This document shows positions 1-64,000 of a stretch of DNA of 64,000 nucleotides, piece by piece. Position 1 is the stretch's first letter. Each line of letters starts with the position of its first letter. The DNA is taken from NCBI GenBank assembly GCA_007693745.1, contig REDA01000039.1:124001-188000 (forward strand), in the 5' to 3' direction. The notes below the pieces were generated by a model. The model did not search any database and was not told the DNA's origin. It saw only the letters and a list, made by a program, of their open reading frames with translations. The DNA comes from Balneolaceae bacterium. GTDB taxonomy: Bacteria; Bacteroidota; Rhodothermia; Balneolales; Balneolaceae. A program made the position numbers and the translations under genes.

Positions 1-1383
1 TTAACCTCTGCTCAATTGACACCCACAACATCTTCGGAAAGGGGAACCTGGAATTCAAAAATCGGTTTTATTCTTGCAGCAGCAGGCTCTGCTGTCGGGC
101 TTGGAAATATATGGGGCTTCCCGACACAGGTAGCAGATAACGGAGGGGCTGCATTCATCCTGATCTATCTGCTTTGTTGTCTGATCATCGGTTTTCCGGT
201 TATGATCGCAGAACTGGCAATAGGCAGAAGAACCCAAAAAAATCCGGTTGGGGCCTTAAAGGCTCTCAGCAAAGGCAACTCTTTCATCCCGTTAATCGGC
301 TACTGGGGAGTTATTTGCGGAGTGATGATTCTTTCATTTTACGTGGTGATATCCGGCTGGACACTCGCCTATGTTTTTGAGGAACTTTTCTACTTCTTCC
401 AGTTTGAATCTGCTGCAAATTACGTGGGTGATCTTGGGAATGGGCTGAAAAATGCCGTTTTCACACTCTTTTTTATGGGTTTGACAATACTCATTGTAAC
501 CGGTGGAGTCAGTAAAGGCATAGAGAGAGCTACCAAACTGCTTATGCCGGTTTTAATCGGAATCCTCTTTATACTGATTTTCTACATTTTTACACTGGAC
601 GGTGCCAAAGAGGGCCTGTTAATGTTTTTCAAGCCCGATTTTTCGACCATTGACGGAAATCTTCTTCTTTCAGCGATGGGGCAGGCATTTTTCTCACTTT
701 CACTCGGAATGGGCGCACTCATAACTTACGGTTCATATCTGAATAAAAAACAAAATATCGTCGAATCTGCTGCATATATAACCATCTTTGATGTGGGCAT
801 TGCTGTTGTTGCAGGCTTACTGGTCATTCCGGCTATGTTTGTCGCTCAGGCCGGAGGTGTTCAAATCTTCAATCCGGAAACCGGCGCTCTTTTCTCCAGT
901 GTGACCCTTGTTTTTGACGTTCTTCCGGAAATGTTTCATAACATTGGTGGATTTGTGGGAATGCTGCTTGGAATTACTTTTTTTATTCTGCTCGGGCTGG
1001 CCGCTCTGACTTCATCCATCTCTCTACTCGAAGTCCCCGTCGCTTATGTGATTGATGAGCACGGTGTCAACAGAAAAAAGGCCTCCTGGATCGTTGGCGG
1101 ATTTGTGGGAATAATCAGTGTAATTGTCTCTTTTGAACTCAGTCTGATCGATTACTTTGTGATGATCTTTAACGAAATCGGTCTGCCTCTTGGCGGATTG
1201 GCCATCTCTGTTTTCCTCGGATATTTCTGGAAAAGTGAAAATGCATTACTGGAACTGGAACAAGGAAATGAATCCATAAGAGATTCCGGATTCTACACTC
1301 TCTGGGTTATATTGATAAAATATATTTCACCTGTACTGATAGGTCTTGTACTTCTTACTACTATCTGGAGCTTCCTCACATAG
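1..1383 (+). CDS. Neurotransmitter:sodium symporter (NSS/SNF) family transporter, 5' end uncertain
   Basis: Inner-membrane Na+-coupled amino-acid or osmolyte symporter of the LeuT-fold NSS family; the substrate cannot be read from sequence. The first helix carries the family signature GSAVGLGNIWGFP right after SERGTW, and the rest is a run of about 11 hydrophobic segments, usual for bacterial NSS proteins of about 450 residues. The first in-window start is TTG at position 16, giving 455 aa, but the frame is open to base 1, so the true start may lie just upstream of the window. Stop TAG at 1381-1383. efp follows after 57 T-rich bases. A second, distant NSS paralogue lies at 13840-15336 on the other strand. 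Confidence 0.9.
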   Translation, partial: LTSAQLTPTTSSERGTWNSKIGFILAAAGSAVGLGNIWGFPTQVADNGGAAFILIYLLCCLIIGFPVMIAELAIGRRTQKNPVGALKALSKGNSFIPLIGYWGVICGVMILSFYVVISGWTLAYVFEELFYFFQFESAANYVGDLGNGLKNAVFTLFFMGLTILIVTGGVSKGIERATKLLMPVLIGILFILIFYIFTLDGAKEGLLMFFKPDFSTIDGNLLLSAMGQAFFSLSLGMGALITYGSYLNKKQNIVESAAYITIFDVGIAVVAGLLVIPAMFVAQAGGVQIFNPETGALFSSVTLVFDVLPEMFHNIGGFVGMLLGITFFILLGLAALTSSISLLEVPVAYVIDEHGVNRKKASWIVGGFVGIISVIVSFELSLIDYFVMIFNEIGLPLGGLAISVFLGYFWKSENALLELEQGNESIRDSGFYTLWVILIKYISPVLIGLVLLTTIWSFLT

Positions 1384-1440
1384 CAGGAATTTTTATTCGT
1401 ATCTTTACTATCTTTTTATCTAACTGTAATTCTTATACCC

Positions 1441-2013
1441 ATGGCAAAAATCAGCACTTCAGACTTCCGGAACGGACTGGCAATTCGACTGGACGGAGAA
1501 ATTTATACGATTGTTGAGTTTCAGCATGTCAAACCGGGCAAGGGCGGAGCATTTGTCCGCACCAAGTTAAAAGGCGTCGAAAACGACAAAAACATTGACA
1601 AGACATTCCGTTCCGGAGAGAATGTTGAATCGGTCCGGATCGAGCGTCATCCGTATCAGTTCCTCTACTCTGACGGTGACATGTATTTCTTCATGCATCA
1701 GGAAACCTATGAGCAAATTCCAATCGAAAAATCGCGCGTGGAAAAGGCACAATTTGTAACTGATGGTATAACCTGTACGCTTGTTGTGGACGTTGAAAAT
1801 GAGAAAATTTTATATGCTCAGCCACCTGATCACATTGAAACCGAAATCATCCAGACGGATCCCGGCGTTCGTGGAGATACGGCCCAGGGCGGAAGCAAAC
1901 CTGCTACCGTAGCCGGCGGAGCAACAGTTCAGGTACCGCTATTCATAAATCAGGGAGAGAGAATTAAGATTGATACTCGTACCGGTGAATACTTAGAGCG
2001 GGTTAAATCCTGA
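1441..2013 (+). CDS. efp: Translation elongation factor P
   Basis: EF-P binds between the P and E sites of ribosomes stalled at polyproline and stimulates peptide-bond formation. The 190-aa product has the usual length (E. coli 188) and three-beta-barrel layout: an N-terminal KOW-like domain with the tip loop KPGKGGAF, a central domain and a C-terminal OB domain ending near GEYLERV. The modifiable tip residue is lysine 34, so a lysine-type modification is expected; no modification gene is seen nearby. No Shine-Dalgarno sequence precedes the ATG. accB follows after 46 bases; efp next to accB-accC is a common bacterial arrangement. Confidence 0.97.
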   Translation: MAKISTSDFRNGLAIRLDGEIYTIVEFQHVKPGKGGAFVRTKLKGVENDKNIDKTFRSGENVESVRIERHPYQFLYSDGDMYFFMHQETYEQIPIEKSRVEKAQFVTDGITCTLVVDVENEKILYAQPPDHIETEIIQTDPGVRGDTAQGGSKPATVAGGATVQVPLFINQGERIKIDTRTGEYLERVKS

Positions 2014-2059
2014 ATTTCATTGCATTTTCAATAGAGAAAACTTTAAATAAAATTTTGAT

Positions 2060-2527
2060 ATGGACTTAAAACTTGTGAAAAATATCCTCACCCTCATTTC
2101 TGAAAGTGATGTTGATGAAGTTTCGATAGAGGAAGGGGGTTTCAAAATTAAAATTAAGAAAAACTCTGACAAAACTGTTCAAACAGTTCAATATCAGGTT
2201 CCGTCAATGCCAGAACTGCCTCAGTCTAAGGCTGCGGTCGGCACACCGGATGTGAGAACAACAGAAAAATCTGCAGATAAAACGGACGGCGAGGTCATAA
2301 AGTCACCCATCGTCGGTACATTTTATGAAGCTTCCTCTCCGGAATCCGAGCCTTTTGTGAAAGAGGGTGCAAAAGTACAGAAAGGAGATACCTTGTGCAT
2401 AATTGAAGCCATGAAAATTATGAATGAGATCGAATCCGAGTACTCCGGAACCATTCAAAAAATACTGGTTAATAACGCCTCTCCGGTAGAATTCGATCAG
2501 CCGTTATTCATAATCAAGAAGGATTAA
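2060..2527 (+). CDS. accB: Biotin carboxyl carrier protein of acetyl-CoA carboxylase
   Basis: Carries the covalently bound biotin that moves CO2 from biotin carboxylase (AccC) to the carboxyltransferase in the first step of fatty-acid synthesis. The 155-aa protein has an N-terminal association region (about 1-40), a flexible linker rich in K, S and P (about 45-80) and a C-terminal biotinyl domain. The biotin site is EAMKIMNEI with lysine 119. The start lacks a Shine-Dalgarno sequence. Only 7 bases separate its stop from accC, so the two are almost certainly co-transcribed. Confidence 0.97.
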
Positions 2528-2534
2528 ACACTCT

Positions 2535-3884
2535 ATGTTTAATAAAATACTGATCGCTAACAGAGGCGAAATCGCACTCAGAGTTATACGAACCTGTAAG
2601 GAGATGGGGATTAAAACGGTTGCGGTCTACTCAACTGCCGACCGTCACAGTCTCCATGTTAAATTTGCGGATGAAGCCGTTTGCATCGGTCCGCCGCCAA
2701 GTAAGGACAGCTACCTGAAAATTCCCTGTATTCTGACTGCAGCCGAAATAACCAATGCTGATGCTATTCACCCAGGTTACGGTTTCCTTGCTGAGAATGC
2801 CGAATTTAGCCGAATCTGTTCAGAGCATGATCTGAAATTTATCGGACCGTCGCCGGAAATGATCCAAACCATGGGCGATAAGGCTACTGCAAAAGAGACT
2901 ATGATCAAAAACAATGTTCCTGTCGTTCCGGGTTCAGATGGTATTGTGAAGAGAGTCGAAGATGCGGAAAAAATTGCTGCTGAAATCGGATTCCCCGTTA
3001 TCATCAAGGCAACTGCAGGCGGTGGCGGACGCGGTATGAGGGTTGTGCATGATCCTGCGAAATTCCGGAATGCCTACACTACCTGTAAAAATGAAGCAGA
3101 ATCAGCATTTGGAAATGCTGAAGTGTACATTGAAAAGTTTATTCTGAATCCCAGACATATTGAAATACAGATTCTTGGAGATCAGCATGGAAATGTGATT
3201 CATCTCGGCGAACGGGAGTGCTCACTTCAAAGAAGGCACCAGAAAATTCTTGAGGAAGCTCCCTCCCCTGTTGTCGATGAGGAACTTCGTGAAAGAATGG
3301 GACAGGCTGCAATAAATGCAGGAAAAGCTATCAATTATGAAGGTGCCGGAACCGTAGAATTTATTGTGGATAAGGATCTTAATTTCTACTTCATGGAGAT
3401 GAATACCAGAATCCAGGTAGAACATCCCGTTACGGAAGAGATCACTTATTGTGATCTTGTCAAGGAACAGCTGATTGCAGCTTCAGGCGGGAGAATCGGT
3501 ACCAAACCACTCAAAATGAGAGGGCATGCCATTGAATGCAGAATCAATGCGGAAGATCCGGCTCATAATTTCAGACCCAGCGCCGGAACCATCACAAGTT
3601 TTAATATTCCGGGCGGACGAAGCGTCAGGGTTGACACACATGCCTACGCCGGTTATAATATACCTCCCTACTACGATTCGATGATCGCAAAACTCATTGT
3701 AAGTGCGCCAACCAGAGAGGAAGCAATCAGCAGGATGAAACGGGCACTCGATGAGTTTATCATTGAGGGGGTTAAAACGACAATCCCCTATCACAAGCAG
3801 CTGATGAATGATCCCGGGTTCCTGAGTGGCGAATTCAATACACAATATCTCGAAACATCTTTTACGTTTAATCCCGACTTATAA
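2535..3884 (+). CDS. accC: Biotin carboxylase subunit of acetyl-CoA carboxylase
   Basis: ATP-grasp enzyme that carboxylates biotin on AccB using ATP and bicarbonate. The 449 aa match the family length. Visible landmarks are the N-terminal [15 protein letters not shown] biotin-carboxylase fold, the glycine-rich ATP lid TAGGGGRGM near residue 160, the [15 protein letters not shown] active-site strand near 290, and a C-terminal biotin-carboxylase domain. It ends 10 bases before the likely gcvH start. The ORF that contains gcvH can be extended back into the accC 3' end, but that extension has no family support. Confidence 0.98.
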
Positions 3885-3894
3885 ACAACAAATC

Positions 3895-4275
3895 ATGAAT
3901 TTTCCTGAAGATTTCAAATACACCAAAGAACACGAATGGATACGTGATAACGGCGACGGCTCCGTTACCGTTGGAATTACAGATTTTGCTCAAAGCGAAC
4001 TCGGCGATATCGTATTTGTAGAGCTCGAACCCGAAGGCTCAAATTTTGATCAGAATGAAGTTTTTGGCACCGTTGAAGCTGTAAAAACAGTCTCTGAACT
4101 CTACTCCCCGGTATCGGGCGAAATTATTGAAATCAACACCCTGCTCGAAGACGATCCTGAACTGGTGAATAATGATCCCTATGGCGATGGCTGGATGGTG
4201 AGAATCAAATTAAGCGATCAAACTGAATTGGATCAGTTACTCTCAACGGAGGAGTATAAAAAGTTAATCGGATAA
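3895..4275 (+). CDS. gcvH: Glycine cleavage system H protein
   Basis: Lipoyl carrier that shuttles the aminomethyl group between the P, T and L proteins of glycine cleavage; it can also serve in lipoate relay. The ATG at 3895 gives 126 aa beginning MNFPEDFKYTKEHEW, the canonical H-protein N-terminus, so it was preferred to the longer reading from 3826 that overlaps accC. The lipoylation motif is GTVEAVKTVSE with lysine 64. The C-terminus has the usual EEYKKLI helix. No gcvP, gcvT or lipoate genes are near; standalone gcvH is common. Confidence 0.96.
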   Translation: MNFPEDFKYTKEHEWIRDNGDGSVTVGITDFAQSELGDIVFVELEPEGSNFDQNEVFGTVEAVKTVSELYSPVSGEIIEINTLLEDDPELVNNDPYGDGWMVRIKLSDQTELDQLLSTEEYKKLIG

Positions 4276-4323
4276 ACATCTTCAGCTTAATACTTCATTA
4301 AAATTCCTGCAATCCTAAATAAG

Positions 4324-5877
4324 ATGATGGATACACATCATGAGGAGTGGATCCTCATTCTTGATTTTGGTTCACAGTACACACAGCTTATTGCCAGAAG
4401 GATAAGAGAGTTGAATGTTTATTGTGAAATTCACCCCTACAATACATCACCTGAAACCTTCTCAGGCCGGATACCAAAAGGTATTGTTTTGTCAGGCGGA
4501 CCCAAAAGTGTTTATGATCAGGACGCTCCTGTTCTGAATCTGGAGTATCTCGGGTATCCTGTCCCCGTTCTCGGGGTCTGTTATGGGTTGCAATCCCTGG
4601 CGCATGCAATTTCACCCGATTCTGTTTCCAAAGCAGAAAAAAGGGAGTTTGGCAGGGCAAAACTAATCATCGATGACAACTCCGATCTCCTGTTCGGTGT
4701 CAGAAATGAGTCGATCGTGTGGATGAGTCACGGAGATCATATCAATCATCTTCCCGAACCCTATCGAATCATCGCTCACACCTCAAATGCCCCTGTAGCT
4801 GCTGTAAAGCATCAGGAAAAGCCTGTCTATGGAGTGCAGTTTCACCCCGAGGTTGTCCACACTGAAGAGGGGCATCGAATTCTTGAGAATTTTGTTTCCA
4901 GGATATCAGGGTGTACCGGAAGCTGGACTACAGCGTCATTTATTGAAACTGAAATTGAATTAATCCGAAACAAAGTAGGAGATGATAAAGTAATCTGCGG
5001 TCTCTCCGGAGGAGTGGATTCCACCGTTGTGGCTACCCTCTTACACCGTGCCATTGGTGAAAAACTGCTCTGTATCTTTGTTGATAACGGACTCCTGAGA
5101 AAAAACGAGTACAAGGATGTTTTAGAGACCTATCAAAAACATCTGAAACTGCCCGTCAGGGGTATAGATGCCTCTGAGAAATTTCTGAAAAGATTGTCCG
5201 GTGTATCAGATCCGGAAAAGAAACGCGTCATCATTGGAAATACCTTTATCGATGTATTTGACGAGGTGGTATCCGATCAGTCAGAATTTAAATATCTTGC
5301 ACAGGGTACCCTCTACCCCGATGTAATTGAGAGTGTCTCATTTAAGGGGCCTTCAGCCACAATAAAGTCCCACCACAATGTCGGTGGGCTACCGGAAAAG
5401 ATGAATCTGCAGTTAATTGAGCCGGTTCGTGAACTGTTTAAGGATGAAGTCAGGAATGTTGGCCGGGAACTGGGTATTCCGGAGAGTTTTATCAGCAGAC
5501 ACCCATTCCCCGGCCCTGGAATGGGGATACGGGTTCTTGGAGAAATCACACGCGAAAAATTAAATCTGCTCAAGGAGGCAGATGCCATCTTTATCGATGC
5601 ACTAAAACGGGATGGATTTTATGACTCTGTATGGCAGGCTCTTGCCGTACTTTTACCGGTAAAATCGGTAGGAGTTATGGGTGATGAACGTACCTACGAA
5701 TATACAATCGCCCTGCGGGCTGTTACCAGTGTGGATGGAATGACTGCTGACTGGGCCCATCTTCCCTTCAGTTTTCTTGCTGATGTCAGTAACCGGATTA
5801 TCAATGAGGTACGGGGAGTGAACCGGGTTGTGTATGACATTAGTTCCAAACCTCCTTCAACAATCGAGTGGGAGTAG
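4324..5877 (+). CDS. guaA: GMP synthase (glutamine-hydrolysing)
   Basis: Converts XMP to GMP with ATP and glutamine. The 517-aa protein has both expected halves. The class I glutamine amidotransferase carries nucleophile Cys86 in GVCYGLQ and His174/Glu176 in FHPEV. The ATP-pyrophosphatase domain has the P-loop SGGVDS at 228-233. The dimerisation domain ends in the invariant PPSTIEWE. Two adjacent ATG codons (4324, 4327) are possible starts. The downstream gene begins about 60 bases after the stop. Confidence 0.98.
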
Positions 5878-5936
5878 CTTTTAAGGAACAAGCAGGTAAC
5901 AATTACAGTTCATATCCTGTAAACTGTCAAAATATT

Positions 5937-7652
5937 ATGAAAAATCTGATTCCTGTTTTACTCGTTCTTTTTATCCCTGCAACTCTTTTCTCACAATCAT
6001 TTGATGAAGCACTCGGTCATTTTCGGGCTGAAAGATATACAGAGGCCGCTACTCTTTTCTCTCAGCTTGAAGATGAACGGTCTTCTCTTTTTGCCGGAAA
6101 AAGTTACCTCTCCCTTTTTGAATATACACTGGCAAACTCTTATCTCTACCGGGCTTATCAGACCGCAGACGACAGCAGAATCCGTGAAGAAGCTGCCTAT
6201 TCTCTGGGACAATCCCATTTTCATTTAAAAAATTTCGACAAAAGCCTGGAATATCTGCATCAGTTAATTGAATCCGACAACAGAACCGGATTACGAAATG
6301 ATGCCCGCCGACTCTATTTTCAGATATTAGACTATCTGAGCAGAAGTCAACGATTCGATACTCTGTTCAGATTACAGAATCCATCTGTCAGATATGATCT
6401 TACTCTGCGTTCAAGATCTTTTCTGGATTCGGATAGTTTTCAACTCCTCGTGGATGAGTTGATAAAAATGACTTCTGATGAAAGGGAAAAAATGAGGCTT
6501 AAAAATGAACTGAGCAGAAGTCAAAGCAGCCGTTCTGTAATCAGCAGCTTTCCCATAGCTCCGATTGGCACTGTTTATCATGTTGGAGTTATTCTGCCTG
6601 AATTCGATGAAAATGATCCGGAGTTTTCTATCTCCAGAAATCTTTATTTCGGAATGTTACTGGCGGCTGAAGATCTCAACAGCAGAAATATTGACCAAAA
6701 AGTAAAACTATCTTTCCGGAATTCCGCTGAAAACACAGACACAACCGCCAGAGCTTTTATCGATTTGGTGGCAGCGCATAAGGCTGACGCGATTATAGGT
6801 CCCCTGTTTTCAGAACCCGCTTCCCGCCTGGCCTCACTTTCAGAAGAGTTTCAAATTCCAATGATTGCTCCGCTCGCCAACTCAGATCAGCTGAACAGGG
6901 ATTATAACTACACATTTCAGATCAATCCTACTTTCGAGATGCACGGCCGGGCTATGGCTCGATTTGCTGTTCAGGAACTGCGGCTCGACACACTTGCCAT
7001 AATTACGGAAAAGGATTCTCCATCCCGTCTTGCCGCATTGGGATTCCGTCATGAAGCCGAAAAACTTGGCGCTCATATCTCCTACTACATAGATGAGGAT
7101 TTTGCTTCCACGGGTTATGACCTGACGGACGTAATGGAGGTTTTTACTACAGATCAGACACTCACTGATTCACTCCGTATTGTATCCTCCAAAGCTGTTT
7201 ATGCTCCCTTTACCGGACAGGCATCAACCACACTAATGAACCTTATGCTGAATGACCTGGAAGCGAGAGGCAATAATCCTGTGATTCTTGGCGGAGCTGA
7301 TTGGGAATCAGCAGAACTGACTCCGTTTCAGGAGCGTTATTTTCAAATCTATTATACCAGCACAGGCGTACCCACTGCCTATAGGCCCTCAGAAGAGTTT
7401 TTCATTGAAGATTACCGGTCCAGATTTGGTTTGGAACCGGATTATTTTTCCCGTATTGGATACGACACAGCCACCTATCTGTTCAATTCTCTCGAACGGG
7501 CGGGGAATCCGGTTTATCTGACAAGAGCCCTTAGAACAGGATCCATCTATCATGGTTTCGGGACCTCAATTCATTTTAACGAGGGACGGATTAATCAGCG
7601 ACTGCATATTCACCCGCTTTCTGAAAGCGCAAAAAATCGTCTCAACAGATAG
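5937..7652 (+). CDS. Exported TPR plus periplasmic-binding-fold protein (LpoA-like architecture)
   Basis: The frame is open from 5868, but the ATG at 5937 gives a clear signal peptide (MKNLIPVLLVLFIPATLFSQ), so it is the chosen start, 571 aa. After the signal, residues about 20-170 form TPR-like helices (FDEALGHFRAERYTEAATLF). From about residue 210 a leucine/branched-chain-amino-acid-binding fold follows (YHVGVILPEF, ADAIIGPLFSEPASRLA). This TPR plus substrate-binding layout is shared with the penicillin-binding-protein activator LpoA, but no lipobox cysteine is present. It converges on mltG, another peptidoglycan gene, which fits a cell-wall role. No ABC permease or ATPase is nearby, so it is unlikely to be a transport receptor. 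Function inferred. Confidence 0.8.
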   Translation: MKNLIPVLLVLFIPATLFSQSFDEALGHFRAERYTEAATLFSQLEDERSSLFAGKSYLSLFEYTLANSYLYRAYQTADDSRIREEAAYSLGQSHFHLKNFDKSLEYLHQLIESDNRTGLRNDARRLYFQILDYLSRSQRFDTLFRLQNPSVRYDLTLRSRSFLDSDSFQLLVDELIKMTSDEREKMRLKNELSRSQSSRSVISSFPIAPIGTVYHVGVILPEFDENDPEFSISRNLYFGMLLAAEDLNSRNIDQKVKLSFRNSAENTDTTARAFIDLVAAHKADAIIGPLFSEPASRLASLSEEFQIPMIAPLANSDQLNRDYNYTFQINPTFEMHGRAMARFAVQELRLDTLAIITEKDSPSRLAALGFRHEAEKLGAHISYYIDEDFASTGYDLTDVMEVFTTDQTLTDSLRIVSSKAVYAPFTGQASTTLMNLMLNDLEARGNNPVILGGADWESAELTPFQERYFQIYYTSTGVPTAYRPSEEFFIEDYRSRFGLEPDYFSRIGYDTATYLFNSLERAGNPVYLTRALRTGSIYHGFGTSIHFNEGRINQRLHIHPLSESAKNRLNR

Positions 7653-7662
7653 TTGAGCAGTT

Positions 7663-8730
7663 TCAATTGACAACTGGATCTTCACCTCTGCTTTCTCGTT
7701 CTCTTCGGATTCTGAGTTGTTCCCTGAGCCAGCGGCGCCACTCATCACTTGCAATTCTGTGTTCTTCGAATGTACGGGAGAAGCGGTGCGTACCCTCAGG
7801 GGTTGCCACCATATAGAGATACGAGTGTTCCTCCGGGTTCAGCACTGCCAGGATCGATGTTAAGGAGGGATTTGTAATGGGAGCCGGCGGCAAGCCCGTA
7901 ATCCGGTATGTGTTGAAAGGATGATCAATCCGGTAATCTTCAAAGAGCAGCCTGCGTCGTTCACCCAAAGCAAAAGCAACCGTTGGATCCGCTTGTAACA
8001 TCATGCCACGTTCCAGGCGATTGAGATAAAGGCCGGCAATACGAGGTTTCTCATGGTCAAACCTTGCTTCCCACTCAACGATGGAAGCCAAAGTAATCAC
8101 TTCACTCAACGACAAAGGAGAATCGGATTGCCCATCAAAAAAACGATACGTAACAGCTCTGTCAAATTCACTCAACAGGCGCCTGACAACCGCTTCAGGA
8201 GCTGATGTCCAGAACATTTCATAGGTATTTGGCAACATTCTTGAAAACAACTCCAACGGCATCATTTCAAGCTCTGAAACCAGTGATGAATCATCAGAAA
8301 AAACAAGCGCAAAAGAGAGGCTGTCGGCCCGGAGCTGCCTGGAGAGACTTAAAGATAATCTTCCGGGGTCCGATCCGGGTAAAATGGTGACAGAAACAGG
8401 GTCCTGTAAACCTCTTGCCAGTTTCGAGAGAAGACCCTGATATGAGTAACTGCCCGAGAGTAAGTAACGACCCGGTCTGAATCTCCTCCATCCCAGCGTC
8501 TGTGCGGCCCATACAAACTCGTCTCCCTGAAATTCGAGATCAGCATTGAGAAGTATCTCAGTTACTTCCGAAAGTTCCGTAAGATCATTTAGAAAAATCT
8601 CAGTCGGATTGCTGACTTCGAATGCAAGACTATTATGTAATCTGGAGTTTCGGGATGTCATCACCAAAATGAAAAAAAACAGAAAAACAAGAATTTGAAA
8701 TCCGGTTAACTTTACAAAATCAGGATTCAT
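7663..8730 (-). CDS. mltG: Endolytic murein transglycosylase MltG (YceG family)
   Basis: Inner-membrane lytic transglycosylase that cleaves nascent glycan strands and sets their length. The 355-aa protein has one N-terminal membrane segment (about 10-25), a LysM-like middle region, and the MltG catalytic domain. The catalytic glutamate is in ASIVEWEA (Glu219). Family motifs MLQADPTVAFALG, HPFNTYRITGLPPAPITNP and ATPEGTHRFSRTFEEH follow. It converges on the LpoA-like gene, with only 10 bases between the stops. Confidence 0.93.
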   Translation of the reverse strand: MNPDFVKLTGFQILVFLFFFILVMTSRNSRLHNSLAFEVSNPTEIFLNDLTELSEVTEILLNADLEFQGDEFVWAAQTLGWRRFRPGRYLLSGSYSYQGLLSKLARGLQDPVSVTILPGSDPGRLSLSLSRQLRADSLSFALVFSDDSSLVSELEMMPLELFSRMLPNTYEMFWTSAPEAVVRRLLSEFDRAVTYRFFDGQSDSPLSLSEVITLASIVEWEARFDHEKPRIAGLYLNRLERGMMLQADPTVAFALGERRRLLFEDYRIDHPFNTYRITGLPPAPITNPSLTSILAVLNPEEHSYLYMVATPEGTHRFSRTFEEHRIASDEWRRWLREQLRIRRERESRGEDPVVN

Positions 8731-8930
8731 GGGGATAAAAAAAGTATTTGGATATGGTTGACTCTCGGTTCACAATAAGGGTGTCACCAGAAATAAAGAC
8801 GGTTCAATAATATACCCTGTAAACAATACAGATCTTAGTTGTCAAAAAGAGTTAAATCGTTCTGGTATAAGCCGAAAAGCGATCATAATGGAAACATTTA
8901 CTGAAATTTTTCAGTATCTTCAGTAAGAAA

Positions 8931-8953
8931 TTTGGTGGTCAATTGACCCCAAA
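8931..8953. repeat. Near-perfect 23-bp palindrome in the mltG upstream region
   Basis: The core GGTCAATTGACC is a perfect 12-bp palindrome and is extended by TTTGG/CCAAA arms across a single mismatched pair. It lies about 200 bases upstream of mltG. It could be a dimeric-regulator operator or the stem of an RNA element; the sequence alone does not decide. Confidence 0.5.
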
Positions 8954-8967
8954 TGCCCTAAAGAACA

Positions 8968-8993
8968 GTCTCAGGCTTTGAACGGCCTGAGAC
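8968..8993 (-). terminator. Probable terminator of the HD/TM2/DUF2752 operon
   Basis: A perfect 9-bp stem (GTCTCAGGC pairing with GCCTGAGAC) with an 8-base loop lies about 70 bases past the stop of the minus-strand HD gene. On the minus strand it is followed by a U-rich but interrupted tract. On the plus strand it is followed by GATTTATTTT, so it may work in both directions. Confidence 0.5.
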
Positions 8994-9065
8994 GATTTAT
9001 TTTAAGCCTGGTTTCCTCCAGAACCTCTTCATTTTACATTTCTGAAACTAAGAATTCAAAACAGT

Positions 9066-9614
9066 CTAACTGAAAACTTCTATCAGAAATGAGATCTGTT
9101 CGGCTAGATCCCTGTTTACCAGATCAGCTCCTTTCCGGATATCACTTCTTGAAACAGTAGCAGCAAATCGTTTATCCTTCATTTTTTTGATTACCGATTT
9201 TGGTTCCATATCGGTAAAACCGTTTGGGCGCATCAGCGAAACGGCCTTCATAAATCCCGATAGCTCATCACATGCAAAGAGATTACATTCCAGGCTGGTT
9301 ACGGGTTCTCTCCCCGTTCTTTCAGGGGCATGGGCAAGAATCGCATCAATCACAATCTGAGGGTATCCCAGCGGAGGCAGAATCTGGCTGGTTGCCTGAT
9401 GCGGATGTTGCTCCGGATACTGCTCCCAATCCAGATCATGAAGCAGGCCTGCCGTCCACCACAACTCTCTTTCCGACTCCTCAACACCGGCTGCTTCAGC
9501 ACTTTTTTCCATTGCCTTTGCAACCATGTAGCAATGCTCTCTGAGGTTATCTGATTTAACATATTCTGCAAGAAGCATTTCTGAACTCCTTCTGTCAGGC
9601 ACGGTAATCATCAT
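9066..9614 (-). CDS. HD-domain protein (putative metal-dependent phosphohydrolase)
   Basis: The 182-aa protein has the HD-superfamily metal ligands: His27 in LREHCYMV, His59-Asp60 in GLLHDLDW and Asp116 in NLFACDELSG, with a possible further ligand in ILAHAPER. HD proteins of this size act on nucleotides or other phosphoesters; the substrate here is unknown. Two consecutive ATG codons open the gene and overlap the stop of the upstream TM2 gene, so translation is probably coupled. Last gene of a three-gene minus-strand operon. Confidence 0.85.
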   Translation of the reverse strand: MMITVPDRRSSEMLLAEYVKSDNLREHCYMVAKAMEKSAEAAGVEESERELWWTAGLLHDLDWEQYPEQHPHQATSQILPPLGYPQIVIDAILAHAPERTGREPVTSLECNLFACDELSGFMKAVSLMRPNGFTDMEPKSVIKKMKDKRFAATVSRSDIRKGADLVNRDLAEQISFLIEVFS

Positions 9615-9958
9615 CGCTCAAGGTCTTTCATTAAATCGTCTGCAACTTTCCTGTTGTACTCAAAAGCAAAATTTCTGTAGTTGATCATATCTACAATAGT
9701 TCCTACAAAACATAATCCCGCTGTCAGTACATATAATATTCCCATTCCTACATGTCCTACAAAAAAACGGTGAATTCCTGCAACACCCAACAATCCAATA
9801 AGTGCGAGTATCAACAAAAGAACCGGATCCTTTCTTCTTGATCTGTAGATATTCGCGAAAAGTTTTGACCTGTCTTCACTTAATTTTTCAAGGAGATTTG
9901 ATATGTACAGAGATTCATCCCCCTCTAACTCCGGCAGTAACTCAAAAATTTTTTTCAT
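9611..9958 (-). CDS. TM2-domain membrane protein
   Basis: A 115-aa protein with a polar N-terminal half (about 1-45) and a TM2 domain: two membrane helices with the GxxGxHRFFVGHxGxGILY pattern of the family, then a short basic tail. TM2 proteins are widespread but functionally undefined. Its start overlaps the stop of the DUF2752 gene (ATGA) and its stop overlaps the start of the HD gene, giving a tightly coupled operon. Confidence 0.85.
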   Translation of the reverse strand: MKKIFELLPELEGDESLYISNLLEKLSEDRSKLFANIYRSRRKDPVLLLILALIGLLGVAGIHRFFVGHVGMGILYVLTAGLCFVGTIVDMINYRNFAFEYNRKVADDLMKDLER

Positions 9959-10272
9959 GCTGACTCCTCTTTATTCATGGTTAGATTTCGTTTTAAAATT
10001 GCAAGAATCCTGGAACAAATGATCAAAACCGCAGGCAACCCGGCCGGGTGAGCAACAATCGAATCTGACAATTCCCCCCGGAACAGAAGAGCAACCGATG
10101 TCCCAAGCCCGCAACCCGGACAAAAAGAAAAGCCAAATCTGCCCGCAATACAGAAACTTTCAGATGAGCCGTACGGATTATGCACAGCTATCAATAGGAG
10201 ACCCAGAGAAAGAATTATCCACTCAAAATGTAAAAAAAAGTACTTCCGGAACGAATCCATATTTTTAATCAT
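9955..10272 (-). CDS. DUF2752 membrane protein
   Basis: A small (105 aa) inner-membrane protein with the DUF2752 hallmark FCPGCGLGTSVALLFRGE between two hydrophobic segments and a conserved HPAGLPAV stretch. The start could be the ATG at 10272 or the in-frame ATG at 10260 (MDSFRKYF). DUF2752 and TM2 genes are often neighbours in this phylum. Function unknown; the CPGCG pair could bind metal or form a disulfide. Confidence 0.8.
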   Translation of the reverse strand: MIKNMDSFRKYFFLHFEWIILSLGLLLIAVHNPYGSSESFCIAGRFGFSFCPGCGLGTSVALLFRGELSDSIVAHPAGLPAVLIICSRILAILKRNLTMNKEESA

Positions 10273-10387
10273 ATTATATTCCAGTTAATGGATTTCCAGA
10301 ACTCAATGGTTCATTACAACCCTGAAACCTATCACCTCTGAAACGGATTTTGCACACAAAATAATCCGAATCACCTAAAATAGTCAC

Positions 10388-12439
10388 ATGAATCCAATAC
10401 TGTCGGTGATAAATTTAACAGTACGTATGTTATATTCAAAAGTTAGTCTTTTTCTGATCTGTTTATCTGTTCCTTCCTTCTTGCATGCCCAGAGTGCTGA
10501 AACTGATTCAATCTCAGTCAATCTTGATGAAATACGGGTTGAAGCCACGCACTCATCCCTGACTCTTGGCAGGGCGCCATTATCTGTAAGTTTTTTCAGA
10601 AGGTCAGATGTGGATATGACTATCCGGACCGCAGAAACATTGAATGACTTAACCCACACTCTTCCGGGAATTTGGATCAGTAACAGGGAAAATCATGCTC
10701 TGGGTGAAAGGATGACTATCAGAGGCATGGGATGGCGAAGCCCTTTTGGGGTGCGTGGAATTATGGTTGTACTGGATGATATCCCGCTAACTGTTGCTGA
10801 CGGACAGTCGATACTGAATATCGTAGATCCGGCAATGATTACCTCTGTTGAACTGCTCAGGGGACCCTCTGCTACCTTTTGGGGTAATGCAAGCGGTGGT
10901 GTTCTCTATATGCGTACACGCTCTCTCCCTGATGCTCCGAGGCTCTCTTACAGGGCTTATACCGGGTCATACAACACCGTCAAACAGGAGTTGAGATGGA
11001 GTGATATTGTACAGGGTGTACGCATGCAGGCGTATGCTTCATATCTGGATTCCGATGGTTTCAGGGATCACAGCGCTTACAGGCATTTGCGAGGTGGTAT
11101 TTCAGCCGGTTTTGATGTATCAGCTGCTACCACTGTTGAAGCGCGAATTGCCTACGCAGGAATGCCGAAGGCTCAGCATCCCGGCTCTTTGAACAGAAAT
11201 GATGCTCTCACAACACCATCCATGGCTGTACCCGCTTTTGAAAATTTAAATGCAGGGAAGGATTTCCAGCAATTGATGGCATCCCTGAATGTATTCAACA
11301 GAAGAGACTCAGGTGTATTAAATATATCCGGAAATCTGACATACCGCGAACTGTCCAACCCACTGACATTTGGATACATCTCAGTTGACAGGCTTGCAGG
11401 GGGAGTGCGCACAACATATGATTTTTCCCTTTTACCAGTGGATCTGCAGATCGGCTCCGAACTAAAATGGCAACAAGATGACAGACTTCAGAGAAACAAT
11501 ATTGACGGACAGCCCGGCGATATTGTTTCCATTGATCAGAAAGACCAGGTAGCCAGTCAGGCGATATTTGCACAGACGGGAGTCAGCAAAAACAGATTAT
11601 CTTTTAATTTGGGTATCAGAGCAGATCGAATGAGTTTCTCGGTAAATGATTTTCTTGGCCAGGAATCCTCCGAAAGAAGCTTTTTTTCAGTCAACCCATC
11701 CGCAGGAATTACTTATGATACCGGGAGCGTACTCTTCTATACAAGTGCGAGTTCCTCCTTTGAGTCTCCCACAACAACCGAATTTAAAAACCGCCCCGGA
11801 GGAGGAACAGGATTTAATCCCGATTTAAACCCCGAAAAAACTGTAGGATTTGACGCAGGCGCCCGCGGTAGTATCAGATTTCTGGACACCCGGTTTGACA
11901 TGGCTTTTTTCAATCTGAATGTCGATGGGCTGATCGTTCCATTTCAGGCAAGTGACGGGGGACCAACTTTTTACAGAAATGAAGGAAGAACCGAACACTA
12001 TGGATTTGAAAGTCATGTCAGAACGGAAATCAGCCGGCATCTGAACCTGAATCTGATGTACACTTACACAAATGCTACTTTTTCTGAAGGTACATTCAGT
12101 GGCAACCGTATTCCAGGAGTTGCACCTCATCGATTTGGATCTGCCCTGGAACTGCATCTTGGATCAAACCTCTTTTTGACTGATGCGGAATGGATCGGAA
12201 GCTATTATGCTGATAGCGCAAATGAGGCTCTGAACAAATCCTATTTTATTGTGAATACCAGATACCTTTATCAGGGGTTCACTTCTTCAAATTGGAGCCT
12301 TCAGCCTTTTATTTCAATAATGAATCTGTTTAATGCGAGATATAACACATCGGTTGCGATCAATGCCTTTGGCGGAAGGTTTTATGAACCGGGAAGTGAC
12401 AGAAATTTCAGGGTAGGAGTAAGACTGAATATCATTTGA
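10388..12439 (+). CDS. TonB-dependent outer-membrane receptor
   Basis: A 683-aa TonB-dependent transporter. After a signal peptide ending near SFLHAQS comes the plug domain (about 45-170), with TLNDLTHTLPGIWI, ERMTIRGMGWRSPFGVRGI and the plug end VELLRGPSATFWGNASGGVLYMRT, then a 22-strand beta-barrel finishing with FRVGVRLNII. The ATG at 10427 gives a more usual signal peptide than 10388 and may be the true start. There is no carboxypeptidase-like extension and no SusD partner, so a metal-complex or cofactor ligand is more likely than a glycan. No siderophore or heme gene is adjacent. Confidence 0.92.
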   Translation: MNPILSVINLTVRMLYSKVSLFLICLSVPSFLHAQSAETDSISVNLDEIRVEATHSSLTLGRAPLSVSFFRRSDVDMTIRTAETLNDLTHTLPGIWISNRENHALGERMTIRGMGWRSPFGVRGIMVVLDDIPLTVADGQSILNIVDPAMITSVELLRGPSATFWGNASGGVLYMRTRSLPDAPRLSYRAYTGSYNTVKQELRWSDIVQGVRMQAYASYLDSDGFRDHSAYRHLRGGISAGFDVSAATTVEARIAYAGMPKAQHPGSLNRNDALTTPSMAVPAFENLNAGKDFQQLMASLNVFNRRDSGVLNISGNLTYRELSNPLTFGYISVDRLAGGVRTTYDFSLLPVDLQIGSELKWQQDDRLQRNNIDGQPGDIVSIDQKDQVASQAIFAQTGVSKNRLSFNLGIRADRMSFSVNDFLGQESSERSFFSVNPSAGITYDTGSVLFYTSASSSFESPTTTEFKNRPGGGTGFNPDLNPEKTVGFDAGARGSIRFLDTRFDMAFFNLNVDGLIVPFQASDGGPTFYRNEGRTEHYGFESHVRTEISRHLNLNLMYTYTNATFSEGTFSGNRIPGVAPHRFGSALELHLGSNLFLTDAEWIGSYYADSANEALNKSYFIVNTRYLYQGFTSSNWSLQPFISIMNLFNARYNTSVAINAFGGRFYEPGSDRNFRVGVRLNII

Positions 12440-12448
12440 CAACCCGGC

Positions 12449-12476
12449 GGGGGGGGTGAAAACCAGGAATTCTGCA
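12449..12476. repeat. Partial copy of a dispersed palindromic repeat
   Basis: A run of eight G followed by TGAAAACCAGGAATTCTGCA matches one arm and the loop of the palindromic repeat found complete at 63163-63200 and 37886-37923. The second arm is degraded. It begins 10 bases after the TonB-receptor stop. Confidence 0.5.
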
Positions 12477-12684
12477 TATAATTTCGGCGAAAGCAAATCT
12501 TTACAAAAAATGATCCTTAAAAAGCAACCATTGGAATTCGTTCACCGAAGAATTTAATTCATTTTACATTCAATATTGCTTAAAACAGATCATCGAGCTA
12601 TCTTGCCGACTAGAGTTGCATTTATTAATACTTGAAAACTCTGAATATTCAAAACTAAATGGGAACTAAGTAGGGACTGTATAT

Positions 12685-12894
12685 ATGGAAAACCGTGAAG
12701 TAGGAACTGTAAAATGGTTTCACAATGGGAAAGGTTATGGTTTTATAACCAGAGAAGGAGGAGAAGATGTATTTGTGCATTATTCTGAAATTCAGAGCGA
12801 TGGATTCAGAAAGCTTAATGAAGGTGATAAGGTTGAGTTCACATTAGCAGATGGTGACAAAGGACTTCAGGCAAAGGAAGTAATACAACTCTGA
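12685..12894 (+). CDS. Cold-shock domain protein (CspA family)
   Basis: A 69-aa single cold-shock domain that binds single-stranded RNA or DNA. RNP1 is GKGYGFI (residues about 16-22), RNP2 is DVFVHY (about 29-34), and the domain starts GTVKWFHNG. The length matches CspA. About 245 bases of leader without an ORF precede it; long structured leaders are typical of cold-shock genes. A perfect intrinsic terminator hairpin follows 8 bases after the stop, so it is probably a single-gene transcript. Confidence 0.97.
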
Positions 12895-12901
12895 TGCAAG
12901 G

Positions 12902-12931
12902 AAAACCAGGCATAACATTATGCCTGGTTTT
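12902..12931 (+). terminator. Intrinsic terminator of the cold-shock gene
   Basis: A perfect 13-bp hairpin (arms 12902-12914 and 12919-12931) with loop ACAT. The descending arm ends in TTTT and the ascending arm begins AAAA, so it could terminate in either direction. Confidence 0.8.
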
Positions 12932-13240
12932 AGTACTTCACTTCTTGATTAACTATTCCTCGCAACAGGAATACAAAATGCTGCCGGTAATTTACATTGA
13001 GCAGTATGTTTGATTGCGGTTCATTCACCTCTGTCACCATAGAACTATATAGTAATGGCTTTCAAACATTACTATCTGTTTACTCTGAACAGTTGCCTTT
13101 CATTCACTAAATCTCTCGAAATAGAAGTGACGTTCATTGTAATTTATTTACAGGCTTTACTGTTCAAATTCACACTGCCTGTTATCCTTTTACAGGGTAA
13201 TCATCCGGAATGAAATCGAAATAAAGGGTGTTTTCCGTTT
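12932..13240. other. Non-coding interval before the MsrB gene
   Basis: About 310 AT-rich bases between the cold-shock terminator and the MsrB start. The longest plus-strand reading frame (13055-13213, 52 codons) has no ribosome-binding site or recognisable family. No clear structured RNA or repeat is seen. It presumably holds the promoter of the MsrB gene. Confidence 0.5.
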
Positions 13241-13816
13241 ATGGGTAGAAAAAAAACCTGTATAATTTTTTTTTGGTTAGCAGTTCTGGCTCTGGCTACT
13301 GCATGCCGGACTAATGGCCAGCGTCAGGTGATGACGGAAGCAGAACACCTGAGCCACCTCAATTCAATCACTTATTTCAGCGTTATGTCAGAATCATTTG
13401 AAGTGGATAAAATCAACCGTACAGAAGATGAATGGAGGAGTATCCTCTCATCCGAGGAGTACAGGGTGCTTCGCCGGCAGGGAACAGAAGTGCCTTTTCT
13501 AAACAAATACAACAACCACTATGAAGAAGGGGTCTATGTCTGTCGAGGTTGTGGAAACCCCTTATTTCACTCTGAAACCAAATACAACAGCAGAAGCGGA
13601 TGGCCAAGTTACTGGGCCCCCATCAGGGAAGATGCTGTTGATGAACGTGAAGATCGCAGCCTTTTTATGGTGCGTACGGAAATAGTGTGCAGTCGTTGTG
13701 AATCGCACCTTGGGCATGTATTCGATGACGGTCCTGAGCCTACCGGCCTGAGATACTGTATGAACTCGGCCGCACTGCATTTTGTTGAGAAAGAGAACGA
13801 AGATACGTTGCGGTAA
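13241..13816 (+). CDS. msrB: Peptide-methionine (R)-S-oxide reductase MsrB, probable lipoprotein
   Basis: Reduces methionine-R-sulfoxide in damaged proteins. After a 22-residue export signal ending LALATAC (probable lipobox Cys) and a linker of about 40 residues, the MsrB domain starts near DEWRSILSSEEYRVLRRQGTE. Zinc ligands are in VCRGCG and VCSRCESHLGHVF. The substrate motif is SGWPSYW and the catalytic cysteine is in LRYCMNSAAL. No MsrA domain is fused. The export signal places repair in the periplasm or on a membrane. The lipobox has Ala at -3, so lipidation is likely rather than certain. Confidence 0.93.
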   Translation: MGRKKTCIIFFWLAVLALATACRTNGQRQVMTEAEHLSHLNSITYFSVMSESFEVDKINRTEDEWRSILSSEEYRVLRRQGTEVPFLNKYNNHYEEGVYVCRGCGNPLFHSETKYNSRSGWPSYWAPIREDAVDEREDRSLFMVRTEIVCSRCESHLGHVFDDGPEPTGLRYCMNSAALHFVEKENEDTLR

Positions 13817-13839
13817 AGACTCAACCATCCAGTCTATAA

Positions 13840-15336
13840 TCAATTCACAATCGTTTTAGCTACAATTTTACTGTTATAAAATTTCAGAAGCCCCATCACC
13901 ATACCCCACTGAAGAAAAACAGTAGCTACAGAAAAAGGACTTAGAGGATTATACCAGCTGTCTGGTGCAAAACTTGTTGCGCTCAGCCAGATCCACCATG
14001 AAAGAAGTGTAATTACCTGAACCGGAACTATATACTTGATAACAAAGACCCACCAACGACCAAGTTTTACACTGCTCTCTTCTGTATTTACCAGAGTCGT
14101 CCTGAATTTTTCAGCACCGAATGTAATCACAGAAAAGGAAATCAGTCCGCCGGAGACCATGAGTCCGACACCCCATACAAAATCCTGATTTGCAAATATT
14201 TCAAGTGAAATCGCAGATGGCAAACCAAAGAGAAAGCCGGCAGCACAGACTGCATAGGTGGCTTTTTTTCTTGTAATGCCCATATCTACAAATACTTTTG
14301 TAGCCAGTTCAATCATTGAGATTAACGAGCTGAAGGCCGCAAAAGTAAGACCCAAAAAGAATAAAACAGCAAATATCCGCCCTCCGGCCATTTCATTAAA
14401 AAGCTGTGGCATCCACATAAACGTCAGGCCGGTCGATGCAGGACCTGAAGTTTTCATCACATCCAGTATTTCACTGTTTGTCATATGAGAACCTAATATT
14501 CCAAAAACTGTGGAAAAAATGATGATCGCAGCAATCAGTGAAATGATATTGTTTCCGATTCCGGTTTGAAATGCACTGATTGTGATATCGTCTTTCATCC
14601 TCATGTAAGCTCCATAGGTAAGTATAAGACCCCAGGCGGCTCCGGTATCCCAGGCATTTTGAGTCAATGCTTCCAGCCAGAGACGCGGTTCCGTCAGAGT
14701 ATTCCAATCCGGAGTAAAAAGATAAGCAACACCCGCACCGCTTTGAGGAAGAGAAAGAGCCTTCACCAGTGATATCAGAAGAACGAAGAGCAGAGAAGGT
14801 ATCAGAATCTTGTTGATCCTCTCTATGCTTTTCACTCCTTTGAGAATTACAAGTCCGCCCAGAAAAATCATTAACCCATGAAAAAGAGACGGAAGCATCG
14901 AATTTTGAAATCCGTTCCAGACCAGTTCAGCCTCACTGGAGTTTTGTGGCAGTGCATATAAAACAGACTCCGTCAGATAATAGGCACACCATCCGGCTAC
15001 CACACTGTAATAAAACATAATAGCTGTAGCCACAAAACTGACAAAACCTCCCATCCATGCAAATCGCTTGCCGGCCATTTTTATATAGGAGCCCACTACA
15101 CCCTTCCTGCCATTTCTGCCAATGCCATATTCAGCAATGATCAGAGGTACCGACCAGATAAACAGGAACGTTATCCATGCGATTAAAAAAGCACCCGCCC
15201 CGTCTTCCGTTCCGTTCTGAGCTGCAATCCGCGGGAATCGCCAGATATTCCCGGTTCCGACTGCAATTCCAAGCACACTCAGAATCAAGCCCCATTTGGT
15301 TGTAAACCGTTCTCCGCTCTTCTTCAGCTCCGCCAT
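13840..15336 (-). CDS. Neurotransmitter:sodium symporter (NSS/SNF) family transporter
   Basis: A 498-aa Na+-coupled symporter with about 12 membrane segments. The N-terminal motif GIAVGTGNIWRFP in helix 1 and NAWDTGAAWGLILTYGAY in helix 6 are typical NSS substrate and Na+ site regions. It is longer than the NSS at the start of the window and only distantly similar, so the two probably differ in substrate. It converges on msrB (23-base gap) and diverges from the DUF2723 gene. Substrate unknown; NSS proteins are frequent in marine and halophilic bacteria. Confidence 0.92.
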   Translation of the reverse strand: MAELKKSGERFTTKWGLILSVLGIAVGTGNIWRFPRIAAQNGTEDGAGAFLIAWITFLFIWSVPLIIAEYGIGRNGRKGVVGSYIKMAGKRFAWMGGFVSFVATAIMFYYSVVAGWCAYYLTESVLYALPQNSSEAELVWNGFQNSMLPSLFHGLMIFLGGLVILKGVKSIERINKILIPSLLFVLLISLVKALSLPQSGAGVAYLFTPDWNTLTEPRLWLEALTQNAWDTGAAWGLILTYGAYMRMKDDITISAFQTGIGNNIISLIAAIIIFSTVFGILGSHMTNSEILDVMKTSGPASTGLTFMWMPQLFNEMAGGRIFAVLFFLGLTFAAFSSLISMIELATKVFVDMGITRKKATYAVCAAGFLFGLPSAISLEIFANQDFVWGVGLMVSGGLISFSVITFGAEKFRTTLVNTEESSVKLGRWWVFVIKYIVPVQVITLLSWWIWLSATSFAPDSWYNPLSPFSVATVFLQWGMVMGLLKFYNSKIVAKTIVN

Positions 15337-15552
15337 TATAAATTTTATGACTTTTAGTTAAAATGAGGTCTATTGATAACTATTTTTTAAATCATATACA
15401 AACATGCTGATCCCTCTCTGATCTTTGGCCAGCCTCATGGATAACTGACTATATTGATGATACTTTGATTGCGGAATCTTGAACTGATTCGGTATCTTAG
15501 AGACGAAATTGATAAAATTATTTACTGTCATCCGACGTTCATTTTTGACTCC

Positions 15553-18500
15553 ATGAAATGGGGATCTGAACGAACCTACTTAACAACCATGAATTTAGCT
15601 TTACTGTTTTCTCAGCATAAAACGCGAAATCTGTTTTTTGCTACTATCAGCTTCACCTACGCTTTCATCATCTATACGATGACAGTGGCCCCAACTGCTT
15701 CCTTCTGGGATCCCGCTGAGTATATTGCCATATCACATACTCTGCAGATTGCACATCCACCGGGTTCACCTTTTTTTGCACTTGTGGGACGACTGGTCTC
15801 CATGTTCATGCCTTCCGAATATGTTGCCCTCAGCATAAATATGATCAGTGTAACTGCATCTTCTTTCACCGTCATGCTGCTCTATCTTATCGTGGTTCGC
15901 CTTGTGGAGGAGTGGAGAGGTCCGGCTGAGAGCATGGACAGATCTGATCTTTTGGGTTTATACGGAGGCGGGATCATCGCTGCATTTACATTTACAGTTA
16001 CCCACACGCACTGGTTCAATGCCGTAGAAGCTGAAATGTATGCATCCTCTATGTTTTTTACGGCACTGGTAGTTTGGATGGCCCTGAAGTGGTCTGCTTC
16101 TCACCGGAATCCGCACTCTGAAAGATGGCTGTTATTGATTGCTTACCTGTTCGGTATCGGGATTGGTGTGCACCTGCTCAACCTTCTGGCTCTCTTTTTT
16201 GTCGCTCTGCTGGTTTATTTTAAAAAATATACTTTCTCCATCAAGTCTTTTCTGGCTATGATGGGTCTGTCAATTATTGGCTTTTTATCTATCTATCCAC
16301 TCATTATCATTCTTATTCCCGATTTTGCAGGCAGAATTTCGGCCCTTACATACGGCTTGATAGGACCTGCCAAACTTTTGGTTCTTGTGGTCGCTTCCGT
16401 TGCAGCCGCAGTTTATTTTACACACAAGAAAGGGTACCGACTCGCTAACCTGATACTGCTCTGTTATTCGATGATTATCATAGGCTATTCCAGCTATGCT
16501 CTTGTGATTATCCGATCACAGGCTGAGCCCCCTATCGACGAAAATGATCCCTCTACGGTCGAAGCTTTTGTGAGCTATTTAAGCCGGGACCAATATGGTA
16601 CATCCCCGCTCTTCAGGGGCCACACCTTTGATAACCGTACCGGTACGATTGACCGTTCGGCTGAAGTGTACTTTCCCCGACGCCACTCCTCACAGCCCCA
16701 CCACCTGGAGTACTATTCAAATTTCCAGTCCGATATGCAATACTTTCTGCAGTATCAGGTGAATCACATGTATATGCGTTATCTCTTTTGGAATTTTATT
16801 GGCAGGGAAGCTGATATTCAGGATACCGGCTGGTACTCCGGATTCTCAACTACGCGTCACGCAGACAATCCTGCCAATTCAGGATACTTTTATCTTCCTC
16901 TTCTGCTTGGACTGTTTGGAATGCTCTACCATTTCAGAAAAGACTGGAGGCGTGCGATCTCTGTTTTTGCACTCTTTATTCTTACCGGACTTGCGATCAT
17001 TTTCTATCTAAATCAAACACCCTATGAACCGAGGGAGAGGGATTACGCATATGTAGGCTCGTTTTTCGCTTTTACAGTATTTTTAGGGCTTGGAGTCACC
17101 GGCACTGTGGAGCTGCTCAAAAAGAGCCTGGGGAATCAATTAATGGTCAAATATACTGCACTCGGAGCAATATTTATTGCAGTACCCGGCTGGATGCTCT
17201 ATCAAAACTGGCCCAGTCACGACAGAAGCGAACGGTATGTCGCAAGAGACTATGCTTACAATCTGCTGAATTCTGTGGACTATAACGCCATTCTTTTTAC
17301 CAATGGAGATAACGACACCTTCCCTTTGTGGTATCTGCAGGAAGTGGAGCGGATTCGAACAGATGTAAGGGTGGTCAACCTCAGTCTCCTGAATACCGAT
17401 TGGTACATCAGACAGATGCGGGATCGTCAGACTCATGAATCTCTGCCGCTTGCCATTACCCTCACCGACGAGGAAATTGAAAATATGACCTCCAGGCTTG
17501 AACTCTATTTTCCGGATGAAATGGCGATACCGGTAAGAAAAGATCTGCTATCAATCATTTTTGAGAAAAGTGCGGATGAACGGAACAGTCTCTCACTTTC
17601 TGATGTCCGGGAGTTGGTTCCGGATGATATTGAGGTCACTGAAGTTCTTTTGAACCAGATCCGTATGGCTACCCCCTTCTCATTGGCAGTGGATGAACTG
17701 GATGATGAAGTTCGCTGGTTTCTTCCAGGAAGATCAGCAGGAAGAGATTCTCAGGGAAATGAGCGTTTCTATCTGCAGACGCAGGACCGAATGATTCTGG
17801 AGCTTCTGATAAACAACATGTGGCTGAGGCCTGTTTATTTCGCGAATACTGTAGCCAGAAGTGGTCAAATTGGCCTTGAAGAGTATTTCCAGTTTGAAGG
17901 GAAAGCATTCCGTATTGTACCGAAGAGGCGTGCAGCCGGGCCCTTTGGCTATGTAGATCCAGATGTTCACGCAAGCAGAATGGGGGCATTCCGGTTTGAA
18001 GGATGGAATTCTCCCACGGTTTACTTCGATGAAAATATCCGCAGAATGCTTGGAAACTATCGCTATGGTTTCACTCAACTTGCCGATGCGTATGCAAACA
18101 GCGGGGATCTTGAATCTGCAGCTCACTGGCTGAAATTTGGAGAAGAGGTGATTCCATTCAGGAATATTGAACATGACTGGACAGTTGCAGCACTTTACGC
18201 ATTCCGATATATGAGAGTAGGTGAAGAGTTACGGGCAAATAATCTAGCATTCTTTATCGCTCAAAGATTAATGCACGACTTAAAATTTGATATGATTAAA
18301 CTGGATGAAATTGAAGCCAAAATTTCTCAACTCGATCAGGATATTCGGACTGCCAGAAGCAGAGCAAGAACCGAAAGAGCAAGAAATTTAAGAACAAGAC
18401 AGGAAAGAGTGATCCGGCAGCGGGAAGCTGCAATTCAGGATATCAGCTTTTCAGTCAGCAGATTAACTATTTTGCAAAATATCTTTTTTGAACATAATGA

Positions 18501-18621
18501 TTTCGAAACTGCTGAATATCTGAAAATTGAAGTGGCCCGGATCACTGATAACAGACTGTCAATACCTGATTCTATTGAAGAAAGCAGGGATCAAATCCGT
18601 TTTTTCGGATTAGCTGATTAA
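15553..18621 (+). CDS. DUF2723 (TMEM260-like) membrane protein, putative protein O-mannosyltransferase
   Basis: Large integral-membrane protein of the DUF2723 family, which belongs to the GT-C-like set; the human homologue TMEM260 is a protein O-mannosyltransferase. The frame opens at a TTG (15469), but the ATG at 15553 (1022 aa) or 15589 fits the family better. Near the N-terminus is SFWDPAEYIAISHTLQIAHP with the acidic residue placed as in GT-C enzymes, followed by PPGSPFFAL. About 10-12 membrane helices run to residue ~560, with the conserved TPYEPRERDYAYVGSFFAF loop near the end of that block. The last ~450 residues are soluble, with a TPR-like stretch and an Arg/Glu-rich coiled coil. It would glycosylate exported proteins; acceptors unknown. 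Confidence 0.85.
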   Translation: MKWGSERTYLTTMNLALLFSQHKTRNLFFATISFTYAFIIYTMTVAPTASFWDPAEYIAISHTLQIAHPPGSPFFALVGRLVSMFMPSEYVALSINMISVTASSFTVMLLYLIVVRLVEEWRGPAESMDRSDLLGLYGGGIIAAFTFTVTHTHWFNAVEAEMYASSMFFTALVVWMALKWSASHRNPHSERWLLLIAYLFGIGIGVHLLNLLALFFVALLVYFKKYTFSIKSFLAMMGLSIIGFLSIYPLIIILIPDFAGRISALTYGLIGPAKLLVLVVASVAAAVYFTHKKGYRLANLILLCYSMIIIGYSSYALVIIRSQAEPPIDENDPSTVEAFVSYLSRDQYGTSPLFRGHTFDNRTGTIDRSAEVYFPRRHSSQPHHLEYYSNFQSDMQYFLQYQVNHMYMRYLFWNFIGREADIQDTGWYSGFSTTRHADNPANSGYFYLPLLLGLFGMLYHFRKDWRRAISVFALFILTGLAIIFYLNQTPYEPRERDYAYVGSFFAFTVFLGLGVTGTVELLKKSLGNQLMVKYTALGAIFIAVPGWMLYQNWPSHDRSERYVARDYAYNLLNSVDYNAILFTNGDNDTFPLWYLQEVERIRTDVRVVNLSLLNTDWYIRQMRDRQTHESLPLAITLTDEEIENMTSRLELYFPDEMAIPVRKDLLSIIFEKSADERNSLSLSDVRELVPDDIEVTEVLLNQIRMATPFSLAVDELDDEVRWFLPGRSAGRDSQGNERFYLQTQDRMILELLINNMWLRPVYFANTVARSGQIGLEEYFQFEGKAFRIVPKRRAAGPFGYVDPDVHASRMGAFRFEGWNSPTVYFDENIRRMLGNYRYGFTQLADAYANSGDLESAAHWLKFGEEVIPFRNIEHDWTVAALYAFRYMRVGEELRANNLAFFIAQRLMHDLKFDMIKLDEIEAKISQLDQDIRTARSRARTERARNLRTRQERVIRQREAAIQDISFSVSRLTILQNIFFEHNDFETAEYLKIEVARITDNRLSIPDSIEESRDQIRFFGLAD

Positions 18622-18788
18622 AGAATCTCTGCTTCTTCACACAAATTCATTTTATCAGATTCAGATTGTATATTCAACAATCGATTCCAACGACAGAACA
18701 TTCTGTCTTCGCATACGTATAGATGCAGAAGAGTGACAGATCACGTGGGTCTCTAATCAGAAACTTTGATAACAAGGAACCTGGTTGA

Positions 18789-18872
18789 ATGAAACATCTG
18801 AGTGAACATACAACCACCGTATCTCAGACAAGCTGTTCATATTTACCGGAGGGACTCGATTTGACAATCTGA
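18789..18872 (+). CDS. Possible small ORF (27 aa), unproven
   Basis: ATG at 18789, stop TGA at 18870-18872; the peptide begins MKHLSEHTTTVSQTS and ends in EGLDLTI. An AAGGA sequence at 18774-18778 lies 10 bases upstream, which stands out because many genes here have no such site. The stop falls in the first bases of an intrinsic terminator, as in a compact transcript. Against it: the length is within chance and no family is recognised. It could equally be part of an sRNA or a 3' UTR. Confidence 0.25.
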   Translation: MKHLSEHTTTVSQTSCSYLPEGLDLTI

Positions 18873-18903
18873 GGGCTATACAATGTGCCCTGAGATTTTT
18901 TTT
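18868..18903 (+). terminator. Intrinsic terminator
   Basis: A 9-position stem (TCTGAGGGC with GCCCTGAGA, one mismatch) is followed directly by a run of eight T at 18896-18903. It ends transcription coming from the DUF2723 gene or from a short transcript starting in the interval. Confidence 0.7.
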
Positions 18904-18951
18904 ATTATTTTAGGCCGTATGATTTTGATTATCCTTTAGCTTACTATTGAT

Positions 18952-19422
18952 ATGATACACGAATTTACCGAGCAGAACATTCAGAATATCGGAAGAGTAT
19001 TGAAATGTACTCCAAAAAAACTGGGTGACGATGTTTTCAGGCTTGAGCTTGTGAGTGAGGAAGACAACAGAAAGCTTGCACTGGAAATACATTTGGGCCT
19101 GAATCTTGAAGATAAACGCATGAACATGGTCTCAGTTTATGCTACCAGTACTTTTATGCAGCTTCATAACTGCACTGCATTTATCGCAAGTGATATGCTG
19201 AGACAGGTTACTTTTTTCGGGAAGTGTGAACAAAAAACATCCGGATTAATCGTCGGCAGCAATGCAGGGTGCAGTTTTTATGCGAATGTGGATGAAGCTG
19301 TGCTGACCGGTGATTTCACAAGGCTGCCGCAGGATGTCATGATGTGCGGTGTTGCACTATCTCTGACCGACAGTCTGGATGGAGACGATTTCAAATTTGA
19401 TGATGACCCTCCGATTTCCTGA
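18952..19422 (+). CDS. Hypothetical protein upstream of ybeY
   Basis: A 156-aa cytosolic protein without signal or membrane segment. The sequence alternates amphipathic helices and strands and is rich in Met and Cys (for example TAFIASDMLRQVTFFGKCE, GSNAGCSFYANVDEA) with an acidic tail (DGDDFKFDDDPP). The size and alpha/beta pattern recall CesT/YbjN-like chaperone folds, but this is only an impression. Its 3' end overlaps the start of ybeY by about 23 bases, so the two are translationally coupled. Confidence 0.7.
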   Translation: MIHEFTEQNIQNIGRVLKCTPKKLGDDVFRLELVSEEDNRKLALEIHLGLNLEDKRMNMVSVYATSTFMQLHNCTAFIASDMLRQVTFFGKCEQKTSGLIVGSNAGCSFYANVDEAVLTGDFTRLPQDVMMCGVALSLTDSLDGDDFKFDDDPPIS

Positions 19423-19879
19423 TATCCCCGATGCGTCAGGTGACCAAAAACTAATCATTGACGGGTCACTGCAAAGTAAGCTGCCCGTGAATGCTCACCA
19501 GTTTGAGCAACTAATGGCCGTTACAGAGAAGGTTCATCACATTCACTTCCGCTCAGTTGAACTGATTTTGGTTGATGAAAATGAAATCACCGAGATTAAC
19601 AGAGAGTTTCTTGATCGGGATTATGTCACAGATATCATTTCATTCAACTACAGTGACGAAACCGATCTGTTATCCATTGAAGGTTCACTTTATTGCTGCT
19701 TGCCCAGAATTGTTGAGCAGAGTTATGAATTTAATGCTTCCATTCAGTGTGAACTTTCCAGGATCTTTGTTCACGGACTCCTGCATCTGGCCGGTTATGA
19801 AGACGATACCTCTGAAAAAAGAGAGACCATGACATTACTTGAAAACCAAATTCTGAAACTGGCCGGCATCGAATTGTGA
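19400..19879 (+). CDS. ybeY: Endoribonuclease YbeY (rRNA maturation factor)
   Basis: Zn-dependent RNase involved in 16S rRNA 3'-end processing and ribosome quality control. The ATG at 19400 (or 19403) gives about 159 aa; a longer reading from 19379 overlaps the previous gene further. The core motif is HGLLHLAGYEDD: the two first histidines are present, but the third metal ligand of the usual HGxLHLxGYDH is replaced by Asp, a form known in Bacteroidota-type YbeY. The upstream DYVTDIISFNYS stretch is also typical. Its stop overlaps the GTG start of the topoisomerase-like gene (GTGA). Confidence 0.92.
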   Translation: MMTLRFPDIPDASGDQKLIIDGSLQSKLPVNAHQFEQLMAVTEKVHHIHFRSVELILVDENEITEINREFLDRDYVTDIISFNYSDETDLLSIEGSLYCCLPRIVEQSYEFNASIQCELSRIFVHGLLHLAGYEDDTSEKRETMTLLENQILKLAGIEL

Positions 19880-21249
19880 CACCTGTTTATACACTTTTGA
19901 TTGTTGAATCTCCTGTAATTGCCCGCATTATACAACAACTGGTGCCCTCATCAGTTTATGTAGTTGCCACCGGTGGATATTGCTGGAAACCAAAATTCAA
20001 TTACAGGAACAGCAGTCTCCAGGCGATTGCAGATCCAAATCTCTCCTCCGTAAGGAAAGAGTTAAAAGAACAAGCCGGGTTGGCTGGAACTGTGATTATT
20101 GCAACAGATACCGATCCTTCCGGTGATTTTATCGCCTGGTCTGTCGCAAGATTTTTAAAAACAAACACCGTAAAGAGGGGCAAACTCCAAAATCTTTCAA
20201 GAAGCGGCATTCTTTCCATGATGGATGAAATCCGGGAAATGGATACTGAACAGCTTGAAGTGCGTCTCAAGAACCGATTTCTGATTCGCCATGAGTGGTA
20301 CCATCAGAAAGAATTTCCGGAATTAGAGCTTTCAGGATTTATCTCACTTTTCTCCGGCAGGACAAGCTACCGCCATTTTGTTGATGAAAATAATGAGTTG
20401 CATCAAAGTTCAGTTCCTGTTAAGGCAAACCCTGATCAATGGATTTCCCTTTCAAAAATTGATAATGAAACTAAATATTTCAACCAGAATCCGCTTTCCC
20501 TCTATGATTTAATCCCGGCTCTTGTTCAAAACGGAACTGCAAATTCATATCACACTGCTCAAAATGATCTTCAGAATCTTTTTGAGGCATCATTGCCAGA
20601 CGAACAGGTTTCACTGATCAGCTATCCGCGAACGGGAGCTTTTTCTTTCTATAGTGAGACGTGGGATGTACTTCAAACTCAATACCTGAAACTGGGCTTA
20701 CAAGAGCCTTTCAAACCAAACTTTCTGAGGGACATTGCCGATCCGGAAATACCACATGAGAGTATTCATCCGCTGAATCTGGGAATAGGTCCGGAGGCTA
20801 TCCGAAAAAGAGTACCTTCGGAACTATCTCAAATCTACTCCCTCATCCATGATCACACTCTGCAGTCGGTCCAGATACCGGCACCACTGCACAGCGCATG
20901 GTTCAGTGAACTCGATCCTGAGGTTTACTTCTATAGTTTAATAAGAAACGGGGAGAAATCAGCCGCAAAAGAGATCTTTCTCAGGCCTTGTATTACTCTC
21001 TCAGACGCTGGCAAAATGCTTGACAGATTAGGGGTACTCAGACCCTCAGGCTTTGGGAAAGCCATCGATAAATGGGTAAATGAGGGATGGGCGACGATCT
21101 CCGGTAACGTAATCAATCCCGGTAAATCAGTTCAAAAATATCTCGGCAAATCTTCACGAATTTACAAAACTCTACAGGAACTGAATGATCATGCAGACTC
21201 TTTTTCATTAAATTCTGCAACTATACAAAGTCTAATTACGTCAAATTAA
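19876..21249 (+). CDS. Compact, divergent type IA DNA topoisomerase-like protein
   Basis: 457 aa from a GTG start that overlaps the ybeY stop. It keeps the order of type IA topoisomerase landmarks in a shortened form. The Toprim domain has LLIVESPVIARII (Glu11) and ATDTDPSGDFIAW (Asp78, Asp80), where canonical enzymes read DPDREGE, so the third acidic residue is Ser82. The active-site region is ISYPRTGAF with Tyr250 where bacterial TopA has the nucleophile. Then come HESIHP (for HEAIRP) and GVLRPSGFGKAIDKWVNEGW (for GIGRPSTYA). There are no C-terminal zinc fingers. Canonical TopA core domains alone are nearly 600 aa. It may be an active minimal enzyme, a decatenase-like specialist or a non-catalytic relative. 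Homology is clear from motif order; activity is uncertain. Confidence 0.75.
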   Translation: MTPVYTLLIVESPVIARIIQQLVPSSVYVVATGGYCWKPKFNYRNSSLQAIADPNLSSVRKELKEQAGLAGTVIIATDTDPSGDFIAWSVARFLKTNTVKRGKLQNLSRSGILSMMDEIREMDTEQLEVRLKNRFLIRHEWYHQKEFPELELSGFISLFSGRTSYRHFVDENNELHQSSVPVKANPDQWISLSKIDNETKYFNQNPLSLYDLIPALVQNGTANSYHTAQNDLQNLFEASLPDEQVSLISYPRTGAFSFYSETWDVLQTQYLKLGLQEPFKPNFLRDIADPEIPHESIHPLNLGIGPEAIRKRVPSELSQIYSLIHDHTLQSVQIPAPLHSAWFSELDPEVYFYSLIRNGEKSAAKEIFLRPCITLSDAGKMLDRLGVLRPSGFGKAIDKWVNEGWATISGNVINPGKSVQKYLGKSSRIYKTLQELNDHADSFSLNSATIQSLITSN

Positions 21250-21291
21250 GAAAATACCGCATCTGATCCTGGATCCTGTCGTCAAATCCGT

Positions 21292-22413
21292 ATGGAAGAG
21301 CAAAAAGATATAAAGCCCGGGCAAGAAGAACCTGTAAGAAGCCTGGGGAATCTCCTTTACACCCATCTTTATCTGAAAACGGAGAAGAAAGAAACTGTGC
21401 AACATCATTCGGTATCACCGAATCTTGCCAAAAGTTTACCCATTCTTGCTTTCCTCAGACCTCTGCCCTGGATTCTTACCGGGTTTTTTTTATTTTCATT
21501 TTTCTGGGACTTTAATGGTATCCACTGGAGTTATTTTCAATTCAATCTGCAATTTGAGGGACTCCTGAGGATTTTGTCTGTGAGCGGGCTCATCGGTTTT
21601 TTAACAAACTGGATTGCGATAACCATGCTGTTCAGACCACTAAACCGGAGGCCACTTCTTGGGCAGGGATTAATTCCGGCTCATAAGCAAAGAATCGCCT
21701 ACAGATTAGCGTCGGCAGTCTCTGATGATCTGATTAACCCCGAACTCATCAAGGAAAAAATCAGAGAGTCAGACGCCATCAGCCGATACAGAACACAAAC
21801 AATAGAACATCTGAGCAAAGTTACTTCAGATTCTGAATTTCGTGAAGATCTGAAGAGATGGGTTCACAACTATTTGACATCATTGGCTGAAAATCCGGAA
21901 TTCAGACACAATTTGATCTCTGAATTGCTCAAGGAGATTGAAAACACCCTGAATGACCATATCCTCGAAAAAGCTGCTCTGAAGACCTATTTTTTTTTCA
22001 AGGGACAAACACTGCATCAGTTCATTGATGAACTCCTGGGTAAGCTGCCTGATACCACTGTCCATCAGTTTACCTGGATTGACACCTATCTGGATGAATT
22101 ACCCGACCGGATGAATTCCAATGGTGAAGCAATCGATGAAATATTTTCCCTTGTTTTGCACCGGCTTGTAAACCAACTCGATGTTCGACAGCTTGTTGAG
22201 GCAAATCTCAAAAAGTTTGATGAAAAGAGATTAGAAAACATGATCCGTAACGCCACAAATGAACAACTCCGCACCATCCAGTACCTGGGTGCCATCTTGG
22301 GTACGATCGGAGGATTTGTCATCTGGGAACCTTTGATCAGCATCACATTCATCGGTTCGGTATTTATTATGGTCTGGTCGATTGACAGGGTGGTTTTTCA
22401 GAATTCCGCCTGA
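21292..22413 (+). CDS. DUF445 membrane protein
   Basis: A 373-aa protein with membrane segments near residues 55-75 and 85-110, and again near the C-terminus (about 345-368), enclosing a long helical region. The DUF445 signature is the segment GLIGFLTNWIAITMLFRPL followed by RRPLLGQGLIPAHKQRIA. Related proteins (YheB/YqfA-type) are membrane-associated and of unknown function. The start is 42 bases after the topoisomerase-like gene, on the same strand, so it may be the last gene of that operon. It converges on ppiB. Confidence 0.85.
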   Translation: MEEQKDIKPGQEEPVRSLGNLLYTHLYLKTEKKETVQHHSVSPNLAKSLPILAFLRPLPWILTGFFLFSFFWDFNGIHWSYFQFNLQFEGLLRILSVSGLIGFLTNWIAITMLFRPLNRRPLLGQGLIPAHKQRIAYRLASAVSDDLINPELIKEKIRESDAISRYRTQTIEHLSKVTSDSEFREDLKRWVHNYLTSLAENPEFRHNLISELLKEIENTLNDHILEKAALKTYFFFKGQTLHQFIDELLGKLPDTTVHQFTWIDTYLDELPDRMNSNGEAIDEIFSLVLHRLVNQLDVRQLVEANLKKFDEKRLENMIRNATNEQLRTIQYLGAILGTIGGFVIWEPLISITFIGSVFIMVWSIDRVVFQNSA

Positions 22414-22450
22414 ACGTTATTGCGATTTCCTTGAACCGTGTCAACCAATC

Positions 22451-22487
22451 AAAAAAAGGCAGATCAAGAAATATCCTCTATTCTGCC
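22451..22487 (-). terminator. Intrinsic terminator of the cyclophilin gene, overlapping its stop
   Basis: Read on the minus strand, GGCAGA and TCTGCC form a 6-bp stem with a long loop, followed immediately by seven T (plus-strand A-run 22451-22457). The ascending arm lies in the last codons of the gene, so the stop codon at 22478-22480 is in the loop side of the hairpin. Confidence 0.55.
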
Positions 22488-22921
22488 TCTTCTGAGATCT
22501 CAATTTTTTCAATTTTATCACCCTGCCGAATCTGGTCAATCAGATCCAGCCCCTCCACTACCTTTCCGAAAACTGTATGGTTACGATCCAAATGAGCTGT
22601 GTTTTTCCGATTGTGACAGATAAAAAATTGTGACCCTCCTGTATTTCTTCCGGCATGAGCCATGGAAAGAACTCCTTTGTCGTGATACTGATTACCTCCA
22701 TCAAGTTCACAGTTGATGCTGTAACCCGGTCCTCCTGTGCCATCTCCTTTAGGACAGCCACCCTGGATAACAAAATCAGGGATTACTCTGTGAAATGTGA
22801 GTCCGTCATAGTAACCCTCTTTGGAAAGTTTCACAAAGTTATCCACAGTTGAAGGAGCATCTTCGTGAAAAAAATTCACCTTCATATTTCCTTTTTCAGT
22901 AAAAATCGTAGCAGTTTTCAT
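22478..22921 (-). CDS. Peptidyl-prolyl cis-trans isomerase, cyclophilin type
   Basis: A 147-aa cytosolic cyclophilin without signal peptide. The catalytic surface is visible as [29 protein letters not shown] and [12 protein letters not shown]. It catalyses proline isomerisation during folding. The ATG is preceded by a 370-base intergenic region that carries a degraded copy of the palindromic repeat about 40 bases upstream. It converges on DUF445. Confidence 0.95.
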
Positions 22922-23291
22922 GGGTATCGGTTAAGTCAAATTATAAATCGGGATTTAAGAAAGAGCTTTAAAAACCAGGAATTTTGCTCAAGGTCAAATC
23001 GGTGGCGAATTTAAAAATGCAGCGTCTTTACTATGCGTAATGATTAAAAATTTGCAACAACGACGATACAGAATAAAATGAAAGTTTTACAAAGCCCTGT
23101 AAGAAACAGAAACCACCAGCAAAGCATGGAATCCCAGGTAATATACGGTCTGAAATCATATTAAACTGAATAAAAAGGAGGCAGATTATTCAAATTTTTC
23201 ATCTTATACTCTGGTAAAGGCATCTGATCAAGTCAGAAATGATTACAGCCCGTCCTGATATCTGCACGGGAACGATCTTTTCAGTACAGAA
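22922..23291. other. Non-coding interval with a degraded palindromic repeat
   Basis: About 370 AT-rich bases between two minus-strand genes. A degraded copy of the dispersed repeat is at 22962-22995. A perfect AAGGAGG occurs at 23175-23181 on the plus strand, but no start codon or ORF follows it. The ppiB promoter is expected here. Confidence 0.5.
22962..22995. repeat. Degraded copy of a dispersed palindromic repeat
   Basis: AGAGCTTTAAAAACCAGGA followed by ATTTTGCTCAAGG resembles the complete element at 37886-37923 (read on the minus strand) in the left arm and loop; the right arm has several substitutions. Confidence 0.4.
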
Positions 23292-24746
23292 TCATTTTAT
23301 TGCAGATGATATCAGCTCAAAATGACGAAACTTCAGATCATACAACTCACGGCTTCTCACTGCTGTTTCCGAATCAGTATCATTCCAGCCGTCTGCTCTT
23401 GCAAATGCATTACCATGTGTGTAAAGATTTCCGGCAACTGTAACAAGCATACCCGCAGTGGAAACAGAAATTCGGTCATCGAGAATACTTCCGTTTTCAT
23501 AGTCAACTGAGAAGGCAACGAATCCGTTATCTGAGAGGTGATACTCCATCATTCCCAATAGAGCATCATCAGCCAATTGTCCAAATTGTGGTCTCAGATC
23601 CTCTCTGTACCTGTTGATAAACTGAGACGTCCCATCCCGTTCACGGTCAAATGAAAATCCGCCGCCGATGTGATTCAAAAACTGATACCAGTCATAAAGA
23701 TTTACATTATCCGAGGCCGCTTCGGCACCGGCTTCAGTAAAAGCAATCTTCTCAGGAAGTCCCCAGGGTCTGATTAAAGGAGTCACTGTTTCAAACATAT
23801 TCGCCGTTCTGTCGAACACCCTGAGAGCCAATTCCCGGTCAGATTCATCGCCAAACATATAGAGAGCATCGTACATTACCTTCTTACCCCGAATGACCGC
23901 ACCAACAGCATCTGTTGCCCAGATCACACCATCACCGAAATTATAAGTATTTCTCTTTTCATCCCATGCATCGTCCAGTCTTTCAGCTACTGAGCGATAC
24001 GTTTCCAGCATATCAGATATACTGTAATCCAGCCAGGCGTCCAGCATCTCTTCAGATATTAAGCCCATATTATCTGCGCCATCTGGTTTTTTCCAGACAA
24101 TCCATGCATATCCGTGTCCGTGAATACCGGCCAGACCGTAACTCATACTCAAATGATCGACATCTCCATTCTCATGCGAAAACAGACCCTCAGAAAAGCG
24201 TTCTGAAAGCAGAAACCGACCGGGCATAGTAATAAAACTGGTCGTTTCTCTCGACAGTCTTTCAAAAAGAACGGGATCATTAAACCGATCACCTCTGTGA
24301 TGCATATGATAGGAATAGACCAGGTGCGGATAGATCGACATATCCAAAAATTCAGCAGGAGCATATTCACCTTCAGTTCTGCGGTATTGATTGACAAATC
24401 GACCGCTGTCATTAAAAAAACGATCCGTGATATGCATCAAATCCAGCCATTCCTCAGCTCTTTGATTCATAAATTCAGGATAGAGCTCCGGCCGGTAATT
24501 GGGATGACCGTATTCAGAACCGCGGGAATTCCCTGCAATTATAAAAATGGCATGCAATGTATTGCTGTAATCATTCACATAAACCGAGTTTTCATGAAAC
24601 AGAGACTCTCCGTTTGGCGTGACAAATGCAGGGATCATTATTTCAGGTGAAACTACAGATTCCTTTTCCGGAGTACTGCAAGAATAAAAGGATCCGATTA
24701 CAAACGTTGAGAAGAGCAGGAAGGTAGTAAATCTGTAGATTTTCAT
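23292..24746 (-). CDS. Exported protein of unknown function, probable lipoprotein
   Basis: 484 aa with an N-terminal export signal ending in FYSCS (probable lipidated Cys). The rest is helix-rich with many Trp, Tyr and His residues (MSYGLAGIHGHGYAWIVWKK, NLYDWYQFLNHIGGGFSF), a pattern like alpha/alpha-toroid carbohydrate-active proteins or lyases, but I cannot place it in a named family. Single gene on the minus strand with no partner nearby. An enzyme acting on glycans at the cell surface is a guess only. Confidence 0.75.
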   Translation of the reverse strand: MKIYRFTTFLLFSTFVIGSFYSCSTPEKESVVSPEIMIPAFVTPNGESLFHENSVYVNDYSNTLHAIFIIAGNSRGSEYGHPNYRPELYPEFMNQRAEEWLDLMHITDRFFNDSGRFVNQYRRTEGEYAPAEFLDMSIYPHLVYSYHMHHRGDRFNDPVLFERLSRETTSFITMPGRFLLSERFSEGLFSHENGDVDHLSMSYGLAGIHGHGYAWIVWKKPDGADNMGLISEEMLDAWLDYSISDMLETYRSVAERLDDAWDEKRNTYNFGDGVIWATDAVGAVIRGKKVMYDALYMFGDESDRELALRVFDRTANMFETVTPLIRPWGLPEKIAFTEAGAEAASDNVNLYDWYQFLNHIGGGFSFDRERDGTSQFINRYREDLRPQFGQLADDALLGMMEYHLSDNGFVAFSVDYENGSILDDRISVSTAGMLVTVAGNLYTHGNAFARADGWNDTDSETAVRSRELYDLKFRHFELISSAIK

Positions 24747-24827
24747 TAAACTGATTTTATATGTGAGTTAGCCTATGCTTACATTACACCGACACATCAG
24801 AAGCCCGGAAATAACGCAAGGATGACT

Positions 24828-25298
24828 ATGAGAAACGACGATGTAATACTCAATATAAGATATATGCTGAATATCAGTAATTCCAAAATTGCTGAGATTA
24901 TCGAAATGGGTGGTTATAAACCCAAGAGAGAAGAGATTGAACATCTTTTCAGGGAAACAAAAGAGGAAGAAGAAAAAGATGATGTATCTGATAAACTCAT
25001 GGCTCACTTTCTTGATGGCCTCATCTACTTTAAAAGAGGCAAAAGTGAGAAGCATCCGCAACCTGCACTAACACTGCCTGTAACGAATAACCAGATCCTG
25101 AAAAAGCTAAGAGTTGCATTCAAATTACGGGAAGAACATATTTTGAAAACACTTAAGAATGAAGGCCTTACGGTTTCCGGTTCAGAACTAAATGCGCTTT
25201 TCAGAGATAAATCGCACCGAAATTACCAGCCCTGTGGTGACCAGCTCCTGCGATATTTTTTACGGGGACTCACAAAAAAAATGAGGAAACTTGAATGA
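24828..25298 (+). CDS. DUF1456 family protein (YehS-like)
   Basis: The protein contains two DUF1456 repeats: MRNDDVILNIRYMLNI...LMAHFLDGLIYFKRG and NNQILKKLRVAFKLREEHIL...CGDQLLRYFLRGL, which match the E. coli YehS plan. The ATG at 24828 is preferred to 24822 because AAGGA lies 5 bases before it. The linker between repeats is very acidic and lysine-rich. Function unknown; the repeats resemble small helical nucleic-acid-binding modules. Confidence 0.85.
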   Translation: MRNDDVILNIRYMLNISNSKIAEIIEMGGYKPKREEIEHLFRETKEEEEKDDVSDKLMAHFLDGLIYFKRGKSEKHPQPALTLPVTNNQILKKLRVAFKLREEHILKTLKNEGLTVSGSELNALFRDKSHRNYQPCGDQLLRYFLRGLTKKMRKLE

Positions 25299-25345
25299 CA
25301 AAAATAAAACCCTTAATCCCTGTAAGGATTCTTCCTTCACTTGCT

Positions 25346-25377
25346 CATGTAGTTGAATCATAATTTTCAACCACATG
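25346..25377. repeat. Inverted repeat immediately before the 25387 gene
   Basis: The 12-base arms CATGTAGTTGAA (25346-25357) and TTCAACCACATG (25366-25377) pair with a single mismatch around an 8-base loop. There is no T-run, so it is not a standard terminator. It ends 9 bases before the next start codon and could affect translation of that gene. Confidence 0.5.
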
Positions 25378-25386
25378 GAATAAGCA

Positions 25387-25707
25387 ATGGAAAATGCAGG
25401 ATTTTCAGAATTAACCAAATCAGAGCAGTTCCAAAATGATTTTCACTGGCGACCGATTCTCTTTCAGTTTCATTCCGATTCCGGTCCGAAGTTATTGAGT
25501 CTGTTTCGACACCTGAAAAAAAACAATTATCATATCGCTCTTTGCGCTGGCAATGAAACCACCGGATTCACCTGCGTTGCAGCACGCGAGATACCTGATA
25601 ATACAGATGTGATGATGCGTTTGCCTGTTGATATGAGAATACTGGCCGACAAATTCGATGTTCGCTTTAAAGGAATGAAGAAAGTTGAATTGAAAAACAC
25701 AGGATAA
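25387..25707 (+). CDS. Small hypothetical protein
   Basis: A 106-aa cytosolic protein with no signal or membrane segment and no family I recognise. The sequence has a strand-helix-strand rhythm (ILFQFHSDSGPKLLSLFRHL, YHIALCAGNETTGFTCVA, TDVMMRLPVDMRILADKF), compatible with a small alpha/beta fold. The SDR gene begins 12 bases after its stop, so they probably form an operon. Confidence 0.65.
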   Translation: MENAGFSELTKSEQFQNDFHWRPILFQFHSDSGPKLLSLFRHLKKNNYHIALCAGNETTGFTCVAAREIPDNTDVMMRLPVDMRILADKFDVRFKGMKKVELKNTG

Positions 25708-25719
25708 TATAATACAATC

Positions 25720-26451
25720 ATGAAAAAAGCACTTGTTACGGGTGTATCCCGGGGAATAGGACTCTCTATAGCCAGAAAATTAATCACTGAGGATTTTATT
25801 GTGACCGGTACTCACTTCAGAACTGACATACCGGATGCCCTTCAGGATTCTGATCATTTCGAAAGTGTCAGAATCAATTTTGAAGATCAGGAAGAGATTA
25901 CCCGGATTATGAAACCTTTGCTTGCTGATTCAGCGTTTGACTTGTTGGTAAACAATGCCGGAATAGTTCTCGATGCCCCGATCACATCAGCTGATGATTC
26001 ATGGAGCAGCGTATGGGATAAAACCATGCAGGTAAATCTCAAGGCCGCCTCACTTCTCTCCAAATGGTTTGTTGAAAACACTCTTGCTTCCGGTAGCAAG
26101 GGTATCCTGATCAACATCGCATCAAGGGCGGCATTCAGAGGGGATACACAGGAGTATGCTGCATATGCTGCATCTAAAGCCGGACTAGCGGCCTTTACTA
26201 AAAGTATTGCGCGTAATTTTAGCAAAATGGGTATTCTGGCTTACACGATTGCGCCAGGTTTTATCGATACAGATATGGCGAAGGCAAGTGCGGAACTTCT
26301 GGGAAACGATATCCTTACAAAAGACAGTGTATTTGACGAAGTTACATCCCCCGGTGAAGTAGCAAATATCGCAGCTTTCCTGGCCCGGGGAGAAGTAAGT
26401 CATATGAGTGGCTCCACAATACACATAAACGGCGGAAGCTACATGTTGTAG
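25720..26451 (+). CDS. Short-chain dehydrogenase/reductase (FabG-like)
   Basis: A 243-aa classical SDR. The cofactor motif TGVSRGIG is at residues 7-14, NNAG at 78-81, catalytic Ser135, and YxxxK as Tyr149/Lys153. The C-terminal GGSYML end is typical. NADPH preference is suggested by Arg11 in the glycine motif. Without fatty-acid genes nearby (the acc genes are 23 kb away), it may reduce 3-oxoacyl-ACP or another carbonyl. Likely co-transcribed with the small gene before it. Confidence 0.9.
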   Translation: MKKALVTGVSRGIGLSIARKLITEDFIVTGTHFRTDIPDALQDSDHFESVRINFEDQEEITRIMKPLLADSAFDLLVNNAGIVLDAPITSADDSWSSVWDKTMQVNLKAASLLSKWFVENTLASGSKGILINIASRAAFRGDTQEYAAYAASKAGLAAFTKSIARNFSKMGILAYTIAPGFIDTDMAKASAELLGNDILTKDSVFDEVTSPGEVANIAAFLARGEVSHMSGSTIHINGGSYML

Positions 26452-26769
26452 GGCATCCCCGAATCAATGAGCGCCAAACCGCTGGCTGGTGACTGTTGGG
26501 ATTAACTAAATCTGGCAACGCGGAAACTTAGGATATGAGGGCTGATGGCATGCTGGTAGCTGTGGGTTAGCCTGGCCGCTGGCTCTTCACTCTTGCACCA
26601 TGGAAAAATCGCCCTGGTCTCTGATTTGTTGTCATCGCTTTTTGACAACCAAGCAGTCACTTTCATCCGGCCAGGAAAAGATGGAATTGGTCGGGTGGAT
26701 ACAACATCCTGACAGAATTTCTATCCTGAAAAACAGAACCAAGAAGAACAAAGCTTTTACGGTCCGTTT
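26452..26769. other. GC-rich, self-complementary non-coding spacer
   Basis: Between the SDR stop and the gmd stop (convergent genes). The first 130 bases are about 55% GC by count, above the surroundings. Several helices can form: CCTGGCCG (26571-26578) with CGGCCAGG (26668-26675), and GTTGTCA (26628-26634) with TGACAAC (26643-26649) inside it. The 9-mer CCGCTGGCT occurs at 26479-26487 and again at 26576-26584. No stop-free frame is longer than about 50 codons. It may be an RNA gene, a mobile-element remnant or a decayed gene. Confidence 0.5.
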
Positions 26770-27912
26770 TTAGTCTGTCTCCTTACGAATCTTAAAGCCA
26801 TTTTCAGCAAGCTTTTTCTCCATTTTGAAGTGAGTCAGATCTGCTGAAACCATCTCACTGATTAATGAATGAACGGAATACCTGGGTTCCCAGCCAAGCT
26901 TTTCTCTTGCTTTGGTTGCATCTCCGACCAGTAAATCAACCTCCGTCGGACGGAAATATCTCGGATCCACCTTTACTAAAGTGTCTCCCTCTTTCTTCTT
27001 CAAAGTCAGATCAAGTTTTCGGATCAAATCTTCATCCAAAGACTCGATGACTCCGGTCTCCTCTATTCCCTGTCCTTCAAACCGGAGATGAATTCCCAAT
27101 TCAGCAAAACTGAGTCTAATAAACTCTCTAACTTTGGTCTTGACTCCGGTGGCTATAACAAAATCATCCGGTTGTTCCTGCTGCAACACAAGCCACATCG
27201 CTTCAACATAATCCTTTGCATGCCCCCAGTCCCTCTCAGCATCCATATTGCCAATATAGAGAGTGTCAAGTAATCCAAGTGATATTCTTGAGGCTGCACG
27301 GGTAATTTTCCGGGTTACGAATGTCTCCCCTCTTCTGGGTGACTCATGATTAAAAAGGATTCCGTTGCATGCATACATGTTATAGGCTTCCCTGTAGTTC
27401 ACTGTAATCCAGTACGCATACATCTTTGCCACACCGTAGGGTGATCTCGGATAGAACGGGGTAGTCTCTTTCTGAGGCACTTCCTGAACAAGGCCATACA
27501 GTTCAGAAGTGGAAGCCTGATAAATCCTGGTTTTATTTTCGAGACCGAGAAGCCTCACTGCCTCCAGAATTCTCAGAGTTCCCAAGCCGTCTGCATTTGC
27601 AGTGTATTCAGGGGTTTCAAAACTGACTTTCACGTGACTCATAGCGGCCAGATTATAGATCTCATCCGGCTGAGTCTCCTGGATAATTCGTGTAATATTC
27701 ATGGAGTCAGTCATGTCTCCGTAATGCAGTACAAGAGAGGGATTCACTGTATGAGGATCTTCATAGAGATGGTCAATCCTTTCAGTGTTAAAAAGACTTG
27801 CCCTTCGTTTGATCCCATGCACTTTATACCCTTTACCGATAAGTAATTCGGCAAGATATGATCCATCCTGTCCTGTAATACCGGTAATGAGTGCTGTTTT
27901 CGTAGCTGACAT
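26770..27912 (-). CDS. gmd: GDP-mannose 4,6-dehydratase
   Basis: Converts GDP-mannose to GDP-4-keto-6-deoxymannose, the first step to GDP-L-fucose. 380-aa extended SDR with [14 protein letters not shown] at the N-terminus, Thr135/Glu137 in STSELYG and the YxxxK pair Tyr159/Lys163 in [12 protein letters not shown]. The partner reductase is encoded at 31462-32406. It is the last gene of the minus-strand half of the exopolysaccharide locus. Confidence 0.96.
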
Positions 27913-28024
27913 AAACTATCTCATTAATTGATCAGAAGAAATAATTCTCAACTGCAATTTCTGTTACCCGAATGCACATTCTCAACAGTGAAGGACTTCA
28001 ATACAGAGATCATACCGTGCTGGT

Positions 28025-30586
28025 TTATCTGTCTTGCAGTCTGTCCAACAGAGTAATAAACAGGAGTGCAGTAGAGGCAATGCTGGATGCAAGAGCTACT
28101 GTTTCCTGAGGGGACAGTTCTCTTGATGCCGGTTTTTCAGGAATGATGATAGTTGCACCCGGTTCCACATCAGGATTTTTCCTTAATCGTAAAAACCTTC
28201 TGGTTCTGTCCACTTCACCATTTGCATACACAATGTAGGCTCTGTGTCTTTGCCCCCGGTCTGTTGTGCCACCTGCAGCATCCACATAACGTTGCAGTCC
28301 TCTTCCGGGCACAAAACGCATGGTAACAGGGGCAAGTACGCCTCCTTCAACTCGGACAGTCTGAAACTGTCTTGGAATCCGTATGATATCCCCTTCCTGT
28401 AATCTCAGATCGTTGATACCACCCGGAGATTTCAAGGCCTCTGCCAAACGAATTCCAACTGGAGTAAAAGTAGTGTCATTAATCGTCTGAAACCGATCCA
28501 AATCAACATTCTCAAGATTCAGACTAGATAAGAGTTCACTTCTGTCCAGATCTTCTCTCTCAACATCTCTTGCAGTAATCTCGAGGATACGCTGCATGGA
28601 AGCACCACTTGGAAAAGCATACTGAGATAAGCCTCCGGCTTGCCTGATAACATCTGAGAGTCTTGCATCTCTGGTTTCCAGGACATATTCACCCGGAAAC
28701 TGAACTTCACCTTCAATTCGGACCGTCAGCTGTCTTTGATAATTGGGTTTGGTTCGAACAAAAACTCTGTCAAAAGGCTTTAATTGAAATTCAGCGTCTC
28801 TCCCCCTAAATGAAAAATTGGGTTCAACTTCAAACTGAAAAACTTCAGCCATTTGATTTACCTTTACCCTTGTGTCCTCTTCAACAACTCTTCGCGCAAC
28901 TTCAACCCGATAAGCTGCAGCCTCGTCTCTGAGCCCGTTTGCCAGAAAAATTGCATCCTCCAGCGTCATGCCGTCAAGAAACTCAAAACGATCCGGTTTG
29001 TTCACTGCACCGGATACCTGAATCGTAAATGTTTCCTGAAGATCAAAAATTGAGCTGATCCGGACCTGATCATCTTTTCTTAACAGAATATCATCAGCAT
29101 CGCCATTCAAAATATCCCGAACAGAAAAGGCAATGCTTTCGAGCATTAAATTGTCCATCTGTCTGAGAATAATCCCTCTGTCCAGAAATGCATCTTCCTT
29201 TACTCCCTCAGCTTTCTCTATCAGTTCGGTAAGTGTCAATCCTTCTGTTAGTTCATAATCTCCCTCCTTGAAAACCGCTCCTTCAATCCTGACACGATTT
29301 TCGTATCTGTCAACAATAGATGTAATCTCGATGGTATCACCATTACGCAGTTCTATTTCACCACCCTCCGGCCATTTTACATCGGATATGGATCTTTGAA
29401 TGTTTGTTGTCCTGTGAATAATAATTCTTTCAGTGTAGGCATTTTCAGAAAACCCTCCATTAAATTGAATGAGATGCTGAAGGGTTTCACCATCTTTCAG
29501 CTCATAGATACCTGGTCTTTTTACTTCACCACTTAAACGTATACGGTTGATATAGGGGTTTACTTTAATAATATCCTGATCTCGTAGTCTGATATTATCT
29601 GATTGATCAGCATGGATGATAAGATCGTACAAATCGAAGTCTGCTACTATCTCATTTCCCCTGATAACCTGTATTGATCTCCATGATCCTGTTCTGCTTG
29701 GACCACCGGCAGCATACAGCATATTAAAAACTGTTGCCAGCGACGAAACTGTATAGGATCCTGGCTGAGTTACTTCTCCGATCATATTTACATTAATGCT
29801 TCTGACCCTGCCAAGTGAAATGTCAACGAAGGTATTTGCCCGCTCTGGTTCATTCAGATTAATGCCAGAATAAATCCGCTGAAGATTGGTTACAATGCGT
29901 GTTCTGGCTTCATCAAACCGCAGGCCACTCACCTGGATAGGACCGAGATTAGGAATTCTGATATATCCATCAGGGCTAACGATCAATCTGTATTCAGCTT
30001 CAGCAGCACCGTAAATATCGATCTGTATTTCGTCGTCAGCTCCGAATATGTAATCAGCAGGAGTGGGGATATTAAACGAGGGTTCAAAAGACATTGATGA
30101 ACCCGAAAAGAGATTGGCTCCAAATATTGGAAATCCTTCATCAATAACCAATTGCAACTGCCTCAAGACATCTGCCTCATCTCTCTCCTGTACAAGTCTC
30201 CTTAGTTCAGAAATCAAAACTTCATCTTCGAGATCCATGAATGGTGGAAATAGTAAATCGGCCTGTTCTGCAGTCCTGCCAGTTGGAGTAACTCCTGATT
30301 CCCCCCTTTCATCACGACCTGTCGCAATACGATTTAATCTGCTTGTCAGTTTTGATACTTCGGAGGCAGGCATTCCCCTGGCCCGCGCAATATTTCCAAC
30401 TTCCTGAACACTAAATCCCTGAGCCTGCATCTGCCGAAAGAAATTCAGCAGTTGATCATCCGAAAGATTATCCACCTGTACATTCTGAATGTCTGTCAGA
30501 TTTACACTTCCCGACTGGGAATATAATTCTGTCTGACCTGCCAGAATGAGTAATAGCGTAAAGATAAAAATGAAAATTTTCTTCAT
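28025..30586 (-). CDS. Outer-membrane polysaccharide export protein with multiple SLBB domains (OPX family)
   Basis: 853 aa, much longer than Wza (about 380). A signal peptide (MKKIFIFIFTLLLILAGQT) precedes a helical region, the Poly_export domain (TPADYIFGADDEIQIDIYG near residue 175), then about six SLBB repeats, recognised by segments such as VNMIGEVTQPGSYTV, IRLSGEVKRPGIYELKDGE, IQVSGAVNKPDRFEF and VRIEGEVQFPGEYVL. A hydrophobic C-terminal helix follows. Such long OPX proteins form the outer-membrane and periplasmic channel for exopolysaccharide. It lies 23 bases after the sugar-transferase gene in the same operon. Confidence 0.92.
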   Translation of the reverse strand: MKKIFIFIFTLLLILAGQTELYSQSGSVNLTDIQNVQVDNLSDDQLLNFFRQMQAQGFSVQEVGNIARARGMPASEVSKLTSRLNRIATGRDERGESGVTPTGRTAEQADLLFPPFMDLEDEVLISELRRLVQERDEADVLRQLQLVIDEGFPIFGANLFSGSSMSFEPSFNIPTPADYIFGADDEIQIDIYGAAEAEYRLIVSPDGYIRIPNLGPIQVSGLRFDEARTRIVTNLQRIYSGINLNEPERANTFVDISLGRVRSINVNMIGEVTQPGSYTVSSLATVFNMLYAAGGPSRTGSWRSIQVIRGNEIVADFDLYDLIIHADQSDNIRLRDQDIIKVNPYINRIRLSGEVKRPGIYELKDGETLQHLIQFNGGFSENAYTERIIIHRTTNIQRSISDVKWPEGGEIELRNGDTIEITSIVDRYENRVRIEGAVFKEGDYELTEGLTLTELIEKAEGVKEDAFLDRGIILRQMDNLMLESIAFSVRDILNGDADDILLRKDDQVRISSIFDLQETFTIQVSGAVNKPDRFEFLDGMTLEDAIFLANGLRDEAAAYRVEVARRVVEEDTRVKVNQMAEVFQFEVEPNFSFRGRDAEFQLKPFDRVFVRTKPNYQRQLTVRIEGEVQFPGEYVLETRDARLSDVIRQAGGLSQYAFPSGASMQRILEITARDVEREDLDRSELLSSLNLENVDLDRFQTINDTTFTPVGIRLAEALKSPGGINDLRLQEGDIIRIPRQFQTVRVEGGVLAPVTMRFVPGRGLQRYVDAAGGTTDRGQRHRAYIVYANGEVDRTRRFLRLRKNPDVEPGATIIIPEKPASRELSPQETVALASSIASTALLFITLLDRLQDR

Positions 30587-30609
30587 TTAAAAGAGAGTAT
30601 AATTAAAAA

Positions 30610-31347
30610 TCAGTGAGCATTTGTATCCAGGTTGATCATCTTTGTAACCGTTTTCAGGACAATATATATGTCCATGGATAGCGTATTCTTTTGTACATAA
30701 ATCAAATCGTAATCCGTCCTCTTTCTCATGAGTTCTACATCATATGTTCCGCCCCTGTACCCTTTTACCTGAGAAAGACCCGTGATCCCCGGCTTGACTG
30801 CATATCTGTAAAAAAAATCGTCAAACATTGAATTCCAGTAGGCACACTCTTCGACGGGATAGGGACGTGGCCCCACCAGACTCATCTCTCCTTTCAGTAC
30901 ATTGATAATTTGCGGCAATTCATCAAGATTGAGTAAACGCAAGAATTTTCCGAATGCAAAAATCCTCTCGTCATTCTCAAGAGTAATATCCGGCTTCCCG
31001 TTGGGTATTACCTTATCAGTGTTTCTCATTGTACGGAATTTGTAACAGGTGAATACAGTACCATTCTGACCTGTTCTTTTCTGCTTGTAAAACACGGAGC
31101 CCTTTGATGAGATTTTAATACCCAAAGCTATAAGCGGATAGAGCATCAAGCAGAAAAAAAGAGCGATAATACCCAACGACAAATCCATCACCCTTTTGCC
31201 TTTGTACTGCCTGACTCGTAAATCATTATAGGTTTTTTTGTTCAGACTGAATCTTTTCTCGCGCTGTTCTTTCTCATTCTCGGGATTTTCGAACTCCTGC
31301 TCCAATCTTTGCTTTACCGTCTGAACTTCGTTAAGTGATAAATCCAT
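30610..31347 (-). CDS. Polyprenyl-phosphate sugar-1-phosphate transferase, WbaP/WcaJ-type (monotopic)
   Basis: A 245-aa monotopic phosphoglycosyltransferase that starts repeat-unit assembly on undecaprenyl phosphate. A short N-terminal region and one hydrophobic segment (about 55-80) precede the catalytic core: GSVFYKQKRTGQNGTVFTCY, KFRTMRNTD, LDELPQIINVLKGEMSLVGP, RPYP and KPGITGLSQVKGYRGG. The multi-helix N-terminal part of full WbaP is missing, as in the minimal PglC-like form. The sugar is unknown. A second, polytopic initiator is at 52769-53818. Confidence 0.93.
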   Translation of the reverse strand: MDLSLNEVQTVKQRLEQEFENPENEKEQREKRFSLNKKTYNDLRVRQYKGKRVMDLSLGIIALFFCLMLYPLIALGIKISSKGSVFYKQKRTGQNGTVFTCYKFRTMRNTDKVIPNGKPDITLENDERIFAFGKFLRLLNLDELPQIINVLKGEMSLVGPRPYPVEECAYWNSMFDDFFYRYAVKPGITGLSQVKGYRGGTYDVELMRKRTDYDLIYVQKNTLSMDIYIVLKTVTKMINLDTNAH

Positions 31348-31461
31348 TTAAAATACGTTGGCTCGCACTGCATTTAAAATAAGCAGAAATTTACCGTCTT
31401 TAACTATGATTTACAATAAGAAATTTAAGAGTCCTGGTTCCGGATATGCAAAACATGAAAC

Positions 31462-32406
31462 CTAAGTTCTCATCGATTCCCGATTCAGAAGGAACCATTC
31501 ATACGTTTTCTCAATCCCTTGCCTGAGCCCTGTTGAATATCTCCAGCCCTCATTTTCCATCCTTGAAACATCCATTAACTTTCTGGGTGTCCCGTCAGGC
31601 TTGGTGGCATCCCATTCAATATGCCCCTTATGACCTGTAATATCACGGATCAGTTCAGCAAGATCACGGATTGTAATGTCCCTTCCAGCGCCTACGTTAT
31701 ATAAATTTTCACTCATCGTTCTCCCCATACTAAAATAGACAGCATCTGCCACATCATCCACGTAGAGAAACTCTCGCATCGGATTCCCGGAACCCCACAA
31801 GATTACACTGGAGTGATGATTCTCTTTCGCTTCATGAAATTTCCGGATCATCGCAGGCAATACATGTGAGGTACGAAGATCAAAATTATCTCCAGGTCCG
31901 TAAAGGTTTGTGGGCATAAGACAGTAATAATCCCTGCTATGCTGCTTTCGCAAAGCCTCACAGAGCTTTACTCCGCTGATTTTGGCGATTGCATACCACT
32001 GATTTGTTGTCTCCAGTTCACCGGTCAGCAAGGCACTCTCTTTCATAGGTTGTACTGCAAATTTCGGATAAATACAGGAACTGCCTAAAAAGATTAATTT
32101 GGGTACGTCATTCAGGTGAGAAGCATGAATAATATTATCCTGAATAATTAAATTATCATGAAGAAAGTCATATGGATACTCATGATTTGCCAGTATCCCC
32201 CCTACTCTTGCAGCTGCAAGAATCACCAATTCAGGTTTGTGATCTGAAATAAAATCGGCAACATCGCTCTGGATTCGTAAATCCAACTCATCTTTCGATT
32301 TTACAACAACGTTATGAAAACCTTCCTTGGCAAGCCTTCGGTAAATCGCTCCGCCAACCATTCCCTTATGACCGGCAAGATATATTTTGCTATCCCTGGT
32401 AATCAT
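31462..32406 (-). CDS. fcl: GDP-L-fucose synthase
   Basis: Epimerase-reductase that turns the Gmd product into GDP-L-fucose with NADPH. The ATG at 32406 gives 314 aa beginning MITRDSKIYLAGHKGMVGGA, the family's N-terminal Rossmann motif; a longer reading to 32523 lies inside the upstream gene and was rejected. GSSCIYP and the YxxxK motif (WYAIAKISGVKLCEA) are present, as is GPGDNFDLRTSHVLPA. The start overlaps the WecG-family stop (ATGA). Confidence 0.95.
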   Translation of the reverse strand: MITRDSKIYLAGHKGMVGGAIYRRLAKEGFHNVVVKSKDELDLRIQSDVADFISDHKPELVILAAARVGGILANHEYPYDFLHDNLIIQDNIIHASHLNDVPKLIFLGSSCIYPKFAVQPMKESALLTGELETTNQWYAIAKISGVKLCEALRKQHSRDYYCLMPTNLYGPGDNFDLRTSHVLPAMIRKFHEAKENHHSSVILWGSGNPMREFLYVDDVADAVYFSMGRTMSENLYNVGAGRDITIRDLAELIRDITGHKGHIEWDATKPDGTPRKLMDVSRMENEGWRYSTGLRQGIEKTYEWFLLNRESMRT

Positions 32407-33170
32407 GATGATATTTTTATCGACTTTAGTTTTTGAATAATAACAAGAGGAATAAATTTCGGAGCCTCTATAAGGTATCTCGAAAATAATCTTTTTGGTT
32501 CCTGAAGTAATCTGTAGAACCATTCAAGGCCATAGTGCTGCATCCATTTTGGCGCCCTGCTGATATTGCCTGATACCACATCAAATGCTGCTCCTACCCC
32601 AATCGCAACAGAAATATTAAGTTTTTCCAGATGCTCCGCTATCCAATAGTCCTGTTTTGGTGCTGTCAAACTCACCCAGAGCACATCAGCACCCGACTCA
32701 TTGATTCTATTTATGATTCTCTCATTTTCATCTTCGGAAAATTTCTCTGCATAAGGAGGTGAGTAGGTACCTGCAATTTTCAAATCAGGATAGCTCTGCT
32801 TTAATTTTTCAGAAAGTTGATCTGCCACTCCTTCCGCCGCTCCAAGAAAGAAAAATGTAAAGCCAAAGTCAGAAGAAATTTTTGAAAATTCAGGAAGCAG
32901 ATCCAAACCTGTCACCCTGCCTCTGATCGGTTCCCCGAGTAACCTGGACGCCCATACCAACGGAACCCCATCAGCAGTGGTTATGGCAGAACGATTATAT
33001 ATCTCCATCAGGCCGGGGTCTTCCCTGGCCCACAGGATGCAGTTTACCGGAGTAACTGCTACCTGAATTTTGTCTCTGTTACGAATGGCCTCACTCATCC
33101 GGGTCATTGTTTCATCAAGATTGTATCTGCTCACTTCAACCCCGAGAATATTAACTCTTTCCTGAACCAT
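32403..33170 (-). CDS. WecG/TagA/CpsF family glycosyltransferase (GT26)
   Basis: A 255-aa GT26 enzyme. Family motifs are TPVNCILWAREDPGL, ITTADGVPLVWASRLLG with the catalytic-site Asp of TADG, TGLDLLPEF, VSLTAPKQDYWIAEH and GVGAAFDVVSGN. Members add the second sugar (ManNAc or ManNAcA) to a polyprenyl-diphosphate-linked HexNAc. This suits the WecA-like initiator and the UDP-HexNAc dehydrogenase elsewhere in the locus. The gap from the upstream glycosyltransferase is 11 bases. Confidence 0.93.
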   Translation of the reverse strand: MVQERVNILGVEVSRYNLDETMTRMSEAIRNRDKIQVAVTPVNCILWAREDPGLMEIYNRSAITTADGVPLVWASRLLGEPIRGRVTGLDLLPEFSKISSDFGFTFFFLGAAEGVADQLSEKLKQSYPDLKIAGTYSPPYAEKFSEDENERIINRINESGADVLWVSLTAPKQDYWIAEHLEKLNISVAIGVGAAFDVVSGNISRAPKWMQHYGLEWFYRLLQEPKRLFSRYLIEAPKFIPLVIIQKLKSIKISS

Positions 33171-33181
33171 AATCAGATCGT

Positions 33182-34378
33182 TTAAGTCCGCTTGCTTTCC
33201 ATCTGCCGTGCATTCTCGTATATCTCCATTAACTGTTCATAATTTCGAGACGGCGTGTATTTTTCAATGTATGTCGCTCTGGCATTTTTGCCGAGCACAC
33301 CAAGTTTAGATGGATCAGATAGCAGACCGGAAATGATACCATACAGCTGTTCAATATTTCCCGGCTCAAATAGTATTCCGTTCTTGCCATGTTCAATCAT
33401 CGCCATCGGATTTCCAATCTCTGAACTGATTACAGGACACCCCATGGCAAGTGCCTCCAGCAAAACAATCGGCATACCCTCATACCAGAGTGTCGGAAAG
33501 AGCAGAGCCAGAGACTCGGAAAGCAATTCGAAAATCTCTTTTCTACTCTTTGTACCCACCCATTTCACTGTTTGCAAGTTCTCTGTACTCTTTTGCAACT
33601 TTTCCCTCATCGGCCCATCCCCTACAATCCATAGTTCCACGGGGATTTCATATTTCAGCCAGCACCTTATCATTTCCTGCACTCCTTTTTCATGGCTGAT
33701 TCTCCCTACATACAAAATCCGCTTTTTTTTCTTTTCAGAAAGTTTGAGACCCTCAAATTCCAGAAGCGGATCCCTTATGAAATTGGGCTTTGAGAATATT
33801 TTCTTTTCTGGCAGCCCACCCTTAACAAACTTCCCTTTTGAAAACTCAGACAGTGCAATAAAAGCTGTGGGTGAACTGTTCCAGGTACCCTTTCTTCTGT
33901 GATATTCAATCATATGAGCCGTTACAGCAGTTTGCAGAACAGAATTACGATAGACTCCATCTGCCACACACCTGTATGCACTCCCTTCAACACTTCGTTC
34001 ATCGATCCTGCCTTTGTAATACATCAGACCGTTGGGATGAATCAGTCTGTAATTATGAAGCGTCATTACCGTGGGCACACCGGCATCCCTCGCGGCATCA
34101 AATATGGAAGGAGACAACAGCGGGAAGAAATTATGAACATGAATGATATCATAGCTCTTCTCCATCAGCTTCTGATAGAACCATCTTTTTGAGTCCCGAT
34201 TGTAATGTGTGTTAAATATAAGCCGTAACCTGCTGTAAAATGATGACAGCTGCTCACGGTTATCAACAACAAGCTGATCCACCTCATGCGATTCCTTCAG
34301 TAGTTCAAACTCCTGATTCAGAACTGTCCACTCTCCTCCCGGTGTTCTGTACTGATTATAAACCTGAAGTATATTCAT
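33182..34378 (-). CDS. Glycosyltransferase family 4
   Basis: 398 aa, GT-B fold. The N-terminal domain starts MNILQVYNQYRTPGGEW. The C-terminal donor-binding domain has KRILYVGRISHEKGVQEMI and the EX7E-type motif in EGMPIVLLEALAMGCPVISS. A cytoplasmic retaining transferase acting on the repeat unit; donor and linkage cannot be told from sequence. It lies between the Wzy-like and WecG-type genes. Confidence 0.92.
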   Translation of the reverse strand: MNILQVYNQYRTPGGEWTVLNQEFELLKESHEVDQLVVDNREQLSSFYSRLRLIFNTHYNRDSKRWFYQKLMEKSYDIIHVHNFFPLLSPSIFDAARDAGVPTVMTLHNYRLIHPNGLMYYKGRIDERSVEGSAYRCVADGVYRNSVLQTAVTAHMIEYHRRKGTWNSSPTAFIALSEFSKGKFVKGGLPEKKIFSKPNFIRDPLLEFEGLKLSEKKKKRILYVGRISHEKGVQEMIRCWLKYEIPVELWIVGDGPMREKLQKSTENLQTVKWVGTKSRKEIFELLSESLALLFPTLWYEGMPIVLLEALAMGCPVISSEIGNPMAMIEHGKNGILFEPGNIEQLYGIISGLLSDPSKLGVLGKNARATYIEKYTPSRNYEQLMEIYENARQMESKRT

Positions 34379-34399
34379 GATTTTAAGACTGATACTATG

Positions 34400-35809
34400 C
34401 TAATTTGTTTCTTTTGAAAACCGACCTGAGTGAACTATTCTTATTCTTCGGTATGAAAAATTACCAGCTCTCTCAAAACTAAGCAGCATTCCAATTGCAA
34501 GCCAGAAAGGAAACGAATGGTGTGGTCCCTCGAGCACCACGTTAAAGAAAGCAAGTACATACATCACCATCAGAAATCCTGAATTAAGCAGAAATAGACT
34601 GTAAAAATCATCCCCATCCCTGTTCTTGTATCTGATCAGATCAATTGAAACACGTAAAGGTTTAATCAAGGCATACAGAAATATCGGAAAGATCAATATC
34701 CCGAACCTTGCCAGTATATTCAAATAGGAATTGTGGGGCTGGGCATTTCCGCCAAGATCGCGAATCTGAAAATAAGTGAGGTTTATTGTCGAGTAAAAAA
34801 TATTCTCATACGCATACATAACTGGTTTACCTACGCCGTAACCCAAGAGAAAAAATTCATTAAATTTCAGCAGAACCTGTTGCCAGGAGAGAAATCTGTA
34901 ATTGATATTCCCCTCTTCAAGTGAGCTTTTTTGATCTAAAATCCTGAAAATATCCACGTCGACAAGAGTATTGTAATAGACCAGAAATGCAAATAACAGA
35001 ACAACACTAGAAAATCCATAAAGAACGATAGTTCTTCTGGAAACCCAGGTTCCCAGCCAGAAAATGAAGAGCAATCCAAGGATAATCCCAAAAAATATGG
35101 ATCTGTGGAAAATTGTAAATACAGCCGGTATCATAACCAGTGAAATCAGTTTATACTGCCATCCTATCTTGCGAAAGGGCAGAAAAAGCGAAACTACTAT
35201 CAGGGAAGGAAGAATGTAACCAACCCCGAATCGGAAACCCTCGAATGTGATCCTTTTAAACCCGAGTAAAATCATTCCGGCTTCATAAAAATACGCCAGG
35301 GCTTTCAGCACAATGAACATCTTCAAAAAAAGAAGAAAGAGCTGATAGTGGCTTTTATCCCTGAAAACGTGATAGACAACCGGTACCCAGAGTGCATACA
35401 GTAGCATAAATGAGTCTCTGACAGCATCAAGCCTGAACTCAATAAAGTAGACCATTGCGAAGCCTGCACCTATCAGAATTAATACGTAATAAACGGCCAG
35501 TATTTTTCTGATTTGCATCAGATCCTTTGCATAGGAAAAAACTAAAATGGTCAGGACAATCTCCGTTAAAAAGAGCGGTTCAAAGCCCAGATATGCAAAT
35601 GCACGTTCCCCAAAAAGCATGTGAAAAGCGTAGATAAAAAAAATCAACTCCCTCCAGTGAAGATCCGATAAAGCGTTATGAATCTTCTCTTTATATATAA
35701 CAAACAAGCCGGCTGCCGCAAGCACAGCTGCAAGCAGTAAATCTTCATAAAAAAAGAATGGAAGTACTAAAAGAAGCGAAAGGATATGTATGTCTGCCCG
35801 TCTGGTCAA
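34400..35809 (-). CDS. O-antigen ligase/polymerase-like membrane protein (probable Wzy)
   Basis: 469 aa with about 11 membrane helices and the O-antigen ligase/polymerase-type long loop containing NAQPHNSYLNILARFGILIF, where the PHNSYLxxLARxG pattern is typical of the Wzy_C/WaaL superfamily. Within an exopolysaccharide locus with Wzz, polymerase (Wzy) is more likely than ligase. The only sensible start is TTG at 35809, which overlaps the stop of the upstream gene as TTGA. Confidence 0.85.
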   Translation of the reverse strand: MTRRADIHILSLLLVLPFFFYEDLLLAAVLAAAGLFVIYKEKIHNALSDLHWRELIFFIYAFHMLFGERAFAYLGFEPLFLTEIVLTILVFSYAKDLMQIRKILAVYYVLILIGAGFAMVYFIEFRLDAVRDSFMLLYALWVPVVYHVFRDKSHYQLFLLFLKMFIVLKALAYFYEAGMILLGFKRITFEGFRFGVGYILPSLIVVSLFLPFRKIGWQYKLISLVMIPAVFTIFHRSIFFGIILGLLFIFWLGTWVSRRTIVLYGFSSVVLLFAFLVYYNTLVDVDIFRILDQKSSLEEGNINYRFLSWQQVLLKFNEFFLLGYGVGKPVMYAYENIFYSTINLTYFQIRDLGGNAQPHNSYLNILARFGILIFPIFLYALIKPLRVSIDLIRYKNRDGDDFYSLFLLNSGFLMVMYVLAFFNVVLEGPHHSFPFWLAIGMLLSFERAGNFSYRRIRIVHSGRFSKETN

Positions 35810-36846
35810 AAGTGTACCACTTCATTCAGAATTTTATCGGTTTCAGATGCAACGTCTTTCCAGCTTCTGCTGATTCCAGCCCCTTGACTCTCAGGAAGAT
35901 CCGATATAAAAGCTCTGATTTCTTCAGGATCCCCGATGTAGTGATAGTTCGGATGACTCTTTTGAATCTCACTTCCGGACTTATTCGAAATCGTAATTAA
36001 TCCGTTACTCAGATATTCAAATGTCTTTAAAGAGCTGTTGTAAAATCCCCATCGGCACCAGGAGTAGTCACCATAGAAAGCAAGTCCTGCATCCGCATTT
36101 GAAATAATAAATTCCACATCCTGTCTGTCCAGTTTTCTGAATACATTTATATTTGCATTTTCAAAGTGAGACATCAGGCCGTCATCTTCTTCTTTCACAA
36201 TTAAATAGAAGATAATCCCGTCACTTACATTTTTTATAACCCATGTGAGGAGTTCAATATCTTGTAATTTATTGACCGAACCGGACCAGATCACTAATTT
36301 TTGTCCCTCGTCTTTTATTTTCTTTACTCTGCAGAGAATACCGGGACTTACTCTCTTCTCGTCAATTCTGAAGCGGTTCGCTCCATTTTCAATTACAAAC
36401 ACATTCTCCAGGCCAAGCTGTTTCCTGCAGTAGTTTTCTATCGGAGCACTCACAACAATTACAGCGTCTGCCCGCTTGAGAATTTTTGAATAAATAGTAT
36501 CAATCACCGAAATATACGCATTGCTTTTTCCATGCAGCAACAGCTCATCTGAAGGAGTATTCAGTTCAACGACAATTTTTTTTCTGAACAAAATCAGCAG
36601 CAAAACGAGCATATTTCGGGGTTTGAGAAAAAAATCCATCCTCACGTAAAACAGATCACAATTTCTCAGCATCCATAAAAAACCTGCCACCGGATTAGAC
36701 AGCTTGTTTGTATAAGGATCACTCTCACCATTTAGTTTATACAGACGGTGCCCCAAAAAAGATAACTCTTTCGCAAGATGATACCCATGTATAGCGGCAC
36801 CCCCTTCAACCGGAAAAAAGTTGTAATAGAGATATCCAATTTTCAT
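35806..36846 (-). CDS. Glycosyltransferase (GT-B, GT4-like)
   Basis: 346 aa with an N-terminal domain beginning MKIGYLYYNFFPVEGGAA and an acceptor/donor boundary near ADAVIVVSAPIENYCRKQLG. The C-terminal domain has KLVIWSGSVNKLQDIELL and SLKTFEYLSNGLITISNKSG in place of a full EX7E motif, so the family assignment is approximate. Its stop overlaps the Wzy start; it is likely co-translated. Confidence 0.82.
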   Translation of the reverse strand: MKIGYLYYNFFPVEGGAAIHGYHLAKELSFLGHRLYKLNGESDPYTNKLSNPVAGFLWMLRNCDLFYVRMDFFLKPRNMLVLLLILFRKKIVVELNTPSDELLLHGKSNAYISVIDTIYSKILKRADAVIVVSAPIENYCRKQLGLENVFVIENGANRFRIDEKRVSPGILCRVKKIKDEGQKLVIWSGSVNKLQDIELLTWVIKNVSDGIIFYLIVKEEDDGLMSHFENANINVFRKLDRQDVEFIISNADAGLAFYGDYSWCRWGFYNSSLKTFEYLSNGLITISNKSGSEIQKSHPNYHYIGDPEEIRAFISDLPESQGAGISRSWKDVASETDKILNEVVHF

Positions 36847-36920
36847 TGATTTCGGTTAACAATCATGATCATTAATTACGAATCGGTTGCAGTTGATTTT
36901 TATCTCAGATTCCGGCCAGT

Positions 36921-37805
36921 TCAGCCAACATCCCGGAGAGATCTGACCCCCTTAATTCTCCCCAGCCCTAAAAGAATTTTATACGCCCATGCTACAAACC
37001 AGATTTTCAATCGGAACCATAACGATTCACCTGTGAGGCCTTTCTCTTTCATCCAGCGAAATTTCGGAGGGAAAAAAGTACGCAGAATCTGATCTGCAAT
37101 TCGGGCATTTGAGTAGCCGTATCCTCTGAAAATCATGGGATGTGCTATTCCAACCCTGAAGGATTTCTTCATTAAACCAAAAAAACGCCTGGGTGTGCAT
37201 ATCACAACAGCAGACTCTGAAAAGGCAAGTTTAAATCCTTTCCTGACAGCTCTCTGACTCCACCAGATATCCATCCCTGACCTGAAACTTCCCGGAAACT
37301 CCCCGAGTTCATCGATTAAACTCTTCTTAAAAAAAAGATTGCCGGTAACAGATGCCTGTTCATTCAATACCAGATTCCGGTTGTTGTTAAAGTAGAGAGA
37401 ATCAAAACGTTCAGAAGCCGTGTGATTTACAGGCAACTGGAATGTAATATTTCCTCCGACAAGATCTGCATTTTCAGACTGGAGTGTCTTCACCCCTTCT
37501 TCAATCCACTGTCTTACCGGCGTTTTGTTGGCATCAGTCATCGCTATTAAAGAACCAGTGGCTGCTTTCAAACCCCTGTTTCGGGCTGCATATGGACTTC
37601 TGTTACCTGTTTCCTTCACTAAAACGAAGCTGAAAAGTTCTGAAAGCGGTTCGAGCGGTTCATCAGAGCCGTTATCCACAACAATGACTTCCAGTAGCTC
37701 TTTCGGATAGGTCTGCTCATGCAGAACCTGCAAAGTACTTCGAAGTTCCTCTCTGTTGTTTAATACGGGTATGATTACGGATATTTTCGGATTGGATGGT
37801 GTCAT
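36921..37805 (-). CDS. Glycosyltransferase family 2
   Basis: 294 aa, GT-A fold: KISVIIPVLNNREELRSTLQ at the N-terminus, EVIVVDNGSDEP, AARNRGLKAATGSLIAMTDA (the DxD position reads TDAN), then SGMDIWWSQRAVRKGFKLAF as acceptor-side motif. The C-terminal end is hydrophobic (FVAWAYKILLGLG), suggesting membrane attachment. The same motifs (ARNRG, TDAN) occur in the GT2 at 41735-42631, which is probably a paralogue. First gene of the minus-strand half-locus. Confidence 0.9.
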   Translation of the reverse strand: MTPSNPKISVIIPVLNNREELRSTLQVLHEQTYPKELLEVIVVDNGSDEPLEPLSELFSFVLVKETGNRSPYAARNRGLKAATGSLIAMTDANKTPVRQWIEEGVKTLQSENADLVGGNITFQLPVNHTASERFDSLYFNNNRNLVLNEQASVTGNLFFKKSLIDELGEFPGSFRSGMDIWWSQRAVRKGFKLAFSESAVVICTPRRFFGLMKKSFRVGIAHPMIFRGYGYSNARIADQILRTFFPPKFRWMKEKGLTGESLWFRLKIWFVAWAYKILLGLGRIKGVRSLRDVG

Positions 37806-38209
37806 TCTGAGCTTCTTGTAAACTCCAAATATAGGGAAAAGATATTCAAATGATTTCTATCAATATTGTTTGCCTTTCTTCAATAGGAGACTTTGAAAAA
37901 CTCCTGGTTTTTCAAAGCCCCCCAATAAAAAGAATCTTAAAAGCATTTAAATCCAGAATTAAGTTTTCACCTTTCATTTGAAGTTCAACTGCATAACATT
38001 ATGACACTCTTTTACTTCCGCTGGAAACCTGTTCAAGTGATGAAAAATAGTGCCTCAATAGCTCCGCTGAACGGAATTTTCACTTCAACCCTTCAAAAGG
38101 AAGCAAACGTGAAAATTATTCAGCAAGATTGAATATATTTATCTTCCGCCAATACAGTAATTTTCTTTCAACCAATTAGCTACAACTTTTCCTCTTTCAG
38201 GCTGAAAAT
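37806..38209. other. Divergent intergenic region with a complete palindromic repeat
   Basis: The 404 bases between the minus-strand GT2 gene and the plus-strand methyltransferase gene should contain promoters in both directions. A complete copy of the dispersed palindromic repeat lies at 37886-37923. No ORF is convincing. Confidence 0.6.
37886..37923. repeat. Complete copy of a dispersed palindromic repeat
   Basis: A perfect 10-bp stem, CTTTGAAAAA (37891-37900) with TTTTTCAAAG (37908-37917), encloses the loop CTCCTGG and is followed by six C. Read on the minus strand it is G-run, CTTTGAAAAA, CCAGGAG, TTTTTCAAAG, closely matching the element at 63163-63200 including the loop. Confidence 0.75.
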
Positions 38210-38845
38210 ATGTCAAACAAGATTCAACGCATAGCCGAACGTTTACAGCTCCTGTTTTCATCCACCGATACTCTCCGAAAACGCTGGCCGATGGCTCCGC
38301 AGCTTGAAGAGATCCATATTAAGAACTGCAAAGTTGTTACTGACCGATGGAAAATGGTTGATGAATTACCCAAAGGGGGTGTCTGTGCTGAACTTGGGAT
38401 CTGGAAATGCGATTTTTCTGAATTTATCTTTCAGACTCTCCAGCCGGAAAAGTTGCATTTAATTGATATTGATTCTAAATCAATTCAAATTGCCCTGGAC
38501 AAATTTTCCGGGGAAATTGATAGAGGAGAAGTGCAGGTTCATCACAGTGATTCCTCAGCTGCTCTTCTCTCCATGCCCGATCAGTATTTCGACTGGATTT
38601 ACATTGATGGTGATCATCAATACCACGGCGTAAAAAAGGATTTGATGGCTGCTCATGAGAAATTGAGTCCTTCAGGTCTCATCTCACTGAACGACTATAT
38701 TTTTTTTGGATCATCTGATTTAACCAAGTATGGAGTGGTTGAAGCTGTGAATGAATTTTGCGTAAATTTTGATTATGAGATCGTCTTTATGGCTCTTCAT
38801 GGCAGAATGTATAACGATGTTACACTAAGGAGAATTGATGATTAA
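38210..38845 (+). CDS. Class I SAM-dependent methyltransferase
   Basis: A 211-aa methyltransferase of the Methyltransf_24 type. The SAM-binding region is CAELGIWKCDFSEFIF (variant of the E/DxGxxxG loop), with the acidic end of strand 2 in LHLIDIDS, the strand 4 motif YFDWIYIDGDHQYHGVKKDL and the following GLISLNDY. Family members methylate sugars or small molecules. Next to a polysaccharide lyase and GH88 it may methylate a glycan, but no acceptor can be deduced. Its stop overlaps the SD region and start of the lyase gene. Confidence 0.85.
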   Translation: MSNKIQRIAERLQLLFSSTDTLRKRWPMAPQLEEIHIKNCKVVTDRWKMVDELPKGGVCAELGIWKCDFSEFIFQTLQPEKLHLIDIDSKSIQIALDKFSGEIDRGEVQVHHSDSSAALLSMPDQYFDWIYIDGDHQYHGVKKDLMAAHEKLSPSGLISLNDYIFFGSSDLTKYGVVEAVNEFCVNFDYEIVFMALHGRMYNDVTLRRIDD

Positions 38846-40130
38846 AATCTCATCACATTTTTATAGAAAGTTGCAATCGGTAAAGTGGCTTGTGTTAAGC
38901 TCCATTTTTCTGATTTCATGTACGGACCCTCATTCTGAATCAATCCCTGATTTCACGGGATCGAATAACGGTCCGTATATTATTGACATTTCACACCTTG
39001 AGATTGTCAAAGATAATTCCGAAGACCCCGTTATTCAGCGGGAACTTCAGGTCCTTCTTAATGGTGCAGACCGTATTTTATCCAGGGATGATTTTCAATT
39101 TGTAACCGATAAATCCTCCATACCACCCAGTGGAAATCTTCATGACTACATGAGTATTGCCCGATATCTTTTCCCGGATTCTACAGGGGCTTACACGGTT
39201 AGTCGGGATGGAATTACAAATCCTGAAATCTACAACTACGACAGACCCAGACTGGCAGATCTATCCTTCTCTGTCTACGTTCTCTCACTGTCTTACTTTT
39301 TTACAGAGAATGAATCTTATGCTGAAAAGGCATCAAAATTGATTCAAAACTGGTTTTTTAAGGAAACAACCCGCATGAATCCCAATATGAACCATGCTCA
39401 GGTTGCTAAAAATGTAAATACCGGCTCAGCTCAGGGAATTATAGATGCCAACGATCTTATACGGATTATTGAATCTGTCTCATTGCTGTACGACAGCCCC
39501 TACTGGACCAGTAATATGCATGTTCAACTAAAAAGATGGTTTTACAGATTTGGCAGCTGGGTGACTTCAAACTATAATCCGGATGCTTTTTGTGACCCTT
39601 CCTGGTGTAACAATATTTCTACATGGCTGGATGCACAGAAAGCGATCTATTTCAGATTTACTGAACAAGATGATAAGTTAGATTCTAACCGCTATATCGA
39701 GCCGGTTTCCAGAAAAATTGCACTCCAATTTGATGACAGGGGAAAGCAGAAGTTTGAAAACAGAGTGTTATCTCAGCACTATTACTACTTCAATCTGAAA
39801 GGGTTCATGCAGATCGCCATGATTCGTAAAAATCGTGATGCGGTTGACAGAGACTGGCCGGTACTTGATACTGAGAATTATGGAGGGATCAAGCCTGCAC
39901 TGGATGTGATTGTCAGCTACCTAGAAGGGGAATCTGCCGGAGATTTTTTCAGAACAAGTGGTGATTTCGACAATTGTCAATATTTGAAAGTATTAAAGCC
40001 AGCAGCAGTTGCATTTAATTCTGATACTTATGATCAAGCGGCCAGAGATCTTCTTAATTCTGGTTGTAATGATCCTGTGATATCACTGGTTTATCCATCT
40101 CTCGCTATGATCGCGGAAGCTGAAAAATAA
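38838..40130 (+). CDS. Alginate-lyase-family (PF05426-type) lipoprotein with altered active site
   Basis: 430 aa from the ATG at 38838, which has a strong AAGGAG 5 bases upstream (a TTG at 38835 is the longer alternative). The signal ends in the lipobox LISC. Family motifs are PPSGNLHDYMSIARYLFPD, TRMNPNMNHAQ and GIIDANDLIRI. The catalytic neighbourhood reads CNNISTWLDAQ (Asn258, Asn259, Ile260), where family members have NNHGTW or NNHSYW, so the catalytic His is replaced by Ile. RVLSQHYYYFNL keeps the Arg309-x6-Tyr316 spacing of PL5 lyases. It may cleave a uronic-acid polymer by a different residue set, or only bind it. Confidence 0.85.
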   Translation: MIKISSHFYRKLQSVKWLVLSSIFLISCTDPHSESIPDFTGSNNGPYIIDISHLEIVKDNSEDPVIQRELQVLLNGADRILSRDDFQFVTDKSSIPPSGNLHDYMSIARYLFPDSTGAYTVSRDGITNPEIYNYDRPRLADLSFSVYVLSLSYFFTENESYAEKASKLIQNWFFKETTRMNPNMNHAQVAKNVNTGSAQGIIDANDLIRIIESVSLLYDSPYWTSNMHVQLKRWFYRFGSWVTSNYNPDAFCDPSWCNNISTWLDAQKAIYFRFTEQDDKLDSNRYIEPVSRKIALQFDDRGKQKFENRVLSQHYYYFNLKGFMQIAMIRKNRDAVDRDWPVLDTENYGGIKPALDVIVSYLEGESAGDFFRTSGDFDNCQYLKVLKPAAVAFNSDTYDQAARDLLNSGCNDPVISLVYPSLAMIAEAEK

Positions 40131-40148
40131 GTCCCATCCTGAATAGTC

Positions 40149-41663
40149 ATGCGATCTTTCCGAATCTTCCGCATTCCCTGTCTTTATCTCACTTTTTTCT
40201 TTTTTACCTCTTCTCAAATATCAGCCCAGAACAAGTTTAATGGGCCTTCTTCTTCTTCTTTAGAGACGGAACGCATTATTTCCCAATCACAAATAAAACT
40301 ATTAAATACTCTCCAGGAACTAAATTTCAATCCAAGCCTTCATCCGGGTCACACGGATCGGCTAACAGGAAAGTGGGACACTGATTTTCTGAGAAGAGAA
40401 GAGTGGACAAGTGGCTTTTTTGCAGGAACGATGTGGTACATGTTTCAACTGACCGGAAATCAGGTATGGAAGGAATATGCACTCGAGTGGACCCTGGATC
40501 TCGAACGTGCCGCCAATATCAGAAGTGATCACGACACCGGGTTTCGGATCTATTCGAGTTATGGAAATGCATACAGATTGCTCGAAAACAGAGAACACTA
40601 TCACATGATTCTGCACGCCGCATCTGTTTTGTCTGAACGCTATGATCCCCGTATTGGTGCCATTAAATCGTGGGACTGGATGAAAGACCGCAATTTTCCT
40701 GTGATTATAGATAACCTGATGAATCTCGAGCTTTTGTTTGAAGCGTCCAGACTCTCAGGCAAGAAGGAGTGGTATGATATGGCTCTTTCTCATGCAGACG
40801 TTTCGCTCAGGCATCATATGAGAGCAGATGGAAGCACCTATCACATCGTAGATTTTGATAATCAGGGAAAACCTCTGGACAAATTTACGACCCAGGGTTG
40901 TGACCGCAACTCTCCCGGTTGCAGAGATTTTCATGTCTGGTCACGCGGTCAGGCCTGGGCTATCTATGGATTTACGATGATCTACAGATACACCGGAGAG
41001 AACAGGTTTTTAAATGCTGCGATAGATGCAGCAAACTATTTTATGGATCAGCTGCCTGATGATTTTGTACCGCCCTATGATTTTTTTGAGCCAGTCCCTT
41101 CTGTCCGAACAAAAGATGCTTCAGCATCAGCCATTGCATCTTCAGCAATGCTGGAACTGTACACAGTTACTGATAACACCTTCTATTTCGAATCCGCAGT
41201 CAATATTCTTGGCTCACTCTCTTCACCAGTCTATTTTTCTTCCGCAAACGGAATCAGTTCAATCCTTCAAAAATCAACCCGCCACAGGGGACAGGGAAAT
41301 ATCGGTACCAGCTATGCCGATTACTATTTCATCGAAGCTCTTGTAAGATATCTGAATCTGTCCGGTTTCGTTTTCCCTGAAATCACCAAGGAAGTCAGCT
41401 TTTTTCTGGATCAAAACTATCCGAATCCTTTCAGGAACAGTACAACAATCTACTTTTCTTTGGATCATGAAAGTTGGATCAAAATCGATCTTTTTGACAT
41501 AAACGGAAGATGGATAAAAACCCTGCATCACGAGAATCGAAAGAGCGGAAGCCATACACTATCACTCAATGTTACCGGGCTCTCTTCAGGTGTCTATTTA
41601 TATAGCTTATCTTCAAACGGTCAAAGAAGAACCAGAAAAATGACCTTGATTAATCAGCCTTGA
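40149..41663 (+). CDS. GH88 unsaturated glucuronyl hydrolase with T9SS type A sorting domain
   Basis: 504 aa. After a signal peptide comes the alpha6/alpha6-barrel GH88 domain: GFFAGTMWYMFQLTGN, HDTGFRIYSSYGNAYRL, IIDNLMNLELLFEASRL with the catalytic-type Asp, WSRGQAWAIYGFTMIYRYTG and KDASASAIASSAMLEL. From about residue 420 a C-terminal T9SS sorting domain follows: LDQNYPNPFRNSTTIYFSL, FDINGRWIKTL, and GLSSGVYLYSL with a basic end. GH88 enzymes remove the 4,5-unsaturated uronic acid that lyases leave. The neighbouring lyase-family gene, 18 bases upstream, makes an export, cut and trim pathway likely. It converges on a GT2 gene. Confidence 0.93.
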   Translation: MRSFRIFRIPCLYLTFFFFTSSQISAQNKFNGPSSSSLETERIISQSQIKLLNTLQELNFNPSLHPGHTDRLTGKWDTDFLRREEWTSGFFAGTMWYMFQLTGNQVWKEYALEWTLDLERAANIRSDHDTGFRIYSSYGNAYRLLENREHYHMILHAASVLSERYDPRIGAIKSWDWMKDRNFPVIIDNLMNLELLFEASRLSGKKEWYDMALSHADVSLRHHMRADGSTYHIVDFDNQGKPLDKFTTQGCDRNSPGCRDFHVWSRGQAWAIYGFTMIYRYTGENRFLNAAIDAANYFMDQLPDDFVPPYDFFEPVPSVRTKDASASAIASSAMLELYTVTDNTFYFESAVNILGSLSSPVYFSSANGISSILQKSTRHRGQGNIGTSYADYYFIEALVRYLNLSGFVFPEITKEVSFFLDQNYPNPFRNSTTIYFSLDHESWIKIDLFDINGRWIKTLHHENRKSGSHTLSLNVTGLSSGVYLYSLSSNGQRRTRKMTLINQP

Positions 41664-41734
41664 ATCTTGTTTGCAGGAGATCTTTATATCGAAACTAAAA
41701 ACAGGATGTCACTAAAAGAACCCATTTCCGGTCT

Positions 41735-42631
41735 CTACCGGTTTCTGTAATATTCGCGGATAAATGAAATTTGTTCTGCTATGCGGGCTGTATAGATGAT
41801 TATCCAGACTAGGAATATGTTCGAAAGTGTTATCCGATCATGAGCTTTCAGCGCAAAAAAACCTTGCGGTTTCAGCACGCGTAAAAAGTTGCTGTACCAT
41901 TTTTCACCAGCTCTCTTTTCGGTAATCCATGTGTAATAGTATCCCCTTCCTGTCCTGATCTTCTTATTGAACAGCGCCCCGTATGATCTTGCCTCTTTAA
42001 AGACTACAGCTTTCTCACAGTATGTTATTGAATATCCTTCGGAATCCGCCTTTTTGCAAAACCGGACATCTCCACCTGAACGTGCACCTTCCTCAAATAA
42101 ACCGGTTTTGGAAAAAACTTCTTTTTTGACAAAGAGATTTGCAGTGTAGGCCACCTTCCGTTCCAACACTGACCGTTTCATCTGAATGGATATGATTGAA
42201 TCTGCAATTTTGGCTGAGGTAACCTTCTCACCAAAACTAAATTTAACTGCGCCGGCAAGCAGATCACATTTCGAATGGATCAGCATATTTGCCGCCTCCT
42301 GAAGCCAACCGGAATCAGGATATGAATTTGCATCTGTAAACACCACAACATCGCCTGCAGCCGCCTCAATTCCCCTGTTTCTGGCTGAATAAGGACTATC
42401 AGCATATCTTTGTTCACTCAAAAAAGAGAGATTTATTTTCTCAGATTTCGGGTAGTCGGACGGATCATCTGATCCATTGTCAATGAGTATAACCTCAACA
42501 TGAGTTGCGGGATATTTTTGGCGTTCAAGATGTATAATCAGATTATTTACCTGCTCCAGATTCCCTTTAAAGGGAACCACGACTGAAAAAAATGGCAGGG
42601 ATGCCACGCTGTTATTAATTATGGTCTCCAT
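41735..42631 (-). CDS. Glycosyltransferase family 2
   Basis: 298 aa, GT-A fold. PFFSVVVPFKGNLEQVNNL, VILIDNGSDD, SARNRGIEAAAGDVVVFTDA (TDAN at the DxD position) and SGGDVRFCKKADSEGYSITY are visible. The C-terminal segment FLVWIIIYTARIAEQISF is hydrophobic. Strong resemblance of its core motifs to the GT2 at 36921-37805 suggests a duplication. It is the last gene of the second minus-strand half-locus and overlaps the preceding gene by 17 bases. Confidence 0.9.
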   Translation of the reverse strand: METIINNSVASLPFFSVVVPFKGNLEQVNNLIIHLERQKYPATHVEVILIDNGSDDPSDYPKSEKINLSFLSEQRYADSPYSARNRGIEAAAGDVVVFTDANSYPDSGWLQEAANMLIHSKCDLLAGAVKFSFGEKVTSAKIADSIISIQMKRSVLERKVAYTANLFVKKEVFSKTGLFEEGARSGGDVRFCKKADSEGYSITYCEKAVVFKEARSYGALFNKKIRTGRGYYYTWITEKRAGEKWYSNFLRVLKPQGFFALKAHDRITLSNIFLVWIIIYTARIAEQISFIREYYRNR

Positions 42632-43862
42632 CTTCTTTATGCGGCAGAGAATGACTGATTGCTTTCAGATTTTTTTGATAATAGACTTTTACCTGTTCCT
42701 CCAGAGAAATGACTAAAGCTTTTAATTTTTCATCATCCATCATAATCTCCGTAAGTGTTTTTTTCCAGAAATCAGGATCATCTGAACAAATTAAACCTTT
42801 ATCCCGAAATGCAGATAGACCGGCAGCACCCGACAAGGCACTCAATACTGGCTTGCCAAATGAAAGAGCTTCAACGGTTTTAATTTTGAGCCCGGTTCCC
42901 TCCTGCATTGGATTGATGCACAGATCTGCCTTAGTGAAAATTTCATCCTCAGTGTTATAGGAGCCGTAGAGTACTATTCCATCTTCTTTCGCGAAATCCG
43001 GTAACTTTTTGCATATAGAACCCGCAACCAAAATCCGGACCCCAGGCAGGCTGTTTCTTATTGTTTTCCAAACTCTTTCATAGAACCAGTAAAAGCCGGA
43101 TATATTCAGTTGATTATCAGATCCTACCATTAAAATCGTCTTGCTCCCGCAGAGCTTGACAGCCTTCTGAAAAGGCTGAATATGTCCGAGCGTCATGATA
43201 TTCATCTCTGTATCGCTGAGCATGCCCCTGTAATACTCTTCCTCTTCATCTGTAATTGCCCAGAGGATATCTGCACGCCTCAGAGCTCTCATTTCATCAG
43301 TATACCTCAAACTAAACCAGGTTGAAGGTTTCCCCCCTTTGGAGAGGAAAATTTTATATCTGTCTGTAAGCTTGTCATGGGCATCCACGATCTTCACTAC
43401 TTCTGAATCAAATAGCGAAAAATAATGTGTAAAGACCGCATAGTTCACAATAACAGCGCTGTAATCAGATTTTGATAAAGAGAGCTGCTTCTGCAGGAGC
43501 AGTACTTTTCTAACGCTCTTGTACTCATGTAAAGAGTGGTTGTATCTGCCTGAATCAAACCCGTCAAAAATTACTCTTTTTATAAAATCAGCCCTCATGA
43601 ACAGACCGTTCCAGATCTCGTTTAACCGGATTTTTAACTCTTTCAGTAACCCATGATTCCGGTTAACTGAATGCTCCAGAACACGGCCGTTTATAAAATT
43701 TTTATGCTCATCAGAGAGTGTCTTCTCAAATCCGGTATAAAAAAAATCAATGGAATAACCCATCTGCATGAGGCTGCGACAAATTGCATATATTCTTTTT
43801 CTGTTACCGGAATAAACGGGAAACAGAGGGACCGGACTAATAATCAGTACTTTATTCACCAT
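42615..43862 (-). CDS. Glycosyltransferase family 4 (GT-B)
   Basis: The ATG at 43862 (415 aa, MVNKVLIISPVPLFPVYSG) was chosen over a GTG at 43886 because it begins directly at the GT-B beta-strand and overlaps the upstream gene by only 7 bases. C-terminal motifs are KTILMVGSDNQLNISGFYWF and EGTGLKIKTVEALSFGKPVL, the latter typical of GT4 enzymes that bind a nucleotide sugar. Donor unknown. Confidence 0.88.
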   Translation of the reverse strand: MVNKVLIISPVPLFPVYSGNRKRIYAICRSLMQMGYSIDFFYTGFEKTLSDEHKNFINGRVLEHSVNRNHGLLKELKIRLNEIWNGLFMRADFIKRVIFDGFDSGRYNHSLHEYKSVRKVLLLQKQLSLSKSDYSAVIVNYAVFTHYFSLFDSEVVKIVDAHDKLTDRYKIFLSKGGKPSTWFSLRYTDEMRALRRADILWAITDEEEEYYRGMLSDTEMNIMTLGHIQPFQKAVKLCGSKTILMVGSDNQLNISGFYWFYERVWKTIRNSLPGVRILVAGSICKKLPDFAKEDGIVLYGSYNTEDEIFTKADLCINPMQEGTGLKIKTVEALSFGKPVLSALSGAAGLSAFRDKGLICSDDPDFWKKTLTEIMMDDEKLKALVISLEEQVKVYYQKNLKAISHSLPHKEDGDHN

Positions 43863-44776
43863 GGTCTGAATCTCACTCTTTGCCACTTCATGGCCAGATA
43901 ATGGATCCAGCTTTCCAAACCACCCCTCAGATTATACAGAGCCCTGAATTCATCAAAAAGGGATAGCTGGTTAGTAAGTGACCGAATTTGACGAATGTAC
44001 CACAAATCGGGCAGGTTTTCAGGAATAAGCCTGCAGGAACCTTTTGATTCCTTCCTTATTTCATTGACAAAAATCAATGACGCCTCCATTTTCTTTCCGG
44101 CCGATTCCCTGCTCTTCTTTCCAGACACATTTTCATTGCTGTACCTCCACTTCACTACTTCATCAGAAATGGCTATGGCTTTGCCTCTGTTATACATTTT
44201 AACATAAAAGAGATCGTCCGCTGCCCATGCCAGCGGCAGTTCAGGAAATCCTCCGATTTCATAGAAAAGAGATCTTCTGAATGGAGACTCCACCATGTAG
44301 CTTTCTTCATCATAGGATAATTTTTTTTGAAGAAAAGTTTGCGCAGTCAGCGGATTATGAAACTCATTCTCTTTCAGAATTTCTCCACTCACAGATATTT
44401 TCTGTGATTTAAAACGGAAAATATCAGCATCTGTATATTTTTTTAGCGCACTGTAAAAAAATTCAACACAATGCTCCCCCATCAGATCATCATCTGAAAA
44501 AAGCCATATCCACGGTTCCGACTTCGTAAATTCAATACATCTTTGCCACTGCTTTGTTAACGAGTTTTGTCCGAGATTCTCATTGAAACGATGATAGATA
44601 ACATTCGGAGTATTTAAATAATCCCGGACTATTTCATTCAGTTCATGTGGACTGGCATCATCGAATATATAGAGAATAAAATGTTGATTGGATTGCCCAA
44701 GAATACTTTCTATCGCTTCTCTTAAAAAGTCTGGTTTATAAGCAGGAATCAGAATGGCAAGTGTGTCTTCTTTCAT
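43856..44776 (-). CDS. Glycosyltransferase family 2
   Basis: The ATG at 44776 gives 306 aa (MKEDTLAILIPAYKPDFLRE); an upstream GTG at 44803 is possible but adds no conserved sequence. The GT-A motifs are LYIFDDASPHE, WIWLFSDDDLMGEHCVEFFY with the acidic DxD-type triplet, and SPFRRSLFYEIGGFPELPLA followed by WAADDLFYVKMYNRG. The C-terminal part is basic. It starts 112 bases after the ABC-exporter gene. Confidence 0.9.
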   Translation of the reverse strand: MKEDTLAILIPAYKPDFLREAIESILGQSNQHFILYIFDDASPHELNEIVRDYLNTPNVIYHRFNENLGQNSLTKQWQRCIEFTKSEPWIWLFSDDDLMGEHCVEFFYSALKKYTDADIFRFKSQKISVSGEILKENEFHNPLTAQTFLQKKLSYDEESYMVESPFRRSLFYEIGGFPELPLAWAADDLFYVKMYNRGKAIAISDEVVKWRYSNENVSGKKSRESAGKKMEASLIFVNEIRKESKGSCRLIPENLPDLWYIRQIRSLTNQLSLFDEFRALYNLRGGLESWIHYLAMKWQRVRFRPW

Positions 44777-44888
44777 CTGAAAAGTGGCTGGCTGCGGATT
44801 CACGATTACGGCAACAAATAGAACCTTCGTGACTGATTTAATTCCAAATCTTATCGTTTAATCGTGGCCGATTCCGGTTCAAAACGGT

Positions 44889-46691
44889 TTATAAACTCTG
44901 AATTTGTATCATTTTTGAAAATCTTGATGAAGTGTCCAGAGCAAGATCATCATACGTGCCGCTTTCAATAATCCTTCCCTTTTCAATGACATAAATGAGG
45001 TCTGAATTCTTAATGGTTGAGAGCCTGTGTGCAATGATCACGACAGTCATAGCACCTTTCAGGGAGTCGATACTTTTCTGGATAAATCGTTCCGAATCTG
45101 TATCCAATGAACTTGTTGCCTCATCCAAAATCAGCAGATTTGGATTCTTGAACAGTTCTCTGGCAATAAAGAGTCGTTGACGTTGCCCCCCGGAAAGACG
45201 GACTCCCCGGTCTCCAACTACAGTCTGATAGCCCTCACTCATCTCAGTAATGAAATCATCAGCATAGGCTCTCTTGGCGGCCTGCTGAACCCTTTCTCTG
45301 ACCTCATTGTCGTTATTATAATCACCCTTCCAAAGGCAGATATTGTTTGCGATCGTATCATCAAATACAACCGTTTCCTGAGACACATAACCGATTTGAG
45401 AGCGCCAGGAATGTACATCAATCTCTTTTGCATTGATATCATCGATATATACCTCTCCTTTTTTAGGTCTCAAGAGCAGAGTCAGCAGGTCGATCAGTGT
45501 TGACTTACCGGCTCCCGATTCACCTACAATGGCAATCATCTTGTTGATCGGGATCTCTGCAGAGATATCCCTTAACACATGGTGCTGTTTATCCTCGTAC
45601 TTAAACCATACATTTTCTAATCGAATTCCTTTGGAGAGATCTGACAGGGCAGTAGTGCCATTCATTTCCCTGTTCCGGTCAAGTTTTTCAAACTCATCCA
45701 CCACCATCTCAAGAGATCCGATTTTTTCCATTGTTCGCTGCCAGTCATCCTGAATTCCAATCATGTGCTGCATCCCCCGATGAAAAAGAAGAAGGGCTAC
45801 AAAAATCGGAGCGATAGGTGAATTAAAGATCATGACCTGAAGAATGATGACAAAGAGCAGAAAAATTACCGATACAGGTTCTCTTATCGCTTCAGTAAAT
45901 GCACTGGCAGCACCCTGTCTGAACATATAGTTGGAGAGCTTTCTGATGCTTTCCATGATTCCGCCCTTCAGATGCTGCATTTGATTTGTGGAGGTCAGAT
46001 ATTTAAAAGATTGAATCGTCTGGACAAGAAAGGTGCTGAGAATACTCTCTTCATGCGCCGTTTTCCGCGAAAGATCCTGAACATATTTATTGAGTGCCTT
46101 AAAGAGAAATAGCAGTACAACTCCGATACCAATGGCCATTAATGCAAAATTCCAGGCGATCAGAAAGGCTATTGAGAGATAAGAAACACTGATGATGATC
46201 ATTTTTAAAAACCGGGTAAAAGTATCAAAGGTTCTTAAAAAATTGTTGACCTGACCATTAATTACATTGATAAAATGACCTGTATTGTTGTGCGCATAGT
46301 AGTAATAATCCATCTCCCTGTATGCGTTGAACATCTTCGATTTGATTTCACGCATCAGTTGAGCTCTCAAATAGCTCGAGTACCCTCCCTCCAGAAATTT
46401 GATGATTCCCTTGCCAATAAATATGACTCCTATAAATACAAGGATGCCAACCACAGAGGCAGAGATTCCCAGGGTATTCAGAATCGAATAGAGAAACCGA
46501 ACGGCAAATGAACCACTATCGATATCTCCGTCGCCGGCATCAGCTGCCTCAATCAGTGGAAGTATCAGTGTAATACCAAATCCCTCGGTAACAGCTGCTG
46601 CCGCTGTCAATGCAAATACCAGATAGATTCTTCGCCCTATAAAACGTTTATAAACACTTAAATAATAGGAAATACTGTCAAATATTTTCAA
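44889..46691 (-). CDS. ABC exporter half-transporter (MsbA/PglK-type), probable lipid-linked glycan flippase
   Basis: 600 aa: six membrane helices (about 20-320) fused to one ATPase domain with Walker A GESGAGKST, Q-loop IGYVSQETVVFDD, signature RLSGGQRQRLFI, Walker B LLILDEATSSLD and H-loop IAHRLSTI. It is the size of MsbA and PglK, which flip lipid A or polyprenyl-linked oligosaccharide as homodimers. The locus has no recognisable Wzx, so this is the best flippase candidate. The start is TTG overlapping the Wzz-family stop (TTGA); no in-frame ATG precedes the first helix. Confidence 0.9.
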   Translation of the reverse strand: MKIFDSISYYLSVYKRFIGRRIYLVFALTAAAAVTEGFGITLILPLIEAADAGDGDIDSGSFAVRFLYSILNTLGISASVVGILVFIGVIFIGKGIIKFLEGGYSSYLRAQLMREIKSKMFNAYREMDYYYYAHNNTGHFINVINGQVNNFLRTFDTFTRFLKMIIISVSYLSIAFLIAWNFALMAIGIGVVLLFLFKALNKYVQDLSRKTAHEESILSTFLVQTIQSFKYLTSTNQMQHLKGGIMESIRKLSNYMFRQGAASAFTEAIREPVSVIFLLFVIILQVMIFNSPIAPIFVALLLFHRGMQHMIGIQDDWQRTMEKIGSLEMVVDEFEKLDRNREMNGTTALSDLSKGIRLENVWFKYEDKQHHVLRDISAEIPINKMIAIVGESGAGKSTLIDLLTLLLRPKKGEVYIDDINAKEIDVHSWRSQIGYVSQETVVFDDTIANNICLWKGDYNNDNEVRERVQQAAKRAYADDFITEMSEGYQTVVGDRGVRLSGGQRQRLFIARELFKNPNLLILDEATSSLDTDSERFIQKSIDSLKGAMTVVIIAHRLSTIKNSDLIYVIEKGRIIESGTYDDLALDTSSRFSKMIQIQSL

Positions 46692-47920
46692 AATGATGAA
46701 GAATCTGTGTCAATTTCTTTTTTTTCGAATTGAACCCTGAACTTTCGGTATCCACGCCTCAAATAGAATAGAGCAACACCCAAAAAAAAGCCCACAAATA
46801 CTGATCCTGCCAAAATACGGGTTGCCTTGGGTTCTGCAGGTCTGGTAGGCACTGTGGCAGGCTCGTGAACCCGGAATACGGGGGTCTCTTCCTGTACAGT
46901 AATTCTTGCTTCCTGAAATCTTCTTCCAAGATTGTTATACAACGTAAATGCCATCTCAAATTCCGATTCCAGTCTCTGCTGCTGAACGGTAATTGTTGGT
47001 CTGTTGATATTTTGATTTCTTTCCTGAAATTCAGCCAATGAATCCTGAACTGCCTGAAATGTTACCTTTGCCTCTTCAAACTGCTCTTCAATAAACTGAA
47101 GGTTAGTCAATGCCTTTTCAGTACGATACTCGACTACATACTCCTGAAGCTGATTCTTCACCAGATTCACCATGGCTGCTGCTGCCGATGCATCCGGAGC
47201 TGAAACACCGATACTGACCAACCCTGACTGAGGGTCTCTCGTAATGTTTATAAAGGATCTCAGAGTTTCTGCGACCCTGCGAATCCTGCTATCCAATACA
47301 AATGCATCATCAAAAGTTGTGAAGTGAGTGAAATCGACCGGCGCTACTTCTTCATCAGTACCGGAACTGAAAATACCTCGTATAGTAGCAGGCAGTCCAA
47401 ATGAATAATCATAAAGAAACTGTTTCAACCGTACGTACAGGCCTGGAGAATAATGATAATTGTAATAGTCAAAAATGGTTACTGTCTGGCCAATATCACT
47501 GAAGTAAACTTCCTGCTGCATCAATTCGATCTGAAACGGCAGGCTCTCCACTATGAACGGATAGAGTGCTACGCGAATATCTTCTTCTTCTGCAGCTCTT
47601 CGCTGAATTCCAAAAAGGTTATCCGCAGCCTGGAAGAGCTGACTCATCTGAGACTGCCCCGTTGCTTCCGGCATAAGTTTTGACTCCGAATAATAAATTC
47701 TGTCACTTGTAGTATAAATGAACAAACCAATGCCAAAAACCACTCCTGCTACGATCGCTATCTGAAGTCTCTTTATCCAGAGTTCTTTGATGATCTTAAG
47801 AAGATCCAGTACCTGATGATCATTCCCCGATTTTTCCTGATAGGGGATCAAAACATATTCATCAAATGACTCCCTTCGTTTCACCGATCCGGCATGTTCA
47901 TCAGATGATGGCTTATTCAT
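46688..47920 (-). CDS. Wzz/GumC-type polysaccharide chain-length determinant
   Basis: 410 aa. A polar N-terminal tail (about 1-50) is followed by membrane helix 1 (LQIAIVAGVVFGIGLFIYTT), a periplasmic coiled-coil domain (FIEEQFEEAKVTFQAVQDSL), the proline-rich PATVPTRPAEPKATR and membrane helix 2 with a basic end. The layout is that of PCP co-polymerases. There is no fused tyrosine kinase domain and no separate kinase or phosphatase gene is visible in the locus. Confidence 0.9.
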   Translation of the reverse strand: MNKPSSDEHAGSVKRRESFDEYVLIPYQEKSGNDHQVLDLLKIIKELWIKRLQIAIVAGVVFGIGLFIYTTSDRIYYSESKLMPEATGQSQMSQLFQAADNLFGIQRRAAEEEDIRVALYPFIVESLPFQIELMQQEVYFSDIGQTVTIFDYYNYHYSPGLYVRLKQFLYDYSFGLPATIRGIFSSGTDEEVAPVDFTHFTTFDDAFVLDSRIRRVAETLRSFINITRDPQSGLVSIGVSAPDASAAAAMVNLVKNQLQEYVVEYRTEKALTNLQFIEEQFEEAKVTFQAVQDSLAEFQERNQNINRPTITVQQQRLESEFEMAFTLYNNLGRRFQEARITVQEETPVFRVHEPATVPTRPAEPKATRILAGSVFVGFFLGVALFYLRRGYRKFRVQFEKKEIDTDSSSF

Positions 47921-48046
47921 AGTTTCAGCTTTTTTCTATTACAGAGGTATCAACTCAATTAAAAACATTATGTTTCAAGATCTCATTTATTGCCGGCCTG
48001 AGAGATGCATCTATTTCTTCATCTCAAGAATGATTCACTTTAAAAC

Positions 48047-49909
48047 TTAAATCTCTGCTTTCAATTTTGAATGATAACGAAAAGACGGAACAAGTTCATG
48101 GATCGCAGATTTAATCTGCTCTTTATCCCCTTTTTTGGCTGTATTGTGCAGATGATCCAGCTTTTCAGATAAATTTTTAAGATTGTCAATGCTTCTGGCA
48201 ACGTATATTTTCTCATGCTGGGTGACATCCGTCCCCTCTTCAGCAGTCAAAAGTTCTTCATAAAGCTTTTCACCCGGTCTGATTCCCGAATACTCGATGG
48301 CAATGTCTTTGTCCGGCTCGAGACCGGACAGCTTAATGAGATCTCTTGCCATTTTTTCTATACTGACCGGCTCTCCCATATCCAAAACAAAAACCGATCC
48401 GTTCATATCCAGGGCACCCGCCTGCAATACAAGCTGTGAGGCCTCAGGTATTGTCATAAAATAACGAATCATTTCCGGATGCGTGATCGTAACGGGTCCA
48501 CCATAACGGATTTGATTTTTAAATTTCGGAATCACACTGCCTCTGCTGCCAAGAACATTTCCAAATCGCACTGAAACAAAAACCTCTCCATTTCTTGTCT
48601 GAGATGCACCCCACTGGACAATCTGTTCTGATACCCTTTTGGTTGCACCCATAATCGAAGTGGGATTCACAGCTTTATCCGTTGAAATATTTACAAAATA
48701 GCTGACCCCATACTCAAGACTCAGATTTACCAGATTTCTGGTCCCCTCCACATTATTGAATACAGCCTGATCCGGATTTTCTTCCATTAACGGAACATGC
48801 TTATGTGCTGCAGCATGAAACAGAACATCAGGTTTTTTCTGTGCAAAGATTTTCTCCATTGTTGAGTAATCCCGTATGTCAGCGATCTGTAATGAATAGT
48901 CCACTTCCGGATAGTAGTGATCCAGTTCCTGTCCAAGTGTGTATATACTGTTTTCACCTCTTCCAATGAGTATGAGATGTTTGGGGTTGTACTTGCAGAG
49001 TTGCTTAACAATTTCAGAACCTATAGAGCCCCCTGCTCCGGTCACCATGATGATTTTTCCTTTGAGGTAATTTCTGATTAATGCTGTATTCAATGTAACT
49101 GGTTTGCGGCGCAACAAATCCTCAACATCAACATTTCTTATCTGATTGATCGTCACCTTCCCCCGTATCAGATCATAAATACTCGGAATAATTCGGTAGG
49201 TTACACCGGTCTTGATTGCTAAATCCACAATGCGACGAATGACTTGCCCTGACTCAGAAGGCATCGCAATCAGCACTTCATCTATCTGATAGGATTGAAT
49301 AACGTGACCCATCTTCTCCATACTTCCCAAAACCGGTAAACCAAGAAATTTTTGCCCGTGTTTGGATTTATCATCATCCAAAAATGCCACCGGCTTCATT
49401 CCGGCTTCCGGATGCCGGAACATCTCTCTTGCCGCCATATTTCCGCTCTCTCCGGCACCTGCTATCAGCACTCTTGAAATCTCAACCTCAGGTTTAAACA
49501 CAGAGCTTCGGTAAACTTTCGTATATCGGGTAACAACCCGAATACCTGAAAGTATGAGGAGCGAGAGTATAAATTCGATGACCGGAATCGAGATTGGGAT
49601 TCTCAGGGTTTCCCTAGTCAGAATTACACCAGCAAAAAACAAAAAAGAGACGAATGAAACAGACTTAAGCAGTGTAACCAGATCGGTAAAACCTGTATTC
49701 CGCCAGGATTGCCTGTGAGTGGCAAACGCATAAACAGTCATGATCTTTATCACAAACAGAATGGAGAACGTATATAACAAGGCTTCCCGATACTCTTCCG
49801 GGAACCCGTCAAAGCGAAGGAAAAATGCAAACACAGTAATCAGAGACCATACTGAAATCTCCAGTAAAAATTTTAAAAGATCTCTGTATGTATTTAATTT
49901 TTTTACCAT
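48047..49909 (-). CDS. CapD/WbpM-type nucleotide-sugar 4,6-dehydratase (membrane-bound)
   Basis: 620 aa: four N-terminal membrane helices (about 10-120), a first Rossmann region (RVLIAGAGESGNMAAREMFR) and a second, catalytic SDR domain (IIMVTGAGGSIGSEIVKQLC). The catalytic triad has Met in the place of the usual Tyr (NPTSIMGATKR), which is the known WbpM variant. Members convert UDP-GlcNAc to the 4-keto-6-deoxy sugar leading to QuiNAc, FucNAc or bacillosamine. No aminotransferase or reductase for such a route is seen in this window. Confidence 0.93.
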   Translation of the reverse strand: MVKKLNTYRDLLKFLLEISVWSLITVFAFFLRFDGFPEEYREALLYTFSILFVIKIMTVYAFATHRQSWRNTGFTDLVTLLKSVSFVSFLFFAGVILTRETLRIPISIPVIEFILSLLILSGIRVVTRYTKVYRSSVFKPEVEISRVLIAGAGESGNMAAREMFRHPEAGMKPVAFLDDDKSKHGQKFLGLPVLGSMEKMGHVIQSYQIDEVLIAMPSESGQVIRRIVDLAIKTGVTYRIIPSIYDLIRGKVTINQIRNVDVEDLLRRKPVTLNTALIRNYLKGKIIMVTGAGGSIGSEIVKQLCKYNPKHLILIGRGENSIYTLGQELDHYYPEVDYSLQIADIRDYSTMEKIFAQKKPDVLFHAAAHKHVPLMEENPDQAVFNNVEGTRNLVNLSLEYGVSYFVNISTDKAVNPTSIMGATKRVSEQIVQWGASQTRNGEVFVSVRFGNVLGSRGSVIPKFKNQIRYGGPVTITHPEMIRYFMTIPEASQLVLQAGALDMNGSVFVLDMGEPVSIEKMARDLIKLSGLEPDKDIAIEYSGIRPGEKLYEELLTAEEGTDVTQHEKIYVARSIDNLKNLSEKLDHLHNTAKKGDKEQIKSAIHELVPSFRYHSKLKAEI

Positions 49910-50017
49910 TTATAAAAAATTGATCTCAGTCCATAGAAGAATTAATAAAAACAGATTCAACCGGTATCAAATCCAACTTTCTTCCATATGTAAAATATCA
50001 CGTTACAACTGCGACTG

Positions 50018-51061
50018 TTACAGTCTATAATAGTCTTTAAACCACTCAATAAAAAGCCTGACCCCCTCTTCTACGGATACTTTTGGCCTGAAATCAGTCA
50101 ATTCAAAAAGATCTTCCACATCGGCCCAGGTTCTTGGCACATCACCTGGCTGAATGGGCATTAAATTTTTTTGAGCACTATATCCAAGATTCTTTTCAAT
50201 CTCCTTAATAAAATCCAATAGTTTGACAGGGCTTCCATAACCAATATTGAACAGATTGTATGGAACGGAGACTTTTTCGGACTGAGCACTATTTTTAAGC
50301 CCCATAGAAGTTCCCGGAATTTTTGGGATCAGCTTTGAAATACCTTCAACAATATCACCTACAAATGTGAAATCCCTTCCCATCTCACCGTAGTTATAGA
50401 CATCGATCGGTTTTTTTTCAATCATAGCTTTTGTAAATAAAAACAGTGCCATATCCGGCCGCCCCCAGGGCCCGTAAACTGTAAAAAACCGCAGACCCGT
50501 GGTTGGTATGCCGAAAAGATGTGAGTATGTATGCGCCATCAGTTCGTTCGACTTTTTGGATGCAGCATAGAGACTCACCGGATTATCCACTCTGTCATTC
50601 GTACTAAAAGGCATCTCAGTATTTGAACCATAAACAGAGCTGGATGAGGCATAGATCAGATGTTTAATTCCATTATGTCTGCAACCTTCCAGAATATTTA
50701 AAAACCCCGTGATATTGCTGTCAATATATGTCTGCGGATTTTCAAGACTGTAACGAACACCCGCCTGTGCAGCAAGATTAATAACAACATCAAACTTCTC
50801 CTTCTCAAAGAGATCACTGATGCGATCGCTGTCTCCAAGATCAGCTTTTAGAAAGCTGTATTTTTCATCCGTATCGCTTTTTGTGATACTGCCTTGCTCC
50901 ATGCGATAAATACCACAATCCGACAGACGATCTGTCTTTAAGCGAACATCATAATAGTCGTTAACATTATCGAGGCCCAAAACCTCATATCCCTCACCCA
51001 GAAGTTTCTTTGTGAGGTGGTATCCGATAAAGCCCGCTGTTCCTGTAATAAAAACTTTCAT
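50018..51061 (-). CDS. UDP-glucuronate 4-epimerase family protein
   Basis: 347-aa extended SDR with the N-terminal FITGTAGFIGYHLTKKLLGE, the subgroup motif DNVNDYYDVRLKTDRL, ASSSSVYGSN and the YxxxK pair in SLYAASKKSNELMAHTYSHL. The DNVNDYYD motif is typical of UDP-GlcA 4-epimerases (LpsL/Cap1J type), giving UDP-GalA. A UDP-glucose 6-dehydrogenase to make UDP-GlcA is not seen in the window. The product would put a uronic acid into the polymer, matching the lyase/GH88 cassette. Confidence 0.9.
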   Translation of the reverse strand: MKVFITGTAGFIGYHLTKKLLGEGYEVLGLDNVNDYYDVRLKTDRLSDCGIYRMEQGSITKSDTDEKYSFLKADLGDSDRISDLFEKEKFDVVINLAAQAGVRYSLENPQTYIDSNITGFLNILEGCRHNGIKHLIYASSSSVYGSNTEMPFSTNDRVDNPVSLYAASKKSNELMAHTYSHLFGIPTTGLRFFTVYGPWGRPDMALFLFTKAMIEKKPIDVYNYGEMGRDFTFVGDIVEGISKLIPKIPGTSMGLKNSAQSEKVSVPYNLFNIGYGSPVKLLDFIKEIEKNLGYSAQKNLMPIQPGDVPRTWADVEDLFELTDFRPKVSVEEGVRLFIEWFKDYYRL

Positions 51062-51208
51062 TTACTGATATATCTCTGATTAATGCTTTTTGAACATCCC
51101 ATTCAGTTTTCCCGGAGAGTGTTCTATCTGGCCTAAGCTATACGGAAATAATGCAGAGTCTCACGGGCGGATAACGAGCAATGTATGTGTTACTCAATCG
51201 ATTCAACA

Positions 51209-52534
51209 TTATGCTTTCCACAATTTATGAGTGTCACTTACAGTTTTCACTGCGTTTCGCGTGTCAACGATTAATGAGCTCCAATCAGACAGTTCCTCAT
51301 AATTAATTTCCGAATGATTTGTGGAAATGATTACCGCATCAAAACTTGAAATCGTTTCATTATCCCATTGAACCGATTTTTTACCTGCCCAGTGCGCATG
51401 TTCTCTTGTCTCCCTGATTACAGGTACAAAAGGATCATAATATTCGATATCAGCGCCCAGTTCACTGAAATAATCCATCAGTTTGTAAGTTGGTGACTCC
51501 CTGTCATCATCCACATCAGGTTTGTAGGCCAGACCAATCAACAATAACCGGCTTCCGTTGATCGGCTTTTTATGCGAATTGAGTGCTTCAATCGTTCGTT
51601 GAACCACATATTTTGGCATTGATGTATTTATCTGGCCGGCAAGCTCAATAAAGCGGGTATTCTGCTCAAATTCACGTGCCTTCCAGGTAAGATAAAATGG
51701 GTCAATCGGAATGCAGTGGCCGCCTAATCCAGGGCCCGGAGTAAACTTCATAAATCCAAAAGGTTTCGTAGCCGCAGCGTCCAGAACTTCATGGACATCA
51801 ATACCCATTTCAGCATAAACAACCTTGAGTTCATTCACCAGGGCGATGTTGACAGACCGGAAAATATTTTCCGTCAGTTTCACCGCCTCGGCAGTTTTGG
51901 TGTCACTTACCGGGACTGTTTCAACAATGGATGTATCATAAAGTGCACAGGCAAGTCTTAGTGCGTCATCCCCATGCCCGCCAACAACTTTTGGAATTTT
52001 TGAGGTATTGAAATTGACATTTCCCGGATCTTCCCTCTCCGGGCTGTAGGCTACATAGAAGTCTGTTCCGGCTTTCAATCCACTGTTCTTTTCCAGTATC
52101 GGTATAATCAACTCTTCCGTAGTACCCGGCCAGGTAGTTGATTCAAGTATTACCATCTGCCCTTTTCTGAGATATTTTGACACAGATTCTGTTGTTTTTA
52201 CAACATATTCCATATCCGGTTCTCTCTGGGTGCTCAATGGAGTTGGGACACACATCAGCAGCGCATCCGGTTCGGCAAGTCTGGTAAAATCTGTAGTGGC
52301 CTCACATCTGTCTGAGGAAGCGAGCAGGGACATCTTATCTTCACCCAGGTGCTTTATGTAGGTAATTCCTTTATTGACACAGTCCACTTTGAAGCTGTCA
52401 ATATCAAACCCAAGAACAGGAACTTCATTTTCGTGGAAAGTCCACATTAAAGGCAGACCTACATACCCCAGCCCGATAACTCCGACTTTATATTCTTTCT
52501 TGCTGATCTTGTGAAGTAATTCTTCTATTTCCAT
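51209..52534 (-). CDS. Nucleotide-sugar 6-dehydrogenase, UDP-HexNAc type (WbpA-like)
   Basis: 441 aa of the UDP-glucose/GDP-mannose dehydrogenase superfamily. VGVIGLGYVGLPLMWTF starts the NAD domain; ESTTWPGTTEELI and VYAEMGIDVHEVL lie in the middle; the nucleophile Cys is in GPGLGGHCIPIDPFYLTWKA. The last motif with the LTWKAREF sequence is typical of UDP-GlcNAc 6-dehydrogenases (WbpA) rather than Ugd. Product UDP-GlcNAcA would feed HexNAc-uronate synthesis; substrate assignment is inferred. Confidence 0.92.
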   Translation of the reverse strand: MEIEELLHKISKKEYKVGVIGLGYVGLPLMWTFHENEVPVLGFDIDSFKVDCVNKGITYIKHLGEDKMSLLASSDRCEATTDFTRLAEPDALLMCVPTPLSTQREPDMEYVVKTTESVSKYLRKGQMVILESTTWPGTTEELIIPILEKNSGLKAGTDFYVAYSPEREDPGNVNFNTSKIPKVVGGHGDDALRLACALYDTSIVETVPVSDTKTAEAVKLTENIFRSVNIALVNELKVVYAEMGIDVHEVLDAAATKPFGFMKFTPGPGLGGHCIPIDPFYLTWKAREFEQNTRFIELAGQINTSMPKYVVQRTIEALNSHKKPINGSRLLLIGLAYKPDVDDDRESPTYKLMDYFSELGADIEYYDPFVPVIRETREHAHWAGKKSVQWDNETISSFDAVIISTNHSEINYEELSDWSSLIVDTRNAVKTVSDTHKLWKA

Positions 52535-52768
52535 TTCAAAGATTTTGATTTTTTACTGTGAATAGAGAGACTTGAATAACCTGTGCTATTTGTCTGATAC
52601 AACACTGCAGTAACCATGAGCCTGACAGCGGTTGAATAAACCAAAAAAGAGGCTTCCATAGTTACATTTGAGCCGTAATCTGGAAAATACGGTTTCCAAT
52701 TTCTTTTAATATAAACATCAAAGATACGTCAGTTAGCAAAACTAAAGAAATGGAAAATGGGGATTGTC

Positions 52769-53818
52769 TCAAGCTGTGTTGGAATCTTCAAGCCGGCTTA
52801 CTGTCCATGCAAATCCAAATGAACCGGATATCAGAAAAGAGAGCGTAATTAACTGAATCAAATCGCTGCCAACAGTGAACAGAATGGCTGAAACTACAGA
52901 GATAAGGATAAAGACACTGTAAAGCAGAGTTATTTTCTTATGAGACCAACCCTGAATATGCAGCCGCTGGTATAAATGAGAGCGGTGTCCTTCGAATATA
53001 TTCTCACCATTACTATATCTTCTCACAATAGTAAAGGCTCCGTCAAACAGAAAAGGCCAAAGCAGAAGAGCTCCAACCCAGATCGCTTCTGTCAATGTGA
53101 CGTTTGAAGAATAATAGGTGGCATAAAATGGAAGCGCACCAAAAAGAAACCCCAGGAATAAACTGCCAACATCCCCCATGAATATTTTAGCAGGCGGCCA
53201 GTTGAAAAACAGAAAAGCTGCTACACCACCTATCACCATGAAACTCATAGAAAAAAGGACCGGCTCCCCAGAGAGATAAAAATAGAGTGACCATCCAAAA
53301 CCGGCTCCAATGGCCTGAACTGATGAAAGACCATCGATCCCATCCATGAAATTGTAGATATTTGTCACGCCTGTCAACCAGATTATTCCAATCAAAACTC
53401 CAAAAAGACCTAAGTGAACCGTTCCGGTGAATGGAAGAGCAAACTCACTGAACCCGGTTACGAAATAAATAATCATAGCCGCCAACATAATCTGTGTACC
53501 GAAGCGAATTTTCCTGGACAAATCCTTACGGTCATCCATCCACCCAAGCAACGACATGGAAAAAAGTGTGGAAAGAAAAATTATGTATGCAAGGTCTAAC
53601 AGTTCCCTGTTCCTCAGGCCTACAATCAAAAGACCCAACAAGATAAACAATACAAATCCAAATCCTCCGCCTCTCGGAGTTGGAGCAGAGTGAGAGCTTC
53701 TCTCAACCGGATAATCTGTAATTCTCTTTACCTTGGCATACCGTATAAACCACTTCGTAAAGAAATAATTCGAAACGAGAACTGCTAAAATAAGGGCTAT
53801 GATTGATATGCTTGGCAA
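52769..53818 (-). CDS. MraY/WecA-type polyprenyl-phosphate sugar-1-phosphate transferase (polytopic)
   Basis: 349 aa with about 10 membrane helices. Family motifs are SSHSAPTPRGGGFGF, LGWMDDRKDLS with the Asp-Asp pair, TNIYNFMDGIDGLSSVQA, PPAKIFMGDVGSLFLGFLFG and EGHRSHLYQRLHIQG. The enzyme transfers HexNAc-1-P (GlcNAc or a QuiNAc/FucNAc-type sugar) to undecaprenyl phosphate. Its start is TTG at 53818; no in-frame ATG exists upstream before a stop. The promoter of the second half-locus should be just upstream. Confidence 0.93.
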   Translation of the reverse strand: MPSISIIALILAVLVSNYFFTKWFIRYAKVKRITDYPVERSSHSAPTPRGGGFGFVLFILLGLLIVGLRNRELLDLAYIIFLSTLFSMSLLGWMDDRKDLSRKIRFGTQIMLAAMIIYFVTGFSEFALPFTGTVHLGLFGVLIGIIWLTGVTNIYNFMDGIDGLSSVQAIGAGFGWSLYFYLSGEPVLFSMSFMVIGGVAAFLFFNWPPAKIFMGDVGSLFLGFLFGALPFYATYYSSNVTLTEAIWVGALLLWPFLFDGAFTIVRRYSNGENIFEGHRSHLYQRLHIQGWSHKKITLLYSVFILISVVSAILFTVGSDLIQLITLSFLISGSFGFAWTVSRLEDSNTA

Positions 53819-54210
53819 TGGGAAGAATCTGCAGTTAATTCACTTAAATTTCAACAGCTCAAAGCTACGTCATTTAAGAGAATATTTCATGATGAATTTC
53901 GCAATTCATTCTGATTTCTGTTCGCCCTCCATGTACAAGCAGGATCTGCCCGAATACAATCTAAAAGCTGGCAATAAAAAAAGACTCCCTGTCATGGAAG
54001 CCTTTTTACCGTTATTTGATTGTCGATAGTTCGCTTGAATAAGCAGTAGCAATATAAATGCTCTGCCCTCCCTTTTATATTACTGTAGTATTAAATTTTT
54101 GCTGTCAGGCTTATTTTGAATTTCTGTCACTTTTCTCAATCTTCTTTTTTGGGACGTCAAACGGGGTTATCTTTGATTTGATCATTTCAATCTAAATTCT
54201 TCAATCTACT
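53819..54210. other. Divergent intergenic region between the exopolysaccharide locus and the thioesterase gene
   Basis: 392 AT-rich bases that should hold the promoters for the minus-strand half-locus and for the thioesterase/HPt pair. A hairpin with a T-run is seen at 53983-54002. The plus-strand frame 53799-54029 (76 codons) begins inside the MraY-type gene and has no supporting features. Confidence 0.5.
53983..54002 (-). terminator. Hairpin with flanking A/T runs, terminator-like
   Basis: On the minus strand GGCTTCC pairs with GGGAGTC (including two G-U pairs) around a 6-base loop and is followed by seven T. On the plus strand the same hairpin has two mismatches. No minus-strand gene lies upstream of it, so what it would end is unclear. 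Confidence 0.4.
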
Positions 54211-54600
54211 ATGCCCGATATATACCCGGAAATGAGGTTTTTCAGCCGAAAACTGATCAAACCCGAGGATCTGAATGCTCACGGTACCCTTTTTGGGGGC
54301 TCTGTTTTATCATGGGTTGATGAAGAGGCGGCAATTTATGTGATCTGTCAGCTTGGCAAAGGAAATATCGCCACAAAGTTTATGTCCGAAATCGATTTTG
54401 TCAGTTCAGCCAAATTGGGCGATATTATTGAGATCGGAATGCAGACTGTAGCATTTGGACGAACATCAATCACTGTACGGTGCGAAGTTCGTCATAAATT
54501 TACGCTTCAACCAATTATTAAAATTGAAAAAATTGTTTTCGTTCATCTTGATGAACATGGAAAGCCAATTCCTCACGGACTCAATAAACCGGTAAACTAA
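54211..54600 (+). CDS. Acyl-CoA thioesterase, hotdog fold (YciA-type)
   Basis: 129-aa single hotdog domain with the YciA/BACH motif NAHGTLFGGSVLSWVDEEAAIY and the second half KLGDIIEIGMQTVAFGRTS. It hydrolyses acyl-CoA thioesters; chain-length preference unknown. The HPt gene begins 5 bases after its stop, indicating an operon. Confidence 0.9.
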   Translation: MPDIYPEMRFFSRKLIKPEDLNAHGTLFGGSVLSWVDEEAAIYVICQLGKGNIATKFMSEIDFVSSAKLGDIIEIGMQTVAFGRTSITVRCEVRHKFTLQPIIKIEKIVFVHLDEHGKPIPHGLNKPVN

Positions 54601-54605
54601 TTTGT

Positions 54606-54956
54606 ATGGAATACGAAAAACCTTTGGTGGATAAGGAGATTATCAAAAGCCTTCTTTACGGAGATGGCGACTATATGCAGGAGTTTATTAAAGTGTCAAT
54701 TGTTTCATTTACTGAGTTTAAAGACAATTTCTCACTTCACTTTTTAAGCAGGGATGTAAGCAAACTTCGTGCAACAGGCCATAAAGTAAAGCCTGTGGCT
54801 CAGATGATGAACCTATTCGGGCTTTTAGAACTGTATGAAGAGGCAAAATTAATTCTCGAAGCTGAGAAGGAGCAGGCAGTTATCAATCATCATGCAGAAA
54901 AAATGGATCATTACTGTTTGGAACTGATCTCGGAACTGGAAGCAATGGTAGAATAA
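54606..54956 (+). CDS. HPt-domain phosphotransfer protein
   Basis: 116 aa, all-helical. The phospho-accepting His59 is in LRATGHKVKPVAQMMNLFGL, where HKxKP is the usual form of the motif in this phylum, and the four-helix pattern of a single HPt domain fits. It would relay phosphate between a hybrid kinase and a response regulator; no such gene is adjacent except a possible sensor start at the right end of the window. Confidence 0.8.
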   Translation: MEYEKPLVDKEIIKSLLYGDGDYMQEFIKVSIVSFTEFKDNFSLHFLSRDVSKLRATGHKVKPVAQMMNLFGLLELYEEAKLILEAEKEQAVINHHAEKMDHYCLELISELEAMVE

Positions 54957-55023
54957 CCCGCATAAAAACCATACTCTTTACTTTTTATCACCCGTCAAAT
55001 ATTCCATTAGAACGAAATAACAG

Positions 55024-56040
55024 ATGCAAAAGATATTAGTCTCAGGGGGAGCCGGTTTCATCGGAAGCCATACCGTGCTTGAACTCCTGTCGGCAGGGTA
55101 CAAAGTCATCGTGTTTGACAACCTTTCAAACAGTAACAGAGAATCTCTCGAACGTGTTCAAAAACTTTCCGGCCGTACCATTGAGTTTCACAAAATTGAT
55201 CTGCTTGACAAGGAATCCCTTGGAAAGCTTTTTCGCGATCAAAGATTTGATGCCGTTATTCATTTTGCCGGACTGAAAGCCGTTGGCGAATCCGTTGAAA
55301 AACCTCTTCTCTATTATCAGAATAACGTAGCCGGCACCCTTAATCTCTGCGAATGTATGATCGAAGCAGGTCTCAAACAGTTGGTGTTCAGCTCTTCAGC
55401 AACAGTTTACGGCGACCCGGAATCTTCACCCATTCCAGAAGAGAACCCGCTTAAGGCTGTGAATCCCTACGGCGCAACCAAACTGATCATAGAAAATATT
55501 CTGAGGGATCTCTATCAGTCTGATCCCGAATGGAAAATTGCACTTCTTCGGTATTTCAATCCGGTTGGTGCTCACGAAAGCGGGGAGATTGGTGAGGATC
55601 CAAATGGTATCCCCAACAATCTGATGCCTTTTGTTACTCAGGTGGCCGTCGGACAAAGAGAGAAACTGCGTGTTTTTGGCAATGACTACCCAACCAAAGA
55701 CGGTACCGGAGTACGGGACTACATACATGTTAAAGATCTGGCCAAGGGACATCTGAAAGCTCTTGAAAAGATATCAGGTGAAAAAGGGCTGCACGTCTAT
55801 AACCTCGGGACAGGAAGCGGCTCCAGTGTGATTGAAGTAATCAATGCTTTTGAAAAAGCAACAGGTTTGAAAATACCCTATGAGATTACTGAGAGAAGGC
55901 CCGGTGATGCTGCCACATGCTTTGCAGATGTCTCAAAAGCGAAAAGAGAACTCGGATGGAGTACAGAGAAAGATCTCTATGATATGTGCCGTGATGCCTG
56001 GAACTGGCAGCAAAAAAACCCTGACGGTTACCCACATTAA
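55024..56040 (+). CDS. galE: UDP-glucose 4-epimerase
   Basis: 338 aa. GalE interconverts UDP-Glc and UDP-Gal. The NAD motif SGGAGFIGSHTVLELL starts the protein, GalE-specific FDNLSNSNRES follows, SSSATVYG carries the catalytic Ser/Thr and YxxxK is in NPYGATKLIIENIL. VRDYIHVKDLAKGH and the C-terminal RRPGDAATCFAD are canonical. No other Leloir gene is adjacent; it probably supplies the polysaccharide locus upstream. Confidence 0.96.
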   Translation: MQKILVSGGAGFIGSHTVLELLSAGYKVIVFDNLSNSNRESLERVQKLSGRTIEFHKIDLLDKESLGKLFRDQRFDAVIHFAGLKAVGESVEKPLLYYQNNVAGTLNLCECMIEAGLKQLVFSSSATVYGDPESSPIPEENPLKAVNPYGATKLIIENILRDLYQSDPEWKIALLRYFNPVGAHESGEIGEDPNGIPNNLMPFVTQVAVGQREKLRVFGNDYPTKDGTGVRDYIHVKDLAKGHLKALEKISGEKGLHVYNLGTGSGSSVIEVINAFEKATGLKIPYEITERRPGDAATCFADVSKAKRELGWSTEKDLYDMCRDAWNWQQKNPDGYPH

Positions 56041-56059
56041 CCCCCGCTTTTTAAAATGT

Positions 56060-56935
56060 TCAGTCGGAGAATCTGATCTCGGCAAGTACCGGAAGATGAT
56101 CGGATGGAAATCGCCCATCTCTTACATCCGCAAGTATCCCGTGTTGTATCACACTGAATCCCTGATTCACAAATATGTAATCAATTCTTCTGTTTGGTAC
56201 GATCTGATTGAATCCGTTCCATGTGGTATCCGGACCATGATGTCCGTACCTGGAGTGATAAAAACCATCAAAGAGAACCATCTCCCCGGGATGAAGTTCC
56301 GGTTCAGCAAGGATCCTGTAGGCCATCTGCTCTTCTGTTACATTCAGATCACCCATCACAATGACCGGATCACCGTCAGCAAGTTCATTTACCCGATTCA
56401 TCAGCAGTACTGAGCTCTGCTCACGGGCCTGAACTCCTCTGTGATCGTAGTGAGTATTGAAAATGATAAATCTTCGGTCATTCGTTTTATCATGCAGACG
56501 GGCCCATGTAACAATTCGGGTAATCGCAGTGTCCCAGCTCATACTTCCCGGCTCCTCAGGGGTCTCAGAAAGCCAGAAAGTGTCACCTTCAATCAAGGTG
56601 AAACGATCTGTTTTGAAATAGATAGCGCAAAATTCACCCGCTTCTTTCCCATCATCTCTTCCTACGCCTACCCAATTGTATTCAGGCAACATTGTCTTAA
56701 GATCCAGAAGCTGATTGTGCAATGCTTCCTGGGTTCCCACGATGTCAGCCTGATGAAAGCGGAACATACTTGCCACAAAATCCTTCCGATGGGGCCACGC
56801 ATTGGGGCCATCATTCGGGTTATCAAAACGAATATTGAATGACATGACCCTCATATCATCCTGATTTGCAGGAGTTTCAGAACCGCTTGATGCTATTGAA
56901 CTCATTAATAGCAGAAACGCAAACAGGATGATCAT
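56060..56935 (-). CDS. Exported endonuclease/exonuclease/phosphatase-family hydrolase
   Basis: 291 aa, EEP superfamily. A hydrophobic N-terminus (MIILFAFLLLMSSIASS) suggests export. Motifs are RVMSFNIRFDNPNDGPNAW, DIVGTQEALHNQL with the metal-binding Glu, FNTHYDHRG, VMGDLNVTEEQ, RRIDYIFVNQG and FPSDHLPVLAEI. Secreted members cleave phosphoesters such as phosphoinositides, sphingomyelin or nucleic acids; the substrate is open. It converges on galE with a 19-base gap. Confidence 0.9.
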   Translation of the reverse strand: MIILFAFLLLMSSIASSGSETPANQDDMRVMSFNIRFDNPNDGPNAWPHRKDFVASMFRFHQADIVGTQEALHNQLLDLKTMLPEYNWVGVGRDDGKEAGEFCAIYFKTDRFTLIEGDTFWLSETPEEPGSMSWDTAITRIVTWARLHDKTNDRRFIIFNTHYDHRGVQAREQSSVLLMNRVNELADGDPVIVMGDLNVTEEQMAYRILAEPELHPGEMVLFDGFYHSRYGHHGPDTTWNGFNQIVPNRRIDYIFVNQGFSVIQHGILADVRDGRFPSDHLPVLAEIRFSD

Positions 56936-57082
56936 AGTTACAGTTGTTAAATTTTGGATTTACTTGATTCAATATAATTGAAGCAAAGTGATCTATGCAA
57001 GAGAAGATCACGATTGCCTTCCTTTGATTTCGATGTTGTGGATGATCATTTTAGAATGGTATATTTCCATTTAACCTGCCAT

Positions 57083-57170
57083 GCCTCGGTGGCGGAATTG
57101 GTAGACGCGTTGGACTTAAAATCCAATTGGTATTTAAATGCCAGTGCCGGTTCGAGCCCGGCCCGAGGTA
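57083..57170 (+). tRNA. tRNA-Leu (anticodon TAA)
   Basis: 88-nt class II tRNA. The acceptor stem GCCTCGG pairs with CCGAGGT (first pair G-U). The D-arm has GGCGGAATTGGTAGACGC. The anticodon stem TTGGA/TCCAA encloses loop CTTAAAA, giving anticodon TAA. The long variable arm is TGGTATTTAAATGCCA and the T-arm contains GGTTCGAGCCC. The discriminator is A; CCA is not encoded. Followed by a terminator. Confidence 0.95.
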
Positions 57171-57177
57171 CTGAAAG

Positions 57178-57215
57178 CCCCTGATCCTGAATTATTTAAG
57201 ATCAGGGGTTTTTTT
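57178..57215 (+). terminator. Intrinsic terminator of the tRNA-Leu gene
   Basis: A 9-bp stem CCCCTGATC (57178-57186) with GATCAGGGG (57200-57208) around a 13-base loop, followed by seven T at 57209-57215. Only 38 bases separate it from the next coding start. Confidence 0.85.
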
Positions 57216-57253
57216 ATCTTACCACAATTTATTAAATCCCTGATGTTGCCTGC

Positions 57254-58321
57254 ATGAATATTCTCATCACAGAAAGAATCAACGCATCCAATCAGTACAT
57301 CGAACTTCTCGCATCTGCCTATCAAACACAGGGTCATCAGGTAATTTTCGATGTTCAAAATTTTCTTTTTTCCGATTTCCTGCCCGATTTCATTCATATC
57401 CACTGGCCCGAAGCCCTCTACAAATGGAGGCATCAATTGAAACAGAATCAGGATTCCACAGATCTCATCAGGTCTCGTCTCAACTATTTTAAAACACATC
57501 ATGTCCCCATCGCCTATACCGCACATAACCTGCTGCCGCACAAAGATGTGAGCGATTTTGACAGAGATATCTACAAAATCGTGATTGAGGCAGCTGATAT
57601 TCTAATACACCACGGTGAAAAATCTATCGGATTGCTGAAAGATAGTTTTGATTGCGCAATTAACAAGAAGCATATCATCTGTCCACACGGCCCCTATCCT
57701 TTTGTGGAAGTTGATCATGAAGATGCTAAAAGTCTTTTTAAGCTTCCGGCTGACAAACTGATTTTTCTAAACTTTGGCAGACAGAGACAGAGTAAAGGGC
57801 CCGATTTTATCCAACATGTTTTTCATTCACTCTCCGACGGTAACGCCTTTCTTTTCACAATAGGACCCAACCCGCCTGCCAACCGGACAGAGAAAGCAAT
57901 CAGATTGTTCAAGCAAAATTTACAGGGAAAATTCCCTTCCCTGTTCCGGAAGAGTGATGAGTTTCGTGACGTTAACCACAATGAAATACCCGCAATCTTT
58001 GCTGCCAGTGATGCAGTATTTCTCGGACACCGGAGCGGACTTAACTCCGGATTGATTGCACACGCTATTTCCTATAAGAAACCTGTTGTTTATCCAAATC
58101 TTGGTAACTTCCGGGAACAGACTGAGGGATGGCCATGGGCCGTTGAGTATGAAGCCGGTGACGCGGATTCAGCGACGTCAGCCATTTCAGAGCTCATTAC
58201 AAAAATGAAAACATCACCCCTCCCGCAGAACAGAGATAACTCAATATGGCTCGAAAGAAACTCCTGGGATCACTACGTATCAACAGTGATCCGGGAAGTC
58301 CAGACCCATTTATCAAATTGA
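57254..58321 (+). CDS. Glycosyltransferase (GT-B)
   Basis: 355 aa without signal. MNILITERINASNQYIELLA starts the protein, FIHIHWPEALYKW and AYTAHNLLPHKDVSDFD lie in the acceptor domain, and the donor domain has LNFGRQRQSKGPDFI. The canonical EX7E of GT4 is replaced by GHRSGLNSGLIAHAISYKKP, so the enzyme is a divergent relative of GT4 or GT1 transferases. It is followed after 46 bases by an alpha/alpha-toroid protein on the same strand. Donor and acceptor unknown. Confidence 0.8.
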   Translation: MNILITERINASNQYIELLASAYQTQGHQVIFDVQNFLFSDFLPDFIHIHWPEALYKWRHQLKQNQDSTDLIRSRLNYFKTHHVPIAYTAHNLLPHKDVSDFDRDIYKIVIEAADILIHHGEKSIGLLKDSFDCAINKKHIICPHGPYPFVEVDHEDAKSLFKLPADKLIFLNFGRQRQSKGPDFIQHVFHSLSDGNAFLFTIGPNPPANRTEKAIRLFKQNLQGKFPSLFRKSDEFRDVNHNEIPAIFAASDAVFLGHRSGLNSGLIAHAISYKKPVVYPNLGNFREQTEGWPWAVEYEAGDADSATSAISELITKMKTSPLPQNRDNSIWLERNSWDHYVSTVIREVQTHLSN

Positions 58322-58367
58322 TCTATTAAAGGGATCTCATCGCCATAATTGTCAGCTCATTTTTGCT

Positions 58368-59471
58368 ATGAAAGGAAACCTGAATGAATTAATCTTACGT
58401 ACAGCATCCTCCGGATTGACGCTTCAATCGGCTAACGGAGCGATGCCGGCCGGCCACAACGGTCTCTACAGAGATCCTGAAACACCCGTCAGAAACACAG
58501 CTCACTGGGCTATGACTTTTTTGAGGGCGTTCGAGCTTTCAGATGACCCGAAGTACAAAACAGCCGCAATCAGGGCTGTGGAATTCCTTCAGAGTAAAGA
58601 AGCACGTCCGCTTGGCTTTACCTTTTGGTGTCGTTCGAATCCGAAAAAGGACAGCTGCAACGGCCTGATTGGACAGGCCTGGGCACTCGAACCTTTTATC
58701 TATGGCGCAAGGCTCACAGACAATCCGGAATGGCTGAGATTCGCAGAAGAGATTTTTTTACTCCACCCCTTTGATGAACAGCGAGGTCTCTGGATGAGAG
58801 TAAATATCGACGGAATGCACCTCCCATTTGATGTTACCTTTAATCATCAGCTCTGGTTTGCAGCTGCAGGAGCGCAACTTGCTCACCATTCTGAGAAGGT
58901 CCAAAAACAGACGGATCGGTTTATGAATCAGCTAAACAGGCACCTTGCAATCTATTCAAGCGGCCTGATCTATCATCCTCTGCTCTTCAGATATTCGCTT
59001 AAGGAGAAAAAAAGTGACATTTTGAGGATGCTTCTAGAAACAAAAGAGAGAAGAAAAATGATCAGACATAAAGCTGTGGGTTATCATCTCTTCAATATGT
59101 ACGCTTTTTCAATGCTCTACAAGATCTATCCGGAACATCCTTTCTGGAAAAGTACACCATTCAAAAAGACAGTTGAGTATGCGTTCAGTGATCCTTTTGC
59201 TGACGCGGTAAGCGATAACGAATTTGCTTTCCCTTACAACCCCCCCGGTTTTGAAATAGCCTTCATGGCAGACACATTTGGCGATCAGTTTGGAAATACC
59301 CCGGATATATCAAGCTGGATTTCTGAACAGCTGAAGCGTACCTATAACCGTGAAAAGGGCTTAATGAATCTTGCTTCAGAGGATCCCGCTACTCAAGCTG
59401 CCAGATTTTATGAAGCCGTAAGAATTGAGAACAGACCCATTGAAGAGTCACTTTACAAACCTGAGTCCTGA
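58368..59471 (+). CDS. Alpha/alpha-toroid-type protein of unknown function
   Basis: 367 aa, no signal peptide or membrane segment. Repeated helix pairs with aromatic ends (AHWAMTFLRAFELSDDPKYK, IGQAWALEPFIYGARLTDNP, FNHQLWFAAAGAQLA, YHLFNMYAFSMLYKIYP) are the pattern of alpha6/alpha6 carbohydrate-active barrels, but I cannot assign a family. Being cytosolic and paired with a glycosyltransferase, it could process or bind an internal glycan. Its stop codon lies inside a terminator hairpin shared with the convergent sugar porter. Confidence 0.7.
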   Translation: MKGNLNELILRTASSGLTLQSANGAMPAGHNGLYRDPETPVRNTAHWAMTFLRAFELSDDPKYKTAAIRAVEFLQSKEARPLGFTFWCRSNPKKDSCNGLIGQAWALEPFIYGARLTDNPEWLRFAEEIFLLHPFDEQRGLWMRVNIDGMHLPFDVTFNHQLWFAAAGAQLAHHSEKVQKQTDRFMNQLNRHLAIYSSGLIYHPLLFRYSLKEKKSDILRMLLETKERRKMIRHKAVGYHLFNMYAFSMLYKIYPEHPFWKSTPFKKTVEYAFSDPFADAVSDNEFAFPYNPPGFEIAFMADTFGDQFGNTPDISSWISEQLKRTYNREKGLMNLASEDPATQAARFYEAVRIENRPIEESLYKPES

Positions 59472-59495
59472 GGAATTTTTCATCCTCACGGACTC
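59463..59495. terminator. Bidirectional terminator between convergent genes
   Basis: GAGTCC-TGAGGA (59463-59474) pairs with TCCTCA-GGACTC (59483-59495, one bulged C) around an 8-base loop, a 12-bp stem. A T-rich tract follows on the plus strand. It overlaps the stop codon of the toroid gene and lies 7 bases from the end of the porter gene. Confidence 0.7.
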
Positions 59496-59502
59496 TTCTG
59501 GT

Positions 59503-60879
59503 TTATTCGTTTTCTTTCGGTGCGTCCACCACTCTTTCAAGCTCATCCACACCTATACCCAGCTTCACTTCCATCTCTTCAAGTGAGATGTTTTTAGTTT
59601 CGGGCATCAGCTTCCAGACAAAAAGAAGCTGAAGCAGCATCATCAGCCCAAAGAAAGCAAATATGGGTCCGCCACCGAACAGACTCTCCAGATACACAAA
59701 ATTACCCGCAATCAGGGCTGCAAAGATCCAGTGTGTACTACTTCCGAGAGAGTTTCCGTAAGAGCGTACGGAATTCGGAAAAATCTCAGATATGAAAACC
59801 CAGATCACAGCACCCTGGCCAATGGCATGAGATGCAATAAAAACAAAAATCAATATTGGTATGGTGTAGCCTGTAAAAGTCTGGGTGAAGAATGCATACG
59901 CGATTGCTGAAAGGGAGATCAGATACCCGAAGGATCCGATATACATCAGGAATCTTCTTCCAAAACGATCAATCAGTACAAGACCCAGCATGGTGAAGAT
60001 AAGGTTTATCAGACCCACCCCCACAGTAGATAACAATGCAACTTCCGCTCCCAGACCGGTCAGTTCAAAAATTCTTGGTGCAAAGTAAATGATCGCATTA
60101 ATACCGGATACCTGATTGAAAAATGCAAACAAAAATGCCAGCAGGATCGGGAATTTGTAGCGTTTACTGAAAAATTCCGATAGGGGTGTGGTCTTTCCGG
60201 GATTTAAATCGCTTGCCTTGATCGCAGCTAATGAAGACTCTGCTTTATCCGGATCGATGATCAGCAGAATTCTTTTTGCTTCTTCGATTCTGTTTTTGGC
60301 AACTACAAGCCATCTCGGACTCTCCGGCAGGGTGAACACCAGACCGAGAAACATGACTGCCGGGATCACCTCCACACCAAGCATCCATCTCCAGGACTCA
60401 ATATCATCCGTACCGATCAGAAAATTTGAAAAATAGGCGATCAGAATACCCAGCACAATGTTAAACTGAAACAGTGCTGTTAGTTTACCCCTCTGATCTG
60501 AGGGGGCAATCTCAGATATATACATGGGCGCAACCACCGACGACGCCCCGATGCTGAGTCCGCCAATAAACCTGGCAATCATCAGCGTATAAACACCCGG
60601 AGCAAGCGCTGAGCCTACAGCCGAAATAAGAAAAAGAGCTGCAATCCAGATCAGAGAAATTTTCCGGCCATATCTCTGAGCCGGGATACCTCCAAATATC
60701 GCACCAATAATCGTTCCATAAAGTGCCATAGCTACAGTCTGGCCAATCATGATGTCACTCAGACTCCACATGAGCTGAATATTCTGCTCACCTCCAGAGA
60801 TCACAGCAGTATCGAAACCAAAAAGAAAGCCCCCAAGTGCAGAAGTTATTGCCCAAAAATAGATTTTGTAATTTTTCAT
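59503..60879 (-). CDS. MFS sugar porter (XylE/GalP type)
   Basis: 458 aa with 12 membrane helices. Sugar-porter signatures are GFLFGFDTAVISGGEQ, AQRYGRKISLIW, PESPRWLVVAKN, FFNQVSGINAIIYFAPRIFE, DRFGRRFLM and the C-terminal PETKNISLEEME. It probably performs H+- or Na+-coupled uptake of a hexose or pentose. Single gene with convergent and divergent neighbours. Confidence 0.94.
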   Translation of the reverse strand: MKNYKIYFWAITSALGGFLFGFDTAVISGGEQNIQLMWSLSDIMIGQTVAMALYGTIIGAIFGGIPAQRYGRKISLIWIAALFLISAVGSALAPGVYTLMIARFIGGLSIGASSVVAPMYISEIAPSDQRGKLTALFQFNIVLGILIAYFSNFLIGTDDIESWRWMLGVEVIPAVMFLGLVFTLPESPRWLVVAKNRIEEAKRILLIIDPDKAESSLAAIKASDLNPGKTTPLSEFFSKRYKFPILLAFLFAFFNQVSGINAIIYFAPRIFELTGLGAEVALLSTVGVGLINLIFTMLGLVLIDRFGRRFLMYIGSFGYLISLSAIAYAFFTQTFTGYTIPILIFVFIASHAIGQGAVIWVFISEIFPNSVRSYGNSLGSSTHWIFAALIAGNFVYLESLFGGGPIFAFFGLMMLLQLLFVWKLMPETKNISLEEMEVKLGIGVDELERVVDAPKENE

Positions 60880-61066
60880 TGATCCGTCTGGTTAGTGTTC
60901 GCTGATATTTTAAGTTTTTCTGAACTGCTACACAAACCTGACTCGAAAAAAAGAGGCAACCCGTCTTGAATACCACTAAAAATGAAACAATCAACATTTT
61001 TCCCGATTTTCATCTTCAGATTCTCACTACATTTCAAGGTAAACCGCCGTTAACCTGTAATATCAC

Positions 61067-63082
61067 ATGAAACTATCTCCTACTCCTCTTCGGATAATCC
61101 CTCTCATCCTGGCAATTTTCACCGTATCCTGCAGTTCATCCGAGCCTGTAACCAGTATACCTGATTCCATTGCCGGATCTGTACTGTTTAAACCTGAAAG
61201 GCCCATTCCCTACCCGCTTGATGTACCTCAGGCATTTGAGGCTGCGGTTACTACAGGTACCCGAACAGCAACAGGAGAACCCGGTCCCAAATACTGGCAA
61301 AATTTCGCTTCTTACAACCTGCATGCATTACTGGATCCTGAAACGGATCAGATCCGGGGCAGGGCCAGCATACGATACCAGAACAACTCACCTGATGATC
61401 TGGAAATGATCGTTTTCGAACTGGCTCAGAATCTTCACAAGAAGGGCACTCCAAAGATGGATGTCACTGAAATAACCGGAGGAATAACTCTCTATAGTAT
61501 CTCCGTAAACAGCAATGAAGTTAATGAAATAAGTATGGCTGATCGCTGGCTTCGCGGAGCCAGCGGCTATATTTCAGAAGGCACTCAACTCTATCTCTTT
61601 CCGGAAGAGCCGCTTTTATCAGGCGAGGAGATGGAATTTGAGTTTGAATGGTCATTTACAATTCCTGAAAACGGGGCTTCAGGGCGCATGGGCCGAAGCC
61701 GTGAAAATCTCTATTTTGTCGCCTATTGGTATCCACATCTTTCTGTCTATGATGATGTTTATGGTTGGTTTACCGATCCCTTTCTGGGGAATGCTGAATT
61801 CTATCACGGTTTTGCAGATTATAATCTGACGGTAACAGCCCCAAGGGAATGGCTGATTATGGGTACTGGTGAATTCATGAATCCTGAAGAGGTTTTAAGC
61901 GAAGTCTATCTTGAACGTTACAACTCTGCAAAAAGCAGCGATGATCCTGTCCTGATTGCTGATTTTGATGAAGGTCACAAGGTTACCCAACCATCCGGGC
62001 AGGGGCTGGTATCCTGGATATTCAGTGCAGAGAAGGTTCGGGATGTGGCATTCAGCGCCACACTGGCTTCGAGATGGGAGAGCGCCAGAACTCCGGTGGG
62101 TGATCTGACCGGTGACGGGAAAATCGATTATACCCGAATCCACACGTTTTACAGAGAGTCAGCTCCCCTCTGGACATCGCAGACCGCATATGCCCAGCAC
62201 TCCATCACTTTTCTCTCCGATTACACGAGTGTTCCCTATCCATGGCCTCACATGACCTCTGTGGAAGGTGCCGGCATTATCGGGGGAGGAATGGAGTTTC
62301 CAATGATTACCATCATAGGAGATTACAATACGGCAGGAGCTGAACGCCTTTATGGTGTAACGGCGCACGAACTGGCACATATGTGGATCCCCATGCTGGT
62401 CAGCTCCAATGAACGAAGATATTCATGGATTGATGAGGGGTACACATCATTTCATACAAATGAAGCCAACATCGATTATTTTGGTGCGGATCGTTACAAC
62501 AGTAACAGTGTATTCAGCCGGTATCTGCAAATTGCGGGAACCGATTTTGAAGGGGAGATGATGAGATGGTCTGACTTTCACTATCCAGGACCCGCGTTCG
62601 GGATTGCTTCCTACCCTAAACCCGCTTCGGTACTTTATGCTCTGCGCGGAGTGATCGGGGAGGAGCTTTTTATGAAGGCACATCTTGAATTTATTCAGAG
62701 ATGGCTCTATAAACATCCCTATCCCTGGGATATCTTCAACACAATCGAAGATGTTACCGGGCTGGATCTGTCATGGTTCTGGAGGGCCTGGTACTATGAG
62801 ACCTGGACTCTGGATCAGGCGGTAGCTGATGTCACAATAAACGGCAACCGGACTGAAATCCTGATTAAAGACCTGGGCAATGTTCCGATGCCGGTTCATC
62901 TTTTGATCTCCTTTTCGGACGGTTCTGAAAAAAAAGCAGTCCTGGATGTAGAGCCCTGGCTGAATGGTCATCGCAGGCAGAAGCTTCAGATAGATAGCGG
63001 AAGCGGGGTAACAAGGGTCGAAATTGACCCTGATTATCTCTTTCCTGATATTGACAGGGATAATAATGTCTGGCAGCGATAG
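61067..63082 (+). CDS. M1-family metallopeptidase, probable lipoprotein
   Basis: 671 aa. The export signal ends in FTVSC (likely lipidated Cys). The N-terminal beta-sandwich contains FASYNLHALLDPETDQIRGR. The gluzincin site is HELAHMW (His434, Glu435, His438) with the third ligand Glu457 in WIDEGYTSF, exactly the HExxH-x18-E spacing of M1 aminopeptidases. The C-terminal half has LDLSWFWRAWYYETWTLD. There is GAGIIGGGMEFPMI in place of GAMEN, as in the bacterial surface M1 group. It degrades peptides at the cell surface. Confidence 0.93.
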   Translation: MKLSPTPLRIIPLILAIFTVSCSSSEPVTSIPDSIAGSVLFKPERPIPYPLDVPQAFEAAVTTGTRTATGEPGPKYWQNFASYNLHALLDPETDQIRGRASIRYQNNSPDDLEMIVFELAQNLHKKGTPKMDVTEITGGITLYSISVNSNEVNEISMADRWLRGASGYISEGTQLYLFPEEPLLSGEEMEFEFEWSFTIPENGASGRMGRSRENLYFVAYWYPHLSVYDDVYGWFTDPFLGNAEFYHGFADYNLTVTAPREWLIMGTGEFMNPEEVLSEVYLERYNSAKSSDDPVLIADFDEGHKVTQPSGQGLVSWIFSAEKVRDVAFSATLASRWESARTPVGDLTGDGKIDYTRIHTFYRESAPLWTSQTAYAQHSITFLSDYTSVPYPWPHMTSVEGAGIIGGGMEFPMITIIGDYNTAGAERLYGVTAHELAHMWIPMLVSSNERRYSWIDEGYTSFHTNEANIDYFGADRYNSNSVFSRYLQIAGTDFEGEMMRWSDFHYPGPAFGIASYPKPASVLYALRGVIGEELFMKAHLEFIQRWLYKHPYPWDIFNTIEDVTGLDLSWFWRAWYYETWTLDQAVADVTINGNRTEILIKDLGNVPMPVHLLISFSDGSEKKAVLDVEPWLNGHRRQKLQIDSGSGVTRVEIDPDYLFPDIDRDNNVWQR

Positions 63083-63162
63083 TCCGCCATAAAAGTTTGC
63101 ATCGACGTAAAATATTGCAAATGCTGATGAAGTTAGTACTGTATAATCTATATTCAGCATTA

Positions 63163-63200
63163 GGGGGGGATTGAAAAATCAGGAGTTTTTCAAAACCCCC
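63163..63200. repeat. Complete copy of a dispersed palindromic repeat
   Basis: Seven G (63163-63169), then TTGAAAAA (63171-63178), loop TCAGGAG (63179-63185), TTTTTCAA (63186-63193) and five C (63196-63200): an 8-bp inner stem plus a G/C outer stem. It matches the element at 37886-37923 in both arms and in six of seven loop bases. It lies 80 bases after the M1 peptidase stop. Confidence 0.75.
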
Positions 63201-63261
63201 TGTTACAGTAGCCAAAAGACTCGTTATTTTATCTCAAACGTTCTCAATAATCCATGAACAG

Positions 63262-64000
63262 ATGTCTCTGCTGAAAACAATTAAACAGAGTGATACAATA
63301 CGGTGGTTTTTTTTCGGTATCGCAATTGCAGCCGTTTTATCACTCACAGTTCTAAATATCTACTCTCTGCATGCACTCAGAGAATCTACCATCGAATCCG
63401 CAAAGGAAAACAGAAAGCTGCAGCTTGAAGAATACACCAGCAGAATCAGTTACAATTTTTACCAGCCATTTCGGGATATCAGAAATTTTGATATGGCTGA
63501 TCTCAACCGGAGCTGGCAAACTGAGAAAAGGTTTCCGCTTCATTTCAAGCAGGTGCTTGAAGATGCAATCGGAGATTCTCTCTATTCAGAAATATACTTT
63601 ATTCCTCAGCAGGAAAACGGGTGTCAGAAACCTGAATACCCCATATATAAATTTTCCACTTTTACAGGCCAGTTCAATCCCGTGTATGAACATCCCAAAT
63701 CAGTCTGTGACGGAGTTGGGATTTCCTTGTCTGGCCTCAATACAATCTCACTCGATGAATACCGGTTTAACAACCGGCTCGATTTTGATGCTCACAGATC
63801 CATGACTTCTGCTCTGATTAACCTCGAGGATAAAGATGTAGTCGGTCATATGAATTTCCAGATAAACAGGGATTATTTGCTGAACCGGATTATGAAGCCG
63901 GCTCTTGACGCGAAATTCGGAAGCCCTGAAAGTTCGGGGATGATCGTCTGGATCCGTGACTGGATGCAGGATGAAATTTTGCTGAGCAACAGTTCAGAAG
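63262..64000 (+). CDS. Probable membrane sensor protein, 5' part only (runs off the window)
   Basis: An open frame from ATG 63262 to the window end (246 codons, no stop). It begins MSLLKTIKQSDTIRWFFFG and has a membrane helix near residues 13-35, followed by a coiled segment (RESTIESAKENRKLQLEEY) and an extracytoplasmic domain, the usual start of sensor histidine kinases in this phylum. No kinase motif is inside the window, so the class is inferred from architecture. An ATG at 63254 in another frame stops after six codons. Confidence 0.6.
   Translation, partial: MSLLKTIKQSDTIRWFFFGIAIAAVLSLTVLNIYSLHALRESTIESAKENRKLQLEEYTSRISYNFYQPFRDIRNFDMADLNRSWQTEKRFPLHFKQVLEDAIGDSLYSEIYFIPQQENGCQKPEYPIYKFSTFTGQFNPVYEHPKSVCDGVGISLSGLNTISLDEYRFNNRLDFDAHRSMTSALINLEDKDVVGHMNFQINRDYLLNRIMKPALDAKFGSPESSGMIVWIRDWMQDEILLSNSSE

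Follow-up and report, generated by a model that had tools for sequence, protein, structure and literature searches.

A compact topoisomerase I-like protein of Balneolales with conserved catalytic residues and a putatively rebuilt strand-binding groove

Introduction

The catalytic chemistry of bacterial topoisomerase I (TopA), a type IA enzyme, has been assigned using structures and mutants: a glutamate and the DxD motif are metal ligands, an arginine acts on the transition state, and a histidine serves as a proton relay (PMC7587558, PMC6101483). In the complex of M. tuberculosis TopI with Mg2+ and DNA, the metal is contacted by the Toprim glutamate, by the first aspartate, and, via water, by the second aspartate (PMC6101483). 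One review includes Glu115, the last residue of DxDxE, in the Mg2+-binding triad and describes lethal rejoining-deficient mutants at this position (PMC7823277). E. coli TopA cannot do without Lys13 in DNA cleavage, which is greatly reduced by both K13A and K13R (PMC5983628). Changes at Tyr177, Arg195, and Gln197 cripple the enzyme, and the loss of the Tyr177 wedge abolishes cleavage (PMC7587558). As for the genomic context, the dprA-smg-topA cluster has been reported to be widely conserved in other bacteria (PMC5817196).

Here, we describe topoL, a type IA topoisomerase-like gene located in a 64,000-nucleotide stretch of a Balneolaceae contig (REDA01000039.1, assembly GCA_007693745.1), referred to below as the window. 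The lineage carrying this gene consists of salt-loving bacteria. A literature search, mostly without subscription papers, found no publication on a topoL-like family. Judging by alignments, the main finding is that topoL keeps six of the six residues responsible for chemistry and almost none of the residues that grip the strand in TopA.

Gene and sequence identity

The features of the topoL gene are listed below (window coordinates; residue numbers are those of the protein, with E. coli TopA equivalents in brackets).

19876–21249, + strand: topoL, compact type IA topoisomerase-like gene, 457 aa, GTG start (Pfam/NCBIfam, PDB profile, and fold)
19906–19908, + strand: codon of Glu11 (Glu9), the Toprim glutamate, invariant
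20107–20121, + strand: Asp78-x-Asp80-x-Ser82 (Asp111-x-Asp113-x-Glu115), with the two Asp retained and Ser in place of Glu
20272–20355, + strand: residues ~133–160, shortened region; most residues of the TopA counterpart (Arg168–Tyr177 and GLSAGRVQS) are absent in two alignments
20623–20631, + strand: Tyr250-Pro-Arg252 (Tyr319, Arg321), catalytic Tyr and Arg, by alignment
20755–20757, + strand: His294 (His365), by alignment

The reading frame and its motifs agree exactly with the initial annotation; the motifs are, in order, ESP at Glu11, DTDPSG (78–83), LISYPRTGAF with Tyr250, HESIHP starting at His294, and, close to the C-terminus, GVLRPSGFG. The absence of zinc fingers claimed there also holds, since a Pfam search reveals just Toprim (8e-8, above the cut-off) and a weak Topoisom_bac match (7e-4, below the cut-off), and neither C-terminal zinc ribbons nor Toprim_C_rpt repeats. 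The nearest NCBIfam model is topA_bact (TIGR01051, 3e-16), which scores 59 bits, whereas its curated cut-off is 456. The TopB model gives 10.6 bits, and reverse gyrase scores are lower than those of TopA. The topoL family profile matches TopA in the PDB with an E-value of 5e-25, and the profile–profile comparison with TopA gives a probability of 99.7 and an E-value of 6e-26. Thus, on its sequence, topoL is a remote relative and not a TopA; it is best read as a paralogue of bacterial topoisomerase I consisting of a bare four-domain toroid.

With TopA (TIGR01051; PF01131 and PF01751), topoL shares the motif order, the four-domain toroid, the Toprim Glu/Asp/Asp, and the catalytic Tyr, Arg, and His, as well as the ESP and HExxxP motifs and the PS of GxGRPS. 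However, TopA proteins are about 750–890 aa in length, whereas topoL has 457 aa, lacks both zinc ribbons and Toprim_C_rpt repeats, reads DxDxS in place of DxDxE, and shows a core identity of 17–21%. The Pro after the catalytic Tyr (YPR in nearly all members) and the lack of a long C-terminal region resemble TopB; unlike TopB, topoL has neither a Lys following the Toprim Glu nor DxDxE, and its best profile scores are to TopA. The topoisomerase half of reverse gyrase has the toroid and the catalytic residues in common with topoL, which is devoid of the helicase half. In size, topoL is well below the compared type IA enzymes, such as E. coli TopB (653 aa) and T. maritima TopI (633 aa).

Several other identities were rejected. 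A phage or mobile origin was not supported by any relative in viral contigs, and the PHROG match was weak (E 0.026). A defence system was discarded, as PADLOC returned no match. A split TopA completed by a neighbouring gene does not agree with the neighbours, which are ybeY and a DUF445 gene, or with a toroid complete in one chain.

Predicted structure and catalytic residues

The AlphaFold model of topoL, built with 33 homologues, has a pLDDT of 90.6 and a pTM of 0.87. Residues 2–456 of the model align with M. smegmatis TopI (Z 29.6, 4.5 Å over 400 residues), and residues 3–456 superpose on residues 2–574 of the E. coli TopA covalent complex (Z 28.3, 4.7 Å, 386 residues). The protein is therefore predicted to form a complete four-domain toroid with the Toprim domain D1 and the tyrosine-bearing domain D3. 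A structure prediction lacking the gate domains would have contradicted the relationship to topoisomerases; in the model all of them are present.

The equivalents of TopA Glu9, Asp111, Asp113, Tyr319, Arg321, and His365 are invariant in all 31 aligned topoL homologues, including Tyr250 and Asp78/Asp80, whose conservation had been singled out for checking. If all positions are considered alike, the probability of finding every one of these six within the 24 columns that are invariant, out of 456, is 1e-8. The catalytic motifs are also kept in the more distant members, with YLR instead of YPR at one locus (L204). The position corresponding to Glu115 is occupied by Ser in 29 of the 31 sequences and by Ala in two, so that Ser82 is indeed typical of the family. 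Position 12, directly after the Toprim Glu, is an invariant Ser, whereas topoisomerase III has Lys there. Asp323 of TopA is kept in a minority of the family.

The Toprim triad had initially been described as changed. This is overstated, because the Mg2+ contacts in M. tuberculosis TopI are made by the Toprim Glu and the two Asp (PMC6101483), and Glu11, Asp78, and Asp80 are intact and invariant in topoL. What stands is the replacement of the last Glu of DxDxE by Ser, a position that one review does assign to the Mg2+-binding triad (PMC7823277); without this Glu, cleavage and rejoining may be balanced differently.

Strand-binding residues

The residues of topoL were mapped on E. coli TopA by alignment and checked by an independent profile–profile alignment; the groove residues of TopA are conserved in the 10–12 TopA sequences that were aligned. 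Lys13, which follows ESP in TopA, is replaced by I, L, M, or V in 31 of 31 topoL members. His33 is replaced by Tyr or Phe and Arg168 mostly by Asn, while Asp172 and Tyr177 are lost. The Gly194-Arg195-x-Gln197 helix of domain D4 is absent at the aligned columns in both alignments, in a region (~140–200) where the mapping is weakly aligned. The position of Arg507 is variable, and Thr496 is not kept. Arg173 is deleted in one alignment, whereas the other retains it in part as Arg138; for Lys13, His33, Arg168, Asp172, Tyr177, Gly194/Arg195/Gln197, and Arg507, the two independent alignments agree. Residues that are invariant in the topoL family in their place are Trp37, Pro39, Arg60, Pro206, and Trp263. 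The lost grip on the G-strand, absent from the initial annotation, is a larger change than that in DxDxE.

Distribution and selection

The topoL family was found only in Balneolales, namely in the genus of the window (Rhodohalobacter, by named relatives), in one further Balneolaceae genus, and in a second family of the order. In the genus of the window, orthologues with 40–52% identity are present in 26 of the 28 genomes, including the source genome; the two genomes without topoL are 57–64% complete and also lack a detectable ybeY. Distant members with 25–34% identity come from G256, the other Balneolaceae genus, and from the second family, where eight genomes of two genera carry topoL and none was seen in a third genus. 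Among 394 genomes of the phylum, no further sequence rose above the TopA background. An alignment-based scan of ~85,000 species genomes gave good matches only in Balneolia, plus weak lactobacillar matches; a genome scan with the single topoL protein as the query found nothing.

The reading frame is intact in 38 distinct homologues, which shows that it is not a chance ORF. The dN/dS values are 0.06–0.16 in twelve measurable pairs (348–449 codons) and 0.24 in one fragment of 179 codons. The gene is under purifying selection and is not decaying, and a truncated pseudogene was rejected on the same grounds. Its divergence is nevertheless faster than that of topA: when the source genome is compared with G011 over the same core columns, the identity is 43% for topoL versus 83% for topA. 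In the phylogenetic tree, the family forms one clade with full support, and its stem branch comprises 4.7 changes per column.

Proposed activity

In our view, topoL is probably an active, re-targeted single-strand transesterase that descends from a type IA topoisomerase and has had its strand-binding groove rebuilt. This draws directly on sequence, conservation, predicted fold, synteny, and purifying selection, from which we infer catalysis, the use of Mg2+, and a changed substrate. Most likely, Tyr250 of topoL would form a 5'-phosphotyrosine link, through which a single strand of nucleic acid would be cleaved and rejoined. Arg252 would stabilise the transition state, Glu11, Asp78, and Asp80 would hold Mg2+, and His294 would complete the proton relay. 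The G-strand would be held differently from TopA: D4 has lost its Gly-Arg-Gln helix, and Lys13, the Tyr wedge, and the pocket for the −4 cytosine are not kept either. Invariant in their place is the family's own set of Trp37 and its companions. Since the parts that hold the strand are lost and those that cut and rejoin it are kept, the protein probably has a different substrate or a different way of working. Cleavage is not assured, because topoL has no equivalents of Lys13, Tyr177, Arg195, and Gln197, nor the topoisomerase III-type Lys beside Glu11.

It is possible, and here we are tentative, that topoL represents a new functional class, namely a transesterase derived from type IA enzymes that dispenses with the common G-strand groove and acts on a different substrate. 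Candidates within the same reading would be a structured RNA, DNA with branches or tails, or a strand bound by protein.

The initial annotation left the choice between a topoisomerase with an altered mechanism and a non-catalytic relative. The former is favoured; an active enzyme is preferred because, even at 25–30% identity, none of the six chemistry residues varies. The main rival, which we regard as unlikely, is a retired enzyme, that is, a non-catalytic nucleic-acid-binding or scaffold protein whose toroid clamps DNA or RNA. The loss of equivalents of Lys13, Tyr177, Arg195, Gln197, and Glu115, several of which are needed for cleavage by E. coli TopA (PMC5983628, PMC7587558), speaks for it, as do the long stem branch and the fast divergence relative to topA of the same genomes. 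However, Tyr, Arg, Glu, Asp, Asp, and His are exactly the residues that stay invariant, and there is no evident reason for a pseudoenzyme to retain the nucleophile and its Arg while losing the strand grip.

Somewhat less likely still is an ordinary small type IA topoisomerase replacing a missing topoisomerase III, with decatenation at single-stranded regions as its task. Both Tyr-Pro-Arg and the absence of C-terminal repeats recall topoisomerase III (PMC10969213); the motif of E. coli TopB is ITYPRSD. In the source genome, a search with the topB profile yielded only topA and no topB. Against this, topoL has no Lys after the Toprim Glu, profiles place it nearer to TopA than to TopB, its strand-grip residues are gone, and most sampled Balneolaceae genera lack topoL and show no second match to type IA enzymes either.

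As a re-targeted transesterase, topoL would be a natural protein separating type IA chemistry from the strand-holding apparatus. If active, it would indicate a minimal set for phosphotyrosyl chemistry and provide a natural test of the roles of Lys13, Glu115, and the Gly-Arg-Gln helix.

Genomic neighbourhood and origin

The genes surrounding topoL in the window are as follows.

18952–19422, + strand: 156-aa protein, no match in Pfam or NCBIfam; precedes ybeY in the whole order
19379–19879, + strand: ybeY (rRNA maturation RNase), directly upstream of topoL (Pfam/NCBIfam, synteny)
19876–19879, + strand: GTGA, four bases shared by the topoL start and the ybeY stop; translational coupling likely
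21292–22413, + strand: DUF445 protein, follows topoL wherever the locus is long enough (domain match, synteny)

Every sufficiently long topoL locus includes the 156-aa protein, ybeY, topoL, and DUF445 in that order, and the four-base overlap is found in 19 of 25 Balneolaceae loci. Where topoL is missing in the examined Balneolaceae genera, DUF445 comes immediately after ybeY, with one exception in which DUF445 is only weakly matched. The second family has smg (DUF494) between ybeY and topoL, and DUF445 again after topoL. The smg gene was not found in sampled Balneolaceae; other families of the order keep it beside ybeY. Elsewhere in the phylum, smg adjoins ybeY in all loci except one cut by a contig end, and a normal topA stands directly after smg in 15 of the 27 smg (PF04361) loci outside Balneolales. 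In several other loci, a xerC-like gene follows smg.

Thus, topoL occupies the topA slot (ybeY-smg-topA) used by other lineages of the phylum, so that a paralogue stands where the operon normally carries an essential gene; the working topA lies elsewhere. Since ybeY-smg with a normal topA is common in the phylum, the linkage to ybeY is inherited, and this neighbourhood is no evidence of a function with YbeY or RNA. The overlap points to co-expression of topoL and ybeY and not to a joint function. The initial statement that the gene is kept together with ybeY is right as to adjacency and overlap, which are explained by the gene order of the phylum and not by a shared RNA function. It is improbable that topoL is an RNA-directed topoisomerase or cleavage enzyme acting with YbeY on rRNA: type IA enzymes are able to act on RNA (PMC7587558) and the overlap recurs, but the neighbourhood also surrounds normal topA genes, and in the second family smg stands between ybeY and topoL. 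The transesterase proposed above would probably be made in step with YbeY through the stop–start overlap and would supplement the normal topA.

A normal topA, whose presence had been left to be checked, is encoded in the source genome (G000:C16:17284-19833, L001); its product has 850 aa and four Toprim_C_rpt repeats. The idea that topoL is the only topoisomerase I of this genome was thus rejected. Both here and in the second family, the working topA carries Toprim_C_rpt repeats and is located after a peroxiredoxin-like gene, and one tested topA from the ybeY-smg slot (L118) has zinc ribbons. The repeat type of the working topA versus the zinc-ribbon type in the slot suggests that topA was replaced within the class. 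When TopB was used as an outgroup, it attracted the long topoL stem. In the tree without TopB, origin from the zinc-ribbon slot topA was compared with origin from the repeat-type topA of the class, and neither was preferred (p-AU 0.508).

The 156-aa protein has no PADLOC or PHROG match; it is 48–80% identical across the order and is more conserved than ybeY and topoL. Its predicted structure (pLDDT 77) consists largely of beta structure plus a helical tail, and no PDB match was obtained under E 0.001. A large membrane protein of ~1000 aa (15469–18621), which we take to be DUF2723-like, is constantly found upstream of the ybeY–topoL cluster in the order.
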